Source of the DNA: Bacteroidota bacterium
GTDB taxonomy: Bacteria; Bacteroidota; Bacteroidia; B-17B0; Aurantibacillaceae
Length of the DNA: 64,000 nucleotides
Assembly: GCA_025362395.1 (NCBI GenBank)
Contig: JANYGK010000064.1
Location: 1-64,000 of the forward strand
Reading direction: 5' to 3'
The notes under the pieces were generated by a model, which ran no database searches, was not told the origin of the DNA, and saw only the letters and a program-made list of their open reading frames with translations. How positions within the stretch are numbered: position 1 is the first letter of the stretch; each line of letters starts with the position of its first letter. Position numbers and translations under genes: made by a program. Of this stretch, positions 1 through 64,000 are shown piece by piece.

Positions 1-633
1 AGCGGTGATTTTTATTGGGCCGCGCCGGTTGATGGCGGCTTTATGTACATTACGGCAGACTGTACAGGACATGGCGTTCCCGGCGCCTTTATGAGCCTGC
101 TCAATATTAGTTTATTGAGCCGTGTTATTAATGAGAACAAAGTAACAAGGCCTGACCTGATTTTAAATACACTGAGAACGGAAATTGACAAAGCCTTAAA
201 TTCGGAAGACGGCATAGAAGAAAGTAAGGACGGGATGGATGCCGTATTATGTAAATTGGACCTCACTAATATGCAGCTTGAATATGCAGCGGCAAATAAT
301 TCTTTTTATATCATTCGCGATAATGCGCTTATAATTTGCAGGGCCGATAAAATGCCGGTTGGTAAAGGACACGACGATAGTATTTCTTTTACTTACAACC
401 GGGTTGCTTTACAAAAAGGCGATCTTATATATACCTTAACTGATGGTTACGCAGATCAATTCGGCGGAATAAAAGGAAAAAAATTCAGATACAAACAGCT
501 TGAGGAAATGCTGTTATCCGTGCATCATTTGCCGATGAAAGAGCAGTTAAAATTGCTAAACAAAACGTTTATTGACTGGAGAGGGCGATTAGAGCAGGTA
601 GACGACGTATTAATAATTGGCATTAGGGTTTAA
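1..633 (+). CDS. SpoIIE/PP2C-type serine phosphatase domain protein (5' end cut by window)
   Basis: This is the C-terminal catalytic domain of a PP2C-like phosphatase of the SpoIIE/RsbU group. Such proteins dephosphorylate anti-sigma antagonists or similar partners and usually carry N-terminal sensor domains. The frame is open from base 1 and opens with SGDFYW. The other signature blocks follow: TADCTGHGVPGAFM, then YTLTDGYADQFGG, and VDDVLIIG near the end. The metal-binding aspartates of the family (in SGDFYW, TADCTGHG, LTDG and VDD) are all visible, so the domain is probably active. The ATG at 43 lies inside the conserved core, so it is not the start; the sensor part lies outside the window. 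The family call is strong, the target unknown. Confidence 0.9.
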   Translation, partial: SGDFYWAAPVDGGFMYITADCTGHGVPGAFMSLLNISLLSRVINENKVTRPDLILNTLRTEIDKALNSEDGIEESKDGMDAVLCKLDLTNMQLEYAAANNSFYIIRDNALIICRADKMPVGKGHDDSISFTYNRVALQKGDLIYTLTDGYADQFGGIKGKKFRYKQLEEMLLSVHHLPMKEQLKLLNKTFIDWRGRLEQVDDVLIIGIRV

Positions 634-692
634 ATTTCAGGCCTTAGACAGTTTTTAAGCTCAAAAAAACGCTGTATTTGCTCATAAAAAAG

Positions 693-700
693 TATCTTTG
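693..700 (+). promoter_or_regulatory. Bacteroidota minus-7 box (TATCTTTG) directly before cdaA
   Basis: TATCTTTG matches the Bacteroidota minus-7 consensus TAnnTTTG exactly. It ends five bases before the GTG start of cdaA, so transcription would begin at or next to the start codon. No clear minus-33 TTTG at the ideal 19-base spacing was found. Confidence 0.6.
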
Positions 701-705
701 CCGCC

Positions 706-1509
706 GTGTTATTTCAGTTTTACATACTCTTCCTTACATTCGGTATTATCGACGCCATAGATATTTTTTTGGTGGCTGTAATGCTTTACCAATTATATAA
801 AATGGTAAGAGGAACTGCTGCCGTAAATATTTTTATCGGCCTGGCTTCCATTTATATTTTTTGGATCATTGTAAGGGCATTCGAGTTTGATATGCTTAGT
901 TCAATACTGGGTAAGTTTATTAATGTTGGTGTAATTGCCATTATGGTAGTGTTTCAACAGGAAATAAGAAAATTTTTATTGTACATCGGCTCTAATGATT
1001 TTCTTAAAAATAATAACTGGAAAAATGTATTCAGCTTTGCAAAGCGGGTAAGCTCCGGGTCGGACTTTGCTTTGGACGTAGATGCTATTGTGAACGCCTG
1101 TTTTAATATGAGCGAAACAAAAACAGGAGCGCTCATTATTATTTCCCGCAAATCTGATCTTAAATTTTATGTAAACACCGGCGAGCCGGTTGATTCGGCT
1201 TTGACAGATAAAATGTTGGAAAATATTTTTTATAAAAACAGCCCTATGCACGATGGCGCCGTTATTATAAAAGATAACCGCATTATTGCAGCGCGTTGCG
1301 TGTTACCGGTAACCGAAAAAGAAAATTTTCCTTCACATTTCGGAATGCGCCACCGTGCAGCCGTTGGCATTACAGAAACAACCGATGCAATGGCTATAAC
1401 CGTTTCAGAGCAAACAGGAACGGTATCCCTAACCGAAAAAGGCGAAATTAATTCTAACCTAAATAAAGATAAGTTGAGATACCTGATAGAAAGAAACACG
1501 AAAAGCTAG
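706..1509 (+). CDS. cdaA: diadenylate cyclase CdaA (c-di-AMP synthase)
   Basis: Makes the second messenger c-di-AMP from two ATP at the inner membrane. The 267-residue protein has about three N-terminal membrane helices (roughly residues 13-30, 38-58, 71-85) followed by a DAC domain. The catalytic DGA motif is at residues 183-185 (MHDGAVII) and the RHR motif at 215-217 (GMRHRAA). Length and order match the CdaA/DacA family. The start is GTG at 706: the membrane-anchor sequence aligns from the first residues, and the only in-frame ATG options would remove the first helix. No CdaR-like regulator or glmM is next to it, unlike the Firmicutes locus. The minus-7 box next to the start suggests a leaderless or nearly leaderless mRNA. 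Confidence 0.93.
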   Translation: MLFQFYILFLTFGIIDAIDIFLVAVMLYQLYKMVRGTAAVNIFIGLASIYIFWIIVRAFEFDMLSSILGKFINVGVIAIMVVFQQEIRKFLLYIGSNDFLKNNNWKNVFSFAKRVSSGSDFALDVDAIVNACFNMSETKTGALIIISRKSDLKFYVNTGEPVDSALTDKMLENIFYKNSPMHDGAVIIKDNRIIAARCVLPVTEKENFPSHFGMRHRAAVGITETTDAMAITVSEQTGTVSLTEKGEINSNLNKDKLRYLIERNTKS

Positions 1510-1634
1510 GAAATGTATAAGATAAAAAAGATGAAAGACAAGATTAAGGATTTGTTGAGCTTGCTCTTTCATATTTAAACTATTAACAATTATAAAAATA
1601 AACACACACTCTCTTCGGCCTTTGCAATAAAACT

Positions 1635-1710
1635 CTCTGTGCCTCTGTGGTGAAATAAAAATAAACAATAACCCCAGAACTCTATGTTTCTATGTGGTTA
1701 AAAATAAACA
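1635..1710 (+). repeat. two direct copies of a short intergenic repeat (CTnTGTnnCTnTGTGGT family)
   Basis: In the 212-base gap between cdaA and the ABC-F gene, bases 1635-1667 and 1682-1710 are similar. Both contain CTnTGTnnCTnTGTGGT followed by an A-rich tail with AAAAATAAAC. Related words recur near 22358 (reverse orientation) and 39326, which suggests a dispersed family. Function unknown. Confidence 0.55.
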
Positions 1711-1721
1711 AAAAACACTAA

Positions 1722-3641
1722 ATGAACCTTCTTTCAGTAAATCAATTAAGCAAAAGTTTTGGAGATAAAGTCCTTTTTCAAAATATTAATTTCGGAATTA
1801 ACTATGGCGATAAAGTAGCGCTTATCGCAAAGAACGGTTCCGGCAAATCCACGCTGTTTAAAATTTTACAGGGTATCGAAATTCCCGATAGCGGTGATAT
1901 TGCTTTCCGCAAGGAATTACGTATTTCTTTTTTAAGCCAAGAGCCTGAGTTAAATGAGGATCATACCATCGAACAAGCTATTTATTCGGGCGACAGTGAA
2001 ATGGTAAAAACAGCTATTGATTATACGCATTTAGTAGAATCGCACTACGCCAATCCTACAGACAAAACGGAAAATCAGCTCGATGTTTTAACCAATAAGA
2101 TGAACGACCTTGAAGCATGGAATGTAGAAACACAAATTATGCTGGTATGCGCTAACTTAGGGTTAAATGACTTAACGCAAAAAGTAAGCACGTTAAGCGG
2201 CGGACAAAAAAAACGGTTGGCTTTGGCACAGGTTATTTTAAATGAGCCTGATCTTTTAATCATGGATGAGCCGACTAACCATTTGGATGTTACCGTTATT
2301 GAATGGCTCGAAGAATATTTACGCAGTTATAAAAAAAGTATTTTATTAGTAACGCATGACCGTTATTTTTTAGATGAAGTATGTGACAGGATCATTGAAA
2401 TTGACGACCATGCCTTATTTGAATACAGGGGCAAATTTGATTATTATATGGAGAAGAAGGCGGAACGGATGATGATGCAGGCTTCAGAACTGGATAAGGC
2501 AAAAAATTTATATAAGCGTGAGTTGGAATGGGTACGTAAACAACCCCGTGCACGTACCACTAAATCAAAATCGCGGGTAGATGCATTTTATGATGTAGAG
2601 GCAAAGGCAAGAAAAAAGAGCGTTGAGAAAAAAATTGAATTAAGCGTAAAAGTTGAACGCATTGGCAGTAAAATTATTGAAGTACATAATTTAAAAAAAG
2701 CATTCGGTGATAAAAAAATATTAGAGCCATTTACCTATACCTTTATTAAAGGAGAAAAAATAGGTATTGTAGGCCCTAACGGAATTGGTAAAAGCACATT
2801 TATAAATATGCTTCAGGGTATTGAACCGCCCGATACCGGAACTGTAACAGTAGGCGATACCATTGTATTCGGATACTATTCTCAAAAAGGAATTCAGGTA
2901 GCGGACGATAAACGTGTTATTGAAGTGGTGAAAGACATTGCAGAATTTATTCCTTTAGCAAACGGAACCTCTTTAAGCGCATCGGCTTTATTGACCCGTT
3001 TTAATTTTGCGCCCGAAGTTCAGTATGGCCATGTCAGCAAATTAAGCGGGGGAGAAAAACGCCGCTTGTATCTACTGACGGTATTGGTCAAAAATCCTAA
3101 TTTTTTAATTCTTGATGAGCCTACAAACGATTTGGATATTATTACATTACAAACACTTGAAGAATTTTTATTGGATTTTCAGGGTTGTGTATTAATTGTA
3201 TCGCATGACCGTTATTTCCTCGATAGATTGGTAGACCACGTGTTTGCCTTTGAAGGAGAAGGAGTAGTAAAAGATTTTCCCGGTAACTATAGTGAATACC
3301 GCCAATGGAAATACGATACCGAAGATGAGGCGGAAGAATTAGCGAAAGAACAAAAAGCATTAGAAGGAAAAGAGCAGAAGGCCGTTGCACCGGAGCTTAT
3401 TAAACAATCGGTGGAAACGCTTACCGCTGAGAAAAAAAAATTATCTTTTAAAGAACAAAAGGAATTGGAAACTTTGGAGAATGACTTAGCGCAACTTGAA
3501 AAACGTAAAACTGAAATAGAAGGTTTATTGGCCGGTGCATTAACAGATACAATCGAAATTCAAAACATATCCTCAGAGTTTAATAACGTGTCTGCTTCTA
3601 TTGATGAGAAAACAATGCGTTGGCTTGAATTACAGGATTAA
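1722..3641 (+). CDS. uup: ABC-F family ATPase, Uup-like
   Basis: Soluble duplicated ABC ATPase of the ABC-F group, which acts on the ribosome and not in transport. Of 639 residues, the first ATPase has Walker A at 36-44, LSGGQ at 158-162 and DEPTNHLD at 182-189. The second has Walker A at 351-359 (GPNGIGKST), LSGGE and DEPTNDLD. There are no membrane segments. The linker after the first ATPase contains KQPRARTTKSKSR, typical of Uup-type members, and the last 80 residues form a charged coiled coil like the Uup C-terminal domain. In E. coli, Uup is linked to ribosome work and to suppression of transposon precise excision; the role here is inferred. It stands alone in its transcription unit. Confidence 0.85.
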   Translation: MNLLSVNQLSKSFGDKVLFQNINFGINYGDKVALIAKNGSGKSTLFKILQGIEIPDSGDIAFRKELRISFLSQEPELNEDHTIEQAIYSGDSEMVKTAIDYTHLVESHYANPTDKTENQLDVLTNKMNDLEAWNVETQIMLVCANLGLNDLTQKVSTLSGGQKKRLALAQVILNEPDLLIMDEPTNHLDVTVIEWLEEYLRSYKKSILLVTHDRYFLDEVCDRIIEIDDHALFEYRGKFDYYMEKKAERMMMQASELDKAKNLYKRELEWVRKQPRARTTKSKSRVDAFYDVEAKARKKSVEKKIELSVKVERIGSKIIEVHNLKKAFGDKKILEPFTYTFIKGEKIGIVGPNGIGKSTFINMLQGIEPPDTGTVTVGDTIVFGYYSQKGIQVADDKRVIEVVKDIAEFIPLANGTSLSASALLTRFNFAPEVQYGHVSKLSGGEKRRLYLLTVLVKNPNFLILDEPTNDLDIITLQTLEEFLLDFQGCVLIVSHDRYFLDRLVDHVFAFEGEGVVKDFPGNYSEYRQWKYDTEDEAEELAKEQKALEGKEQKAVAPELIKQSVETLTAEKKKLSFKEQKELETLENDLAQLEKRKTEIEGLLAGALTDTIEIQNISSEFNNVSASIDEKTMRWLELQD

Positions 3642-3720
3642 TATTTGGTATATATCATAAACATCTTCAGAATTTTCACTAAAGATATTCATGTTACAAA
3701 AAGAAGTAATGAATAAAATA

Positions 3721-3897
3721 TTAGTTTCCTGTTTGATTAGGCCCTGCAGTATCACCCATTGCCGGTTTTTTACTCATAGAGTCGTCTTTTTGAAGAAAAG
3801 CAGGCCTTCGGGCTCTGTCGGCTTCATTGCTGCTGCATGAGGCAAGGCCTAAGCTCAATATAAAAGACGCTGCAAGAATGGTCATTTTTAGTTTCAT
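3721..3897 (-). CDS. small lipoprotein, 58 aa
   Basis: A short reading frame of 58 residues in what looks like an empty gap. It begins MKLKMTILAASFILSLGLAS and then has the lipobox cysteine at residue 21 (LASC). The mature part is tiny, polar and ends GPNQTGN. The signal peptide with a good lipobox is the main support. It resembles in style the other small lipoproteins of this window (9.4, 9.8 and 51.5 kb) but does not share their CGPSAE motif clearly. Function unknown. Confidence 0.65.
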   Translation of the reverse strand: MKLKMTILAASFILSLGLASCSSNEADRARRPAFLQKDDSMSKKPAMGDTAGPNQTGN

Positions 3898-4040
3898 AAT
3901 AATAGTTTTAATAGTAAGTTTTTATAGTTGATTCAAGTCGTATGCCGGTATGCATGGGTATTTGCTAAAAGCATTACGTTTAGCATGGCATGAATTTTTA
4001 TACTATATTGTAATAAGTTGTTTAAATTAACCTTAATATC

Positions 4041-4337
4041 ATGTCAAAATTTTCAGAAATAATAAATGCGGATAAACCTGTATTAGTGGATTTTTTTGCG
4101 GAATGGTGCGGTCCATGCAAAACAATGGCCCCTATTTTACACGATGTTAAAAGCAAGGTCGGTGATAAGATAAGCATTATTAAAATTGATATTGATAAAA
4201 ACCCTCAGGCTGCAAATGCATATAAGATCAGCGGAGTACCGACACTTATTTTATTTAAACAAGGGAAAATAGTGTGGAAACAATCGGGCGTTGTGCCGGC
4301 ACATGAGCTTACTAAAATTATAGATCAATACGGTTGA
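4041..4337 (+). CDS. trxA: thioredoxin
   Basis: Cytoplasmic disulfide reductase of 98 residues with the active site WCGPC at residues 22-26 and the cis-proline region SGVPTLILF. There is no signal peptide. The length is slightly short of the usual 105-110, with the N-terminal strand trimmed. It is flanked by a minus-strand lipoprotein gene and a hydrolase gene and appears monocistronic. Whether it is the main thioredoxin or a paralogue cannot be decided here. Confidence 0.92.
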
Positions 4338-4435
4338 TCACATTAGATTAGTTGTAAAAAAATAATACGTTTTCAGGTAAATATATGTTAGATTGATTAT
4401 GCAATTAAATAATTCATATATATCTTTAATATCAA

Positions 4436-5275
4436 ATGAAACTTATTACCAATACACTTATTCCCGGCAGTAAAGACAAGCCAATTTTGCTGGATGTTTT
4501 TTATAAAGAAACACACGCACCAAAGCCTGTTGTTATTTTTGTTCATGGCTTTAAGGGTTTTAAAGACTGGGGACATTTTAATTTAATGGCTAAAACGTTT
4601 GCAGAGAGCGGGTTTGTATTTATAAAATTTAATTTTTCGTATAACGGTACTACTCCCGAGCATCCTGAGGAATTTGTAGACCTTGATGCTTTTGGTAATA
4701 ATAATTATACCATTGAGCTCGATGACCTTGAAAAAGTAATGGATTGGGCTTTGAGTGATTCTTCTATAAGTAAAGAAATAAATAAAGAAGAAGTGTATTT
4801 AATAGGACACAGTAGGGGTGGAGGAATCAGTGTGTTAAAAGCCGGAGAAGATACGCGCGTTAAAAAAATAGTAACATGGGCTTCGGTAAGTGATTTTGTT
4901 AACCGTAATAAAAAACGAACCGTTGAAACCTGGCACGAAATGGGAGTAGTGTTTACCCTAAACGAACGCACCAAACAACAAATGCCTTTGTATTTACAGT
5001 TTTATGAAAGCCTGCAGGCTAACAGGGAACGCTTAAATATTTTGAGAGCAGCGAGGCATATTACCGTTCCTTTTTTAATAGTTCACGGCACGAATGATGA
5101 AGCTGTTGATTTAAAAGACGCGGAAGAATTACATAAAGCCTGCAAACAATCCGAATTACTGATAGTAGGGGATACAGGTCATACGTTTGATGTGAAACAT
5201 CCGTTTGAGGGTTTGATTTTTCCGGAAAATGCTGCCTTTGTTATTTCAAAAACAATAGAGTTCTTAAAGGAGTAA
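4436..5275 (+). CDS. alpha/beta hydrolase (dienelactone-hydrolase-like)
   Basis: Cytoplasmic serine hydrolase of 279 residues. The oxyanion region is VHGFKGFKDWG, the nucleophile elbow is GHSRGGG with Ser126, and the acid and base are probably Asp221 (HGTNDEAV) and His249 (GDTGHTF). The complete triad argues for activity. There is no signal peptide or membrane helix. The cap region around 150-200 is helical. The substrate is unknown; the closest general description is an acyl-peptidase or carboxylesterase-like enzyme. A dispersed repeat follows the gene. Confidence 0.85.
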   Translation: MKLITNTLIPGSKDKPILLDVFYKETHAPKPVVIFVHGFKGFKDWGHFNLMAKTFAESGFVFIKFNFSYNGTTPEHPEEFVDLDAFGNNNYTIELDDLEKVMDWALSDSSISKEINKEEVYLIGHSRGGGISVLKAGEDTRVKKIVTWASVSDFVNRNKKRTVETWHEMGVVFTLNERTKQQMPLYLQFYESLQANRERLNILRAARHITVPFLIVHGTNDEAVDLKDAEELHKACKQSELLIVGDTGHTFDVKHPFEGLIFPENAAFVISKTIEFLKE

Positions 5276-5298
5276 AATTGAATCATTAGCAAAACGTT

Positions 5299-5349
5299 TG
5301 TCTCTTCGAGTTATTTTTGCCTGCCTTTTGCAAAAATAGTATCGAGAAG
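5299..5349 (+). repeat. dispersed repeat with hairpin, copy 1 of 3
   Basis: Framed by TGTCTCTTCGAG at the left and TATCGAGAAG at the right, with an internal 9-bp perfect hairpin (TATTTTTGC / GCAAAAATA). The same frame, in the opposite orientation, recurs at 57850-57893 and 63529-63570. It lies just after a gene end, as do the other two copies. Confidence 0.7.
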
Positions 5350-5446
5350 TTAAATGATTTTAAAGTTATAAATTGAATGATCTCGGGTTCACGTTTCTAT
5401 TTTATCTCCCAAAAAGTGTATCTTTATAAGTAGAAAACCCCTACAC

Positions 5447-7990
5447 ATGGAAATAACCCTATTATTTATCATCATCTTATTACTGGTGGTCTTTCATTCC
5501 ATTAAAAATTCAAAGATCAGGCATATACAGGATAAGCTCACGAAGATCGAAGACTATCTCAAAAAAGTTCAGTTGTATCAGTCGCAAAAAGCAGAAGAAC
5601 ATAAAAGCCCCTTGGTTGCTACCTCTGTACCTGTAAAGCCGGTGGCCGATAAAATAGTTCCTCCTCAAATTGTAACTCCTGTAATTCCCCCGGTTATACA
5701 TAACATTCCTCCTGTAGTTGAGCCTGAACCTGTAATACCGCCGGTTGTTATTATAGATGAAACATCTATAAATGAACCTAAGCCGGAACTAGTTTCAGAG
5801 AGCGGTTTAATTGCCGAATCATTAAGGAAACCTATACAGCCACGTGAGCCTCATATAAGTATGTACGATAAATTCAGGAAAAATAACCCGGATCTCGAAA
5901 AATTTATCGGTGAAAACATATTAAGTAAAGTGGCCATTACTATTTTAGTGATCGGTATTGCTTTTTTTGTTAAATATGCTATTGATAAAGAATGGATTAA
6001 TGAAATAGCACGTGTAGGCATCGGTATTTTGTGCGGGGGCATTGTACTGGGCTTTGCCCATCGCCTGCGTAAAAACTTTAAAGCATTCAGCTCTGTATTA
6101 GTAGCGGGCGGTATTGCTATCTTTTATTTTACTATTGGCATTGCCTTTCATCAGTATCATTTATTCGGGCAAACCCCGGCCTTTGTTTTAATGATGGTCA
6201 TTACAAGCTTCAGTGTTTTTATTTCAGTAATGTATGACAGGCAGGAGCTGGCCGTATTGTCGCTTATAGGCGGGTTTGCTGCACCGTTTATGGTTAGCAC
6301 GGGCCAAGGAAATTATCAGGTACTTTTCATCTATGTTCTTATTTTAGATATGGGTATGTTAGTGTTAGCCTATTTAAGAAAATGGAATTTATTAAATATT
6401 CTTGCGTATGCCTTTACCATGATTCTTTATTTTGGATGGCTGCAAAGTAAGGTCATAGGCCAAACGAATGCTCCTTATAAAGGTGCTATGATCTTTGCTT
6501 CTATTTTTTATGTAGTGTTTATAGTAATGAGCTTAATTAACAATATAAAAGAAAAACGAAAATTCGGAGCCCTTGATTTGTCAATTTTAATAAGCAATAC
6601 CTTTTTATTTTATGGCGCGGGCATGCAGATTTTAAACAACTACCACCACGAATTACAGGGCTTATTCAGCTTAATGATGGCAGCCTTTAATTTAGGTTGC
6701 TCATGGCTGCTGTATAAAAAATTTAAGGCTGATCAAAAACTGGTATACCTTATGATAGGATTAACGCTGACATTTGTAACGCTCGTAGCGCCTGTTCAGC
6801 TTCATGGCAATTACATTACTATCTTCTGGGCACTGGAAAGCGTTTTACTGATGTGGTTAGCGCAGCGGTCAAACATTGTAATGTATCGTTTCGCGTCTAT
6901 GCTTATAGCCCTGCTTATGAGTTTTAGTTTATTTATAGATTGGGCTCAGGTTTATACAATATACCGCGAGTTGCCTGCTGCTGTTATTTTAAATAAAGGG
7001 TTTATTACAGGCATGGTTTGCGCATTGGCACTCCTCGGCACTTCCTTATTACTCAAAAAAGAAAAAGAGAAGGTAACGTGGGCGGGTATTGTATTTAATC
7101 CTATGGCTTACGGTAAATTTTTAATAGGGGCTTTCTTTGTATTCCTTTATTTTACGGGTTTATTTGAATTGATCTATCAACTTGAAAGAGTAGTTTACTA
7201 TGGAGTATCTGTAAGCATTGTAATAGGTGCGTACCACTTCCTGTATTTTGTATTACTTAATGCAGTCGCAGCTAAACGCACCGAAAAAAATATTCAGTCA
7301 ACACTGTATGTTTTTAATTTTATTAACGCCGTGCTATATGTCATAATATTTGCAGTGTTGCCTTACGTCGATTTTAAAGAAAATATAATGTTTCCGGAAA
7401 GAGGCTACATAGGCTTTATTGCGCACTATGTGTCTTTGATCTGCTTTGTAATGTTCTTGTTTTTTATGAAGCGGATACTATCCCTTCCTGCTTTTTCTGA
7501 ACAAAATGTTAGAACGCGCACGCTTAATACAGTGCTTGTGTCGGTAGGTATTGTATATGTGTGCAGCCTTGAGCTCATCCTGCATGTATCACAACTGGTT
7601 GTGGTGCCCGTTAAAACATCTTCAGATGATGACCTGTGGGCTAAAACAACGGAGCTGTTTACAACAGAATCACATATTATAAAAATAGGTTTCCCGATTC
7701 TTTGGGGCTTGTTGGCATTTGCCTTTTTGTTTATAGGAATGAAAAAGCAAAACAAAACATTACGTATCGTATCCTTAATTCTTATCGGAGCAATTTTGCT
7801 TAAATTATTTACGTTTGATATTAAAGATGCTTCAGAAGCAGGGAAGATTATTGCTTTTATTATATTGGGCGTTGTATTGCTTATTATCTCATTTATGTAT
7901 CAAAAAATAAAAAAATTAATCATTGATGATAAAAATGAAAACGTAGTTGATTTACCCATAGATAATCAAAATGATAAACCAACACATTAA
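5447..7990 (+). CDS. DUF2339 polytopic membrane protein
   Basis: Large inner-membrane protein of 847 residues. It begins with one hydrophobic helix (1-17), then a charged coiled-coil stretch (about 20-50) and a long Pro/Val-rich linker (about 58-125). From about residue 160 there are some two dozen closely packed membrane helices, ending with a short polar tail. This architecture is that of DUF2339 proteins. The next gene, 54 bases downstream, is a DUF3999-type protein, a known neighbour of DUF2339, so they probably work together in the envelope. No catalytic motif is evident and the function is unknown. Confidence 0.85.
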   Translation: MEITLLFIIILLLVVFHSIKNSKIRHIQDKLTKIEDYLKKVQLYQSQKAEEHKSPLVATSVPVKPVADKIVPPQIVTPVIPPVIHNIPPVVEPEPVIPPVVIIDETSINEPKPELVSESGLIAESLRKPIQPREPHISMYDKFRKNNPDLEKFIGENILSKVAITILVIGIAFFVKYAIDKEWINEIARVGIGILCGGIVLGFAHRLRKNFKAFSSVLVAGGIAIFYFTIGIAFHQYHLFGQTPAFVLMMVITSFSVFISVMYDRQELAVLSLIGGFAAPFMVSTGQGNYQVLFIYVLILDMGMLVLAYLRKWNLLNILAYAFTMILYFGWLQSKVIGQTNAPYKGAMIFASIFYVVFIVMSLINNIKEKRKFGALDLSILISNTFLFYGAGMQILNNYHHELQGLFSLMMAAFNLGCSWLLYKKFKADQKLVYLMIGLTLTFVTLVAPVQLHGNYITIFWALESVLLMWLAQRSNIVMYRFASMLIALLMSFSLFIDWAQVYTIYRELPAAVILNKGFITGMVCALALLGTSLLLKKEKEKVTWAGIVFNPMAYGKFLIGAFFVFLYFTGLFELIYQLERVVYYGVSVSIVIGAYHFLYFVLLNAVAAKRTEKNIQSTLYVFNFINAVLYVIIFAVLPYVDFKENIMFPERGYIGFIAHYVSLICFVMFLFFMKRILSLPAFSEQNVRTRTLNTVLVSVGIVYVCSLELILHVSQLVVVPVKTSSDDDLWAKTTELFTTESHIIKIGFPILWGLLAFAFLFIGMKKQNKTLRIVSLILIGAILLKLFTFDIKDASEAGKIIAFIILGVVLLIISFMYQKIKKLIIDDKNENVVDLPIDNQNDKPTH

Positions 7991-8044
7991 ATTTAAACCC
8001 TCCGCGTTTTCCGGTAAATCTGCGGGACAAAATTTTATAGAAGT

Positions 8045-9289
8045 ATGAAACCTCTTTTTTTAGTAATTGTTTTTTTGAGTTTGTACTCCGCACCTGCCTA
8101 TTCGCAGGCATTTACCCATGAAACATCTATTGATGGAGTTACTAAAGATTCTCTTTATAAAATCCCGCTCAATCCGCAGTACAAGCAATATATGAAAGAA
8201 GATTTTCATGATATGCGTATTTACGATAATAAGCAACATGAAGTACCTTACGTAGTATTAAGCGAGCCGCAGCTAAAATCAAAATCTGATTTTGTGGAAT
8301 ATGAAATTGTTTCTCAAAGTCATTTCAACAGCTATTCCGAAATTGTCATTCATAATCCTAATAAAGATAAGATCAGTAACATTGCCTTTAACATCAATAA
8401 TTCCGATGCTTATAAATATTGCTCCATTGAAGGCAGTAATGACATGAAGCAATGGTACAGCGTAAGCGAGCTTCAGGAATTAAGCGTATTGTATAACGAC
8501 GTGTATACCAATCAATATAAATGCATTTACTTTCCGTTAAACGATTACGCTTATTTCAGGTTATCGGTAGACGATTGGTATTCGCACCCTTTAAAAATTA
8601 ACTCGGCAGGTTACTTTAAAAACTCTGTCATTGCAGGGAAATTAAATGACGTGTTGTTCTCTAAAACTATTAAGGAAGATGTGAAAAACAAGAAAACAAA
8701 CATCCGTTTGTTATTTACCAATAATCAGCAGATAGATCGTTTAGACCTTAAGATTAAAGCACCCCGTTTATATAAACGGAATGCCGTTATTTACATTAAT
8801 AAAAAACAAAAGGTAAAAAATAGAACGGAAACGTATCGTGAAACTATTTTTGAATTTGAGTTAAACTCTCATAGAGCCTTGTATTTTGACCTACCGAATT
8901 TTAATGAGCAGGAATTATTCATTGAAATAGATAATAAGGATAATCCTCCTTTAGAAATTGGATCCATTAATTGCAAACAGCTGGCAAGCTACCTGGTGGC
9001 CGATTTTAAAGGGAATATTCGATATACTTTAAAATGCGGGGCCGATTCTTTAAAGCTGCCTGAATATGACCTCGTTAATTTTGTGTCTCAAATTCCGCAG
9101 CTCTTACCCGAAGCAACATTAGGTGTCGTAAAAAACACACCTACACCCGAAAAACAACCGTTGAATATAAAAGAAAAATCTTTTTTTGAAACACCCCAAT
9201 TTTTATGGTTGTGTTTAGGAATAGGATGTATTATTATCTTTTTCTTTTCACGCAGCTTATTAAAAGAAGTAGGCAAAAAAGAGGAATAG
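8045..9289 (+). CDS. DUF3999-type membrane-anchored exported protein
   Basis: A 414-residue protein with a cleavable signal peptide (hydrophobic 3-17, cleavage near SAPAYSQA). It has a long beta-rich periplasmic region and one C-terminal membrane helix (about 388-404) followed by a basic tail. It starts 54 bases after the DUF2339 gene in the same direction. The N-terminal mature part (YDNKQHEVPYVVL) and the neighbour fit DUF3999. The topology, periplasmic body with a C-terminal anchor, suggests that it is the soluble partner of the DUF2339 protein. The family name is inferred from context and general pattern; function is unknown. Confidence 0.72.
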   Translation: MKPLFLVIVFLSLYSAPAYSQAFTHETSIDGVTKDSLYKIPLNPQYKQYMKEDFHDMRIYDNKQHEVPYVVLSEPQLKSKSDFVEYEIVSQSHFNSYSEIVIHNPNKDKISNIAFNINNSDAYKYCSIEGSNDMKQWYSVSELQELSVLYNDVYTNQYKCIYFPLNDYAYFRLSVDDWYSHPLKINSAGYFKNSVIAGKLNDVLFSKTIKEDVKNKKTNIRLLFTNNQQIDRLDLKIKAPRLYKRNAVIYINKKQKVKNRTETYRETIFEFELNSHRALYFDLPNFNEQELFIEIDNKDNPPLEIGSINCKQLASYLVADFKGNIRYTLKCGADSLKLPEYDLVNFVSQIPQLLPEATLGVVKNTPTPEKQPLNIKEKSFFETPQFLWLCLGIGCIIIFFFSRSLLKEVGKKEE

Positions 9290-9357
9290 GTTATAGATAG
9301 AATACATTCATCAATTGTGATTTAGTTGAAAGTTGGGACTGTGCGACTACATACTCA

Positions 9358-9555
9358 TTACTTTGCTTTTTTACTTGTATCAGCAGCCGGCTGTATCTTT
9401 ACCTCATCCATAGCCTGGTCAATAGCTCTGCCTATCGAATCTGAAATACGGTTTGCATTTTCATGCATCTTTACCCTGTCTTCGGCCGCGGGCTTACACT
9501 TTGTAAAACAAACAACACATAAAGAAAAAAATAAAAGAAAAGAAGCTTTTTTCAT
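9358..9555 (-). CDS. small exported protein of the CGPSAE lipoprotein group
   Basis: 65 residues: hydrophobic signal MKKASFLLFFSLCVVCF, then a cysteine followed by KPAAEDRVKMHENANRISDS. This lines up with the mature start of the next gene upstream (CGPSAEEKAKMEEQAKRTADS) and with the protein at 51.3-51.7 kb. The expected lipid-attachment cysteine (residue 20) is preceded by lysine, which is unusual for a lipobox, so lipidation is uncertain. The mature part is a short amphipathic helix. Function unknown. Confidence 0.65.
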   Translation of the reverse strand: MKKASFLLFFSLCVVCFTKCKPAAEDRVKMHENANRISDSIGRAIDQAMDEVKIQPAADTSKKAK

Positions 9556-9646
9556 AGATTTAAATATTGATTAGGGCAAACGAAGATAGTAAATTTTTGT
9601 AAATAGCTTAATTGAAATAATCAACTGCAATTTTATATAAATGATA

Positions 9647-9678
9647 AAAGCCTACGTGTATTAATACACGTAGGCTTT
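9647..9678 (-). terminator. rho-independent terminator after the 82-aa lipoprotein gene
   Basis: A perfect 32-base palindrome (16-bp arms starting AAAGCCTACGTGTATT) lies 22 bases after the stop codon of the minus-strand lipoprotein gene and continues into T-rich sequence on that strand. Confidence 0.8.
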
Positions 9679-9700
9679 CCTAACTAACTAAACACAAATT

Positions 9701-9949
9701 TTAGTGCTTTGCAGGCTCAGTAGCTGTAGTAGCTGTTTCAGTTGTAGCAGGAGCCATAGCTGAAGAATCAGTTGTAGCAGCAGCTTCGTTCATTGCACCT
9801 TCTAAGCTGGCAGATAATGCAGCAGAGATAGAATCAGCAGTACGTTTTGCTTGTTCTTCCATTTTAGCTTTTTCTTCAGCAGAAGGACCACAAGAAACGA
9901 AAGTTGTAGCTAAAATAGCTACTGCGATAATTGAAAATAATTTTGTCAT
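9701..9949 (-). CDS. small lipoprotein, CGPSAE type, 82 aa
   Basis: Signal peptide MTKLFSIIAVAILATTFVS followed by the lipobox cysteine at 20 (FVSC) and the mature start GPSAEEKAKMEEQAKRTADS. The middle is a charged amphipathic helix and the last 30 residues are Ala/Thr-rich and probably disordered. The mature N-terminus is shared with the proteins at 9358-9555 and 51326-51706. The gene has its own strong terminator. It is probably anchored in the outer or inner membrane by lipid. Function unknown. Confidence 0.8.
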   Translation of the reverse strand: MTKLFSIIAVAILATTFVSCGPSAEEKAKMEEQAKRTADSISAALSASLEGAMNEAAATTDSSAMAPATTETATTATEPAKH

Positions 9950-10220
9950 TTTAATTTTTTTTAAGTTGTTAAGTTTGTTATTTGGTCATTTATACCAAAC
10001 CCTTAAATAAGTAACCCGAAAAAAATAATTATTTCTTTAAAAACATTTAAAACACTGAAAATCAAATATTTAAATTTTCAGTTACCTTGTATTTGAGTGA
10101 ATTAAAAGACAGTAATCATAAACGCCATCCTAAACTTGTTTCAGGTCTCACATAATTGTTTGTTTTATAAATAATGAAATAAGGCCGGAGATAACAATAA
10201 GCCCCGTTATAACAATTGAT

Positions 10221-10793
10221 TTACTTAGCAATAAACTCCGTCACCACTTTTTCAGCTTTGGTAAACGCTTCTTCCAATATTTCGTTTAAAATAAAGGTAT
10301 CAAACAGATCTGCTGTGCGTAATTCTTTTTCCGCTTTTTCTACGCGCCTGGTAATGCTCTCAGCACTGTCTGTACTGCGCGTATTTAAGCGTTCTTCAAG
10401 AATTTTAATGCTTGGCGGCATTACAAAAATGGCTAAGGCTTTTTCACCGAACTGATTTTTTAAATTCAATCCGCCTTCCACATCTATATCAAAAATAACA
10501 TGTTTGCCTTTTTCCCAAATCCGGTCTACCTCACTTTTTAAAGTGCCGTAATGGATACCTGAATATACTTCTTCCCATTCTAAAAATTCTTTGTTATCAA
10601 TTTTCTCCTTAAACTCATCTACCGTAAGGTAATGGTAATCTTTCCCGTTTTCTTCTACACCACGTTTAGGGCGGCTTGTAGCAGAAATAGAAAATTCGAG
10701 CTTATCAGGAAAGGTCTTTAATAAATGGCGGACAATGGTTGTTTTACCGGAACCGGAAGGCGCAGAAAATATAATAAGTTTGCCGTTTGACAT
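10221..10793 (-). CDS. gmk: guanylate kinase
   Basis: Phosphorylates GMP to GDP with ATP. The 190-residue protein has the P-loop APSGSGKT at residues 11-18, the GMP-binding segment SATSRPKRGVEENGKDYHYL, and the family block VIFDIDVEGGLNLK. Length is normal. It is followed on the minus strand by nothing until 9949. Upstream lie a lipoprotein gene (38 bases) and lysS, so the three may be one transcription unit with gmk last. There is nothing unusual in the active site. Confidence 0.96.
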   Translation of the reverse strand: MSNGKLIIFSAPSGSGKTTIVRHLLKTFPDKLEFSISATSRPKRGVEENGKDYHYLTVDEFKEKIDNKEFLEWEEVYSGIHYGTLKSEVDRIWEKGKHVIFDIDVEGGLNLKNQFGEKALAIFVMPPSIKILEERLNTRSTDSAESITRRVEKAEKELRTADLFDTFILNEILEEAFTKAEKVVTEFIAK

Positions 10794-10830
10794 AGGTAAA
10801 AGTAATCATTTTATGTAAAGGAGAAAATAA

Positions 10831-11367
10831 TTACTTGTCCTTATAAATGATCAGGTTAATGATACCTTTATTAGGCGTGCTGTTATCCGTTAATGAAATA
10901 ACAAACGGTTTACGCTGCCCTTCAAAACAATTATACACTACGTAGCCCTTGTCTTCAGTAGGATTTGGCAGTTTTTTTTCGTAATATGTTTTTAAATCCG
11001 TAAATAACTTTGAGCTCAAATCAAGGTCATTGCAATTAATTTGTACAGCTACTTCATCAAGGCTGTCTTTTTCTAAATTATACGTTACCGAATAATTAGT
11101 CACACTGTCAATAGCGTATTCAAAATACAAATAATCCTTATCAACTTCCGCCGGCGGTTTGGTTTCTGTTTTTGTAATAATGCCTGCCTTACTGTTCAGG
11201 TCAACTCCTCTAATAACGCCTTCCTTGGAGCGAATAATTTCGTCGAGCAGCTCATTGTATTCAGGAAAAATACGTGGCTTTTTTTGTTCAGTTACTTTAG
11301 GCGTTTCTTTACAGGAAACACTTATTAAAGTCAGCAACACTATCACACAACTTAATAGTTTACGCAT
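10831..11367 (-). CDS. hypothetical lipoprotein, 178 aa
   Basis: Begins MRKLLSCVIVLLTLISVSC, with a lipobox (SVSC) and Lys-Glu after the cysteine. The mature part is a mixed alpha/beta domain with many charged residues and two further cysteines. It lies between lysS (7 bases upstream) and gmk (38 bases downstream) on the same strand and is probably cotranscribed with them. I do not recognise the domain. Confidence 0.75.
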   Translation of the reverse strand: MRKLLSCVIVLLTLISVSCKETPKVTEQKKPRIFPEYNELLDEIIRSKEGVIRGVDLNSKAGIITKTETKPPAEVDKDYLYFEYAIDSVTNYSVTYNLEKDSLDEVAVQINCNDLDLSSKLFTDLKTYYEKKLPNPTEDKGYVVYNCFEGQRKPFVISLTDNSTPNKGIINLIIYKDK

Positions 11368-11374
11368 AGTCGTT

Positions 11375-12916
11375 TTAATTTATTTCTTCAGTAGCTACCG
11401 TGTTATTTTCGGGCCGCATGGTTGGGAACAATAATACATCTTGTATAGAAGGTTGGTTTGTCATTAACATACATAACCTGTCAATGCCAATACCAATGCC
11501 GGCTGTAGGTGGCATGCCATATTCTAAAGCGCGTAAAAAATCGTAATCAATAAACATAGCCTCATCGTCGCCGCGTTCCATTAATTTTATCTGCTCTTCA
11601 AAACGTTCACGTTGGTCAATAGGATCGTTTAATTCGGAATAAGCATTTGCAATTTCTTTCCCGTTTATCATTAATTCAAAACGCTCCACCAAACCTTCCT
11701 CTGTTCTGTGCTTCTTAGTAAGCGGGCTCATCTCCACAGGGTAGTCCGTAATAAAAGTTGGTTGAATATATTTACCTTCACAGGTTTCGCCGAAAATAGT
11801 ATCAATCAGTTTGGCTTTACCCATGGTTTCATCTATTTCTAAATGCAACGTTTTACATACTTCTCTTAAGCCGGCTTCCTCCATTTTGCTGACATCCATA
11901 CCGGTGTGCTCTTTAATAGAATCAAAAATAGAGATGCGTTTAAACGGCGCCGCAAAACTAAGCGTATTTTCTCCAACAACAACGTCAGTTGTGCCATGCA
12001 GATCATTTGCAATTTTTTCCAGTAATTTTTCTGTAGTGTTCATCATCCAGAAATAATCTTTGTAAGCCACATAAAATTCAAGAATGGTAAATTCCGGGTT
12101 ATGCGTCCTGTCCATCCCTTCATTACGGAAATTACGGCTGAATTCATATACCCAGTCGAAACCGCCTACAATAAGGCGTTTCAAGTACAATTCATTTGCA
12201 ATACGTAAGTACAACGGAATATCTAATGCATTATGATGCGTCATGAACGGACGAGCCGTTGCGCCACCCGGGATAGATTGCAATACAGGCGTATCCACTT
12301 CTAAAGCACCACTGTCATTTAAAAAGGCACGAATGGTATTAATAATAGTAGTACGTTGCTCAAATGTTTTTTTAACTTTCGGATTAATGATAAGGTCTAC
12401 ATAACGTTGGCGGTAACGAAACTCAGGGTCCGTTACTTCATCAAAGGCATTTCCGTCGGCATCTGTTTTAACAATCGGTAAAGGTTTTAAGGCTTTACTT
12501 AATAATTTAAAAGAAGTAGCGTGTATAGAAAGCTCGCCTACCTTAGTAGTAAATACGTAGCCTTCAATTCCAACAATATCGCCAATGTCGATCAGTTTTT
12601 TCCATACAACATCATACAACGTTTTGTCATCTTCCTGCGGACAAATATCATCGCGGCGTATGTAAATTTGCATACGCGATGTGCTGTCCTGCAGTACGGC
12701 AAATGCTGCTTTTCCCATATCGCGAATGCCCATAATACGGCCGGCAAAGCGAATGTCTTTATAGTTTAACTTATCACGCTCGTAATTATCCTTTATATCT
12801 TGTGCAGTAACATTTACTTTAAATTCTTCGGCAGGATAGGGGTCAATGCCCAGTTTTTTCAACTCGGCTAATTTGGTTCTTCTTAATTCTTCTTGTTCAC
12901 TTAATTCTTGCAACAT
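11375..12916 (-). CDS. lysS: lysyl-tRNA synthetase, class II
   Basis: Charges tRNA-Lys. The order is an N-terminal OB-fold anticodon-binding domain (about residues 50-150) and a class II catalytic core with motif 2 (FRNEGMDRTHNPEFTILEFY) and motif 3 (GIGIDRLCMLMTN). ERGDDEAMF-type sequence precedes motif 3. A reading frame extends to a TTG at 12928, but the ATG at 12916 gives MLQELSEQEELRRTKL, the usual start of the family, in 513 residues. A TATCTTCG box about 20 bases upstream is a likely minus-7 element. First gene of a possible lysS-lipoprotein-gmk unit. Confidence 0.95.
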   Translation of the reverse strand: MLQELSEQEELRRTKLAELKKLGIDPYPAEEFKVNVTAQDIKDNYERDKLNYKDIRFAGRIMGIRDMGKAAFAVLQDSTSRMQIYIRRDDICPQEDDKTLYDVVWKKLIDIGDIVGIEGYVFTTKVGELSIHATSFKLLSKALKPLPIVKTDADGNAFDEVTDPEFRYRQRYVDLIINPKVKKTFEQRTTIINTIRAFLNDSGALEVDTPVLQSIPGGATARPFMTHHNALDIPLYLRIANELYLKRLIVGGFDWVYEFSRNFRNEGMDRTHNPEFTILEFYVAYKDYFWMMNTTEKLLEKIANDLHGTTDVVVGENTLSFAAPFKRISIFDSIKEHTGMDVSKMEEAGLREVCKTLHLEIDETMGKAKLIDTIFGETCEGKYIQPTFITDYPVEMSPLTKKHRTEEGLVERFELMINGKEIANAYSELNDPIDQRERFEEQIKLMERGDDEAMFIDYDFLRALEYGMPPTAGIGIGIDRLCMLMTNQPSIQDVLLFPTMRPENNTVATEEIN

Positions 12917-13218
12917 GGTAATTTTCAATTTTGGTCGAAGATAGTTAAATACTAAGCCTGTTTACTGAGCAAGTATATCTAAGTATTCACAATTTATTAA
13001 ATAATAGGAATCGTATTTCAGCTGTTATGTATCAAAAACTGTTATTTAATTGAAATCGTATATAACCTGATTAAAAAAATGCCCTTATTTAATTATTCCA
13101 CTGATTATCAGATGATTAAAAATATTAACAATTATTTCGTTTAATAATAAAAGTAAATACTTAAACAATATGTAAATTTGTTTAAAGATTATATAAATAC
13201 ACTAAACAGTTTTTTAAT
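12917..13218. other. divergent intergenic region between lysS and the ECF sigma gene
   Basis: About 300 very AT-rich bases holding the promoters of both flanking genes: a TATCTTCG-like box for lysS near 12940 on the minus strand and TAAATTTG at 13173-13180 for the sigma gene. No small gene or RNA was recognised. Confidence 0.5.
13173..13180 (+). promoter_or_regulatory. minus-7 box TAAATTTG for the ECF sigma gene
   Basis: Exact TAnnTTTG match 38 bases before the ATG at 13219. No good minus-33 element is seen at 19 bases. Confidence 0.5.
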
Positions 13219-13725
13219 ATGACAGCCATAGAGTTTAATACACGCATTTTAGGGGAGAAACAATCTTTGAAAAACTTTGCTTTAAGCCTTACTCATAATA
13301 ACGATGATGCCTTGGACTTGCTTCAGGATACATACGTAAAAGCAATCACATATCGCGAAAAGTTTGAGGACAGCACCAATTTAAAGGCATGGTTATTTAC
13401 AATCATGAAAAATACCTTCATTAACTCGTACAGGCGAGCGGTAAAAACCAAACAAATTATCCAGACAAATGCGGATGTGGCCATGGCCAGGGCCTTTAAA
13501 AATAATTATCAGGACATTACCGAATCACGTTTGGCCAGTAAAGATATTTTAAATAAAATTGAGAATTTAGAAGATCAATACAAGATCCCCTTTACCCGGT
13601 ATTACACCGGGTTTAAGTATGAGGAAATTGCGCAGGAAATGAAATTACCTTTGGGGACTATTAAAAGCAGGATATTTATTGCCCGCAAGCAATTAATGGA
13701 TGCGATTAATAAATCAATGAATTAG
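13219..13725 (+). CDS. ECF-type RNA polymerase sigma factor
   Basis: A 168-residue two-domain sigma factor. Sigma region 2 covers about residues 10-80 (DDALDLLQDTYVKAI, then LKAWLFTIMKNTFIN). Region 4 covers about 110-165, with the helix-turn-helix LPLGTIKSRIFIARKQL. No anti-sigma gene is adjacent; it is followed by a terminator and then a separate outer-membrane protein gene. It is therefore an orphan ECF whose control must lie elsewhere or at the transcriptional level. The targets cannot be inferred. Confidence 0.9.
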   Translation: MTAIEFNTRILGEKQSLKNFALSLTHNNDDALDLLQDTYVKAITYREKFEDSTNLKAWLFTIMKNTFINSYRRAVKTKQIIQTNADVAMARAFKNNYQDITESRLASKDILNKIENLEDQYKIPFTRYYTGFKYEEIAQEMKLPLGTIKSRIFIARKQLMDAINKSMN

Positions 13726-13750
13726 TTTTTATTTTTATGTTTATTCAGGG

Positions 13751-13779
13751 AGGGCTTCTATATGTTAGAAGTCCTTTTT
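13751..13779 (+). terminator. rho-independent terminator after the ECF sigma gene
   Basis: AGGGCTTCTA, a TATG loop and TTAGAAGTCC form a hairpin followed by TTTTT, 25 bases after the stop codon. Confidence 0.8.
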
Positions 13780-13833
13780 GGTTTTAAGAAAAAAATCTTA
13801 GCCGTTTTTGCATTTACAATACATAATTAACCC

Positions 13834-13841
13834 TATTTTTG
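13834..13841 (+). promoter_or_regulatory. minus-7 box TATTTTTG overlapping the 5' end of the OMP gene
   Basis: An exact TAnnTTTG match whose last base is only three bases before the GTG at 13845. The longest reading frame would start at a TTG inside this box, which argues that GTG is the real start. Confidence 0.5.
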
Positions 13842-13844
13842 AAC

Positions 13845-14804
13845 GTGAAACTTATTTTAAAAAAAAGAATTGTTCTCCTGTTGCAAGTAATCTTGTTGCT
13901 GGTTTCTTTTAAAGCTAATGCGCAGGATGATGATACTGATGATCAGGATAGTTTAAAGAAAAACACTATTCATAAAGGATTTCATGCCGGGCTCTTTATA
14001 GGGGCTTACTGGGCTAACAGCAGTACAGCCTATTTGTATGATGGTTATGGCTTTGATATAAACGGCCAACGAAACGATTTTAATAACAGTGTACTGTATA
14101 ACCAAATTGTAAATGTTTATGGCAACGCTAATAATGATCTGATAGCCCAGCTATTAAATGTAAACCATACCGATTGGCACTTTACGCAGCAAAATATGCC
14201 TATTAATTTAAAATATACTACTACGTATATAGTTGGCTTTAACACGCGTTACCAACTTAATAAAAAAGAAAATATTACGTTAAATGTCAATGGGAGCAAG
14301 CTGTCCGTTAACGGTAAATTTAATATCTCGTCAACGCCCACAACCATTGGGTTTCAAACACCGGGAGGAGGCGTAAAGCAAAATCAATTTACGATTGTAG
14401 GGGCTGAGCAACGCTTAATGTTCCAGTTTGGGTATCAGAGGATTATAGGCAAAAGCGATAAAATAAATTTTTTGTTGGAAGGTGGTATCAATGTTATTCT
14501 CTCTAAAGCACAAAAAAACCAGGCGCTTTTAAACAGTGATGTTAACCCTCAGTATAATATTTATATAGATCTGATGAATATTTACAATCAGCCGCCTTAC
14601 AGGTATTACAGTGCAAAGTACTTAATTGGCGCGGGTGTGGGGGCGTTTGCCGGGATAGGCATCAGTTTAAATGTTAATCCGAAATATACGGTACAGTTAT
14701 TATATAGTCCTTCGTACGACAGGATAAGCTTAGGATATAACGCTAAATTTAAATTGCAGAACGGATGCGGACTAAGGATTTATTATAATTTCAGCAAGCT
14801 ATAG
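13845..14804 (+). CDS. putative outer-membrane beta-barrel protein, 319 aa
   Basis: Starts with a signal peptide (basic KLILKKR, hydrophobic core, SFKANAQ cleavage site), then an acidic linker (DDDTDDQDS) and repeated amphipathic beta strands rich in Tyr, Asn and Gly. The protein ends ...LRIYYNFSKL, with an aromatic-rich last strand as in outer-membrane barrels. No ATG occurs before or within the signal peptide, so the start is GTG 13845 (chosen) or TTG 13839, both at the promoter box. The stop overlaps the end of the convergent corA gene by six bases. The specific family is not recognised. Confidence 0.7.
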   Translation: MKLILKKRIVLLLQVILLLVSFKANAQDDDTDDQDSLKKNTIHKGFHAGLFIGAYWANSSTAYLYDGYGFDINGQRNDFNNSVLYNQIVNVYGNANNDLIAQLLNVNHTDWHFTQQNMPINLKYTTTYIVGFNTRYQLNKKENITLNVNGSKLSVNGKFNISSTPTTIGFQTPGGGVKQNQFTIVGAEQRLMFQFGYQRIIGKSDKINFLLEGGINVILSKAQKNQALLNSDVNPQYNIYIDLMNIYNQPPYRYYSAKYLIGAGVGAFAGIGISLNVNPKYTVQLLYSPSYDRISLGYNAKFKLQNGCGLRIYYNFSKL

Positions 14805-15845
14805 CCATTTTTTACGCTTAAAGTAAATCATGAGGCCTATAATAACCGCGAGCATTACACCACAGGTTATAAAATATCCGTTTTTAGTATGCAACTCGGG
14901 CATATTATCGAAATTCATACCATATACTCCCGCGATAAATGTAACCGGTATAAAAATAGAAGACATGATGGTTAAAACTTTCATAACCTCATTCATGCGG
15001 TTGGCATTGGTACTTAGGTAAATATCCATAATGCCTGATAAGAGGTCCCTGTAGGTTTCTACAGTGTCAATAATCCTTGCAACATGGTCGCTTAAGTCAC
15101 GCAGATAAATATCGCTTGTAGGGTTTATTAAAGTTGTTTCCGAACGGATCATATTATTAATCATATCCCGCATAGGCCAAACTTGTTTTCGCAAATAAAT
15201 CATTTCGCGTTTTAAATGATAGAGTTGCATCAACGATTTTTTATCTGACGCCGTTATAATTTCTTCTTCTATTTCTTCTACTTTATCACCTATTTTTTCA
15301 ATGACCGTAAAATATAAGTCAACAACAGCATCCATTAAAGCGTAGGCTAAATAGTCGGCGCCAAGCTTTCTTACCCTCCCTTTACTGGCTCGCAACCGAT
15401 TGCGGATAATATCAAAAGCATCGCCTCCCTGGGGTTCTTGGAAAGAAATAACCGTATTTTCCAATAAAATAATAGCAAGCTGTTCTGATTCTACCTGGTT
15501 TGTATAACCGATCATTTTCATAATAGCGACAACGTATGTATCGTACTCTTCAAATTTTGGGCGCTGATCTACATGAACAATATCTTCCATTGTTAAGGGA
15601 TGAATGTTGTAGATCTTGCCTATTTTTTCTACAAGGTCAGGCTTATGCAGCCCTTCCACATTAATCCATTTAACCATGTTTGGTTTAACATGCGAAATGC
15701 ATTCGGAAAGATCGTAGAACTCTTCTTCAAAAAATTCTGTTTCGTTATACTCGATCAGCGTTATCTTAATTCTGTCACTGCGCTCTTCCCCATTATAAAA
15801 TAATGTTCCGGGGGGGGCGCCTACATTTTGAGTTTTCGCATTCAT
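14799..15845 (-). CDS. corA: CorA-type magnesium/cobalt transporter
   Basis: Pentameric divalent-cation channel of the inner membrane. The 348-residue protein has a large acidic and helical cytoplasmic N-domain, a long stalk helix (about 200-290) and two C-terminal membrane helices. The pore motif YGMNF lies at the end of the first, followed by the short loop DNMPELHTKNG. The last residues are basic (YFKRKKWL). An unusual C8 tract (G8 on the plus strand at 15810-15817) lies within codons 10-14; a slip there would shift the frame almost at the start. It ends head-on against the outer-membrane protein gene. Confidence 0.93.
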   Translation of the reverse strand: MNAKTQNVGAPPGTLFYNGEERSDRIKITLIEYNETEFFEEEFYDLSECISHVKPNMVKWINVEGLHKPDLVEKIGKIYNIHPLTMEDIVHVDQRPKFEEYDTYVVAIMKMIGYTNQVESEQLAIILLENTVISFQEPQGGDAFDIIRNRLRASKGRVRKLGADYLAYALMDAVVDLYFTVIEKIGDKVEEIEEEIITASDKKSLMQLYHLKREMIYLRKQVWPMRDMINNMIRSETTLINPTSDIYLRDLSDHVARIIDTVETYRDLLSGIMDIYLSTNANRMNEVMKVLTIMSSIFIPVTFIAGVYGMNFDNMPELHTKNGYFITCGVMLAVIIGLMIYFKRKKWL

Positions 15846-15877
15846 GTAAATAATTAATTACGGTTAGATAAATATAC

Positions 15878-17149
15878 TTATTCCGGATCGTTTTTCATTA
15901 CCATTTGAACAGTATACCGGCTGCGTTGTTCAAGCAAAATAATTTTATTTTTTGTTAAAGCATCAATGGTGTCCTGTGTGTAATAACGAACCGTCATTAG
16001 CTCAACACCGGAATTATAAAGTACTTTAAAAAATTCCTTCAGCTTTTCCACAAGGGCTTTTATTTTTATTTCATCATGATCGCAGCATACCGAAAAACTG
16101 ATGGCAGAAAGTTGCATGAGGTTTATTTTAACGCCGTGCTTCGAAAATAATTCAAAAATATCGCTGAGGTTATCTTCCGCAATAAACGAAAAATCTTTTG
16201 GTTGAATAGACAATAATACCTGGTTCACTTTAAAAATATAGGAAGGGATATTTAATCTTTTCTCTCCGTCTTTAATCACAGTACCTTCTTCTTTAGGATT
16301 TAAAAAAGATTTTACATACAGCGGAATCTGCTTATTTTGCAAAGGCTTAATGGTTTTGGGATGTATAACGGTTGCGCCGTAATAGGTTAACTCAATAGCA
16401 TCGTGATACGACAGCTCATCAATTTTTTTGGTGCGGTTAAACCATTTGGGATCGGCGTTTAATACACCGGGTACGTCTTTCCAGATGGTTACGTTTTTTG
16501 CATTAAGGCAGTACGCTAAAATAGAAGCCGTATAATCAGAACCTTCTCTTCCCAGCGTAGTTGTAAAGTTTTCGGAAGTGCCGCCTATAAAACCTTGTGT
16601 AACAAAAACAGGATTTGTATTTAATTTTGGTATTAATAATTTGTTTACCAATGCTTCCGTCAACTCAAAATCAACTTTTCCTTCACGGTATGTATTGTCG
16701 GTTTGAATAATACCTCTTATATCAACCCAGGTATTTTTAAGCCCCGCCTCATTTAAATAGGCGGATACAATTTTGGTAGAAATAATTTCGCCCATGCTTA
16801 CAATTTGATCGTACTCAAAATCGTAGCTATGCGTGGGCTCGTCTTCAATGGCCCAGTGCAGCTCAACAAAGGTGTTTTCAAGCTCCGTATATATAGGGTG
16901 ATTAGGGTTAGAAAAAAGCTCTTTACAAATTTTAAAATGAAACTGTTTTATTTCCTCTAGGATCTCTTCCGGATTTCCGCTTTTATAAAAAAAAGTATTT
17001 ACGAGATTCTCAAGGGAATTAGTTGTTTTACCCATCGCTGAAATAACAATGCCTAACGACTGACCGGGAAACTGTTTTAATACTTTTGCTACATTCTTTA
17101 CGGCTTCTGCGTCTTTTACCGAAGCACCTCCAAACTTAAATACCTGCAT
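15878..17149 (-). CDS. aspartate kinase
   Basis: Phosphorylates aspartate in the first step of the lysine, threonine and methionine pathway. The 423-residue monofunctional protein starts MQVFKFGGASVKDAEAV, the kinase K-F-G-G-x-S motif, and has TTTLGREGSDYTASILA in the nucleotide-binding part. The last 130 residues form regulatory ACT domains. It is not fused to homoserine dehydrogenase. The next minus-strand gene is corA (32 bases). A TATCTTTA box about 20 bases upstream of the ATG is a likely promoter element. Which lysC/thrA/metL class it belongs to cannot be told. Confidence 0.93.
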   Translation of the reverse strand: MQVFKFGGASVKDAEAVKNVAKVLKQFPGQSLGIVISAMGKTTNSLENLVNTFFYKSGNPEEILEEIKQFHFKICKELFSNPNHPIYTELENTFVELHWAIEDEPTHSYDFEYDQIVSMGEIISTKIVSAYLNEAGLKNTWVDIRGIIQTDNTYREGKVDFELTEALVNKLLIPKLNTNPVFVTQGFIGGTSENFTTTLGREGSDYTASILAYCLNAKNVTIWKDVPGVLNADPKWFNRTKKIDELSYHDAIELTYYGATVIHPKTIKPLQNKQIPLYVKSFLNPKEEGTVIKDGEKRLNIPSYIFKVNQVLLSIQPKDFSFIAEDNLSDIFELFSKHGVKINLMQLSAISFSVCCDHDEIKIKALVEKLKEFFKVLYNSGVELMTVRYYTQDTIDALTKNKIILLEQRSRYTVQMVMKNDPE

Positions 17150-17292
17150 AATTTACTCTTTGGGTAAAGATAAGCATGCCGGGAAAATAATAAAGCGTTA
17201 AAAATGTTTTTTATAAACTTCTGTTACTTTTTAATGCCGCGTAGTTATACTCATTACTCACTAAATTAATCACCTATAAAAAACCACTACTT

Positions 17293-18966
17293 ATGAGTTC
17301 AGGAAAAGAAACACCACGACAAAAAATGATCGGCATGATGTACCTTGTACTTACGGCCCTCCTTGCTCTTAACGTATCGAAAGAGATTTTGAAAGGTTTT
17401 GTAACGGTTGATGAAAGCATTGAAAAATCGAAGCTCATCTTAAATGAAAATAACCTTCGTGTGCAAAAAGCTTTTGAAGACTATGTAAAAGACGGGAACT
17501 ATGAAGCAAAACCTTACCTGCTTAAAGCTATTGAAGCGCAAAGTACTATCCGTTTGGCAGATGCTTACATTGACAGCATAAAGCTGATGGTAGTTCAAAA
17601 AACAGAAGGGGCCGGTAAAAGAGACACCTCTCAATTACGGTTTATGGATAAGCTGGATGATTACGATACACCTACTCATTTAATGATCGGTTCAGATGAA
17701 GCATCTCCCATTACTACTAAATATTCTGCAAACGCCTTGCGGGGACAGTTAGAAAAGCTACATGCCGGCTTAACGACTATGCTGGACAATATGCAAAAAA
17801 ACAAAGAAACAAAGTTAGATGCGGCAGACCTCAATGCCTTAAAACAAAAATTAAATAGTATTAAGCCGGTTGACAGGAACATCAGTAACGACGGTATAAA
17901 ATTAAACTGGGAACTCGAAAATTTTTATAATATGCCCATGGCTGCCGTCATCACTAATTTAAATAAGATACAGGCGGATATGAAAAATGTAGAATCAGAA
18001 TTTTTGCATGTGTTTGCTTCTGCCTCAAGCAAGTTTGTTTTTAAAATTGATAAGCTGGAAGCTAAAGTGATCGCGCCAACCGCTTACGTATTAGTAGGTC
18101 AGCCCTTTAAAGCAGACATTGTTTTAGGCGCATCGAGCAGTGAGTTAACCGCTGATAGGATGAAAGTATTAGTGGGCGCTACTTACGATACTTTAACTAA
18201 ACAACTAACGGTTCCGGGCTCTTCACTTTCCATTGCCGACGGTATGGGCAAACATGAAAACGTAACAAGCGCCACCGGGCAAAAAAGTTTAAAAGGCGTA
18301 GTGATATATAAAAACCCGAGAGGTACTGATGAATATTATCCTTTTGATTATTCGTACATGGTAGCGCCTCCTTTTACAGCTGTATCCGCAGATAATATGA
18401 ATATATTCTATGAAGGCGTCGATAATCCGGTAAGTGTTTCGGCGGCAGGCTTTGCGCCGTCTGATTTACGCGTAACGGCAGAGGGTTGCGGTGCAAATGT
18501 AAAAACTGCGGCGGGCGGTGCTTATACACTCACCGTGAAAGGTACGGGAACCTGCGTTGTAACGGTTGCCGCTAAAGTAAATGGAGTGTATCAACAGCAG
18601 GGAGCAAAAAAAATATTTAGAGTAAAACCTATTCCACCGGCTGTTTTAAAAGTAGGGGGAAGGTTGGCCACCACTAACCTTGAGTTTACAAGAAATGAGA
18701 TCAGCCGGATGGGAGGATTGGGAGCGGAGTCACCCGGATTTATGTTTCCTGTAAATTTTATTGTAAAAGAGTTTAGTTTATTCTTGCTCAAAAATGGAAA
18801 GCAGGAAACAATTGTTTGTCACAGCAATAGTTTCACAAAAGAAGCAAGAGATGCTTTATTATCTTTAAAGGCGGGTGATCGGATATTTATTGAAAACATC
18901 AAGGTCCAAAAACCGGGGCCATCTATAACTTCCTTGCCATCTGTACAGATCAAAGTTAAATCGTAA
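17293..18966 (+). CDS. gldM: GldM/PorM-type T9SS motor protein, stand-alone
   Basis: GldM forms, with GldL, the rotary motor that powers type IX secretion and gliding; it spans the periplasm from a single inner-membrane helix. The N-terminus SSGKETPRQKMIGMMYLVLT, followed by ALLALNVSKEI, is the hallmark cytoplasmic tail and membrane helix (about 13-30). A helical region (about 30-225) and successive beta domains follow to residue 557. Length is slightly above the usual 510-530. The usual gldK-gldL-gldN neighbours are absent: it sits between aspartate kinase and mrp, with its own bidirectional terminator. It may be a second copy or part of a split cluster. A T9SS cargo is encoded at 40.7-43.5 kb. 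Confidence 0.9.
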   Translation: MSSGKETPRQKMIGMMYLVLTALLALNVSKEILKGFVTVDESIEKSKLILNENNLRVQKAFEDYVKDGNYEAKPYLLKAIEAQSTIRLADAYIDSIKLMVVQKTEGAGKRDTSQLRFMDKLDDYDTPTHLMIGSDEASPITTKYSANALRGQLEKLHAGLTTMLDNMQKNKETKLDAADLNALKQKLNSIKPVDRNISNDGIKLNWELENFYNMPMAAVITNLNKIQADMKNVESEFLHVFASASSKFVFKIDKLEAKVIAPTAYVLVGQPFKADIVLGASSSELTADRMKVLVGATYDTLTKQLTVPGSSLSIADGMGKHENVTSATGQKSLKGVVIYKNPRGTDEYYPFDYSYMVAPPFTAVSADNMNIFYEGVDNPVSVSAAGFAPSDLRVTAEGCGANVKTAAGGAYTLTVKGTGTCVVTVAAKVNGVYQQQGAKKIFRVKPIPPAVLKVGGRLATTNLEFTRNEISRMGGLGAESPGFMFPVNFIVKEFSLFLLKNGKQETIVCHSNSFTKEARDALLSLKAGDRIFIENIKVQKPGPSITSLPSVQIKVKS

Positions 18967-19009
18967 AAATAACAAAAGTCTTTCTACAATAGAAAGCCTT
19001 TTGTTATTT
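18967..19009. terminator. bidirectional terminator between gldM and mrp
   Basis: A long inverted repeat (arms AAATAACAAAAGnCTTTCT and its complement, with one mismatch) with A-rich and T-rich flanks on both sides, placed between convergent genes. Confidence 0.85.
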
Positions 19010-19020
19010 AAAAAATCATA

Positions 19021-20115
19021 TTAAGCTTTTTCTAATTCTTTACCGGCTTTATTTGCATTTAGTATAGCCACCTGTTGCGCTACGTTTTGTGCCATTTCCC
19101 TGAACGATAAGGCTTGCGGTGTAGTTTCCTGTAAAATTGCGGGGCGGCCTATATCGCCTGCTTCTCGGATACTTTGTACTAAAGGAATTTCTCCCAATAA
19201 AGGTAATCGCATTTCTGCCGCTAAATTTTTAGCCCCGTCTTTCCCGAAAATATAATACCTGTTTTCCGGTAATTCTTCCGGTGTAAACCACGACATGTTT
19301 TCTACGATCCCAATAATAGGAACGTTAATGGTCGGTAAATTAAATAAGGCAATTCCTTTACGCGCATCCGCTAAAGCAACTGCCTGGGGCGTACACACAA
19401 TCACGGCACCCGTTAATGGAATTTGACTGCACAACGAAATTTGTATGTCACCGGTACCGGGAGGAAGATCAACGATTAAATAATCGAGCTCGCCCCAATT
19501 GGTATCCATAAATAATTGCGTTAATGCTTTAGAGGCCATAGGTCCGCGAAGCGCTATTACCTGGTCGGGGCCTGCTAAGAAACCAACAGAGTTTAATTTA
19601 ACGCCGTAACTTTCAACAGGGCCCATTTTTGGTTTGCCCTCGTATTCCGATTTTCCGGGCATTTCATTTTGCACATCAAACATAATAGGTTGCGACGGCC
19701 CATAAATATCGGCATCTACTAAGCCAACTTTAGCGCCTTGTTGCACTAAGGCAATAGCAAGGTTAGAAGCAATAGTAGATTTCCCTACACCGCCTTTACC
19801 GGAAGCAACTGCTATAATATTTTTTACTTTCGACAAGGTGGTATTGTCTGTAGAACGCGTAGATGTAACGGTTGCCGTCATGTTCACATTTACGATGGCT
19901 TCTTTATCCACATAATGTTTAATGGCATTGATACAGGCATTATGGATCATGTCTTTCATAGGGCATGCCGGTGTAGTAAGTACTACCGTAAACGCAACAT
20001 TTTTTCCGTCTACCTTCACATCCTTTATCATGCCAAGGGTTACCAGGTCTTTTTTAAGATCCGGATCATCCACATATTTAAGCGCGTCTATAACACGTTC
20101 AACTGTTATTTCCAT
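19021..20115 (-). CDS. mrp: Mrp/ApbC-type Fe-S carrier ATPase
   Basis: P-loop ATPase that carries and transfers iron-sulfur clusters. The 364-residue protein has an N-terminal MIP18/DUF59 domain (about 1-90, with TTPACPMKDMI) and a deviant Walker A GKGGVGKST at 106-114. The Walker B region is DYLIVDLPPGTGDIQ. The C-terminal CxxC of many Mrp proteins is missing; the region reads ENMSWFTPEELPENRYYIFG. The cysteine in the DUF59 domain remains. It is 50 bases downstream of gatA on the same strand, possibly cotranscribed. Confidence 0.92.
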   Translation of the reverse strand: MEITVERVIDALKYVDDPDLKKDLVTLGMIKDVKVDGKNVAFTVVLTTPACPMKDMIHNACINAIKHYVDKEAIVNVNMTATVTSTRSTDNTTLSKVKNIIAVASGKGGVGKSTIASNLAIALVQQGAKVGLVDADIYGPSQPIMFDVQNEMPGKSEYEGKPKMGPVESYGVKLNSVGFLAGPDQVIALRGPMASKALTQLFMDTNWGELDYLIVDLPPGTGDIQISLCSQIPLTGAVIVCTPQAVALADARKGIALFNLPTINVPIIGIVENMSWFTPEELPENRYYIFGKDGAKNLAAEMRLPLLGEIPLVQSIREAGDIGRPAILQETTPQALSFREMAQNVAQQVAILNANKAGKELEKA

Positions 20116-20165
20116 AATTTTTATTTTTGTAACCGGTGATGCCGGTAGTATTAATAACCTTGATA

Positions 20166-21578
20166 TTAAATTTGTTTAGCGATATTTAAAAGGTCGACTT
20201 CTTCAAAATCTCTTCCCATAATCTGCAAGCCAATTGGTAAACCGTTACTGTGCAAACCGTTAGGGACTGATATGGCAGGGCAACCTACAATATTTGCCTG
20301 TACGGTAAATATATCTTCTAAATACATTTTTATAGGGTCGGCGCTGTTCTTACCAAATTCGAAAGCTGTGCCGGGTGTAGAAGGTGTTACAATAAAATCA
20401 TATTGTGATAAAATGTCGCGTGTTTTTTTGCGGATCTTATTTCTTACTTTTTGTGCCTTACCATAATACGCATCATAGTAACCGGCGCTTAATACAAAGG
20501 TACCGAGCATGATGCGGCGTTTTACTTCTTTACCGAACCCTTCACTGCGTGTTTTTTTGTAAGTGCTTTCAAGGTCAGTGGCATTAGGGCTTCTGTAACC
20601 AAAATGTACACCGTCATACCGCGATAAATTTGAAGAAGCCTCCGCGGTAGTTAATACATAATAGGTTGGCACTAAAAAATCGAGGTAAGGAAAATCAACA
20701 CCCGTAACCGCGTGGCCGTTTTTTGTAAGTTTATCTAACGCTTCCAACGTTTTGGCTTTAACCTCAGGGTCTAAACCGTTAGCTTCAACACATTCTTTTA
20801 AGTAAGCTATTTTATACAATTTTTTTTCGGGTAAGGTATCCACATATTTTCCCACTTCTTTACGGGAAGCCGTCGTATCATACTCGTCAGCGCCTGCCAT
20901 TATCTCTAATAATAAAGCGGCATCGTCTACTGTTTTTGTAATAGGCCCTATTTGATCGAATGAAGAAGCATACGCAATTAACCCCCAACGTGAAATTCTT
21001 CCGTAGGTTGGCTTTAAGCCTACGGTTCCCGTAAAGGATGCCGGCTGACGAATAGAACCGCCTGTATCTGACCCTAAGGCAACATGGCATAAATTAGCAG
21101 CTACAGCAACAGCAGATCCTCCGGAGGAACCACCCGGAACTGTGTTTTCGTTTAAAGGATTTAATACTTTACCGTAAGCTGAATTTTCGTTACTGCTGCC
21201 CATTGCAAATTCATCGCAATTTAAGCGACCGATAATGATCGCGTCTTCCGCTAACAAACGCTCTACAACGGTTGAAGAATAAAGGGATTCAAAGCCTTCC
21301 AGTATTTTTGAAGAAGCGGAAACCTTATGTCCCTTGTAACAAATGTTATCTTTTAAGCCAATAATAACACCTGCTAATTTGCCTGCTGTTTTAGATCCAA
21401 TTTTTTCATCAACCAGCTTAGCTTGTGTCATAGCAGATTCGTTAAACACTTCTAAAAAAGCGTTTAAATGTTTCTTAGTTTCAATGGCTGTAATAGCTTC
21501 TTCCACCAGTTGCCGGCAGGAAACGTTTTTCGTAAGCAGATCAGCCTGCAGCTGATGTATGGTTGTAAATGTGTACAC
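20166..21578 (-). CDS. gatA: Asp/Glu-tRNA amidotransferase subunit A
   Basis: Glutaminase subunit of GatCAB, which makes Gln-tRNA-Gln or Asn-tRNA-Asn by amidating mischarged tRNA. The 470-residue amidase-signature protein shows the triad Lys76 (GLKDNIC), Ser151 (GGSSGGSA) and Ser175 (GSDTGGSIRQPAS). Spacing agrees with known GatA. gatB and gatC are not in the window. The gene follows tatA after a terminator-like hairpin and precedes mrp. Confidence 0.95.
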   Translation of the reverse strand: MYTFTTIHQLQADLLTKNVSCRQLVEEAITAIETKKHLNAFLEVFNESAMTQAKLVDEKIGSKTAGKLAGVIIGLKDNICYKGHKVSASSKILEGFESLYSSTVVERLLAEDAIIIGRLNCDEFAMGSSNENSAYGKVLNPLNENTVPGGSSGGSAVAVAANLCHVALGSDTGGSIRQPASFTGTVGLKPTYGRISRWGLIAYASSFDQIGPITKTVDDAALLLEIMAGADEYDTTASRKEVGKYVDTLPEKKLYKIAYLKECVEANGLDPEVKAKTLEALDKLTKNGHAVTGVDFPYLDFLVPTYYVLTTAEASSNLSRYDGVHFGYRSPNATDLESTYKKTRSEGFGKEVKRRIMLGTFVLSAGYYDAYYGKAQKVRNKIRKKTRDILSQYDFIVTPSTPGTAFEFGKNSADPIKMYLEDIFTVQANIVGCPAISVPNGLHSNGLPIGLQIMGRDFEEVDLLNIAKQI

Positions 21579-21599
21579 AGAATTAATGTATTAAATAAT

Positions 21600-21628
21600 A
21601 AAAGCGTCAATCGAAAGAAAGACGCTTT
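21600..21628 (-). terminator. terminator after tatA
   Basis: Hairpin with arms AAAGCGTC and GACGCTTT, 22 bases after the tatA stop, followed by TTTTATTATT on the minus strand. It may reduce readthrough into gatA. Confidence 0.65.
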
Positions 21629-21649
21629 AAATTCAGTAAAAAAAATAAA

Positions 21650-21841
21650 TTATTTATTTTCTCCTTCGGTCGTATTTTCTCCCTTAGAAGCTTCTTTAAA
21701 GTCTTTAACGCCACGTCCCAGTCCTTTCATTAATTCAGGAATTTTTTTACCTCCGAATAATAACAGGACGATAACTAAAATAATAATAATTTCAGGAGCT
21801 CCCAGTCCGCCTAATATACCTAAGATTAATGCTTGTGTCAT
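21650..21841 (-). CDS. tatA: Sec-independent translocase TatA/TatE
   Basis: 63-residue pore-forming subunit of twin-arginine translocation. A short N-terminal membrane helix (about 15-32, [18 protein letters not shown]) is followed by the hinge FGGKKIPEL and an amphipathic helix [14 protein letters not shown], then a charged tail. This is the usual TatA plan. tatC is not in the window. A divergent methylmalonyl-CoA epimerase gene starts about 90 bases away. Confidence 0.93.
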
Positions 21842-21906
21842 GATTGTAAATTTAGGCTACAAATATACGGTATTATTAGTTTTTAACCAAATTCGGTAAA
21901 ATGCGC

Positions 21907-21914
21907 TATTTTTG
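21907..21914 (+). promoter_or_regulatory. minus-7 box TATTTTTG for the epimerase gene
   Basis: Exact TAnnTTTG match 18 bases before the ATG at 21932, giving a very short leader. Confidence 0.5.
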
Positions 21915-21931
21915 AATAAAAAACCGTGAAA

Positions 21932-22348
21932 ATGATTAAAAAAATTGAACATATAGGCATAGCCGTTAAAAATTTAAACCATTCGAACGACCTGTTTAAG
22001 AAGCTGTTTGGTAAGGAGCATTATAAAGTGGAACCTGTGGAAAGCGAAGGCGTCAGTACTTCTTTTTTTATGTTAGGAGAAACCAAAATCGAATTGCTGG
22101 AAGCTACAAACGAGAGTAGCGCTATTGCTAAATTTATTGAAAAAAAGGGAGAAGGGATTCATCATATTGCTTATGAGGTAGACGATATTTATAAAGAGAT
22201 GGAACGCTTAAGGTCGGAAGGATTTGAGATCTTAAATAAAGAGCCGAAAAACGGGGCAGATAATAAACTGATCTTTTTTTTACATCCTAAAACAACCAAC
22301 GGTGTTTTGGTAGAGCTTTGCCAGGAGCGTAATGAAGAGGTTTTATAG
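21932..22348 (+). CDS. mce: methylmalonyl-CoA epimerase
   Basis: Interconverts (R)- and (S)-methylmalonyl-CoA in propionate metabolism. The 138-residue VOC-fold protein starts MIKKIEHIGIAVKNL, with the metal His7. It has GIHHIAYEVDD in the second module and the metal Glu in VLVELCQ at the end. A GTG six bases upstream (21926) is an alternative start; the ATG fits the family better. The mutase genes are not in the window. Confidence 0.93.
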   Translation: MIKKIEHIGIAVKNLNHSNDLFKKLFGKEHYKVEPVESEGVSTSFFMLGETKIELLEATNESSAIAKFIEKKGEGIHHIAYEVDDIYKEMERLRSEGFEILNKEPKNGADNKLIFFLHPKTTNGVLVELCQERNEEVL

Positions 22349-22473
22349 TATTATTAAACCACATAAGTATATAGGAAACATAGATGTAAGAGTATATCGT
22401 AAAATTACTTTTACATACAAGGTACATTTAATGTTTTGTTTACTTAATAATTGTCTATGCGGAAAAATTACGC

Positions 22474-23394
22474 CTAATGCTTATGTGCCCGAAAGTCGCA
22501 GGCTTTACGTTCCGTAGATAAATACTCTGCTTCGTTTTCTAGAAAGTTATGGCAATATTTATTTCCTTTTGAGCCTCCCTGGATCACAAAATAATTGAGT
22601 GTAAATAATTCATAGTTCAGGTCACCGTAAATCCATGGACTTAATTTCGCATACCATGTTGCTTTCTCCTTCCATTTTGCAGTAAGCGGTTTAAAAAAAT
22701 AATTAATGCCGGCAAATTCCCGGAACTGAAAGGTGTGAACCATTTCGTGTGCATAGGTATCAAAGAATAAGCTGTTACCGCGTAACGTATCATCCATCAA
22801 TATTCCATTGGTAACAGTTGATGCCACTAAGGTTGGAGCATATTTAATTTCTTTTGTCCTGAAAACGGGTGTCCCTGAAGCCAAACTTGTTTTGACATCA
22901 AATTTACCCTGAGTAGCCAACAAAACGGTAGCTGCAAAAGTGGATGCCATTACTCTCGGTTTAAATTTACGTTTCTTTGCGTCTAACTCTAACCTTAAAA
23001 ACCCAATATCGTAATGCCATACTTCCCAAAAATTCCGGTTGGCGGAAGCGTTCTCCACAATGGAATTTCCGGCATCAAAAACAAACCTTGAAAGGTAGCT
23101 GTATTCTAATTGCTGCCTTATCGAAATTAATGAATTAATGCGCTTGCCGCTATACATGAGCATGCCACCACCTGCTCCAACCACAAAGCCTTTGACGAAT
23201 GCCTTATACCATTTTTGACCTTTGTGTTTATTGATGATAGAACCAACGCCCCCGGAAACGGCGCCAATTAACCCATTGTATAACATAGATTGTACTTTAT
23301 AGTCTTGTGCTAATACAGCCTGTTTAGTAAAACAGGAGAACACTATAATGAATATTATTTTTTTAAAAAAAGACGAGGCCTGTAAAAATTGCAT
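22474..23394 (-). CDS. exported protein with HEXXH zinc-protease-like motif
   Basis: 306 residues from the ATG at 23394 (a GTG at 23400 would add two). The signal peptide ends near KQAVLAQ. A glycine-rich hydrophobic pair (about 40-80) could be membrane-associated. The striking feature is TYAHEMVHTFQF, an HEXXH motif at residues 216-220, with LENEAEYLS about 70 residues later that could give the third zinc ligand. This is the gluzincin arrangement. I do not recognise the family, and activity is inferred only from the motif. It stands alone between mce and a transporter gene. Confidence 0.65.
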   Translation of the reverse strand: MQFLQASSFFKKIIFIIVFSCFTKQAVLAQDYKVQSMLYNGLIGAVSGGVGSIINKHKGQKWYKAFVKGFVVGAGGGMLMYSGKRINSLISIRQQLEYSYLSRFVFDAGNSIVENASANRNFWEVWHYDIGFLRLELDAKKRKFKPRVMASTFAATVLLATQGKFDVKTSLASGTPVFRTKEIKYAPTLVASTVTNGILMDDTLRGNSLFFDTYAHEMVHTFQFREFAGINYFFKPLTAKWKEKATWYAKLSPWIYGDLNYELFTLNYFVIQGGSKGNKYCHNFLENEAEYLSTERKACDFRAHKH

Positions 23395-23479
23395 AACCAC
23401 TATTTGCTATGAACAATCAAATTATAAGCCGGTAAATATTAATTAAAGGTGTACTATAAAAGTATAGCGTTAAGCCTGA

Positions 23480-23557
23480 TACGTCTCTCATACGTTGGTA
23501 TTAGGAGTTGGCATTCGTCCTTGACTTTTTTGTTTCTTTTTTCGTCAAGGAAAAAAG
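23480..23557 (-). repeat. dispersed repeat, short inverted copy (C)
   Basis: On the minus strand it contains AAAAAAGAAACAAAAAAGTC, then AAGGACGAATGCCAAC and ACCAACGTATGAGAGACGTA. The same blocks occur in the same order at 25018-25160, but there with about 70 extra bases between them. The transporter gene lies between the two copies, which are in opposite orientation. Confidence 0.65.
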
Positions 23558-23618
23558 AATTAGTAATATGTAAATTGAAAAACCCGTTTCAATTTCAAAT
23601 TAGTATTCTAAAACAAAA

Positions 23619-24923
23619 TCATGTTATTAAAGATGTTTTTCGAGTGTCTTTCATAAAAAGATAAACGATCAAAGAAACAAAAATACAACAGGTCACATAC
23701 ACGTAAAAGTACGGTTCGTGCCCGGCATTCTTAAACCATAAGGCCACGTATTCTGCCGTACCGCCAAAAATGGCAACGGTAATAGAGTACGGGAAACCAA
23801 CGCCTAAGGCACGGATCTCTGTAGGAAACAATTCCGCTTTTACAACAGCGTTAATGGAGGTGTAGCCGCTTACAATAATAAGTGCTGCCATAATAAGCCC
23901 GAATGCTGCAAACGGACTTGTAGTATGACTTAACGCATACAGTAAAGGAATAGTGGCTATAGTGCCGCATACGCCAAAGCCTATTAATAAGGGGCGCCGG
24001 CCAATCTTATCGGAAAGTAAACCAAACAAAGGCTGTAACAATGCAAAAATAAGTAAAGTGGAACAGGTAACGGCCGTTGAAACCTGCTTGGAAAGATGAA
24101 CTGTGTTTACTAAAAACTTTTGCATGTAAGTACTAAAAGTATAAAACGCAATGGTTCCGCCCAGTGTTAAACCAACCACAATAGCAATAGCCTTCGGGTG
24201 TTTTAAAAGTTCTTTAAGTGTTCCGTTTTTATCGGTATTGTGGCTTGAAGCCTGTTCTTTAAAGGCGGTTGATTCGTCCATTTGACTTCTTAAATAAAGC
24301 GCTGTCAATGATAAACCGGCACCGATGATAAACGGTACACGCCAACCCCAACTATGCATTTGCCCTTCAGTTAATAATAAGGTTTGCATGATTAACTGAA
24401 TACTTAAAGCAATTAATTGTCCGCCGATTAACGTTACGTATTGGAAGCTTGAATAAAATCCTCTTCTGTTTTCGGCAGCCATTTCGCTGAGGTAAGTAGC
24501 GGAGGTTCCGTATTCGCCGCCAACACTTAAGCCTTGTAACAAACGTGCCGCTAATAACAGAATAGGGGCAAGCACCCCGATGTTTTGATAGGAAGGCGTT
24601 ACGGCAATCAGTAAAGAACCGAAGGACATTAATAAAACTGACAACGTCATGGAATATTTTCTGCCTTTTTTATCCGCTAATATCCCGAAGACCCAACCGC
24701 CTACAGGACGCATTAAAAAGCCAACCGCAAAAATACCGGCGGTGTTTAAGAGCTGCGCGGTTGCATTACTTTGCGGAAAAAACACCGGCGCAAAATATAA
24801 AGAGAAAGCCGAGTAGGCATACCAGTCGTACCACTCCACCAAGTTGCCGACAGAACCGCTGACGATGGCACGTAAGCGGGCAGCTTGTGTTAATTCCCGG
24901 GTGGTTATTTTATCGTTCATCAT
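23619..24923 (-). CDS. MFS transporter, metabolite:H+ symporter (MHS) family
   Basis: A 434-residue, 12-helix inner-membrane permease. The start GSVGNLVEWYDWYAYSAFSLYF and the motif GWVFGILADKKGRKYSMTLS mark the MHS family (ProP/KgtP-like), which takes up dicarboxylates, betaine or proline with protons. A second half motif is GLLSDKIGRRPLLIG. It could be an alpha-ketoglutarate or osmolyte permease; the substrate is not decidable. It is flanked on both sides by inverted dispersed repeats, hinting at mobility or recombination of this segment. Confidence 0.88.
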   Translation of the reverse strand: MMNDKITTRELTQAARLRAIVSGSVGNLVEWYDWYAYSAFSLYFAPVFFPQSNATAQLLNTAGIFAVGFLMRPVGGWVFGILADKKGRKYSMTLSVLLMSFGSLLIAVTPSYQNIGVLAPILLLAARLLQGLSVGGEYGTSATYLSEMAAENRRGFYSSFQYVTLIGGQLIALSIQLIMQTLLLTEGQMHSWGWRVPFIIGAGLSLTALYLRSQMDESTAFKEQASSHNTDKNGTLKELLKHPKAIAIVVGLTLGGTIAFYTFSTYMQKFLVNTVHLSKQVSTAVTCSTLLIFALLQPLFGLLSDKIGRRPLLIGFGVCGTIATIPLLYALSHTTSPFAAFGLIMAALIIVSGYTSINAVVKAELFPTEIRALGVGFPYSITVAIFGGTAEYVALWFKNAGHEPYFYVYVTCCIFVSLIVYLFMKDTRKTSLIT

Positions 24924-25017
24924 TTAGTGAGAACAATTTAGTGAATTTATAGCAATTACATTAAACATATATATATATATATATGGAAAAAAATGGTAAG
25001 TAGTTTAGATTTATATT

Positions 25018-25160
25018 TTTCTTTTTGCTTGAACAAAAAGAAATAAAAATTCAAGGACGAACGCCAACAGCAAGTGACCCCGCGCTTGCTTCCGCAGACT
25101 TGCAGTTCGCTCCGTTCGTCCAAAACCAACCGCACAATTACTAACGTATGAAAGACGTAA
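25018..25160 (+). repeat. dispersed repeat, long copy (A)
   Basis: Contains TTGAACAAAAAGAAATAAAA, AAGGACGAACGCCAAC, CTTGCAGTTCGCTCCGTTCG and CGCACAATTACTAACGTATG. Shares its frame with the copy at 25384-25521 and its ends with the inverted copy at 23480-23557. Confidence 0.65.
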
Positions 25161-25322
25161 ATGGAGGTTTAATTTTACTATGAGTTATTAAAGTTCACTC
25201 TATTGTGTTATTCTGAGCAGAGTCGAAAAGCAAAAAGAAACAGCGAATGCAGAATGAGGGATCACTTTGCGTTTGTTGTTATAGTCTGTCATTGCTTATA
25301 AATGCGCCTCGTCATTGTGTCT

Positions 25323-25351
25323 CGTCATTGCGAACGGAGTGAAGCAATCTC
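25323..25351 (+). repeat. REP-like element (GTCATTGCGA type)
   Basis: CGTCATTGCGAACGGAGTGA followed by AGCAATCTC; the ATTGC and GCAAT words make a small hairpin. Similar elements are widespread intergenic repeats in many bacteria. A partial second copy, CGTCATTGTG, lies just before it. Confidence 0.6.
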
Positions 25352-25383
25352 ACTCATAGTTATTCTTTTTTATCTTGTTTCTA

Positions 25384-25521
25384 TCTTTTTGCTCGAACAA
25401 AAAGAAACAAAAATTCAATCTAATTCTCCAACTTCAAGCGGCGGCGCTATTTCAGCCCCTGCTTGCAGTTCACACCGAATTGGAAAAACAGCCGCACTAT
25501 TACCAACGTATAAGAAATGTA
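25384..25521 (+). repeat. dispersed repeat, long copy (B)
   Basis: Aligns with 25018-25160: TCGAACAAAAAGAAACAAAA, CTTGCAGTTCACACCG and CCGCACTATTACCAACGTAT occur in the same order and spacing, with the middle diverged. Confidence 0.6.
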
Positions 25522-25621
25522 ACCGGCTTCATTAAGCTAATATTTTTGCCGTCTTAACAAAGAGGAATCTTACCGGTAGTTAAGGAATTTAATTTTACGT
25601 TTTGTAAAAAGCCAAATAAAT

Positions 25622-26233
25622 TTACCGGATTGTATCGTTAGGTAACATGTCAAAATTCTTAACGCCGTTTACCACTTCTATTTTTAATATTTTTAAATTG
25701 TCGTCAGAATAATAATAAACCTGTTTACTTTTCGGTGAGGTCATTTTTAACGCGTGTTTTCCTGTCTGCGTTAATACGCCTAGTTTTCCATAGCTTTCAG
25801 TGTACACTTCATCTCCCGCAACCGGGATCTCAAAATATAATTTTCCGGCCGACCATTTAATAGGCTTGGTTAAGGTGGTGTCTTTATAAGTGTATTTGTA
25901 TGTGTTACAGTCTATATCATAATGATTTTTTTTCCAAACGGTTCTTGAAATATACGGCGTGCCGTTAAGCGTGCTGGTTACGGTTGCTTTTAAAAGCACC
26001 CCGTCGTTATATAATGACTCTGTTTTAATATCGGCTTTTAATGACATAATAAACGAAAAATTAACGGTGCTGCGTGTCACGTAATAGTCAAAGCTTTTGT
26101 TTTTAAGATGATAGGCTTCAAGCATGCCAATTTTTATGCCTGCCACTTTTAACGTAAAGGAGCGGTTTTGCGCGCTAACAGGGCGTAAAGCAAAAATGGT
26201 TAAATATAAAATTATAATTATTCTTTGGGGCAT
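25622..26233 (-). CDS. exported protein, DUF6134/DUF3108-like, paralogue 1
   Basis: 203 residues with a signal peptide (cleavage near RPVSAQ) and a beta-rich body. It is clearly paralogous to the gene at 27091-27684: both contain KPIxWSAGKLYFEIPxAGxE and VYTESYGKLG, and both end VxNxxKNFDMxP. The fold pattern (long antiparallel strands, a conserved LYFEIP followed by YxESYGKLG) resembles periplasmic DUF6134/DUF3108-type proteins of Bacteroidota; the assignment is from memory of the pattern. It may bind lipid or a cell-surface component. Function unknown. Confidence 0.7.
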   Translation of the reverse strand: MPQRIIIILYLTIFALRPVSAQNRSFTLKVAGIKIGMLEAYHLKNKSFDYYVTRSTVNFSFIMSLKADIKTESLYNDGVLLKATVTSTLNGTPYISRTVWKKNHYDIDCNTYKYTYKDTTLTKPIKWSAGKLYFEIPVAGDEVYTESYGKLGVLTQTGKHALKMTSPKSKQVYYYSDDNLKILKIEVVNGVKNFDMLPNDTIR

Positions 26234-26317
26234 TATGTGCAGTAAATAAATATGAATTTAATACTATTTATTTAGATACGAACACGGGGGAAAGATAGAT
26301 TAATTTAAGTTGGATTG

Positions 26318-26983
26318 TTATTTAATAATTTTCCAACGTTTTAAGCTCCATGCTTCGATATTATTAGTTCCGAGAACCGTTTCTGTTTTTATTAAACCCA
26401 TATTTTGTGTGAAATATAAATAGGTGTCATTTGTAAATTCTTTATTCCGCTGATCCGCTGCCGTAATCTTCACTTTATCGACAGTATTAAAAGTATTAGC
26501 GTTGATGGTAACAGACGGTAACTTCGAGTCTATTTTCATCCCATAAAAACCTGCGCCAACGTTACTGTTTACCATAAATATCGGTTCCCCTTCTTCGGCA
26601 TATTCCCCGCCGCCATTTTTAAAGATAGCGTTACTTGTCAGGTAATTGTTATAAATAGAATTTGTCAAAAAACTTTTTAAGTTTAGTTTATAATATTCAT
26701 AGTGATTATTGTTTTGCGGCCCGCCGTGAGGGTTGGGAAACCCATTGTAAAAACCACTTTCAGAACTCATTGCCGCTACACTGTCAAGCATACCGGTAGA
26801 ATCGTTTTCATACACCCAATAACTTCCCGGTTTAAATAAATACGGTTTTATGTCATCAGATAAATAATGATAGTCGGGAGTTTCTGTTTTGATAGGTACA
26901 GGTTTAGAAGTATTTTTTTTACAGGAGTTAAACAAGAGAAAAAAAAGAAAAGTAATTGCAACTATTAAAGGTATTTTTTTCAT
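26318..26983 (-). CDS. hypothetical lipoprotein, 221 aa
   Basis: Signal peptide MKKIPLIVAITFLFFLLFNS followed by the lipobox cysteine, then a Lys/Thr/Pro-rich spacer. The body starts near YLFKPGSYWVYENDSTGMLD, a layout seen in many Bacteroidota lipoproteins that sense or bind a substrate. The end is FTQNMGLIKTETV followed by WSLKRWKI. It lies between two paralogous exported proteins on the same strand, so the three may be functionally linked. Not otherwise recognised. Confidence 0.75.
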   Translation of the reverse strand: MKKIPLIVAITFLFFLLFNSCKKNTSKPVPIKTETPDYHYLSDDIKPYLFKPGSYWVYENDSTGMLDSVAAMSSESGFYNGFPNPHGGPQNNNHYEYYKLNLKSFLTNSIYNNYLTSNAIFKNGGGEYAEEGEPIFMVNSNVGAGFYGMKIDSKLPSVTINANTFNTVDKVKITAADQRNKEFTNDTYLYFTQNMGLIKTETVLGTNNIEAWSLKRWKIIK

Positions 26984-27090
26984 TTTGCCGAATTTTTTTC
27001 GTTTTTATTTATCACAAATTGGAATCGGGTAAATATATCTAAAGATAATTAGAATGATCATAAATACAAGACTAATGTGTTTTGGAATAA

Positions 27091-27684
27091 TCATTTATCC
27101 GGGATCATATCAAAGTTTTTGATGTTGTTGATCACTTCTATTTTCAAAAGTTCATTATAAGTGCTATTATAGTGGTAGATCTGCTTGCTCTCAGGGGTTG
27201 TCATCTTTAAACCGTTTTTTTTGACCTCATCCAAGGTTCCGAGTTTGCCATAGCTTTCGGTGTATACTTCAACACCCGCTGCCGGAATTTCAAAGTATAA
27301 TTTTCCGGCGCTCCATCTTATAGGCTTAGTAAGTGTTGTATCCGAATAAGTATAGTTTCGCGCGTGGCAATCTATAATGTATCGGTCTTTTACCCAAAGT
27401 GTTTTAGAACTATATGGTTTACCGTTTATAATACTGTTTACGGTTGCTTTAATCAAAATACCGTTCTGATAGATGGATTCTGTTTTTACATCTACTTTTA
27501 AGGTTATAAACTCAATGGTGCTATGGCTTGCATAAATATCTATTTTATTTTTTGCCACATGGCAGGCTTCCAGTTTGCCCACCTTTACACCTAATGTTTT
27601 AAGCGTAAATGTTTTTGTTTGCGCAAATCCTTTACTATAAAATAGTATCAAAACCGATAAGTATACAGCCCTATAAAACGTCAT
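27091..27684 (-). CDS. exported protein, DUF6134/DUF3108-like, paralogue 2
   Basis: 197 residues with a signal peptide (cleavage near SKGFAQ). It matches the protein at 25622-26233 along its length; shared blocks are KPIRWSAGKLYFEIP, EVYTESYGKLG and KNFDMIP. The two copies are separated by a lipoprotein gene, so the duplication was either followed by insertion or involved a larger unit of which one copy was lost. Function unknown. Confidence 0.7.
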   Translation of the reverse strand: MTFYRAVYLSVLILFYSKGFAQTKTFTLKTLGVKVGKLEACHVAKNKIDIYASHSTIEFITLKVDVKTESIYQNGILIKATVNSIINGKPYSSKTLWVKDRYIIDCHARNYTYSDTTLTKPIRWSAGKLYFEIPAAGVEVYTESYGKLGTLDEVKKNGLKMTTPESKQIYHYNSTYNELLKIEVINNIKNFDMIPDK

Positions 27685-27758
27685 TCTAAAATCAGGTTTA
27701 GCAATATAATATTATAACGTAATATGATGCCGGATTATTATGGGTATTACTGTAATAA

Positions 27759-27789
27759 AAAAGGAGGACCTTATGATCCCCCCTTCTTT
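27759..27789 (-). terminator. terminator after the FN3-like gene
   Basis: On the minus strand, a hairpin formed by AAAGAAGGGGGGATC and a GGTCCTCCTTT arm, with TTTTTTATT after it, 19 bases after the stop codon. Confidence 0.65.
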
Positions 27790-27807
27790 AAAACACCGGC
27801 TGCCTCT

Positions 27808-28407
27808 TTAATTTACCGCAAAGCTCACGGGAGTTTCGGCATGTTCGCCGTCATCATCAATAAAAATAACCCTGAACCAATACAATGCCTGTGTTAAGCC
27901 GGCAATGACGGTTTTACTTTTTGAGGTCGTATTTGCTTCGATCCAGGTATTTGTGTTTGGATCGAGGCAGTACTGCCATTTGTACATTGTTTTTTTGCGG
28001 GCCTTTACATTCAGGCTTACAGTACCGTGGTTGGCTCCCTGCATAATTTTAAACTCGGCTTTGGTTCTGATGCTTGTCTTTTTCAGCTCCATACCTGCCA
28101 GGTGAACTATGGCCGGGTCGCCCTTTGCGGCATCCTGCACATTAGCCGCGTGCAGGTACATGGCATCCACCAACACGCTTTCCTTATCGCGTACTACGGC
28201 AGTAGCGTTTTTTCCTTTGTCAGCGGCCAGTAACAGGGCCGCGTCTACATCGTCGGCGGCGGCCGTCATTTTTGCCGCTGAGCTTACGCAGCTTGCTAAC
28301 ACTGCAGGGTTATCATTTGTTTTAGTCACGTAAAAACGTGCCTGTTGTACTGTGTCAGTCACCGATTTGCCGGAGAGATTGAGCACTACTTTGAAATTTT
28401 TCATCAT
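27808..28407 (-). CDS. helical plus FN3-like domain protein, 199 aa
   Basis: No signal peptide. Residues 1-105 are Ala-rich and helical (AAKMTAAADDVDAALLLAAD). Residues 110-199 form a fibronectin type III-like beta domain (YKWQYCLDPNTNTWIEANTT, ending GEHAETPVSFAVN). Similar two-part proteins of about 200 residues are common in Bacteroidota and usually lack a known function. The GC content is visibly higher than that of the flanking genes, suggesting a different history. It is the last gene before the 1.1-kb gene-free array region and has its own terminator. Confidence 0.65.
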   Translation of the reverse strand: MMKNFKVVLNLSGKSVTDTVQQARFYVTKTNDNPAVLASCVSSAAKMTAAADDVDAALLLAADKGKNATAVVRDKESVLVDAMYLHAANVQDAAKGDPAIVHLAGMELKKTSIRTKAEFKIMQGANHGTVSLNVKARKKTMYKWQYCLDPNTNTWIEANTTSKSKTVIAGLTQALYWFRVIFIDDDGEHAETPVSFAVN

Positions 28408-28650
28408 AAAAAATTTAGAGAATTATGTTGAAGTGTCTTTTGTATATTCTCTAAAGTAGCTGCAGGAGCTTTAGATTTTATTATAAGTAAGCGGTTCAAC
28501 ATTTAAGCACCTTATAATAACCTTTCATTTATTTCCGGATAAGAAACAGGGTAATTTTTTTGAATAGGCTTTGTTTTTAGGAGAGGGATAAATTTACATG
28601 TATAACGAAGCAGCGTTTTAAAAGTTACAAATAGGGTATATGACTTGGTA

Positions 28651-29378
28651 ACCGGTAGGTTTTAGCGCATAACCGGTACCATTTTTCGTAAACCAAATTT
28701 ACCGGTCCTTACACCGAAGCGTTTAATTTGAAACCGGGATCAATTTTTGACACCAAACAGTTTTATTTGGGGCCAAAGGTGCGTGTTTTCAAATCAAAGA
28801 ATTTTGTTTGGAACCAAAAGTGTGAACTCCCGAACCAAAGAATTTTATTTCGAACCACAAATATGAATTCCTGAAACACAAAAGTTTATCAGAAGCAAAA
28901 TAATTTTATTTGTAACCAAGGTATGAGCTCACGAACCAAAGGATTTTATTTCAAACCAAGTAATTTTACTTCGAACGAAAGAATTTTATTTCGAACGAAA
29001 GAATTTTATCTCAAACCGAATATTTTTATTTGAAACGAAAGAATTAGTTTCGGAATCAAAGAATTTTATGGAGAATCAAGGGTATGAGTTGCTTGGCCTA
29101 AGAATGTTATTTTGGAACGAAAGAAATTTATCTCAAACCAAATAATTTTATTTGAAACCAAAGAATTAGTTTCGGAATCAAAGAATTTTATAGAGAATTA
29201 AGGGTATGAGTTGCTTGGCTTAAGAATGTTATTTTGGAACGAAAGAAATTTATCTCAAACCAAAGAATTATTTACCGGGGGTACACCATTTTATTTGGAG
29301 CAAGGCGTTAAGCTTTCGCACCAAAGGAATTTATGTGGGACAGAAAGTGTGTGCTTTCAATGAACTAATTTTATTTGT
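28651..29378. repeat. phased array of about 36 degenerate 20-bp tandem units
   Basis: Consensus about GAACCAAAGAATTTTATTTC. Units step by exactly 20 bases from 28651 to 29110 (23 units), then continue with only a few 22- or 24-base steps to 29378. Two unit types alternate irregularly: type A ends in AATTTTATTT; type B has GTATGAG-like words in the middle (for example 28911-28930 and 29071-29090). Units share a head (AACCAAA or GAACGAAA) but differ at many positions, while the step is kept. The unit is not a multiple of three and no frame stays open, so the array is noncoding. There are no spacers, so it is not CRISPR. Confidence 0.9.
29031..29274. repeat. 122-bp tandem duplication inside the 20-bp array
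   Basis: Bases 29031-29152 and 29153-29274 are nearly identical (a handful of substitutions, for example GGCCTAAG against GGCTTAAG, and divergence over the last bases). Each holds six units, so the array has also grown by copying blocks, more recently than the single-unit steps. Confidence 0.85.
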
Positions 29379-29527
29379 AATATGTGTTATGCGCTCTTCT
29401 GTGTAAAGGGAATGACATCGCTTTTTTTATAACTCTCCGGATATGGGGTATAAAATTCTTTTCAGAAATAAATTCTTTGCTTAGGAATTTAAGCCATTTA
29501 CAAACTTCCTTGCGTTCTTTATCACCA

Positions 29528-30742
29528 TTATTTGAAAAAATCAGTATCATCGATATATTTTTTTAGCTGCGTGTATGTACAAAATGATATTAAATTACCT
29601 TCAGGATCGAATAAAATACCGTTTGGATAACCACTTAATATTAATTTCAAATTCAATTTTTCATTACTCCATCCCGTCAAATGTGTTATGCCATATTCTT
29701 TAATTAAGGGATATAGGTCATCCTTAGTTCCATAATTATCTAATAAACTTATAATAGTTATCTTATCGCTAAGCACATTACTAATGCTGTCAAGTATTGG
29801 TATTCCTTTAATGCATGGCCGGCAAAATTCACTCCATATATCAATAAAAACATATTTGCCCTTATTTAGATAGTTTTTTATATTATCTTTTGAATTATTC
29901 AAAGTTTCAAAAGTCATTAACGAATCATATTTATAGAAAAAGTCAATACTTCTATAAGTAGAATGAATGTTTTTTAAAGTTGTATAGTAGATTTTATGTT
30001 TTGGAAAATCTATATCATCAACGTTAATTGATATACTGTCGTTATAAAATATTGGAATATCTTTATTATACAAGCGGGTAGTTCTATTCTGTCCTCCGAT
30101 CTTGAAATAGTTAGTACCACTTACAGATGTAAAAATAAAATCTTTATTGTAATCAATGTCGCCATCGTTGTCAATATCATATAAACCAATTAACATTTTT
30201 TTATTATTAATTAAGATCTCACCATATTTTATATTGGTGAATCTAAAATTTAGCCAATTAGCTTTGTTCGCCTCCTGATACTTGGTTTGATTGTCACCAA
30301 ACGTACCTCTATTATATACATCTAACTTTGTAAGTATAATTCCTATTTTTCTGTTTTCCATTTTTGAAGGAAATTCTAAATACAAATTTTTATTTGAAAT
30401 TTCCTGACTTTTCGAAAAGGAAAAGTCGTTTTTTTTCATGCTTGTATAAATGAAGTATTTTCCTTTTAGTTTGCTTAAGAGAATATACAAACTACCGTTT
30501 ACAAATTCAGAAGCTAATGTCGTATTACAAATTTTTGAATAATATAAACTATCATATTTAATGTCACTTGGTAATTTTAAATCTGATCCTTTTATGGTAT
30601 ATGTTTTAATGGCATAATATTCTTCCTTGTAGAATTTATTGAAATCTAAATCTCCATAATTATCTATATTTATAACATGTTGTGATAACAACACTACACA
30701 GTGTAATGTGAATAATAATACTAAGTTTTCCTTTAGTTTCAT
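29528..30742 (-). CDS. exported thioredoxin-fold (TlpA-like) protein with EF-hand-like loop
   Basis: 404 residues, very AT-rich. A weak signal peptide or anchor covers residues 1-20. Residues 189-197 carry an Asp-rich DxDxDGD loop (DIDNDGDID), like a calcium-binding EF-hand or dockerin loop. The C-terminal third is a thioredoxin fold with the active site CRPC at 307-310 (WSEFCRPCIKGIPIL) and cis-Pro at GYPNG. This is the TlpA/ResA pattern of periplasmic thiol-disulfide exchange. The central region is unrecognised. The low GC and position between the array and the tRNA/GIY-YIG cluster suggest an accessory gene. Confidence 0.75.
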   Translation of the reverse strand: MKLKENLVLLFTLHCVVLLSQHVINIDNYGDLDFNKFYKEEYYAIKTYTIKGSDLKLPSDIKYDSLYYSKICNTTLASEFVNGSLYILLSKLKGKYFIYTSMKKNDFSFSKSQEISNKNLYLEFPSKMENRKIGIILTKLDVYNRGTFGDNQTKYQEANKANWLNFRFTNIKYGEILINNKKMLIGLYDIDNDGDIDYNKDFIFTSVSGTNYFKIGGQNRTTRLYNKDIPIFYNDSISINVDDIDFPKHKIYYTTLKNIHSTYRSIDFFYKYDSLMTFETLNNSKDNIKNYLNKGKYVFIDIWSEFCRPCIKGIPILDSISNVLSDKITIISLLDNYGTKDDLYPLIKEYGITHLTGWSNEKLNLKLILSGYPNGILFDPEGNLISFCTYTQLKKYIDDTDFFK

Positions 30743-30873
30743 GACGAATTTAGTTGATTTTTTGACTTATTATTAACCAATGAAATGTCCAACAATCTTT
30801 CTCTAATGTTTTCAGTTTGTCCGACGTAATATTTATTAACTTCTTTGGAATATATAATATAAATGTAGAACAT
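30739..30873 (-). pseudogene. truncated GIY-YIG nuclease gene
   Basis: The frame from the ATG at 30873 reads MFYIYIIYSKEVNKYYVGQT then ENIRERLL, clearly the N-terminal half of the intact GIY-YIG gene 70 bases to the right (MFYIYILYSKTADKYYVGQT, DNIENRLE). It then turns into unrelated residues and stops at 44 residues, overlapping the start of the TlpA-like gene by four bases. The C-terminal half with the catalytic glutamate is missing, so it is a decayed copy. Confidence 0.8.
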
Positions 30874-30891
30874 ACATTAAACTAAAAAAGT

Positions 30892-30947
30892 CCTCTTCAC
30901 TGCCGGCGAAGCATCCCGAACGGATTCGGGACTAAATGCGCTAATTT
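30892..30947 (-). repeat. tRNA-Ala-like fragment with 18-base hairpin (left)
   Basis: On the minus strand it reads ATTAGCGCATTTAG, an 18-base hairpin (TCCCGAATCCGTTCGGGA, 30914-30931), then GCTTCGCCGGCAGTGAAGAG. Outside the hairpin it matches the D-arm and anticodon arm of the intact tRNA-Ala at 31235-31308. T-arm and acceptor 3' strand are absent. It overlaps the last codons of the GIY-YIG gene. Confidence 0.75.
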
Positions 30948-31195
30948 GTGTTTTTATTTAGAATTAACCATTGAATATATTTTCTGCTTTTCTTTTTTTT
31001 AATTTCGTTTTCTCTCCGAATGGCTTCATTTCGTGTTTCAAATGATTCTGAATATGCTAATTTCCAGTCATGCACGAAGGATGTGTATTTTGAGATTCCT
31101 GTTTGATGTGATTCTAACCTGTTTTCTATATTATCGGTTTGGCCGACATAATATTTATCTGCGGTTTTTGAATATAAAATATATATATAAAACAT
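30941..31195 (-). CDS. GIY-YIG nuclease-domain protein, 84 aa
   Basis: Single-domain URI/GIY-YIG endonuclease of the kind found as free-standing small proteins. From the ATG at 31195 it reads MFYIYILYSK (GIY element), KYYVGQT (YIG element), then NRLESH with the catalytic arginine region and RRENEIKKKK with the probable catalytic glutamate. The frame upstream to a TTG at 31204 is less likely because the decayed copy also starts at MFYIYI. It lies just downstream of tRNA-Ala on the same strand and is followed by a tRNA fragment and a decayed second copy. Possible roles are DNA cleavage for mobility or repair; not shown. Confidence 0.88.
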   Translation of the reverse strand: MFYIYILYSKTADKYYVGQTDNIENRLESHQTGISKYTSFVHDWKLAYSESFETRNEAIRRENEIKKKKSRKYIQWLILNKNTN

Positions 31196-31202
31196 GTTTA
31201 AC

Positions 31203-31230
31203 AAAAAAGGTCCCGAATAATTTCGGAACC
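31203..31230 (-). terminator. terminator of tRNA-Ala
   Basis: Four bases after the tRNA 3' end, GGTTCCGAA / TTCGGGACC form a hairpin (one mismatched pair) around ATTA, followed by TTTTTT on the minus strand. Confidence 0.8.
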
Positions 31231-31234
31231 TTTG

Positions 31235-31308
31235 TGGAGAATATCGGATTCGAACCGATCACCTCTTCACTGCCAGCGAAGCGCTCTAGCCAAATGAGCT
31301 AATCCCCC
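31235..31308 (-). tRNA. tRNA-Ala (anticodon GGC)
   Basis: The minus strand folds as a complete cloverleaf: acceptor GGGGGAT / ATTCTCC with the alanine identity pair G3:U70, D-arm GCTC/GAGC, anticodon stem with loop CTGGCAG giving GGC, and T-arm ATCGG-TTCGAAT-CCGAT. The discriminator base is A and CCA is not encoded. A terminator follows. Confidence 0.95.
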
Positions 31309-31322
31309 AATTCGTATTATTT

Positions 31323-31380
31323 CAACTTCACTGTTGCGATGCGTTCCGTAAGCTTACGGAACCAAATGAGCTAATCCCCT
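31323..31380 (-). repeat. tRNA-Ala-like fragment with 18-base palindrome (right)
   Basis: On the minus strand GGGGATTAGCTCATTTGG equals the tRNA-Ala 5' half less one base. It is followed by an 18-base perfect palindrome (TTCCGTAAGCTTACGGAA, 31344-31361) and then a decayed anticodon arm (CGCAACAGTGAAG). The hairpin sits at the same point as in the left fragment but has a different sequence. Confidence 0.75.
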
Positions 31381-31471
31381 TTTTTTATTTATAAGTGATG
31401 AATTATAGTGTTTAAGTGCGTGAAATTATTTTAAAAATTTCATAACTCAAAATTTATAATTCATAACTAAA

Positions 31472-34330
31472 TTAAAGTTTGGCTTTAATCTCAACCATAT
31501 CGTAGCCTTCAATAATGTCCTCTACTTTAATGTCGTTAAAGTTATCAATGTTTAATCCGCATTCGTAGTTAGCCGTTACTTCTTTCACATCGTCTTTAAA
31601 GCGTTTTAACGAACCTAAAGAACCGGTGTGAATTACAATACCATCGCGGATCACACGTATTTTTGTGTTACGCATTACTTTGCCGTCAAGCACATAACAT
31701 CCTGCAATGGTTCCAACTTTGGTAATGTTAAATACTTCGCGTACAACAATGTTACACACAATTTTCTCTTCAAATTCAGGAGCCAACATGCCTTCCATGG
31801 CCGCTTTAATTTCGTTAATGGCATCGTAAATAATAGAATATAAACGGATGTCAATTTCTTCCTGCTCTGCGAGTTTACGGGCAGTAGCTGAAGGCCGAAC
31901 CTGGAAACCAACGATAATGGCGTTAGAGGCGCTCGCTAACATCACGTCGCTTTCACTGATGGCACCAACCGATTTTAAAATAATGTTGATCTGTATTTTT
32001 TCAGTCGATAATTTTAATAACGAATCAGATAAGGCTTCAATGGAACCATCCACGTCACCTTTTACAATCACGTTTAATTCTTTAAAGTCACCTATCGCTA
32101 AACGCCTTCCAATCTCATCTAACGTAATGTGTTTTTGAGTACGGATACCTTGTTCGCGCTGTAACTGTAAACGTTTGTTTGCCAGTTCACGTGCTTCACG
32201 CTCATCGCTCATCACGTTAAACTTGTCACCCGCTGTAGGTGCACCGTTCAAGCCTAATAACTGAACAGGGATTGACGGGCCTGCTTCTTTAATATTTACT
32301 CCGTGCTCGTTGGTCATGGCTTTTACTCTGCCACTGTAGCAACCCGCTACAACAATATCACCTACACGCATCGTTCCTTTTTGTACAATAACATCCACTA
32401 CGTGCCCGCGGCCTTTATCTAATTTAGCTTCTACAACCGATCCCGCAGCTCTTCCTTTAGGATTCGCTTTTAATTCCAGAATCTCTGCTTCCAGTACAAC
32501 TTTTTCTAATAACAGGTCAATGTTTTTACCCAGTTTAGCCGATATTTCCTGGGCCTGAACTTTACCGCCCCATTCTTCTACCAAAATGTTCATGGCAGAT
32601 AATGCTTCGCGGATCTTATCGGGATTGGCACCCGGCTTATCAATTTTATTAATGGCAATAATCATTGGTACACCTGCCGCTTGAGCATGGTTAATAGCCT
32701 CTTTTGTTTGAGGCATTACGCTATCGTCAGCCGCAACCACAATAATAGCAATATCCGTTACTTTAGCGCCACGGGCACGCATAGCGGTAAACGCCTCATG
32801 ACCGGGAGTATCTAAGAACGTAATGGATTTACCACTGTCCATTTTTACATTGTAACTGCCAATATGCTGAGTGATACCACCTGCTTCACCGGCTAATACA
32901 TTTGATTTACGGATGTAATCCAGTAAAGATGTTTTACCGTGATCCACGTGGCCCATAATAGTAACAATTGGCGGACGCTCAATCATATCCGCTGGATCTT
33001 CTGCTTCCTGTTCTTCAATGGCTTCCTGAACTTCAACACTTACAAACTCTGTTTTAAATCCAAACTCTTCCGCTACAATCGCTAACGTTTCCGCATCTAA
33101 ACGTTGGTTAATAGATACGAATAAGCCTAAGCTCATACAGGTAGAAATAATTTGTGTTACGGAAACATTCATCATTTGCGCTAACTGGTTAGCTGACACG
33201 AACTCCGTTACCTGTAATGTTTTTTTCTCCAGGTCGCTTTGCTCTTGTTGCTCAGCCATTTTATCCCTGTTATCATCACGTTTATCTCTGCGATATTTTG
33301 ATGCTTTTGATTTAGAGCCTTTGTTGCTTAATCGGGCAAGTGTTTCTTTAATTTGTGCCTGTATCTCTTCATCCGTTAATGCCGGGCGAGCTTCCCTTGT
33401 AGCAGGTAATTTTTTAGCGCGCGGGTCGCCGTATTTTTCTTTGGCCCTGTCTTTGGCTATTTGCGCCTGTTCAGTACCAACTTTTTTAATTTCTTCAGGC
33501 GTCATACCGCCTTTGCGGATCCGCTTGCGTTTTTTCTTATCAGCTAACGATCCGGGACCTGTAGCCGTAGTTGTTTTTTTAGGATCTTTTGCAACAGGCA
33601 ATTCAATTTTGCCCATAATTTTTGGGCCTTCCAGTTTTTGGTAAACGGTTTCATGAAATACTTCCTTATGCTCCTCTTCAGCATCAGGCGCGTTTTTAAC
33701 AACAGGCTCAACAACTTCAGCAACTTTAATTTCTTCAACAACTTCTTCCGTTTTCTTTTTTCCTTTAACCGGGGTTGCTTCCTCTTTCCTCTCGTCTTCT
33801 TTTTCCTTTTTGGTTTTTTTGTCCGGTTTTGTTTTTTGATTCAGTGTGCTTAGGTCTACTTTACCCAACACTTTCGGGCCTGTAATGCCCGGCGTCGTTT
33901 CCAAAGTTTCCTCGGTTTCAGCTACGGGTTGTTTAACCTCTGCTTCAATTTTAGCTTCGGCCTCCGCTTTTTCCGCGGCTTCTATTTTCGCTTTTTCTTC
34001 CGCGTGCTTTTTTTCTTCCGCAGCCTTTACTGTCGCGGCTTCCTTCGCTTTAAGTTCTTCTTTTTCTTTTGCAATCTTAGGATCTTCCAGTACAATTGTT
34101 TCACGTTTTAGTTTATTAAGACTAAGCCCAACGTGCTGTGCTTCTTCTTTGGCAGATTTATCTCCTGAAAATTCTTTTGATAATAAAGAATAGTCGTCAT
34201 CGCCTATTTTGGCGTTGGGATTATTTTCTACCGGGCGACCTTTAGAAGCAAGGAATTCCGCAATTTTACCTAACGATAAATTGAATTCCTTTGCTACTTT
34301 ACTTAATCGCATTGTTTTTACGTCTGACAT
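31472..34330 (-). CDS. infB: translation initiation factor IF-2
   Basis: GTPase that places initiator tRNA on the ribosome. Of 952 residues, the N-terminus has an IF2N helix ([20 protein letters not shown]) and a long charged Lys/Glu/Ala-rich linker (about 70-380). The GTPase follows: G1 [12 protein letters not shown]3 DTPGHEAF, G4 NKID; then domains II-IV with the C-terminal tRNA-binding barrel. The length is normal for Bacteroidota. It is the third gene of the rimP-nusA-infB unit, 80 bases after nusA. Confidence 0.97.
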
Positions 34331-34410
34331 ATTATTTCCTCTTCTTTTTAGTTCAAATGTGCTTTTTATTTTTTAAAAAGAAAGCTAACTTTTTTATGCT
34401 TAACCATTTG

Positions 34411-35673
34411 TTAATCTTCAAATTCTGACTGAAGCACTTGTTTCACGTCTTCAATCACATCTTCCGTTAAACCTGTTCTGCGAACCAATTCAGCCATATC
34501 CAATTCTAATACTGATTTAGCCGTATCGCAACCAATAGCTTGTAATGCATTAATAACCGATTCTTCAATTTCATCAGAAAATTCAATTAAATCAACATCT
34601 TCAATATCAACTGCCGCTTCATCGTTATCACGGAACACATCAATTTCATATCCCGTCAATTTACCTGCCAGCTTAATATTAAAACCACCTTTACCGATGG
34701 CTAAAGAAATTTGATCAGGTTTTAAAAACACTTCAGCGCGTTTGGTATCTTCATTTAACTTAACCGACGTTACTTTAGCGGGGCTTAGCGCGCGTTGTAT
34801 TAATAACTGTGGGTTAGATGTGTAGTTGATCACATCAATATTTTCATTTTTTAATTCACGAACAATACCGTGTATCCGTGAGCCCTTCATGCCAACACAA
34901 GCACCCACGGGATCAATACGGTCATCGTAAGATTCTACGGCAACTTTAGCCCTTTCACCCGGTTCGCGAACAATTTTTTTAATGGTAATTAATCCATCAA
35001 ACACTTCAGGAACTTCCATCTCAAATAAACGCTCTAAGAAAGACGGGGCCGTACGTGACATGATAATGGAAGGGGTTCCGTTTTTTAATTCTACTTTATG
35101 AACAACCGCTTTTACAGAATCTCCTTTTTTGAAAAAGTCAGAAGGGATTTGTTCTGTTTTTGGTAACAATAATTCGTTTCCTTCGTCATCCAAAAGCATA
35201 ATTTCTTTTTTCCAAACCTGGTAAACCTCAGCGTTAATAATGTCTCCAACGCGTTCTTTGTATTTATTGTAAATGCCGCTTTTTTCCAGTTCAAGAATTT
35301 TTTGAACTAAATTCTGGCGAACCGATAATACATTACGGCGGCCAATCTCATCCAATTTTACAAGTTCTGTAACTTCTTCACCGATCTCAAAATCAGGCTC
35401 AATTTTATGAGCGTCCGTTAAGCTGATGTGTTTATTAGGATCGTAATCAAAAGAATCTTCCGCAAATTCATTGTCAACGATCGTTCTGTTCTTATAGATC
35501 TCTATATCTCCTTTATCAGGGTTTACGATAATATCAAAGTTTTTATCGGAACCATATTTTTTAATTAACATGGTACGGAATACATCTTCGATGATGCTCA
35601 TTAACGTTGCTCTATCAATGTTCTTGTCTTCTTTAAATAACGAGAATGATTCAATTAAATTTACACTTTCCAT
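34411..35673 (-). CDS. nusA: transcription termination/antitermination factor NusA
   Basis: RNA polymerase-binding factor for pausing, termination and antitermination. The 420-residue protein has the N-terminal polymerase-binding domain, an S1 domain (about 135-200) and two KH domains (GACVGMKGSRIHGIV with GxxG, and SLAIGKGGFNIKLAGKLTGY). It ends with a short helical acidic tail (DVIEDVKQVLQSEFED). It lacks the duplicated acidic repeats of E. coli NusA. It starts 11 bases after rimP. Confidence 0.96.
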   Translation of the reverse strand: MESVNLIESFSLFKEDKNIDRATLMSIIEDVFRTMLIKKYGSDKNFDIIVNPDKGDIEIYKNRTIVDNEFAEDSFDYDPNKHISLTDAHKIEPDFEIGEEVTELVKLDEIGRRNVLSVRQNLVQKILELEKSGIYNKYKERVGDIINAEVYQVWKKEIMLLDDEGNELLLPKTEQIPSDFFKKGDSVKAVVHKVELKNGTPSIIMSRTAPSFLERLFEMEVPEVFDGLITIKKIVREPGERAKVAVESYDDRIDPVGACVGMKGSRIHGIVRELKNENIDVINYTSNPQLLIQRALSPAKVTSVKLNEDTKRAEVFLKPDQISLAIGKGGFNIKLAGKLTGYEIDVFRDNDEAAVDIEDVDLIEFSDEIEESVINALQAIGCDTAKSVLELDMAELVRRTGLTEDVIEDVKQVLQSEFED

Positions 35674-35684
35674 TGTTTTGTTTT

Positions 35685-36149
35685 TTAAAATGGTAATACG
35701 GATTTGGTTTCTTTTGTTTGATTATATGTTAAAGTTATATTTTCTACTACAGTCTGGTTGCCTTTACCAACGGCCTTTTTCTCTCTCCTGGTTTCTTCAA
35801 GCACAAACCCCTCATCATTGGCGCTTATTAAAACGCCTTCATGCTTTGCGCCTTCCTTGGTTGTAACGGTTACTTTAGTGTTCAGGTATTTTTTATACTG
35901 TTCCTTTACTTTAAAGCTTTCTGTTGCCCCCGGTGATGACACCTGTAATTCAAAATCATCTTTTTCCCGGTCAAGGCTTCCTTCAATAAAACGGCTCAGC
36001 CCCACACAATCCGCAATTACAATATGCTGCGGCGCATCCACATAAATTTCAATTTTATTGCCTGCGAGTACTTTTACGTCTACAATAAATTTATCTGTCC
36101 CTTCAAACCGGGTTTTTATCAAATCAATTATGGTTTGTTTTTTTATCAT
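35685..36149 (-). CDS. rimP: ribosome maturation factor RimP
   Basis: Assists 30S subunit assembly. The 154-residue protein has the N-terminal alpha/beta domain (ADCVGLSRFIEGSLDREKDD followed by FELQVSSPGATESFK) and a C-terminal Sm-like barrel (about 90-150). It is the first gene of rimP-nusA-infB. Its leader contains a hairpin with a U-run, which could act as an attenuator, and a complete promoter lies upstream. Confidence 0.94.
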   Translation of the reverse strand: MIKKQTIIDLIKTRFEGTDKFIVDVKVLAGNKIEIYVDAPQHIVIADCVGLSRFIEGSLDREKDDFELQVSSPGATESFKVKEQYKKYLNTKVTVTTKEGAKHEGVLISANDEGFVLEETRREKKAVGKGNQTVVENITLTYNQTKETKSVLPF

Positions 36150-36155
36150 TTCACT

Positions 36156-36183
36156 AAAATAAAAAAGGGACTAACCCGTCCCT
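36156..36183 (-). promoter_or_regulatory. terminator-like hairpin in the rimP-nusA-infB leader (possible attenuator)
   Basis: On the minus strand AGGGAC-GGGTTA-GTCCCT followed by TTTTTATTTTAG forms a short intrinsic-terminator-like structure between the promoter and the rimP ATG, about 17 bases before the start codon. Its place inside the leader is what suggests attenuation. Confidence 0.5.
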
Positions 36184-36212
36184 GCTTTTTCTATCTCCCT
36201 TATTTTCGGGTA

Positions 36213-36243
36213 CAAATATAGACAAATCTTTTTTATCTGCAAA
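36213..36243 (-). promoter_or_regulatory. promoter of rimP-nusA-infB
   Basis: TTTG at 36240-36243, 19 bases, then TATATTTG at 36213-36220 (minus strand): an exact match to the Bacteroidota TTTG-N19-TAnnTTTG promoter. It gives a leader of roughly 60 bases. Confidence 0.75.
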
Positions 36244-36380
36244 ATTTTAATTGCCAAATATTTAGGGATCATTTTCGTAATTTAGCTCGTGCACGCCCCA
36301 CCAAATTAGTTAATGTTTAACCGTTTTTTATTTATTGTACTCCTATTTCAGATAAATTAAGAAACAAAATTTTTTATGTT

Positions 36381-36680
36381 ATGAAATCTACAACGAACAC
36401 CTTAAACCGCGGCGGCCTGTTTGTATTCATTTTCTTAATGCTTCAGTCTTTTTGGCTGTGTGCACAGGAATCACAAAGCTTATCTAAAAAATTACACATT
36501 TCGGGCGATGAAATGAACAGTCTTTATATTATTGGCGGGGTATTGATATTTGGCATCGCCAGTTATATTATTTATTCCATTATTGATAAAAATAAAAAAG
36601 TAGATAAACCCAGAAACAATAAGCCTGCCACTTCTCACAGGAATCACCACCATCACAGGGTTGTAAAAAAATCAGCCTAA
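36381..36680 (+). CDS. small exported membrane protein, 99 aa
   Basis: Has a signal peptide (hydrophobic GLFVFIFLMLQSFWL, cleavage near CAQ), a short polar stretch, one membrane helix (about 48-66, LYIIGGVLIFGIASYIIYSI) and a basic tail with a His cluster (HRNHHHHR). It is divergent from rimP and upstream of acpP. The ATG at 36381 is the only good start. No family recognised. Confidence 0.65.
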   Translation: MKSTTNTLNRGGLFVFIFLMLQSFWLCAQESQSLSKKLHISGDEMNSLYIIGGVLIFGIASYIIYSIIDKNKKVDKPRNNKPATSHRNHHHHRVVKKSA

Positions 36681-36790
36681 CGCCGTAATTTCATGGTGTT
36701 GTTGGGCGAAATGCGTCCTTTAATTAGTTAAAAAAAACCTTTATTTGATTAATTGTTTGATAAACAGTTAATTACTAAAGCCTTTTTTTT

Positions 36791-36820
36791 TTTGATATTT
36801 GTTTCATAGCATTATCTTTG
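36791..36820 (+). promoter_or_regulatory. promoter of acpP-fabF-rnc
   Basis: TTTG at 36791-36794 and TATCTTTG at 36813-36820 with an 18-base spacer match the Bacteroidota promoter. A run of T bases precedes the TTTG. The leader to the acpP ATG is about 20 bases. Confidence 0.75.
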
Positions 36821-36845
36821 TCGCAAATTATAAAACTAAAACACA

Positions 36846-37085
36846 ATGTCAGACATTTCATCAAAAGTAAAATCTATCATCGTAGATAAATTAGGTGTAG
36901 AAGAAAAAGAAGTAACACCAACCGCAAGTTTCACTAACGACTTAGGTGCAGATTCTTTGGATACAGTAGAATTGATCATGGAATTCGAAAAAGAATTTAA
37001 CATCGCTATTCCGGACGATCAGGCAGAAAAAATTGCTACTGTTGGAGATGCTATCTCTTACATTGAAGCAAACGCAAAAAACTAA
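36846..37085 (+). CDS. acpP: acyl carrier protein
   Basis: Carries growing acyl chains on a phosphopantetheine arm. The 79-residue acidic helical protein has the attachment site [10 protein letters not shown] with Ser37. The fabF gene starts 28 bases downstream, as usual in Bacteroidota. A strong promoter precedes it. Confidence 0.97.
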
Positions 37086-37113
37086 GAACTTTACTTAATA
37101 AATACTTTTTCTT

Positions 37114-38367
37114 ATGCAATTTAAGCGCGTAGTAGTTACGGGACTTGGTGCTATTACACCTTTGGGCAATAATGTGAATGATTATTGGACAAATTTAATC
37201 AATGGCGTGAGTGGCGCCGCACCTATTACGCGTTTTGATGCTTCCAAATTCAAAACACGTTTTGCCTGTGAAGTAAAAGGGTTTAAGCTGGAAGATTATT
37301 TTGATCGGAAAGAAGCTCAGCGTTTAGATGCCTTTTCTCACTACGGAATTGCCGCGTCTGTACAGGCGGTAAAAGACTCGGGTTTAGATGCGGAAGGCAT
37401 TGATAAAAATGAGATCGGGGTTATCTGGGGATCAGGAATTGGTGGCTTAGATACTTTCCAGGCTGAAACTTTCAATTTCGCTAAAGGCGACGGAACACCT
37501 CGTTTCAATCCTTTCTTTATTCCTAAAATGATCGCCGATATTTGTTCGGGGCATATTTCTATCCGCTTCGGATTCAGAGGACCTAACTTTACAACCGTTT
37601 CCGCATGCGCTTCCTCTACATCCGCTTTAATTGATGCTTTTACTTACATTCGTTTAGGACGTGCCAACGCCATTGTAACCGGTGGTTCGGAAGCGGCTAT
37701 TAACGAAAGCGGTATCGGCGGCTTTAATGCCTGCCAGGCAATGAGCATGCGTAACAACAGTCCTGAAACGGCTTCCCGCCCCTACGATAAAGACCGCGAT
37801 GGTTTTGTATTGGGAGAAGGCGGAGCGGCGTTAATTTTAGAGGATTTAGACCATGCTTTAGCACGCGGCGCGAAAATTTATGCCGAAGTAATAGGCGGCG
37901 GTATGAGCGGAGATGCCTACCACATTACAGCTCCGCATCCTGACGGATTAGGGGCTACTTTAGTAATGCAACGCGCCTTAAAAGACGCAAACATTTTACC
38001 GAGCCAGGTAGATTATATTAATACACACGGTACCAGTACACCGCTTGGTGACGGCGCCGAATTAAAGGCCATTACAAACGTATTCGGCGACCAGGCTTAT
38101 GCAATGAATATTAGCTCTACAAAATCAATGACAGGCCACTTATTAGGCGCTGCCGGCGCTGTAGAAGCAATAGCCACTGTTTTAGCTATACAAAACAATA
38201 TTGTTCCCCCAACAATAAATCATACTACACCGGATCCGGATATTGATCCTAAATTAAATTTAACGCTGAACAAGGCACAGGAACGCATAGTGAATGTTGC
38301 TATCAGTAACACATTTGGTTTTGGCGGACATAACGCGGCAGTAGTTATGAAAAAATATACTGCTTAA
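37114..38367 (+). CDS. fabF: beta-ketoacyl-ACP synthase II
   Basis: Condensing enzyme for fatty acid elongation. The 417-residue protein has the catalytic Cys165 (TVSACASST), the two histidines in NTHGTSTPLGD and MTGHLLGAAGA, and the C-terminal GFGGHNA block. It lies between acpP and rnc, forming a standard operon. Confidence 0.97.
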   Translation: MQFKRVVVTGLGAITPLGNNVNDYWTNLINGVSGAAPITRFDASKFKTRFACEVKGFKLEDYFDRKEAQRLDAFSHYGIAASVQAVKDSGLDAEGIDKNEIGVIWGSGIGGLDTFQAETFNFAKGDGTPRFNPFFIPKMIADICSGHISIRFGFRGPNFTTVSACASSTSALIDAFTYIRLGRANAIVTGGSEAAINESGIGGFNACQAMSMRNNSPETASRPYDKDRDGFVLGEGGAALILEDLDHALARGAKIYAEVIGGGMSGDAYHITAPHPDGLGATLVMQRALKDANILPSQVDYINTHGTSTPLGDGAELKAITNVFGDQAYAMNISSTKSMTGHLLGAAGAVEAIATVLAIQNNIVPPTINHTTPDPDIDPKLNLTLNKAQERIVNVAISNTFGFGGHNAAVVMKKYTA

Positions 38368-38376
38368 TTTATTCCA

Positions 38377-39093
38377 TTGATAAAGCTTTTATCTGTTTTA
38401 AAAAATTTATCTAAAGACGATAAAGAATTTAAACAAAGGCTTAAGAATATTTTAGGGTTTTATCCCGATAATCTTGCGTTATACAAACAAGCATTCCGTC
38501 ACAGCTCCATTGGTACTATTGATGAGCATTTGCAAAGCAACGAGCGGTTAGAATTTTTAGGCGACGCTATTTTAGGAGCTGTGGTAAGCGAATATTTATT
38601 TAAGCTGTACCCTAAAAAAGATGAAGGTTTTCTCACACAGATAAGAAGTAGAATTGTGAACGGCCAACATTTATATACGCTGTCAAAAAAATTCGGATTC
38701 GATACATTGCTTCATTCCAACTTAACAAAAAAAGAAAAAATAGGGTCATCTGCTTACGGCGATGTATTTGAAGCCTTTATTGGCGCGGTGTTTATGGACA
38801 AAGGGTTTGAGGTCACAAAAAAATTTGTTTTGAACCGCATTATAAAAATGCATTTAGATATGAGTGAGCTGTTACAAAATGATACCGATTATAAATCGCA
38901 GTTACAGATATTGATGCAGCGCAAAAAAAAGAAATTTGAGTATATTACCTTAAAGGAAGAACGCATCGGCAAAGAAAAATTATATACCATTCAGTTATCT
39001 GTTGATGGAGTACCGCAGGCTGAATTTGAACATAAATCGAAAAAAGTTGCCGAGCAAAAAGTAGCTCAAATTGCCTTGGAAACAATGAAATAA
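38377..39093 (+). CDS. rnc: ribonuclease III
   Basis: Double-strand-specific endoribonuclease for rRNA and mRNA processing. The 238-residue protein has the signature ERLEFLGDAILGA (residues 56-68) and the second catalytic patch GDVFEAFIGAVFMD, then a C-terminal dsRNA-binding domain (about 165-238). The start is uncertain: no ATG is near, and TTG at 38377, nine bases after the fabF stop, is the most plausible. Third gene of acpP-fabF-rnc. Confidence 0.94.
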   Translation: MIKLLSVLKNLSKDDKEFKQRLKNILGFYPDNLALYKQAFRHSSIGTIDEHLQSNERLEFLGDAILGAVVSEYLFKLYPKKDEGFLTQIRSRIVNGQHLYTLSKKFGFDTLLHSNLTKKEKIGSSAYGDVFEAFIGAVFMDKGFEVTKKFVLNRIIKMHLDMSELLQNDTDYKSQLQILMQRKKKKFEYITLKEERIGKEKLYTIQLSVDGVPQAEFEHKSKKVAEQKVAQIALETMK

Positions 39094-39347
39094 TTTTTAG
39101 CCTAAGTTTACATTCAACACTTACCTAATTCAGAATGACCTCTACAAGATTAAGAAGAATAATTTTGTTTGGGCGCTCCATAGGAGCAACTCTGTTTATA
39201 AGCGGCATTAAAAATTAATTAATCAGCGCCGTAGTGGCAACCTGTCATCGAATCTAAATAATCCTACATTATTCTACAACAATATTAATTCTTCTGTTTT
39301 TTATCATTTTTAATATGTAAAAGAGTATGCCCTATATGTGGTTAAAG

Positions 39348-40421
39348 CTAAAACAAACTCAACTGTACATCTCCTGCCTTGTAATTAAAAGCATCACAAT
39401 TTAATTCTTTTCTTGAGCCTGCTTCCGGCATAAATTTAGTTTTAGACAGTTTAAACAATTGCATAATGGATTCCGCCATTTTTCCTTCGCCGCGCATTCT
39501 GGTTCCCGGTCTGCTGTCGTTTACTTTACCGCCGTGGCATTCGCTGATTTGGTTCCATACTTTTTCTGCACGGTCAGGGAAATTTTTCTCAAGCCAGTCT
39601 TTAAATAATTGTGCTACCGTACCGTTTAATCTCACAATGGTTATACCAGCTGTTGTGGCCCCCGCATTGGCAGCTTGTTCAATTACAGATGGAATTTCAT
39701 GATTGTTAATGCCGGGTATAATAGGCGCTACCATAACCCCACAGGGAATATTGTGTTTTGATAAAGCTTCTAAAACAGCCATTCGGTTTTTATAAGTAGC
39801 AGTTCGCGGTTCTAAAAGTTGGCGCACTTTCTCATCCGTTCCTGTAATGGATACCATAACATGCACTAAATTTTGTTCGGCTAATTCTGTCAGCACATCA
39901 AGATCGCGTGTAATTAAAGCATTTTTTGTAATCACAGAAACCGGGTGTTTGTATTTTAAGCAGGTTTGCAATACTTTTCGTGTGAGTTCAAATTCGCGTT
40001 CAATAGGCTGGTAACAATCCGTATTACCGGAAAGCATAATGGGTTTAGGTTTCCAGTTTTTTTGACTGAATTGTTTTTCCAATAATTCAATGGCATTTTT
40101 TTTAACGATAATTTTTCTTTCGAAATCAAGCCCCGCGCTGTAGCCCCAAAATTCGTGAGAGTTACGGGCGTAACAATAAATGCAGCCATGCTCACAGCCT
40201 TGGTACGGGTTTAAAGAATAAGCTGCGCCTATATCCGTACTTTCTACCTTATTAATAATGGTTTTGGGATAGGTAAAAATAATATCCGTTTTTTCTTTTT
40301 GTAAGAACGGTTCATCCAAAGCTTCAATATGCTCTTGTACATAATGACTTTGTTGAAACCGGGTGTTCGGATTAATTTGCGCGCCCCTGCCTTTAAAGTA
40401 GTCTGTGCCTGTATTTTCCAT
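39348..40421 (-). CDS. PA0069-family radical SAM protein
   Basis: 357 residues. The radical SAM cluster CEHGCIYCYAR (CxxxCxxC) is at about residues 76-83, followed by MLSGNTDCYQPIEREFELTR and GVMVAPIIPGINNHEI, the pattern of the PA0069/spore-photoproduct-lyase-like group. The N-terminus GRGAQINPNTRFQ is typical. The reaction is not established for the family; repair or modification of nucleic acid is suggested only by distant kinship. It appears monocistronic. Confidence 0.9.
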   Translation of the reverse strand: MENTGTDYFKGRGAQINPNTRFQQSHYVQEHIEALDEPFLQKEKTDIIFTYPKTIINKVESTDIGAAYSLNPYQGCEHGCIYCYARNSHEFWGYSAGLDFERKIIVKKNAIELLEKQFSQKNWKPKPIMLSGNTDCYQPIEREFELTRKVLQTCLKYKHPVSVITKNALITRDLDVLTELAEQNLVHVMVSITGTDEKVRQLLEPRTATYKNRMAVLEALSKHNIPCGVMVAPIIPGINNHEIPSVIEQAANAGATTAGITIVRLNGTVAQLFKDWLEKNFPDRAEKVWNQISECHGGKVNDSRPGTRMRGEGKMAESIMQLFKLSKTKFMPEAGSRKELNCDAFNYKAGDVQLSLF

Positions 40422-40680
40422 GGTACCGTTTTAGTCCCACTAAAGATAAAGTTAAATCATAGCAATATCTTGCTACAAATTGTAGCATTTTAAGATTTGG
40501 ATTTAAAATCGACCGGCCCTTATATTTTTTAAATGTTTAAAAAAATGAAAGACCCGGTATGTTAAAAACAATACTTTTTCCGGATGATTTTTGTAGAAAT
40601 GAAAATAACGGAGAGAAATTAGATGATCGGTTTCACTTTTTAATATTAAAGGTTTAGATTAGATTAATATAATTATAACC

Positions 40681-43515
40681 ATGAATAAACTTTACATTAC
40701 CCTTATCGCTTCCGGTTTTTCTTTTTTCTTTTTTGCACAGCAAACTGTAGTTAAGATAGAGGGAGCAAAAATAAACGCCCTGTCTAACAGAACCAACCTG
40801 CCATTGAATGTGAGCATGGAGGATTCCAGACACCTTACGGAAGCGCAATTCCCGGCTTGGTTGGTATCGGAGTTAGTGAAAGATCAACTAGTTTCTTTTA
40901 AAGAACTAAAAACAGAATCTGATAAATTAGGATTTAAGCACACACGCTACGAAGAATACTATAAAGGGTATAAAGTAGACGGCTCTTTAGTGATTAGTCA
41001 CAGTAAAAATAATGAGATCAGCTCTTTTAACGGAGATTGGTATATAGTAAAACCGGCTAACGGCATTTCATTAACTGCGCCACAGGCTTTAACATTTGCT
41101 TTACAAAAAGTAAAGGCTAAAAAATATAAGTGGGAAAATAAAGCGGAAGAAGAACACATGAAAGCGGCTACTAATAACCCGGCATTTACTTACAAGCCGG
41201 TAGGTGAATTAGTTATTTTACCGATTATCAATGCAAAACTGCAAACAGTGACATTTCAATACGCATATAAATTTAATATTTATGCGGAACTTCCGTTGTA
41301 CCGTGCCAATGTATATGTAGATGCTTCTACAGGTCTTATCATTAAAGAACAAAACCTGATATGTACCATTGATGCGCCGGGAACAGCCAATACAAAATAC
41401 AGCGGTACTAAATCCATTACCACCGACAGCTATGCGGGCAGTTACCGTTTGCGTGAATCAGGAAGAGGGTCAGGGATTGAAACGTATAATTTAAGTAACT
41501 CTACTAATTACGTTAATGCAGATTTTACCAATATAACAAATACATGGACAATTACTACTGCTAACCAAGCTGCTACCGACGCGCATTTTGGAGCAGAGGC
41601 TACCTACGATTTTTATATGCAAACCTTTAACCGAAACAGTGTGGATGATAACGGGTTTAAGTTATTAAGTTATGTACATTATGATACCAATTACGCAAAT
41701 GCCTTTTGGGACGGGCAACGTATGACTTACGGAGACGGCAACGCATCGCAGGGTTTTTCAATCATGACGGCTTTAGATGTATGCGGACATGAGATTACTC
41801 ACGGTGTGGTTCAAAATACGGCAAACCTTAACGGCGGTGAAGCAGACGCGTTAAACGAAGCCTTTGCGGATATTTTCGGGACCTCGGTTGAATGGTTTGC
41901 AAGGCCTGCACAACACGATTGGTTAATGGGGAAGGATATTTCCACAACAGGTACAGCCATTCGTGATATGTCGAACCCTAAAAATATTCAACAGCCCGAT
42001 ACTTACCATGGAACATACTGGGATAATATGGATGAACCGCATACAAACGACGGGCCCTGTATTTACTGGTTTTATTTATTATCAGTTGGTGGAAGCGGAA
42101 CAAATGATAACAGCAACGCTTACAACATTACAGGTATTACTATGGCTAAGGCTGAAGCTATTGCTTACAGAGCTTTAAGTACTTATATGACACCAAGCAC
42201 AAACTATGCGGATGTGCGTAACTATACCATACAAGCCGCTAAGGATTTGTACGGCGCCTGCTCTAACGAAGTTGTTCAAACAACTAATGCATGGTATGCC
42301 GTTGGTGTTGGCAGCCAGGTTGTAGCAGGCGTTATTGGGGCTAATTTTACTGCCGACCGGGTTAATATTTGTATGTTGCCGGCTGCGGTTAACTTCAGCA
42401 ATACAACCTCTTCAGGCCAAACGTATACATGGGCTTTTGGTGACGGTGCAGTAAGTACTTCTACTAATCCTGCTCATACATATACCGCTAACGGAACCTA
42501 TTCCGTAAAAATAGTAGCTACAGGATGTGCCGCAGGCTCAAAAGATTCGGTTATTAAATCATCTTACATTACTATTAATTCCCCTTCACCTGCTATTGTA
42601 GGTAGCGGTGTAACGGTTTGCGCCAATACGTCGGCCTCACTAACTGCTTCGGGTAACGGGGTTGTTATGTGGTACACTAATGCGTCGGGCGCAGGGCCGG
42701 CTTTAGGTACAGGGAACACATTCAGTACACCCGCGCTTACGGCTAATACCACTTTCTATGCGGTTAATACATTTACTCAAAGTCCTGTGTTTGGAGGCCC
42801 TGCAACAAATACCGTGTTTGGCGGAGGATCAAATTTTAACGGAAGCACTACCAGGTATTTAATTTTTGATGTGGCACAAGCCTGTACTTTAAAAACCGTA
42901 AAGGTAGTTGCTAACTCTGCGGGTAACAGGATTATTGAATTGCGTAATTCAGTGGGTACCATATTACAAACCATCACGGTTAATATTGCGGCGGGTACAC
43001 AAACCGTGGCTTTAAATTTTAACTTAAGCCCGGGCACTAATTACCAATTGGGAACAGGCGGAACGTTAGTGGATCTGTACCGTAACAATACCGGGTCAGG
43101 CTATCCGTATAACATTGGAGGCCTGGTAAATATTACTGCGGCAGATGCGGGCAGCAGCTTCTATTATTATTTCTATAACTGGCAGCTTCAAAAAGCCGAT
43201 TGCCAATCTCCGGGAGTAGCTATTACTGCATCGGTTAATATTTGTACAGGTTTAAATGAAGCTACGGCTGAAAGCAGCATTCAGCTGTATCCTAACCCGG
43301 CCAGCGATCGTTTAACGGTTGCATTAACGGAAGACCTTGCTAAAACAGTTTCAAGTATTGAGTTGTATGATGCCTTAGGTAAAAATGTAAAAATGATTTC
43401 TGTAACATCCGGCCAAACTCAGGTGGATGTATCTGATTTGGCAAGAGGTGTGTATACCTGCCGTTTCATTAACCGATCAAACCAAACTATAGTCAAACGT
43501 TTTGTAAAAGAGTAA
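40681..43515 (+). CDS. secreted M4-family metallopeptidase with PKD, Ig-like and T9SS sorting domains
   Basis: Thermolysin-type zinc protease of 944 residues, exported through Sec and then type IX secretion. The order is: signal peptide (1-20), FTP and propeptide (about 25-230), and a catalytic domain with HEITH at 370-374 and the third ligand Glu393 (ADALNEAFADIF). A PKD domain (about 553-620, TYTWAFGDGAVST), an Ig-like region and a beta-sandwich follow. The type A sorting domain is in the last 80 residues (IQLYPNPASDRL, ending IVKRFVKE). Substrate is extracellular protein. It is the only T9SS cargo seen in this window. Confidence 0.94.
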   Translation: MNKLYITLIASGFSFFFFAQQTVVKIEGAKINALSNRTNLPLNVSMEDSRHLTEAQFPAWLVSELVKDQLVSFKELKTESDKLGFKHTRYEEYYKGYKVDGSLVISHSKNNEISSFNGDWYIVKPANGISLTAPQALTFALQKVKAKKYKWENKAEEEHMKAATNNPAFTYKPVGELVILPIINAKLQTVTFQYAYKFNIYAELPLYRANVYVDASTGLIIKEQNLICTIDAPGTANTKYSGTKSITTDSYAGSYRLRESGRGSGIETYNLSNSTNYVNADFTNITNTWTITTANQAATDAHFGAEATYDFYMQTFNRNSVDDNGFKLLSYVHYDTNYANAFWDGQRMTYGDGNASQGFSIMTALDVCGHEITHGVVQNTANLNGGEADALNEAFADIFGTSVEWFARPAQHDWLMGKDISTTGTAIRDMSNPKNIQQPDTYHGTYWDNMDEPHTNDGPCIYWFYLLSVGGSGTNDNSNAYNITGITMAKAEAIAYRALSTYMTPSTNYADVRNYTIQAAKDLYGACSNEVVQTTNAWYAVGVGSQVVAGVIGANFTADRVNICMLPAAVNFSNTTSSGQTYTWAFGDGAVSTSTNPAHTYTANGTYSVKIVATGCAAGSKDSVIKSSYITINSPSPAIVGSGVTVCANTSASLTASGNGVVMWYTNASGAGPALGTGNTFSTPALTANTTFYAVNTFTQSPVFGGPATNTVFGGGSNFNGSTTRYLIFDVAQACTLKTVKVVANSAGNRIIELRNSVGTILQTITVNIAAGTQTVALNFNLSPGTNYQLGTGGTLVDLYRNNTGSGYPYNIGGLVNITAADAGSSFYYYFYNWQLQKADCQSPGVAITASVNICTGLNEATAESSIQLYPNPASDRLTVALTEDLAKTVSSIELYDALGKNVKMISVTSGQTQVDVSDLARGVYTCRFINRSNQTIVKRFVKE

Positions 43516-43524
43516 TAATCTAAT

Positions 43525-44856
43525 TTAGATCCACTTAAATATTTTTTTAAGGGTCTTTAATTTATCCTTGTAAGGGGCATACCTCAGAGGAACGTCTAAC
43601 CACGTTCCTCTTTTGGTAATTGCTTTTTTGTGGGAGAATGTATCAAAGCTGCTTTGCCCGTGATAGGCACCCATTCCGCTGTGCCCCACACCACCGAAAG
43701 GTAAATTACGGTTAGCTATATGAATAACCGTATCGTTTATGCAACCGCCGCCAAAAGAAAAATTTTCCAAAATAAAATCTGAAAAACGATCACTTTTAGT
43801 AAATACATATAGCGACAAGGGTTTTTCGTAACTGTTTATGATCGTATGTATTTCCTGTTCGTTTTGATAAGAAATGATAGGAAGTATCGGCCCGAAGATC
43901 TCATTTTGCATGAGCTCACTTTTAAGATCAGGCTCATCAATAAGGGTAGGCGCTATATACAGATTGTCTTTATGATGTATGCCACCAAAAATTACTTTTC
44001 CGGGTTCTATGTAATTTACCAACCGTTCCCAGTTTTTTGCATTAATAATTCTTGCAAAATCGGGAGATGTTGAAATATCAGTTCCGTAAGCTTTTGTAAT
44101 TTCTGCTTTAAGCTGTTCTATTAAAAGTTGTTTTGCACTTGCATGCACTAAAATATAATCAGGTGCAATGCAGGTTTGCCCGGCATTAATAAACTTACCC
44201 CATACAATGCGTTTGGCTGCTAAAGCCATATCAGCGCTTTGTTCAACAATACAAGGGCTTTTACCGCCAAGCTCTAATGTTACGGGCGTTAAGTATTCTG
44301 CTGCTGCTTTAGCTACTGTTTTTCCTACAGGCACGCTGCCGGTAAAAAATATATAATCCCACCGGCTGCTTAATAATTCTGTCGATTTTTCTACACCGCC
44401 TTCTTCTACAGTAACATGGTTTTTACTAAATGATTCAGTTATTATTTTAGAAAGAGTAGCTGAGGTATGCGGCGTTAATTCCGAAGGCTTTAATACCACG
44501 GTGTTTCCCGCAGATACCGCAGCTACCAAAGGGCAGATAGCTAGTTGAAACGGATAATTCCACGGCGCAATAATTAATACCTTACCATAGGGTTCGCTGT
44601 AAATATAATCGCTCGACGGAAAATTTAATAAAGCCGCCCGTACTTTTTTTGGTTTTGTAAGCGAATGTATTTTAGAGATTGTTTCTTTCAGATCACTTAT
44701 CACATAAGCTGTTTCTGTAATAACAGATTCAAAACCGGGCTTTTTAAAATCATCGTATAAAGCTTTAACGATTTCTTCTTCATATTTTATAATAGTATGT
44801 AATAATTTTTCCAACGCTTTTTTACGCTGCCCTATAGTATGTGCAAAATCTATCAT
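43525..44856 (-). CDS. aldehyde dehydrogenase
   Basis: NAD(P)-dependent oxidation of aldehydes. The catalytic Cys is in NAGQTCIAPDYI, the general-base Glu in TLELGGKSPCIV, and the coenzyme site in FFTGSVPVGKTV. It has a class 3 ALDH-like C-terminus. The frame runs to 44904, but a TATATTTG box at 44879-44886 lies inside that extension, so the ATG at 44856 is preferred (443 residues). Substrate unknown, probably medium- or long-chain aldehydes. Confidence 0.9.
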   Translation of the reverse strand: MIDFAHTIGQRKKALEKLLHTIIKYEEEIVKALYDDFKKPGFESVITETAYVISDLKETISKIHSLTKPKKVRAALLNFPSSDYIYSEPYGKVLIIAPWNYPFQLAICPLVAAVSAGNTVVLKPSELTPHTSATLSKIITESFSKNHVTVEEGGVEKSTELLSSRWDYIFFTGSVPVGKTVAKAAAEYLTPVTLELGGKSPCIVEQSADMALAAKRIVWGKFINAGQTCIAPDYILVHASAKQLLIEQLKAEITKAYGTDISTSPDFARIINAKNWERLVNYIEPGKVIFGGIHHKDNLYIAPTLIDEPDLKSELMQNEIFGPILPIISYQNEQEIHTIINSYEKPLSLYVFTKSDRFSDFILENFSFGGGCINDTVIHIANRNLPFGGVGHSGMGAYHGQSSFDTFSHKKAITKRGTWLDVPLRYAPYKDKLKTLKKIFKWI

Positions 44857-44878
44857 TGCTTTAGTTTCTTGGTATATA

Positions 44879-44886
44879 CAAATATA
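44879..44886 (-). promoter_or_regulatory. minus-7 box TATATTTG for the aldehyde dehydrogenase gene
   Basis: Exact TAnnTTTG match on the minus strand, 22 bases before the preferred ATG. It decides between the two possible starts. Confidence 0.55.
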
Positions 44887-45111
44887 GGTGCCATTACGGC
44901 ACATTATTCTACATCATTTAAAGCTTAACTTAAATTATAGAAGTATTTCTACAATAACCGTATTAAAATGCATTTAAAGCATGGCATGTTATTATAAATG
45001 ATAAAATAACGAATGATATCTTATTTTGTATTCATAACCTGCAAAACGAAAGAGCTTCTCTTCTGATTTACTGATACTAGGTCGAAGTAAAGTTAAGTCA
45101 TTCACAAAAAT

Positions 45112-45138
45112 AAAGGCTCCGTTAAGGAGCCTTTTTTT
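45112..45138 (-). terminator. terminator after the coiled-coil repeat protein gene
   Basis: AAAGGCTCC-GTTAA-GGAGCCTTT with T/A runs on both sides, just downstream of the gene ending at 45156 on the minus strand. Both orientations look functional. Confidence 0.85.
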
Positions 45139-45155
45139 ATGAGTTATTATTACTG

Positions 45156-46283
45156 TTAATTAGAGGCAAGTTGAATTTCTTTACTTACTTTTTTTAAAGC
45201 TGTAAATGTTTCTTGTTGTCTATTTAAGGCAATTTCCTCTTTCTCCTCTGCATTGCTCATTTCTCCAAGCTTTGCTGTTTCCGTAAATTGTGCGTTTGCT
45301 TCCTCTCTCATTTCTTTTGCCAAACGAAACATATAGTCTGCCTCTCCGGTTATTTGTTGGGCTTGTTGAGTTAGCGCTTCGTTATCAATAGCTTTTATAA
45401 GGGTTTCAATAAGGTCTTTATTGGCGTAAAAAGTTTCGGATGTTGTTTTATACGTGGTCAGGGAAATATCTATTTGTTTGCTAACATATTGTTTTTCCAT
45501 AACAGCAGCTTCACTGAGCAAAGCTGTTTTTTCGTTTTCTTTGGCAGTAACGGCAGCTTCTCTTAATTCTATCATTGTTTTTTTAAGATCGGCAGTTTGG
45601 CTTAAAAGCTCGATTAATTCGGCGTTGATTGTATAAGCCATATATGTAATTGTAGTTTTTTTGTGGGTAATGATGGAAGCATTCCTGAATTCAATAGTGT
45701 TTTCAGGTAATAACAAAGGTATGTTGCGATTTAATAACGTCACGGCTTCCTGTTGTTTAGTTAACGCCAAGAACTCTTTTTCTTCCGCGTTGCTCATTTC
45801 GGCTAAGCGTGCTTCGGGTGTGAATTGCGCATTTGCTTCTTCTCGCATCTCTTTTGCCATTTTCAAGGCATCTTCAGCTTCGGTAGTTAATGCTTCTGTT
45901 TTTTGAATAACGATTGGTTTATATTCAGGGTTTTTCAATAAATCCTTTATAGTAGTTTTGTTCAATTCAAATTTCTCGTAGGTCAGCTTCGCTTTTAGTT
46001 GAGAAATTTCAATTTGTTTGAAAATAAATTTTTGTTGAATTGAGGTTACTTCTGCTTTTAATTTTTGTTCCGCGTTTTTCAAATCATCCGCTTCTTTAAG
46101 AATGTTTTCCATAGTTTGATCAGTCATTGAAGAGGCGGTTGTTTTTAAGTCCTCCGCTGCTGAAGATCTTGCGCCGGCAATATCAATTCTGATTTTAAGA
46201 GTTTGGTTGTCTTGTGTTTGGCCGTTTACCATTACCTGAATGGTAAGAGCCAACAATGTTAGAGTGTAGGCAGTTGTTTTCAT
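45156..46283 (-). CDS. exported coiled-coil protein with two internal repeats
   Basis: 375 residues: signal peptide (cleavage near VMVNGQ), then almost entirely helical and rich in Glu, Lys, Ala and Thr. Two repeats, about residues 60-175 and 228-363, each end in KEMREEANAQFT followed by EMSNAEEKE (near 143-170 and 312-341). Each repeat has a paired QxSxKQIDIS or KFIFKQIEIS segment. It probably forms a periplasmic helical bundle or tetratrico-like rod. Family and function not recognised. It has its own terminator. Confidence 0.7.
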   Translation of the reverse strand: MKTTAYTLTLLALTIQVMVNGQTQDNQTLKIRIDIAGARSSAAEDLKTTASSMTDQTMENILKEADDLKNAEQKLKAEVTSIQQKFIFKQIEISQLKAKLTYEKFELNKTTIKDLLKNPEYKPIVIQKTEALTTEAEDALKMAKEMREEANAQFTPEARLAEMSNAEEKEFLALTKQQEAVTLLNRNIPLLLPENTIEFRNASIITHKKTTITYMAYTINAELIELLSQTADLKKTMIELREAAVTAKENEKTALLSEAAVMEKQYVSKQIDISLTTYKTTSETFYANKDLIETLIKAIDNEALTQQAQQITGEADYMFRLAKEMREEANAQFTETAKLGEMSNAEEKEEIALNRQQETFTALKKVSKEIQLASN

Positions 46284-46613
46284 AGGAAGTGAGGTTTAAT
46301 GAGTGTATGTTTTTCATTTCAATTTTTTTAAATGTTTAGTAATGCTGAGGTACTTTTAAGTTCTGTCTTTACCAGCCCCGGCTTAATTGGCAAGGGTTCC
46401 GGGTGAGGTTTGTTTTAGTTTCTTTTTTGTACGTTAATAATTTTATAAAGTTCGCTTTATATAGGAGGATCTTATTAACCTTAATTTGTGAATATTATGC
46501 ACGCATAGTATTAGCAAGGGTCTTATGAATTTAATATCCGGAAAACTATTTTTTTATTTTTTAAATATCTGCCGGCATTAAAATAGATTAATACTTTATG
46601 AACCGTAAAATAT
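46284..46613. other. 330-base intergenic region
   Basis: AT-rich divergent region between the coiled-coil protein gene and a small hypothetical gene. It should hold both promoters. I see no other RNA, repeat or gene in it. Confidence 0.4.
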
Positions 46614-46961
46614 ATGATTATGGAAAATGATACACTCCAGGGAAAAGAAGAAATGGATACATTAGTTGAATGTATGAATGTATTAAGAGAAAGAGGATAT
46701 TCTCACAGCTTTACGGCTACTAAAGAAGATACTATTTTAGATGATCTTAAACATGAATATAAGCCTGAAGAGGTAAAAATCAGTTCTTTTTACCGTTTTG
46801 AAGGAGAATCTGATCCGGGTGACAGTTCTATTTTATATGCCATAGAAACTAATACCGGTGAAAAAGGTGTGATCGTAAATTCTTACGGGCCGACATCAGA
46901 CACTAAGGTGACAAAATTTATAGAAAAAGTAGAAGATATTCACAAAAAAGAACATTCTTAA
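46614..46961 (+). CDS. conserved hypothetical protein, 115 aa
   Basis: Small soluble protein (ATG 46614 or 46620) with CMNVLRERGYSHSFTATKED, VKISSFYRFEGESDPGDSSI followed by LYAIET, and GEKGVIVNSYGPTSDT. Similar proteins are frequent in Bacteroidota and often carry a phosphoribosylpyrophosphate-synthetase label, but no PRPP-binding loop is visible, so I do not use that name. Next comes a response regulator gene about 90 bases downstream. Function unknown. Confidence 0.72.
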   Translation: MIMENDTLQGKEEMDTLVECMNVLRERGYSHSFTATKEDTILDDLKHEYKPEEVKISSFYRFEGESDPGDSSILYAIETNTGEKGVIVNSYGPTSDTKVTKFIEKVEDIHKKEHS

Positions 46962-47054
46962 GTTGAAAGTGTTAATTAATTGGTGGAATTTTTTCTACGG
47001 AAAATTTTCTAGTTTTTAGTAGCACTTTTTTAGTTTTATTTAAAACTATAAATC

Positions 47055-47534
47055 ATGATTTCAGTAAATTATAATCAAAATGAACCATATATACTCATGG
47101 CAGATGACGATGAGGATGATACTTTGTTTATGATCGCGGCCTTTAAAGCTGTTGGATTAATAGGAGCAACTAAACGGGTTAATAATGGTGTTGAATTAAT
47201 TGTTTTGCTTAAAGACATTATAAGCCATAATTTAATTTTGCCTGCTTTAATTATTTTGGATCTTAATATGCCCCAAAAAAACGGGAAAGATGTACTTAAA
47301 ATAATTAAAAGTAATAACGGCCTTAAGCAAATTCCTATTATTATTTACAGCACCAGCGATACTAAATCAGATATTTTGGAAAGCTATAAGCTTGGCTGCA
47401 ACGGCTACATTGTAAAGCCAAGTAATTACAGTGAAATTGAAGTAATAGCAGGAAAAATTAAAAAGTTTTTTATTGATACTACAAGTAATACTGCTGAAAA
47501 TCTTTCAGAGAAAACATTTACCTTAGATTTATAG
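47055..47534 (+). CDS. single-domain response regulator
   Basis: 159-residue receiver domain with the acidic pair Asp17-Asp19 (ADDDEDD), the phospho-acceptor Asp69 (LIILDLNMP), the switch Ser/Thr in IYSTSD and the lysine in VKPSN. There is no output domain and no kinase gene nearby, so it probably relays a signal by protein contact. Its stop overlaps the end of the convergent gene at 47529 by six bases. Confidence 0.92.
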   Translation: MISVNYNQNEPYILMADDDEDDTLFMIAAFKAVGLIGATKRVNNGVELIVLLKDIISHNLILPALIILDLNMPQKNGKDVLKIIKSNNGLKQIPIIIYSTSDTKSDILESYKLGCNGYIVKPSNYSEIEVIAGKIKKFFIDTTSNTAENLSEKTFTLDL

Positions 47535-49184
47535 GGTTTCAGCAAATACGATTTCCGCTTTTGTGGTTCCATTATATCGGATAATTAAATTATCTTTTTG
47601 GCGATCGATCAACCCTTTTTTCTCAAAAGCCCCATAATTAAAATTAAGAGGCAATATGATATACCTGTATTTATGATGATTTAAACGCAATTTTTTAATC
47701 AGGTTACTTTTTTCAGATTGCGCCACTTCATCTAAGAACAGTGTTTTTGGTTTCACTTTAAAATGCAGGTAATAATCAATTGCTATTAATTCTTTTAACA
47801 CAGCGTCGTCGCCGTAATGCTCATTGGTATAATTGGTAATAATCTCAAAAATATCGTTTAATGAGTATTTATGATACTCTTTTACGGTGCCAAAATAAAT
47901 TCCGAGCCCTAATAAAAAATCGAATATGTTATAATTCGCAGTAACATATTTTAATGAATTAATACATTTTTTTCCGTTCCAATATATTTCAAGCGCGTGC
48001 TCCAATTGTACGATTTGTGCGAGCTGATTTTTAGTCAGGTAATTACTTTCAATGATCTGGTAAGGAGGAAGCGGGTCATAAACAAAGCCGTGCCGGTCAA
48101 TTTTATTGCGCATAGGCGTGCCTTTTAAAAATTTTAAGAAGCCTAATTGCATTTCAGGAGCAAATAATTTAAATACTTCTTCAATGCTGTACTTAATATC
48201 CTCCCAATGATCAAGGGCTAAGCCAACGATCAAGTCGAGGTGCATTTCCACTTTATAATCGAGCTGCTGAATAATGCCTTTTGTTTTGTCGAAATTTTGT
48301 TTCCTGTTTACCTCTAAATTTGCTTTTTGATTTACGGTTTGTATTCCTATCTCGAAGCGGAACAAGCCTTTGGGAACGTTATCATGAATAAACTGAATAA
48401 TATCGGGGTGTAAAATATCAGCTGTAATTTCAAACTGGAACACATTTTCGGGATGGTGGTGTTCAAGAATGAATTTAAAAATATCGATCGTAAAATCTTT
48501 TTTAATATTAAAAGTTCTATCAAGGAATTTTATCACACGCCCGTGCTGCATCATATACAGCAAAGTTGCCTTTATAGAATCGTTTGGCAGGTAGCGTACT
48601 TTATTGTCAAGGCTTGCCAGGCAAAACTCGCATTTGTAAGGGCAGCCGCGCGATGTTTCAATGTATAATACTTTATCTGCCAGTTTTGCCGGGTCATCAA
48701 AACGATAGGGCATGCTGTCTTGAAAATTTTTGAGATCAAACATGGGCGCATGTTTGTTTTGTTTGATACCCGTTTCTGTTTTATAAATTAAATTAGAAAC
48801 TTTCGCTTCATCCGGATAAAATTCAAGAAACTCTTTAAAAGGAGTTTCGCCTTCTCCTTCAATAATATAATCAATATAAGGTAATGCAATCACAGGTTCC
48901 CATTCATAGCTTACTTCAGGGCCCCCAAGCATTATTTTTGTTAAAGGATTAATTGCTTTAATCCGTTGAGCCACATCCAGGGTTTGTGTAATATTCCAAA
49001 TATAGCAGCTGAAAGCAACCACATCATATTCCGCGCATTGACGGGCTACATCATCTTTATCTTCTTTTATAACAAACTCTTTCCAATGCAGGCCCTCATA
49101 ATTGCAATTCAATTCATACAAAAGGCGAATGGCTAAATTGGTATGAATATATTTGGCGTTAAGGGTTGTGAGAAGGACTTTCAT
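47529..49184 (-). CDS. B12-binding radical SAM protein with C-terminal DUF4080
   Basis: 551 residues from the ATG at 49184 (MKVLLTTLNAKYIHTNLAIR, the family start; the open frame runs to 49202). An N-terminal cobalamin-binding-like domain (about 1-140, LGGPEVSYE) is followed by a radical SAM core with TSRGCPYKCEFCLAS (CxxxCxxC). The C-terminal part is the DUF4080 type. Proposed roles are methyl transfer or other radical chemistry; the substrate is unknown. It is followed downstream by the response regulator gene on the other strand. Confidence 0.88.
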   Translation of the reverse strand: MKVLLTTLNAKYIHTNLAIRLLYELNCNYEGLHWKEFVIKEDKDDVARQCAEYDVVAFSCYIWNITQTLDVAQRIKAINPLTKIMLGGPEVSYEWEPVIALPYIDYIIEGEGETPFKEFLEFYPDEAKVSNLIYKTETGIKQNKHAPMFDLKNFQDSMPYRFDDPAKLADKVLYIETSRGCPYKCEFCLASLDNKVRYLPNDSIKATLLYMMQHGRVIKFLDRTFNIKKDFTIDIFKFILEHHHPENVFQFEITADILHPDIIQFIHDNVPKGLFRFEIGIQTVNQKANLEVNRKQNFDKTKGIIQQLDYKVEMHLDLIVGLALDHWEDIKYSIEEVFKLFAPEMQLGFLKFLKGTPMRNKIDRHGFVYDPLPPYQIIESNYLTKNQLAQIVQLEHALEIYWNGKKCINSLKYVTANYNIFDFLLGLGIYFGTVKEYHKYSLNDIFEIITNYTNEHYGDDAVLKELIAIDYYLHFKVKPKTLFLDEVAQSEKSNLIKKLRLNHHKYRYIILPLNFNYGAFEKKGLIDRQKDNLIIRYNGTTKAEIVFAETL

Positions 49185-49241
49185 TGTTTCGTAAAAATAC
49201 AATTTTCATGTAATTAAGCCTAATGTAAAATTATGACTAAA

Positions 49242-49835
49242 CTACTTCTTAATATAAAATTTTAGTAAGCCGGTTTCATTGGCATCAATAAATTGAAAGG
49301 ACGAAGGGATTTTATTTTTAAATGTATAATACGTTACGAGCCGCGTGCCTTTTTGGCATTCATTTAATTTCATTTTTAAATCGAGGTGATACTGTGTATG
49401 TTCAGTTAACGATACTTTTGAAGTTTCATCCAGTACACATGTAGAATCAAGGTATTCATGAAAAGAGTTGAAAAAATAGATGCCGTTGAATGTTTTAAAA
49501 TCTAAAGCCGTAAAATCATTATTAATAAAATGTACATTTTTTAATTTATAATTTCTTTTAATTTTATTGGCGAGATTGGTCAACGCTTTGCGTTTTTCAA
49601 CACCATAAAACTGTGCATCGGAAACCGAAGAACCGATGCAACAAAACTTTCCGATCCCTGATCCTATATCAAGTATTTTATCTGTATGCTTATCGGCCAG
49701 TAGCCTTGCGGCTTTAACGGCAATATTTACAGGTGTAAAATGACGCGCTGAATGTTCGCGGTGTAATTTGGGATAGATTTCATCAAACACAGTGTCGGAC
49801 GGATATTTTTTTTGTTTTAAAAGTTTAAAAACCAT
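49242..49835 (-). CDS. class I SAM-dependent methyltransferase
   Basis: 197 residues with the SAM-binding motif DKILDIGSGIGKFC (about residues 54-67) and later acidic motif GVEKRKAL. The rest is a Rossmann-like domain. Motif 4 (GIYFFNSFHEYL) is present. No signal peptide. It lies next to the DUF4080 radical SAM gene on the same strand. Substrate unknown. Confidence 0.78.
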   Translation of the reverse strand: MVFKLLKQKKYPSDTVFDEIYPKLHREHSARHFTPVNIAVKAARLLADKHTDKILDIGSGIGKFCCIGSSVSDAQFYGVEKRKALTNLANKIKRNYKLKNVHFINNDFTALDFKTFNGIYFFNSFHEYLDSTCVLDETSKVSLTEHTQYHLDLKMKLNECQKGTRLVTYYTFKNKIPSSFQFIDANETGLLKFYIKK

Positions 49836-49911
49836 TTTATAAAATTAGGAATATTAAAGGAGCTAATAAAATACCGGGTATTATTACAGGTATTTTGAAT
49901 ACTTTAGCCAA

Positions 49912-50301
49912 ATGAAAAACAGATCAGAATTATTAAAAAAAATAAGACCCACTATAGAAATTGATAATGCAAAGGCAACTGAGTCGGAAGTGTTTCAGGG
50001 CGCTACATTAAGGCCTGTTTTAAAGCTTCAGAATGACCTCATTATTTCATTATTCAATAATTATTTATCTGAACATAAGTTTGAAGTTAAAAATATGACA
50101 GACTCTAAAAAAATAGAGCATATAAATCATACCCTTAAAAATAATTTGCAACTCAAACAGCTCCTATCAGGCTCTGTTATTGGTCAGTTTACGGATGAGG
50201 AATTAGCGTTTTATTATTTAGATAAAAAAGAAATATCAAAACGTATTGTTATGTTGCTGATAGAGCGCATTTGCAGCCAACTGGAAAGCATTGTTTTCTA
50301 A
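49912..50301 (+). CDS. conserved hypothetical protein, 129 aa
   Basis: Soluble, helical, with the segments RPTIEIDNAKATESEVFQGA, TLRPVLKLQNDLIIS and GQFTDEELAFYYLDKKEI. I recall similar Bacteroidota proteins of this size, sometimes labelled glyoxalase without support. No catalytic motif is evident. It starts about 75 bases after the divergent methyltransferase gene. Confidence 0.65.
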   Translation: MKNRSELLKKIRPTIEIDNAKATESEVFQGATLRPVLKLQNDLIISLFNNYLSEHKFEVKNMTDSKKIEHINHTLKNNLQLKQLLSGSVIGQFTDEELAFYYLDKKEISKRIVMLLIERICSQLESIVF

Positions 50302-50360
50302 CAATAAATTGTATACAGTTCTATCAATAGTTAAAGTAAAAGTTTAAATAAATTAAAATT

Positions 50361-50570
50361 ATGGAAACAAAAGACAGTAACGGCTCTCTGTTAGCAGATG
50401 GCGACACGGTAACACTTATAAAAGATCTGAAAGTAAAAAGCTCATCCTTAGTTTTAAAAAGAGGAACCGTTGTAAAGAAAATAAAATTAACGGATGATAC
50501 AGCGGAGGTGGATTGCCGTATTAACGGGAGCAGTATTGTACTGAAAACTGAATTTTTAAAGAAGATGTAA
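50361..50570 (+). CDS. PhnA/YjdM C-terminal-domain protein, 69 aa
   Basis: The whole protein matches the C-terminal domain of PhnA/YjdM ([32 protein letters not shown], ending KTEFLKKM). The N-terminal zinc-ribbon domain found in full-length PhnA is absent, so it is a single-domain form. Phosphonate use is not implied. A strong bidirectional terminator follows. Confidence 0.85.
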
Positions 50571-50602
50571 TTTGTAATTTTAATTTAGAAAAGTGTAAGC
50601 AT

Positions 50603-50635
50603 AAAAAAAGGAACAGAGATATCTGTTCCTTTTTT
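50603..50635. terminator. bidirectional terminator
   Basis: AAAAAAAGGAACAGAnATATCTGTTCC with T6 beyond: a near-perfect hairpin with A and T runs on both sides between two convergent genes. Confidence 0.88.
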
Positions 50636-50651
50636 ATGATTCGGTTTTTAT

Positions 50652-51302
50652 TTATTGTTTGGTCATAATTTCCGTAAAACCTCCACCTCCACCGGTAGTA
50701 GTTTCAGTATAATTAAGTGTGATTGAATTTGAACCTTTACTTCCAGTGCCGGAGAACGTTCTATTGGCCGGTGGATTACCTACCTGTATAGCTGTTTGGC
50801 TTGGCATTGTAACGTTTGAGCCTACAATGTCAGCGTAAACACTTGAATTACCTACATAATCACCAAACTTACCAAAAATAATGCGGTTATTTTGAGTGCT
50901 TGAAGCAGTAATTGTTTGGGTATAGCTATAAGTGCCGGCACCTCCACTCGTTTGTGTACCCGCAACATTATAAGAGCCGTTTATTCCGTCAGCATCGTTT
51001 ACAACAGTTACTCTTCTTACGGCGCTTCCAGAATTACCGGCTGCATCAGTTGCAGTATAAGTTAAGTCATAAACTCCTTTTAAGTTTGTGTTCACGTTGC
51101 CCGAAACTGCCGGTGATAATTTACCGTCTTTATTATCATTAGCCGTAGCACCCGGATCATTAAATGTGCCTTGTAAAGATACTGTCATGTCGCTACCTGT
51201 TAATGTCACTACAGGATTAGTTACGTCATCCTTTTTACAAGATGTAATTAGTAAAGAGCCTGCAATAAATAAGCTGAATAAAATAGAATTGTGTTTTTTC
51301 AT
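50652..51302 (-). CDS. lipoprotein with DUF5011-type Ig-like domain
   Basis: 216 residues: signal peptide and lipobox LITSC followed by KKDD. A DUF5011/HYR-like Ig domain follows (about 30-105: VTLTGSDMTVSLQGTFNDPG, then VYDLTYTATDAAGNSGSAVR). The C-terminal 110 residues are Gly/Ser/Thr-rich and beta-stranded and end TETTTGGGGGFTEIMTKQ. Probably surface exposed. Upstream is another lipoprotein gene (23 bases) on the same strand. Confidence 0.78.
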   Translation of the reverse strand: MKKHNSILFSLFIAGSLLITSCKKDDVTNPVVTLTGSDMTVSLQGTFNDPGATANDNKDGKLSPAVSGNVNTNLKGVYDLTYTATDAAGNSGSAVRRVTVVNDADGINGSYNVAGTQTSGGAGTYSYTQTITASSTQNNRIIFGKFGDYVGNSSVYADIVGSNVTMPSQTAIQVGNPPANRTFSGTGSKGSNSITLNYTETTTGGGGGFTEIMTKQ

Positions 51303-51325
51303 AGGTTTTATATTTAAATTGTTAA

Positions 51326-51706
51326 TTATCCACGGCCCTGGCCGGGTTTTACTTCATTATTTTTTTTGTCATTATCATTTTTCATCTTCTCATTTTCTTT
51401 CTTAATCCTATCATTTTCTTTTTTCTGTCTTTCAAGCTCTTTTTTGTTTGCGTCCGCAGTTTTTCCTAAATTATCTTTAGCGGCGTCTACTTGCTTTTCC
51501 ATTTGGTCGTTTGCCATTTTGGTAGCCTCCGTTAATGAGTCTTGCACAGCTTTTAACCTGTCATCTAAACGGCTTTTGGTTTCTTTTTCAACATAATCGA
51601 TCGAGTCTTTCATATGTTGTTCTTTTTTTGCTGTTTCATCAGCGCTTGGTCCACATGAAGCCATGATAGCTGTAACGGCCAAAATTGGTAAAATTGTTTT
51701 TTTCAT
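51326..51706 (-). CDS. lipoprotein of the CGPSAE group with long charged helix
   Basis: 126 residues: signal MKKTILPILAVTAIMAS and the cysteine of the lipobox (MASC), then GPSADETAKKEQHMKDSI. This mature start is shared with the proteins at 9358 and 9701. The rest is a highly charged coiled coil with KNDNDKKNNEVKPGQGRG at the end. A lipid-anchored helix like this could contact the cell wall or other envelope proteins. Cotranscribed with the DUF5011-type lipoprotein. Confidence 0.75.
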   Translation of the reverse strand: MKKTILPILAVTAIMASCGPSADETAKKEQHMKDSIDYVEKETKSRLDDRLKAVQDSLTEATKMANDQMEKQVDAAKDNLGKTADANKKELERQKKENDRIKKENEKMKNDNDKKNNEVKPGQGRG

Positions 51707-51854
51707 ATTTATATGTTTTGTTCAGCACTATTTCAAAGCAAGTGCCGGCAAATACATGAATATATAAGTAACTATTTTAATTAAAAAATGAGAAATGCGG
51801 GCAAAAATTCCACATATTTTCCCCATAATTAGGAAGGTTCTGTATTTTACAGAA

Positions 51855-53315
51855 TTAAATTACAGAAGGGATTTTTTGGAGTGTTTCCAATAAAAACCCC
51901 CAGTATTTAAGTACAGAGCTTATCCGGACTTTTTCATCGGGCGAGTGTGCTCCTGTAATGGTTGGGCCGAAGGAGATCATTTGAATTGCAGGATAGTTGG
52001 TGCCTAAAATGCCACATTCTAACCCGGCATGGCAAGCACTTACTTTTGCCGGTTCTTTGTAACGCTCTATATATAATTCGCTCATGAGTTTAACAATGGC
52101 GGAAGAAGGGTTAGGTGCCCAGCCCGGGTAAGCACCGGCGGTTGTCACCATTGCGCCCGTTAATTCAAATGTGGCAGTAATAGCATCTTTCAGGTCTGTT
52201 TTTTCAGAATCAACAGAGCTTCGTGTTAAGCATTGTATTTGGTAAGAACCATTTTTTATAATAACCCTTGCCATATTATTTGATGTTTGCACCAAATCTT
52301 GTATATCGGGGCTCATTCGGTAAATGCCGTTAGGGCAGGCATACATTGCCCTAAGTAATTTATTTTGAAAATCTTTATTTAAAATACTTTCCGGCTTGCC
52401 GGCAGTTTCAATAGTTACTGATAAGTTTGGATCCGTAGTTTGGTATTCTAATTTAATAACAGCCTCAAATGATTTTATTTTTTCTTGTATAGCATGTTCT
52501 TTATCCGTTGCTATAACTATTTCAGAAACAGATTCTCGCGGTATGGCATTTCTTAAACTGCCTCCGTCAATACTTGAAATTTCAACGGCGAATTCTTTAT
52601 GTAAGGTCATAAGTAAGCGGTTCATCAGCTTATTGGCATTTCCTCTGCCTTTGTGTATGTCCATCCCCGAATGCCCGCCTGTTAAGCCTTTTATGGTTAT
52701 TTTAAGAGCGGAAGTATTTTCGGGAGCTTCTTGAGTATAGGTTCCAACCGCTGTTACATCCACGCCGCCGGCACACCCAATGGTTAATTCATGGTCATCT
52801 TCGGTATCTAGATTCAAAAGGATCTTAGCATCCAATAAACCGCCTTTAAGCTCTATTGCGCCTGTCATACCGGTTTCTTCATCAATAGTAAACAGTGCTT
52901 CCAATGCAGGATGAGGAATATCTGTTGATTGGAGCAAAGCCATAATGGAGGCAACCCCTATACCGTTATCCGCGCCAAGGGTTGTGCCATTGGCTTTTAC
53001 CCAATCACCGTCAATAAGCATTTCTATACCTTGTGTATTAAAATCAAATGGAGTGGAAGCATTTTTTTGATGCACCATATCTAAATGGCTTTGTAAGGCA
53101 ACAGTTACTTTATCTTCCATGCCTTTGGTAGCGGGTTTCTTAATGATCACATTTCCGGCGTGGTCAACTAGGGTCGGCAGGTTTAATTTTTCGCCGAACG
53201 CTTTAATGAATTGAATTACTTTTTCTTCTTTTTTAGAAGGGCGCGGTACCGCATTCAGGTCGGCAAAATTATTCCATATAGCATTGGGTTCCAATTTACG
53301 TATGGCGTCGTTCAT
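51855..53315 (-). CDS. pepD: aminoacyl-histidine dipeptidase (PepD)
   Basis: Cytosolic M20-family zinc dipeptidase that cleaves Xaa-His and similar dipeptides. 486 residues with His77 and Asp79 (SHLDMVHQKN), GADNGIGVASIMAL with the bridging Asp, DEETGMTGA with the catalytic Glu, and SFGPTITGAHSPDEKV with the late His. A lid domain (about 190-380) is present. Normal length. It stands alone on the minus strand. Confidence 0.94.
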   Translation of the reverse strand: MNDAIRKLEPNAIWNNFADLNAVPRPSKKEEKVIQFIKAFGEKLNLPTLVDHAGNVIIKKPATKGMEDKVTVALQSHLDMVHQKNASTPFDFNTQGIEMLIDGDWVKANGTTLGADNGIGVASIMALLQSTDIPHPALEALFTIDEETGMTGAIELKGGLLDAKILLNLDTEDDHELTIGCAGGVDVTAVGTYTQEAPENTSALKITIKGLTGGHSGMDIHKGRGNANKLMNRLLMTLHKEFAVEISSIDGGSLRNAIPRESVSEIVIATDKEHAIQEKIKSFEAVIKLEYQTTDPNLSVTIETAGKPESILNKDFQNKLLRAMYACPNGIYRMSPDIQDLVQTSNNMARVIIKNGSYQIQCLTRSSVDSEKTDLKDAITATFELTGAMVTTAGAYPGWAPNPSSAIVKLMSELYIERYKEPAKVSACHAGLECGILGTNYPAIQMISFGPTITGAHSPDEKVRISSVLKYWGFLLETLQKIPSVI

Positions 53316-53631
53316 TTTTAAAGGTGTTAAAATAAGTTATAAATATAAAGTTATTTATTTAATTACGGATGCTGTGAGGCTTTGTTATTCGGCTTCCGGT
53401 ATTTTTAAGCGCGCATTTGTAAACAAATTTTTAAGTAAACATTACATTAAGCATTTTACCAAAAAATGGTGTTAATTATAAACGGGATTACATTTATTAT
53501 TCTATTTTTAATAAGTTGTTTTTATAAATAAATCATACAATTTTTACATGAAAACATATATTACAGATTTATTATTAGCTGCCACAGTAAGCGGCATAAG
53601 CACAGAGTATTACTACTGCAAGATATTAAGT
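53316..53631. other. 316-base intergenic region
   Basis: AT-rich. It carries a possible 33-codon frame from 53548 with nothing to support it. Otherwise no feature is seen besides the pepD promoter. Confidence 0.4.
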
Positions 53632-54177
53632 TTATTTCTTTTTCGGTAATCTATATCCGATTGCTTGTCGCGGTTTAGGGTCTTGTTTTTTCTCTATCAA
53701 TTCATCTAAATACCTGAATACTATTTCCATGTTCTTATCTTGATTATCGAGCTTCTTTTTTATTTTTTCGACTTCATACCTTAATTCAGAATTAGATAAT
53801 ATTGTTTCTCTTAGTTTAACAAACAATTCGATAACTCTAATACTAACCTGTATTGCCTGCTCGCTTTTGAGCACATTAGCAAGCATCAGAACTCCATGCT
53901 CTGTGAATACATAGGGTAATGTACCTCCTAAATGGGATTTCGTGGGTATCGCATTTTGCGATACCAAAATTTCAACCTCAATATCATGAAGTTGAAACAT
54001 AAAATGTGATGGAAATTTTGTAAAGTTACGCTTAACCTGTTCTCTCAGCCTGATACTTTTAACTCCATACAACCCTGCAAGATCTCTGTCCAGAATTACT
54101 TTTTGATTTCGAATCATGTAAATCTTGTTCATTAAGATCTCATCGGGCACTATTATTAAATTTTCTTTCTTTACCAT
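53632..54177 (-). CDS. ORF6N-domain protein, paralogue 1
   Basis: 181 residues with the ORF6N (KilA-N-associated) domain: VPDEILMNKIYMIRNQKVIL, LDRDLAGLYGVKSIRLREQV, NFTKFPSHFMFQL and YVFTEHGVLML. The C-terminus is a helix (KIKKKLDNQDKNMEIVFRYL). Such proteins are common in phages and mobile islands and are thought to bind DNA. It is a clear paralogue of the gene at 54308-54835. It contains a DNA palindrome where it encodes SQNA. Confidence 0.85.
   Translation of the reverse strand: MVKKENLIIVPDEILMNKIYMIRNQKVILDRDLAGLYGVKSIRLREQVKRNFTKFPSHFMFQLHDIEVEILVSQNAIPTKSHLGGTLPYVFTEHGVLMLANVLKSEQAIQVSIRVIELFVKLRETILSNSELRYEVEKIKKKLDNQDKNMEIVFRYLDELIEKKQDPKPRQAIGYRLPKKK
53945..53965. repeat. 21-base palindrome inside ORF6N gene 1
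   Basis: GGTATCGCA-TTT-TGCGATACC: perfect 9-bp arms with a 3-base loop. It lies at the same position as the longer palindrome in the neighbouring paralogue. Confidence 0.85.
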
Positions 54178-54307
54178 AAATTAAGCTCTCTATAAAATAT
54201 AAATCAAAATAAAGGATTTTAAGAATAGGTATTGCTATGGATTGTAGCATTTTATTTAATGGCCATGGCTGCAGCAATATAAATGTATTGGAGTGGGGAC
54301 ATCCTTA

Positions 54308-54835
54308 TTATTTATATCCAATCTTTGTTCTTGACTCAGGATTTTCTTTCTTCTCCATTAATTCATCCAGGTAACGAAATACTATTTCCATGTTCTTATC
54401 TTGATTATCGAGCTTCTTTTTTATCTTTTCAATGTCTAAGCGGAGCTCGGTAGTATCGGTAAGCATTTGACGAACTTTTGTGAAGATCCTCATAATTTGA
54501 ATGTTAACTGCAATTGCCCTGTCACTGCTCAAAATACCTGAAAGCATTGCTACGCCTTGTTCAGTGAATACTAACGGCAACTTCCTAATACCTCCCCAAC
54601 TTGAAGTCGCATTTTGCGACTTCAAGTTGTCAAACTCTAATTGAGTTAATTGAAACATAAAATCATCAGGGAAGCGCTTACTATTCCGTTTAACCTGTTC
54701 ATTTAATCTTTTGGTATCTACTTGGTACAATTCCGCCAAGTCCCTGTCTAACATTACTTTTTGGTTCCGAATCATGTAGATTTTATTCATTACCATTTCA
54801 TCAGGTACTACTAATACACTCTCTTTGTTTATCAT
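54308..54835 (-). CDS. ORF6N-domain protein, paralogue 2
   Basis: 175 residues with VPDEMVMNKIYMIRNQKVML, DRDLAELYQVDTKRLNEQV, FPDDFMFQLTQLEFDNLKSQ and LVFTEQGVAMLSG. The C-terminal helix is nearly identical to that of paralogue 1 (NQDKNMEIVFRYLDELMEKK), while the middle is diverged. Both genes share the upstream words TATTTTATAGAGAG before the start, so promoter and gene were duplicated together. Probable DNA-binding protein of a mobile or accessory region. Confidence 0.88.
   Translation of the reverse strand: MINKESVLVVPDEMVMNKIYMIRNQKVMLDRDLAELYQVDTKRLNEQVKRNSKRFPDDFMFQLTQLEFDNLKSQNATSSWGGIRKLPLVFTEQGVAMLSGILSSDRAIAVNIQIMRIFTKVRQMLTDTTELRLDIEKIKKKLDNQDKNMEIVFRYLDELMEKKENPESRTKIGYK
54597..54629. 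repeat. 33-base palindrome inside ORF6N gene 2
   Basis: Perfect 15-bp arms (CAACTTGAAGTCGCA and its complement) around TTT. The core TCGCA-TTT-TGCGA is shared with the palindrome in paralogue 1, but the outer arms differ while remaining complementary. Confidence 0.9.
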
Positions 54836-54974
54836 ATTATAAACTCTCTATAAAATATAAGAGTAAAGTAACGCAATATAACAGACGGTGTCTGCTGCGA
54901 AGTGTAGCATTACCGGGCAAGGAAAACGGCGAACTTTAACAGAAAGCCCGGGTTCTGCTCTTGCAGCGGCGAGT

Positions 54975-55235
54975 TTACTTTATAGACTCAATTTTATCGA
55001 TAACATTATCCGTTTTTTTCTTTTTGGTTAACCTAATACCTGTTCGGATGCTTAAAAAGGCTAAAAAAGCAATCAAGGCTGCCCCAATAAACGTTCCTGT
55101 AAGAAAAGACACTTTGTTTATTATTTCTGTTCCTTCATTAACTGTTTTTATAATATTAGGAATAACTGCCAAAAAGCCACAAAAAGCTATAAACCAACCT
55201 AAAACGATAAGAAGTATACCGAAGGTTTTACGCAT
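54975..55235 (-). CDS. small membrane protein, 86 aa
   Basis: Two membrane helices (about 5-30 and 45-67) separated by a polar loop (KTVNEGTEIINKV) and a basic C-terminus (RLTKKKKTD). It starts one base after the stop of the gene at 55237-55779, so they are probably cotranscribed. Not recognised. Confidence 0.6.
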   Translation of the reverse strand: MRKTFGILLIVLGWFIAFCGFLAVIPNIIKTVNEGTEIINKVSFLTGTFIGAALIAFLAFLSIRTGIRLTKKKKTDNVIDKIESIK

Positions 55236-55236
55236 A

Positions 55237-55779
55237 CTATTTTAAATATTTTTGAAACACATTGAGGTAATGGCTGTCAAACCCAACAATCATAATATCG
55301 CTGTATGGAATTTCAGTAACGTATTCATCTAATTTACCTGTTCCGTCGAAGTGTAACTGGCTTACGTTCCTTTTACCTGCTTTAGTAATTTCACCGATGT
55401 TAAAAGCAAGCTCGTCTCTATACATGCTTTCGATAATACAATAAGTATAGATTTTTTGAATAGATTTAAATATACTTTGGTAACTCTCAAGATTTATTTT
55501 TTCGTAAGTATAAATTAACTCTGTCAAACCTTCTGCTTCATATATTTTAGTGCAGGTTTTATCAAATTTATTATACCGGACCTTTTTAAGATTTTCTAAT
55601 TTAAAAATACGGTAGCCGTCTACAGTAAAGTCTATCACGTTATGGATGTAAATAAAATCCTCATTTATGTCTAAAATATAACCATGTAAAGTATATTCTT
55701 CCTTATCCATTTTAAGAAAGAACTTGCATTGTTGTTTCTTTTCCCGGATATCTTTAAGTTTTTTGTGGAGTTTCGTCAT
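55237..55779 (-). CDS. hypothetical protein, 180 aa
   Basis: Soluble, rich in Lys, Tyr and Ile. The part from 20 to 75 looks like a small beta-barrel (YTLHGYILDINEDFIYIHNV). The C-terminal half is helical. No family recognised. It is the first gene of a probable two-gene unit with the membrane protein at 54975-55235. Confidence 0.6.
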   Translation of the reverse strand: MTKLHKKLKDIREKKQQCKFFLKMDKEEYTLHGYILDINEDFIYIHNVIDFTVDGYRIFKLENLKKVRYNKFDKTCTKIYEAEGLTELIYTYEKINLESYQSIFKSIQKIYTYCIIESMYRDELAFNIGEITKAGKRNVSQLHFDGTGKLDEYVTEIPYSDIMIVGFDSHYLNVFQKYLK

Positions 55780-56020
55780 AGTGTAAATATAAACTATCTT
55801 TTTATTTTAGATGTGATAAATTATGTTTACAGATAAAGAATTCAAGTGTTGTATACAAATTGATTATTAACTCAATAACCGCAGCATTGCAAATGCAGTG
55901 GAGCGGGTGCTTACTAAATTATTTTAAAATGCTGGGGATATACAACTAAAAGACCTTATAATACTATAAACAAACTAAAATGATAGGAGTATACCGAAGC
56001 TTTGCACATGGTTGTTTTTT

Positions 56021-57670
56021 TTAATTTATTAAAATTTTTCCAAGTTGAGAATTTTTTTTCCCATCTTCTACATCTAATAGAATATCATTGCCTGCCATCA
56101 TATTTTGGTTTGAATAAAAATACACTTTACGATCTTTTTCTGTAACAAGAATTTCCTTTTCTACTTTATTGTTTTTAATCTTCATGTCAATTAATGAACT
56201 ATTTCCTACACCACCTTTAACTACATTTGCAGGATCATATGTTTCCACTGGACCATACTCATTTTTTGAATTGTCTAAATAAATGACATGAAGATCATTA
56301 CCTTTTAGCCCATAACAAAAATTTCTTTGTTTGTTTGCAAATCCGTAAAGAACACCACTACGCGATCCTGCAACAGTATTAAAACCTGAATAACGAGGTA
56401 ATAAGTATTGATTTATCAACTTGCCGGATTTATCAAATTGCGTTATAAGTATATCCCTACAAATTGTAGTTACACCTCCACCCGGCATTCCGGGACCACC
56501 AATTTGTGGTATTAATATAGTAGAAGTGGGTTCTTTACCAAATAATAATTGCGTGATGCTATAGTAATAATCTGTGCTTTCTAATAAGCCTTCATTTTCA
56601 ATATATTGATCGGCACTATGAGTTTTTTCAATAAAACCGTAAGGCGATTTCACAGATGATATTTGCTTCGCTATGTTTGGTGTAAAATCATATTCGTTTT
56701 TGTTTTCAAAGACCAACTCAGTTATATTGAACTGAACATTAAAGGGTTTAACTTTTTGATTTTCTATATTCGACGCTTTTGCTGCATTTATAGGGTATCT
56801 TAAAAAACCTGAAATAAAAATTTTATTTTCTCCGATTTTCATATAATCCAAAGAAAATAATTCATTCACTGTCAGCCCCAAATTTTTGAGTTGAAATGTA
56901 TTTGCTTTATTATCAAATACTGCAAATCCAAAATCAGTCATTTTTTGTGATGTTTTTTTGGTATAAGAAAAATACAAAATATCTTTAGTTGCGAAACATT
57001 TATTAATTACTATTTTTTCGGTTTCAGTTAATAGCTTTATGTCGAATTCCTTATGTTCTGTTTTTCCTGCTATAAGGTCTGTAACTTTGTATACATATAT
57101 TTTTTTTAGCTTCGGACAATCAATTTCTATAATAATACTTTTTTTATCATCTGAACGGGAATAACTAATGGCTGGTTTGGTATAGTTTATTAGATTCCAA
57201 TAAAAACCATCTAATTGTATCTCAATGTCTTTAGAGCTAATTAATGATATAAACTTTGGATTAACATCTCCATTTTGATTCATTATTTTTACATTAATTT
57301 TCACTGATTTCTCTGACTCATTATATGAATTATAAAATATGATAAGCTGATTATTGTTTTCAAAACAAACCGGGGGTGAGAATAAGGGATGCACAAGAGC
57401 TAATTTATCATCTTCACAAATTTTCAGATCTTTCTGATATTCTAAATTCAAAGTTCCTACATTATATTTCTCAATATAATAAACTGATTTTTCGCCTTTA
57501 TCCTCAATGCCTAGTTCATAGACATATTCACTGTTAGCCGAAATCTTCCGGAAATTAAATGTTTGTATTGCTTTTGGTCTTGCTTTAATATCAGCTATTA
57601 CTTGAGCTTTTATTGATTGAGAAATTAATAGCAATGTAAAAAATGAAATTATTGCTTTAAAATATTGCAT
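56021..57670 (-). CDS. secreted hypothetical protein, 549 aa
   Basis: Signal peptide (LLLISQSIKAQ) and a long beta-rich body with repeated segments of the type IFYNSYNESEKSVKINVK and KNEYDFTPNIAKQISS, which looks like a beta-propeller or multi-strand sandwich. No catalytic motif and no sorting domain at the C-terminus. Very AT-rich like its neighbours. It stands alone, with no recognised family. Confidence 0.65.
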   Translation of the reverse strand: MQYFKAIISFFTLLLISQSIKAQVIADIKARPKAIQTFNFRKISANSEYVYELGIEDKGEKSVYYIEKYNVGTLNLEYQKDLKICEDDKLALVHPLFSPPVCFENNNQLIIFYNSYNESEKSVKINVKIMNQNGDVNPKFISLISSKDIEIQLDGFYWNLINYTKPAISYSRSDDKKSIIIEIDCPKLKKIYVYKVTDLIAGKTEHKEFDIKLLTETEKIVINKCFATKDILYFSYTKKTSQKMTDFGFAVFDNKANTFQLKNLGLTVNELFSLDYMKIGENKIFISGFLRYPINAAKASNIENQKVKPFNVQFNITELVFENKNEYDFTPNIAKQISSVKSPYGFIEKTHSADQYIENEGLLESTDYYYSITQLLFGKEPTSTILIPQIGGPGMPGGGVTTICRDILITQFDKSGKLINQYLLPRYSGFNTVAGSRSGVLYGFANKQRNFCYGLKGNDLHVIYLDNSKNEYGPVETYDPANVVKGGVGNSSLIDMKIKNNKVEKEILVTEKDRKVYFYSNQNMMAGNDILLDVEDGKKNSQLGKILIN

Positions 57671-57782
57671 AAGATTATGGGGTATATAATAATAATTTTA
57701 TAAATATAGTATTTATGAAGAAATAAATCATAAAGTATTTACTTGTGTATAATACCTAATCAATTCACTATTTATAGGTGTA

Positions 57783-57818
57783 AAAAAAGCCTCTCAAAAA
57801 TATCTGAAAGGCCTTTTC
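57783..57818 (-). terminator. terminator after nrdA
   Basis: On the minus strand, GGCCTTTCAGATATTTTTGA then GAGGCTTTTTTT forms a hairpin with a few mismatches followed by T7, about 85 bases after the nrdA stop. Confidence 0.65.
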
Positions 57819-57849
57819 TTAGGGTTAAACTTTATTTTCTTTAGTGTCG

Positions 57850-57893
57850 CTTCTCGATACAATTCTCCTTAGGTCGAATTACTCGAAGAGACA
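57850..57893 (-). repeat. dispersed repeat, copy 2 of 3
   Basis: CTTCTCGATAC at the left and ACTCGAAGAGACA at the right, matching the reverse complement of the copy at 5299-5349, with an unrelated middle. Lies between the nrdA stop codon and its terminator. Confidence 0.65.
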
Positions 57894-57904
57894 ATTATGT
57901 TAGC

Positions 57905-60316
57905 TTAGGATCCACAAGCTTCGCAATCTTCCGGGTTATCTAAGCTACAGCTTAATTGAGCTTGTTGCTCATCAAACGTTAGTAACTGTGTTTGTCCGCG
58001 TTCTACTAATAAAGCATCTTCGTTACCTAATACCGGTACGGATAATGCAGCCTGATCTACCGTAAATTTAATAGCATCGGCAGCAGCTTTGGTACGTAAA
58101 TAGTACATGCCTGTTTTTAATCCTTTTTTCCAGGCGTAGAAATGTGCCGAAGATAATTTAGCAAAGTTCGCATCCTGTATAAATAAGTTCAAGGATTGTG
58201 ACTGGCAAATAAATGCGCCACGGTCAGCAGCCATATCAATAATGGTACGTTGTTTAATTTCCCAAACGGTTTTGTAAATGTCTTTGATGTTTTGTGGAAT
58301 TTCAGGAATGCTTTGTACGGACCCGTTTGCACCGATAATTTTATTTTTCAACGCATCGTTCCACATACCTAATTTTACTAAGTCGCGTAACAAGTGTTTG
58401 TTTACTACCGCAAACTCACCCGATAATACACGGCGGCTGTAAATGTTAGACGTATACGGTTCAAAGCATTCGTTATTTCCTAATATTTGTGAAGTAGAGG
58501 CTGTTGGCATTGGCGCTACCAATAAAGAATTACGCACACCGTATTTTGCTACTTCTTCTTTTAAAATATCCCATTCCCAACGCGGGCTTGGTGTTACGTT
58601 CCACATATCAAACTGCATAATGCCTTTTGATAACGGGGAACCCGGGTACGATTCGTATGCTCCGTCTTTAATAGCCAAATCTTTAGAAGCTGTCATTGCA
58701 GCGTAATAGATCGTTTCAAAAATTTCAGAATTTAATTTTTTCGCTTCTTCGCTTTCAAACGGGTAACGCATTAAAATAAACGCATCCGCCAAACCTTGTA
58801 CGCCTAAGCCGATAGGGCGGTGACGCATGTTTGAGTTACGCGCTTCCGGAATCGGGTAGTAGTTACGGTCAATTACTTTATTTAAATTTTTAGTGATGAT
58901 ATAGGTTACATCAAATAAACGCTGGTGGTCAAACGTTCCTGTTTTTTCGTCCACAAAACGAGGTAAGGCAATCGATGCTAAATTACACACCGCTACTTCG
59001 TCAGGGCTTGTATATTCAACAATTTCCGTACATAAGTTAGAAGATTGAATAGTACCTAAATGGGTTTGGTTTGATTTTAAGTTACAGGCATCTTTAAATA
59101 ACATGTAAGGGTTGCCGGTTTCAATTTGTGAATCGATAATGGCAGCCCATAATTCACGTGCTTTAACCACTTTACGAAATTTGCCTTCTGCTTCATATTT
59201 TGTATATAACGCTTCAAATTCTGCACCGTGGCAAGTATACAGGCCCGGTGATTCGTTAGGGCACATTAAGCTCCAATCGCCTTCTGCTTCCACACGTTTC
59301 ATAAACAAATCAGGAATCCATAAAGCCGTAAATAAATCACGGGCACGCATTTCTTCTTTCCCGTGGTTTTTACGAATGTCTAAAAACTCATAAATATCCG
59401 CATGCCAAGGCTCTAAATAAATAGCAATGGAACCCTTCCGTTTTCCACCGCCTTGGTCAACGTAACGTGCTGTTTCGTTAAACACTTTAAGCATTGGTAA
59501 AATACCGTTACTGGTACCGTTGGTTCCTTTAATATAAGAACCGGTTGCACGCACTTTATGTATTGCTAAACCAATACCTCCTGCACTTTGTGAAATGCGG
59601 GCACATTGTTTTAACGTATCATAAATCCCGTCAATACTGTCATCTTTAGCTTGTAATAAAAAACAAGAGCTCATTTGCGGCTTTGGCGTACCGGCATTAA
59701 ACAACGTTGGCGTAGCATGTGTAAACCAACGCTCGCTCATTAAATTATACGTTTCAATGGCAGCGGTAATATCTTCTTTATGGATACCGATAGACACGCG
59801 CATTAACATGTGCTGAGGGCGCTCTGTTACTTTACCGTAAGTTCTTAATAAGTAAGAACGCTCTAATGTTTTAAACCCAAAATAATCATACCCAAAATCC
59901 CTGTCATATATAATAGATGAATCTAATAACTGTGCATTCTTCGTTACAATTTCAAAAACGTCGTCGGCAATTAACGAAGCCCTTTGATTTGTTTTTGGAT
60001 CTACATAATTATATAATATCTCAATTGTTTTCGAAAATGATTTAATAGTGTTTTTGTGTAAGTTGCTTACTGCGATGCGCGATGCCAATTGCGCGTAATC
60101 AGGGTGCTTGGTCGTTAAAGAGGCTGCCGTTTCAGCAGCTAAATTATCAAGATCAACCGTGCTTACGCCATCGTACACGCCGTCAATTACTTTTTTCGCT
60201 ACTTGTATCGGGTCCACAAAGCTTGGATCTAAGCCGTAGCTGAGTTTTTGAACGCGCGCTGTGATCTTATCGAATTTCACAGTCTCTTGAGTGCCATCTC
60301 TTTTTATTACAAACAT
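57905..60316 (-). CDS. nrdA: ribonucleoside-diphosphate reductase, large subunit (class Ia, eukaryote-like)
   Basis: Reduces ribonucleotides to deoxyribonucleotides. 803 residues from the ATG at 60316; a TTG two codons upstream is less likely. Starts with an ATP-cone ([20 protein letters not shown]), then catalytic-core motifs [40 protein letters not shown] and [20 protein letters not shown]. It ends in the redox cysteines DCEACGS. Long stretches read like animal RRM1 ([20 protein letters not shown] then [15 protein letters not shown]). Partner nrdB is upstream on the same strand. Confidence 0.96.
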
Positions 60317-60601
60317 TGCCAAGTGGGTTTAAGGGTTTTTATTAGTTTTTGAGTATCGGTTTTGTTACAACAAGTTATAACTATAATTTTCTTTTTTTTA
60401 TTTGCCGCCCTTTCGTTTTCAACAAAGTAGCGGTTAATTAATTTTTTCTTTTTAAATCAGCCCTTGCAGGGGCATCTTTAAAATTTAACAGTTTCGATAC
60501 GTATCTTTTAGAGGCTAGCATTCCCGTACAAGATTTACACCTTGTTAAATGATTTTCAGCGAGATACGAATCCGGAATTTTAACCGACGAAAAACTTGGT
60601 T

Positions 60602-61573
60602 CTAAAAGTCTTCGTCTAAGTTAAACACATTATTTTCTTCTTTGTTGTTCATCACACCCGATTTTTGGTATTCAGCAACACGTTTTTCGAAGAAATTAGT
60701 TTTGCCCTGCAAGGAAATCATTTCCATAAAATCGAAAGGATTTACTGCATTGTAAAATTTATCACAGCCTAAAGCCAGCAATAAACGATCAGCACAAAAT
60801 TCAATGTATTGGCACATAAGGTCAGCATTCATTCCTATTAAACGAACAGGAATAGCGTCCGACACAAATTCTTTTTCAATAGTAACGGCATCAGTAATGA
60901 TTTGCGTTACCCTTTCTTTTGATAATTTTTCTTGGATATGGTCTGCATATAACATACAGGCAAAATCGCAATGCAAGCCTTCATCACGCGAAATTAATTC
61001 GTTACTGAAGCTTAAGCCCGGCATTAAGCCGCGTTTTTTTAACCAGAAAATTGAGCAGAACGAGCCTGAAAAGAAAATCCCTTCAACGGCCGCAAATGCG
61101 ATTAAACGCTCGGCAAATGTACCGTTGTTGATCCATGTTAAGGCCCAGTCTGCTTTTTTACCAACGCAGGGCACTGTTTCTACCGCGTGTAATAATTTAT
61201 CCTTTTCAACAGGATCTTTGATATAGGTATCTATTAATAGAGAGTAAGTTTCGGAGTGGATATTTTCCATCATTACCTGGAAGCCGTAAAAAAAACGGGC
61301 CTCCGGATATTGTACTTCGTTTAAAAAGTTGATCGCTAAATTTTCGTTTACAATCCCATCACTGGCAGCAAAAAATGCTAAAACGTGTTTCACAAAATGA
61401 CGCTCGTTATCATTCAACTTATTATTCCAATCATTCATATCATTGGATAAGTCAATTTCTTCGGCAGTCCGGAAACTGGCTTCAGATTTTTTATAATATT
61501 CCCAAATGTCGTTATGCTTTATCGGGAAAATCACAAAGCGATCTTTGTTTTCTGCTAATATTGGTTCTATCAT
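60602..61573 (-). CDS. nrdB: ribonucleoside-diphosphate reductase, small subunit
   Basis: Di-iron radical-generating subunit of 323 residues. Probable metal ligands are Asp72, Glu103, His106, Glu164, Glu198 and His201, with the radical Tyr110 (ENIHSETY), giving the class Ia set. Motifs [19 protein letters not shown] and [12 protein letters not shown] are eukaryote-like. The C-terminal tail NVFNLDEDF fits the docking tail that binds the large subunit. nrdA follows 285 bases downstream. Confidence 0.96.
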
Positions 61574-61998
61574 AGTTATTATATATTTAGATCTCTTACG
61601 TTAAAAAAAACTTTGGAGAATTATTTTAGTAATTGGTTTTACAAAGCTGGAAAAAAATGAGTGTTTTCTAACAAAATGAAATTAACATTAGGCTGTTGTT
61701 TTCCACAATTAAAAAATGTCATTACAGGTTTGTAAACCTTTAATCTCTTTATTGATAAGGCTTTCAAGACATCATAAAAAAAAATGAAAAATAATTTGTT
61801 TTGAGTTTTGATTTCAGTTTCTTTTTATTAAGTAGAAGTAACAAAATTAAAACAAGCGGGTTGTTAATGCTTGATTGACGTAAGATTTACCTTTTTTAAA
61901 AACCGGTATAAAGAGATAATACGGTGTGTTTTTAAAATAATGTGGAATACCGGCTTACTTTCATCTTAAAAAGAAATTAATCTTAACTATAAATCAAT
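61574..61998. other. 425-base divergent intergenic region upstream of nrdB
   Basis: AT-rich control region for nrdB (minus) and the DUF4349 lipoprotein gene (plus). No clear NrdR-box pair or exact TAnnTTTG-type promoter was found next to nrdB. No gene or RNA is recognised in it. Confidence 0.4.
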
Positions 61999-62856
61999 AT
62001 GACATCTATCAGAACAATAGTATTGACAGCCGCAATCATAAGTTTATCAGCCTGCAGTAACTCCAAAGCACCCGATATGAAAGAAAGCAGTGGAGGCAGT
62101 GCGTTGGAGTTTAACGTGAGTAATGAAACGGCGAACACCGGGGCTTTAAAGAAAGAACCCGGTAAAACCATTGACGAAACCACCGAGCGAAAACTCATTA
62201 AAAAAGGAGAGATCAGTTTTGAAACCAAAAGCATTTCCTCTACCAAAGCCTTTATTGAAAAAAGGGTTAATATTTATAAAGGGTATATCTCCAACGAAAA
62301 AATAGAAAGCTACAGGACCAATCCTACCGAGGTTTTAACAATCCGTATACCCTGTATTTATTTTGATACGCTTATTAGCAAAATAGGCCGGGAGGTAGGA
62401 GAGTTTGATTCCAAGAAAATTGATATTGATGATGTAACTGCCGAATTTGTTGATGTGGAAGCCCGCTTAAAAAATAAAAAACAATTGGAGGAGAAATATC
62501 AAGAATTGCTTAAAAAGGCTGCGAGTATGGAAGACATCTTGAAAATTGAAGCGGAAATATCAAGCATCCGTGAGGATATAGAATCTACCGAAGGCCGTTT
62601 GCGCTATTTGAGCAGCCAAGTGGGTTACAGTACGTTAATGATAACTTATTATCAAGAGAAACCGGAATCCGGTTTTAATTTCGGCGGTAAAATGGGCGAG
62701 GCGCTTTCAAACGGAGGCACCGGTTTTTTATGGTTCCTGATTGTGATGGTTCAACTTTGGCCTTTGTGGATCATCGGCTTAGCGGTATGGTATAGTATTC
62801 TTAAAATAGTTAAGCATCAAAAACGAAAGGTTCGGGCTAAAAACCACACTCTATAG
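61999..62856 (+). CDS. DUF4349 lipoprotein
   Basis: 285 residues with a lipobox at residues 16-19 (LSAC), an unstructured Ser/Gly-rich stretch, then a DUF4349 domain. The domain begins RKLIKKGEISFETKSISSTK and has a central coiled coil (VEARLKNKKQLEEKYQELLK). A membrane helix near 245-265 (FLWFLIVMVQLWPLWIIGLA) and a basic tail follow. Such proteins are widespread in Bacteroidota, with no settled function. It is divergent from nrdB. Confidence 0.88.
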   Translation: MTSIRTIVLTAAIISLSACSNSKAPDMKESSGGSALEFNVSNETANTGALKKEPGKTIDETTERKLIKKGEISFETKSISSTKAFIEKRVNIYKGYISNEKIESYRTNPTEVLTIRIPCIYFDTLISKIGREVGEFDSKKIDIDDVTAEFVDVEARLKNKKQLEEKYQELLKKAASMEDILKIEAEISSIREDIESTEGRLRYLSSQVGYSTLMITYYQEKPESGFNFGGKMGEALSNGGTGFLWFLIVMVQLWPLWIIGLAVWYSILKIVKHQKRKVRAKNHTL

Positions 62857-62897
62857 AACAATTTCAACTTTAATAGCGAAAAATATCAAAAAAACAT

Positions 62898-62905
62898 TAT
62901 TTTTG
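62898..62905 (+). promoter_or_regulatory. minus-7 box TATTTTTG for the DUF5606 gene
   Basis: Exact TAnnTTTG match 26 bases before the ATG at 62932. Confidence 0.55.
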
Positions 62906-62931
62906 TTAACTCAAATTTTTAAAAGACACAC

Positions 62932-63459
62932 ATGATCGATTTAACAGGAATTATTGCTATTAGCGGCCAACCGGGATTATATAAAGTGGTTGCTCAGTCT
63001 AAAAATGGAATTATAGTAGAAAGCTTAACAGATAAAAAACGGACGTCTATCAGCTCAACCGCTAAAGTAAGCTCATTGGAAGACATCAGTATGTTTACAA
63101 CAGGAGAAGACAAACCGGTTTCTGAGATCATGAAATCTATTTTTGATAAAGAAAAAGGCGGCCCTTCTATTGATGCTAAAGCAGACGACAAAGCTGTAGC
63201 CGCTTATTTTGAATCAGTTTTACCTGAGTACGATAAAGAAAGAGTTTACACCAGTAACATGCGTAAATTATTTACATGGTACAACGGGCTTCAGAGCACG
63301 GGCAACTTAAAAGAAAAAGAAGCTGCGAAAAGTGAAGAAGCCGGTGCCGATAAAAAAGCACCTGCTAAAAAAGCAGCAGCTACTAAAGATATGGCAAAAG
63401 CTAAAACAAGCACGGGTGTTAAGAAAACAACCGGTGTAAGAAAAACAGGGACAGCTTAA
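62932..63459 (+). CDS. DUF5606-domain protein with Ala/Lys-rich tail
   Basis: 175 residues. The first 125 form the DUF5606 domain (LTGIIAISGQPGLYKVVAQS, KRTSISSTAKVSSLEDISMF). The last 45 residues are a low-complexity Lys/Ala/Thr tail (KKAPAKKAAATKDMAKAKTS) resembling histone H1-like tails. It is probably cytoplasmic. The tail may bind nucleic acid, which is only an inference. Strong terminator follows. Confidence 0.9.
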   Translation: MIDLTGIIAISGQPGLYKVVAQSKNGIIVESLTDKKRTSISSTAKVSSLEDISMFTTGEDKPVSEIMKSIFDKEKGGPSIDAKADDKAVAAYFESVLPEYDKERVYTSNMRKLFTWYNGLQSTGNLKEKEAAKSEEAGADKKAPAKKAAATKDMAKAKTSTGVKKTTGVRKTGTA

Positions 63460-63478
63460 TAATTTTGATTTTATATTT

Positions 63479-63511
63479 AAAAGCTTGTCGATTCTTCGAC
63501 AAGCTTTTTTT
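63479..63511 (+). terminator. terminator after the DUF5606 gene
   Basis: AAAAGCTTGTCGA-TTC-TTCGACAAGCTTTTTTT: a strong hairpin with a T-run, 20 bases after the stop codon. Confidence 0.9.
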
Positions 63512-63528
63512 ATTGTTATTTAATCTAT

Positions 63529-63570
63529 GTCAGTTCGATAAGAGGCAGATAAAAATCACTCGAAGAGACA
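63529..63570 (-). repeat. dispersed repeat, copy 3 of 3
   Basis: GTCAGTTCGATA at the left and ACTCGAAGAGACA at the right, in the same orientation as the copy at 57850-57893. It follows the terminator of the DUF5606 gene. Confidence 0.6.
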
Positions 63571-63692
63571 CATAATTTAAAACGGATAGTATTAAAATAG
63601 GAATACCATAAAAACAATCATCCTCTTTTCCTGTTTTACTTTTAAAATACTAATTTCACATCTAATATTTACCTGATCATACTCTTACTATT

Positions 63693-64000
63693 ATGCAACG
63701 TCATTATTTATCTTCCGACTTTAAAATACAAACCTGGGACGACCTTAAGCCCCTTTTAGAAGAATTAAAAAACAGAACGCTGAACTCTGCCGCTGATTTA
63801 AAACAATGGATGAAAGACCACAGTGAAGTAGAAGCAGTAATTAGCGAAGACGGTGCCTGGCGCTACATTAAGATGACCTGTGATACACAGGATGAAAAAT
63901 TACAGAACGGTTTTAATTTTTTTGTCACAGAAATTGAACCTCATATTTCTCCATACGGTAACGATCTTAATAAAAAACTGATCGATTGTAAATATGTAGA
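63693..64000 (+). CDS. M3-family oligoendopeptidase (3' end cut by window)
   Basis: The frame from the ATG at 63693 is open to the window end (about 102 residues). The sequence LSSDFKIQTWDDLKPLLEEL, DLKQWMKDHSEVEAVISEDG and AWRYIKMTCDTQDEKLQNGF matches the N-terminal domain of Bacteroidota oligoendopeptidase F-type M3 peptidases. The HEXXH catalytic part lies beyond the window. It is probably cytoplasmic and digests oligopeptides. Confidence 0.8.
   Translation, partial: MQRHYLSSDFKIQTWDDLKPLLEELKNRTLNSAADLKQWMKDHSEVEAVISEDGAWRYIKMTCDTQDEKLQNGFNFFVTEIEPHISPYGNDLNKKLIDCKYV

What the first reader, a model, noticed from the sequence alone, without database searches (positions are those of the whole stretch)
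28651..29378. Noncoding array of about 36 strictly phased 20-bp units
Seen directly: from 28651 to 29110 every unit starts exactly 20 bases after the last, although unit sequences differ at many positions, and beyond that only a few 22- or 24-base steps occur. Constant spacing with drifting sequence suggests selection on phase. Near two DNA turns per step, it would place T-runs and AACCAAA heads on roughly the same face, giving curved DNA or a ladder of protein sites. Two unit types (TTTTATTT and GTATGAG) alternate irregularly. I know of no described family with this consensus. It may be a chromosome-organisation, partition or nucleoid-protein site, or an old satellite.
Basis: partly seen in the sequence, partly recalled or inferred. 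Interest (0 to 1): 0.85.

Follow-up and report, generated by a model that had tools for sequence, protein, structure and literature searches.

The report
Two-turn symmetric DNA ladder upstream
The array is real: it is one of many bacterial DNA 'ladders' whose rungs sit 20-22 bases (two helix turns) apart and tend to read alike on both strands, although the letters differ at every site, and such ladders nearly always stand upstream of two families of small proteins of unknown function, which suggests that spacing and symmetry, not the letters, are what the cell needs.

Summary
The array exists, but it is not strictly 20 bp: 29 traced units step by 20 (19x), 21 (8x) or 19 (1x), mean 20.25, with a 122-bp duplication. 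It lies upstream of a gene (27808-28407, -) for a helix-bundle + Fn3-like protein of unknown function. Relatives of this gene, and a second family of similar layout, have an upstream array nearly everywhere we could look, in Bacteroidota and Verrucomicrobiota. With periods of 15-30 bp allowed, 85 of 94 loci gave 20, 21 or 22 bp. Unit sequences differ from locus to locus, yet units show inverted (dyad) symmetry far above controls (mirror control null). One relative, G061, has 22 further non-coding arrays in a random 400 kb, 21 of period 21, beside ordinary genes; a relative without these gene families had none. Gene-proximal features in many loci (paired LytTR-like sites 21 bp apart, ECF-like or sigma-54 promoters, a covarying leader RNA) are separable from the array. 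Predicted curvature and RNA hairpins were tested and not supported. Best reading: a DNA scaffold of symmetric sites, one per two turns, filled by a dimeric protein (inferred). Main rival: a copying process with a built-in two-turn step. No description was found in the open-access library searched.

The parts
28651..29378 (.). Phased array; 29 units traced between 28711 and 29297 (steps 19-21, mean 20.25); the flanks 28651-28710 and 29298-29378 are more degenerate
28989..29232 (.). Internal 122-bp duplication (28989-29110 and 29111-29232, 93% identical)
28649..28678 (-). Paired site TACCGGTTATGCGCTAAAACCTACCGGTTA, two ACCGGT 21 bp apart, at the gene-proximal end of the array; 7 such sites in the genome, 0 in the reversed-pattern control; fits the LytTR-type layout by spacing
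28600..28629 (-). Promoter-like TGTAAC-N16-CGTTATA, 49 bp from the paired site; ECF-like by consensus only
28466..28533 (-). Weak partial match (18 bits, E 0.09) to the leader-RNA model R1, in the expected place and strand
27808..28407 (-). Gene of the array: about 199 aa, helix bundle (residues 15-93) and Fn3-like beta-sandwich (116-198), function unknown

Best explanation
The array is a DNA-level scaffold: a ladder of weak, two-fold symmetric sites, one per two helix turns, filled side by side by a dimeric DNA-binding protein into a regular nucleoprotein stretch. Many weak sites make spacing and symmetry matter more than letters, so each array can drift to its own sequence while indels are removed. 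Beside the helix-bundle/Fn3 genes it stands upstream of an activator site and promoter and probably influences or insulates transcription; in some genomes it occupies many other intergenic regions too. Shown here: period, symmetry, locus-specific sequence, gene association, spread in G061. Inferred: a bound protein, its being a dimer, cooperative filling, any effect on transcription. The binding protein is unknown; the neighbouring Fn3-like protein is a candidate only by association.
For: Periods of 15-30 bp allowed: 85 of 94 loci gave 20 (16), 21 (60) or 22 (9), in two protein families and outgroup loci; Verrucomicrobiota loci give 21. 31 arrays with no off-period step over 497 units at 34% mean divergence of adjacent units. 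Dyad symmetry mean z 1.75 +- 0.17, 53% at p<0.05, mirror control -0.04 and 7%; repeated in 24 arrays taken without regard to the gene families: 1.68 and 46%, mirror -0.27 and 0%. GT and AC pairs equal (898 vs 944), so no RNA-strand signature. No non-coding array in 400 kb of G003, which lacks both gene families.
Against: No binding protein shown. Nearly identical paralogous proteins (91-94%) have largely different arrays (L248/L249 share only part), which speaks against sequence-specific reading by the neighbouring protein. No helical phase relation between array dyads and the paired activator site (Rayleigh p>0.2). In G061 arrays lie beside ordinary genes. Units within an array show no extra within-unit base pairing.
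Confidence: 0.4

Rival explanations
1. Mutational product: a copying process with a built-in step of two helix turns (slippage or template switching on protein-covered or palindromic DNA) makes and renews the arrays, which have little function of their own.
For: About 22 arrays in 400 kb of G061 beside ordinary genes; recent whole-unit duplications (122 bp here, 101 bp at C109); arrays differ between near-identical paralogs; palindromic units could be favoured by hairpin slippage; no phase relation to the activator site.
Against: The same 20-22 bp in two phyla; near-universal presence upstream of two gene families against none in 400 kb of G000 outside known loci and of G003; very few off-period steps at high divergence.
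Confidence: 0.3
2. Dedicated regulatory ladder of the neighbouring gene: array plus paired site control its promoter.
For: Always upstream, typically -650 to -330; paired sites 21 bp apart (32 pairs, shuffles 0) at 49-51, 60-62 or 82 bp from the -35, and 78-115 bp from a sigma-54 promoter in nine family-2 loci.
Against: Arrays occur without these genes (C109, G061, convergent L273); no phase coupling; promoter types differ between loci.
Confidence: 0.15
3. Array transcribed as a repeat RNA (hairpins or small-RNA array).
For: Dyad units could fold; a structured leader RNA lies downstream in 16 loci.
Against: No GT over AC excess on either strand, no within-unit pairing excess; array lies upstream of the inferred promoter; no Rfam match.
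Confidence: 0.07
4. Curved or wrapped DNA, shape alone.
For: Period 20-21 raises predicted curvature (4.6 vs 3.2 deg/turn for shuffles).
Against: Column-permuted units are equally curved (z 0.18 +- 0.13); the 22-bp period loses the effect. Angle table from memory.
Confidence: 0.05

Closest known systems
BrickBuilt minisatellite/MITE of Porphyromonas gingivalis (PMC4596501)
   Same: Bacteroidota, intergenic, tandem 23-nt units without spacers, many loci per genome
   Different: BrickBuilt copies share one unit sequence with leader and tail ends; here every array has its own sequence, period 20-22, dyad symmetry, and a gene-family association
parC centromeres bound by ParR (PMC9426499)
   Same: Direct repeats upstream of a gene, 20-bp repeats in pSK41, sequence differs between systems, higher-order nucleoprotein
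   Different: No ParM/ParR gene next to the array; chromosomal, up to hundreds of loci
BldC operators (PMC5859096)
   Same: Variable numbers of degenerate direct repeats filled cooperatively
   Different: 9-bp repeats, head-to-tail, not dyad; one protein with one consensus
LytTR-type operators (PMC11347149)
   Same: The paired site next to the array: 8-9 bp direct repeats about 21 bp start to start, upstream of -35
   Different: Describes the paired site only; array units do not carry its motif in general

Membership tests
BrickBuilt-like minisatellite/MITE | same unit sequence and inverted-repeat ends at all copies | tested here: not met
   Arrays differ from locus to locus; within the genome only one other locus matches this array by DNA search
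BrickBuilt-like minisatellite/MITE | head-to-tail 20-odd-bp units in intergenic DNA | tested here: met
parMRC centromere | parM/parR genes beside the repeats | tested here: not met
   Window neighbours are the Fn3-like gene, DUF6134 genes and a thioredoxin-like gene
LytTR operator (paired site only) | pair of about 9-bp direct repeats 10-13 bp apart upstream of -35 | tested here: met
   Spacing 21 start to start, 49 bp from the -35-like box
LytTR operator (paired site only) | bound by a LytTR regulator | not testable with these tools
   needs binding assays
Fn3-domain protein (window gene) | Fn3 beta-sandwich fold | tested here: met
   Model residues 116-198 match Fn3 structures, Z about 11 over 83 residues; Pfam fn3 below cut-off in paralogs
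Known structured RNA (leader) | match to an Rfam family | tested here: not met

The most novel reading that the evidence does not exclude
A general bacterial scaffold DNA defined by geometry rather than sequence: ladders of two-fold symmetric sites at two-turn spacing, each with its own letters, spread through some genomes and read by a protein (possibly of the helix-bundle/Fn3 families) that recognises spacing and symmetry.
Probability: 0.15. Interest if true: 0.95.

Novelty: categorically new. Interest (0 to 1): 0.85.

Why it matters
Tandem repeats are normally defined by their sequence. Here the sequence is free and the geometry is fixed across two phyla, with a nearly constant gene partner. 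If a protein reads such ladders it would be a new mode of DNA recognition or chromosome scaffolding; if a copying process makes them, it would be a mutation mechanism with a two-turn ruler. Either is testable in a culturable relative.

Tried and rejected
Curvature and RNA hairpins tested, not supported. Coding heptads: some 21-bp arrays are open in frame, but 20- and 22-bp arrays cannot be. Phage or plasmid carriage: single family proteins gave no match in phages, plasmids or viral contigs. Defence: no PADLOC match. Synteny of the window locus: the thioredoxin-like neighbour has no relative in the genus, so insertion could not be tested. Phase coupling of array and paired site: none. Gene-orientation bias of G061 arrays: none seen, few cases, crude gene calls. 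Unit-profile comparison overstated divergence for L248/L249, which share part of the array. First pattern for the paired site had the wrong spacing. Fold search gave only Fn3-domain rows, so the N-terminal bundle was barely tested. The two protein families are not shown to be related by profile (E 0.083). Literature search covered open-access PMC only; nothing on this kind of array was found.

Full report
The finding. The array at 28651-29378 is real and non-coding. A unit-by-unit trace finds 29 units with steps of 20 (19), 21 (8) and 19 (1), mean 20.25, so it is not strictly 20. A 122-bp stretch is duplicated. A second array of the same unit family lies on contig 109, upstream of an OmpP1/FadL-like gene.

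The gene. The array stands upstream of a gene (27808-28407, -) whose product is predicted, at mean pLDDT 94.7, as a strand, a three-helix bundle and an Fn3-like sandwich; Fn3 structures match the C-terminal part with Z about 11. Function is unknown: no Pfam, NCBIfam or PADLOC family reaches its cut-off. The genome has seven members; all seven have an upstream array, with different sequences and periods of 20 or 21.

Comparative test. The family occurs in 23 of 87 genomes of the taxonomic family, up to 12 copies. Upstream DNA of 60 more members was fetched and scanned without assuming a period. A second protein family from contig 9, also helices plus a beta-sandwich, was treated the same way. 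Tracing with 15-30 bp allowed gave 90 arrays in 94 loci: 60 of period 21, 16 of 20, 9 of 22, five others, weak or short. Members in other families of the phylum and in Verrucomicrobiota also have 20-21-bp arrays. Thirty-one arrays have no off-period step in 497 units although adjacent units differ at 34% of positions; the tracer penalises off-period steps, so overall counts lean towards regularity.

Symmetry. Units show inverted symmetry: mean z 1.75, 53% of 72 arrays at p<0.05 against permuted columns; mirror symmetry is null; 62.5% exceed the 95th percentile of cross-array comparisons. GT and AC mismatches are equal and pairing is no better within units than between them, which points to DNA rather than RNA, and to the array consensus rather than single units.

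Not only these genes. Random 400-kb samples gave: G000 none, G003 (no family genes) none, G047 two of period 21, G061 twenty-two non-coding arrays, twenty-one of period 21, none at a known family gene. Their units differ from each other and repeat the dyad result. Scaled up, G061 would hold about 200 arrays; this is an extrapolation from one tenth of one genome. Four genomes are too few for a firm rule that arrays need the gene families.

Neighbouring features. Next to the array many loci have paired sites [ACG]CC[AG][CG]TT[AG] 21 bp apart (32 pairs, 7 at 42, none in shuffles), which by spacing fit LytTR-type operators. Promoter-like boxes follow: TGTAAC-N-CGTTA in about a third of family-1 loci and TGGCAC-N5-TTG, a sigma-54 consensus, in twelve family-2 loci; in nine of these the paired site lies 78-115 bp upstream, mostly 79 or 100. 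Promoter classes are read from consensus only. A leader RNA with 21 pairs, 12 of them with compensatory changes, occurs in 16 loci and matches no Rfam family. Array dyads are not phased with the paired sites.

Judgement. Fixed: geometry and symmetry. Free: sequence. A protein-filled scaffold explains both; a copying process with a two-turn step explains the spread in G061 and the rapid turnover. Curvature and RNA are disfavoured. I rate it categorically new because no known repeat class tested here shares the combination, while noting that only open-access literature was searched and no experiment exists.

Noticed in passing
L128:1241-1363 (-), L125:2308-2429 (+) and 14 other loci; weak at window 28466-28533 (-): Covarying leader RNA (three-way junction, about 123 nt) before family-1 genes; no Rfam family.
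   Followed up: partly
Leaders of L134, L136, L150, L157, L228, L241, L244, L248 and others: Tiny upstream reading frame starting M(x)PP in 14 of 88 leaders (shuffles mean 1.0, reverse strand 1), perhaps a stalling leader peptide.
   Followed up: partly
L031:6440-7160: Second array of the window's unit family without an Fn3-like gene, upstream of an OmpP1/FadL-like gene; 101-bp higher-order repeat.
   Followed up: partly
L081:1280-2080: Array plus paired site with only a remnant of the Fn3-like gene downstream.
   Followed up: no
L310-L329 (G061): Twenty-two non-coding arrays in 400 kb beside ordinary genes, 21 of period 21.
   Followed up: partly
window 25622-26233 and 27091-27684 (-): Two DUF6134 paralogs next to the array gene.
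   Followed up: no
L082, near 4770: Paired ACCGGT site without an array upstream of an ExbB/TolQ-like gene.
   Followed up: no
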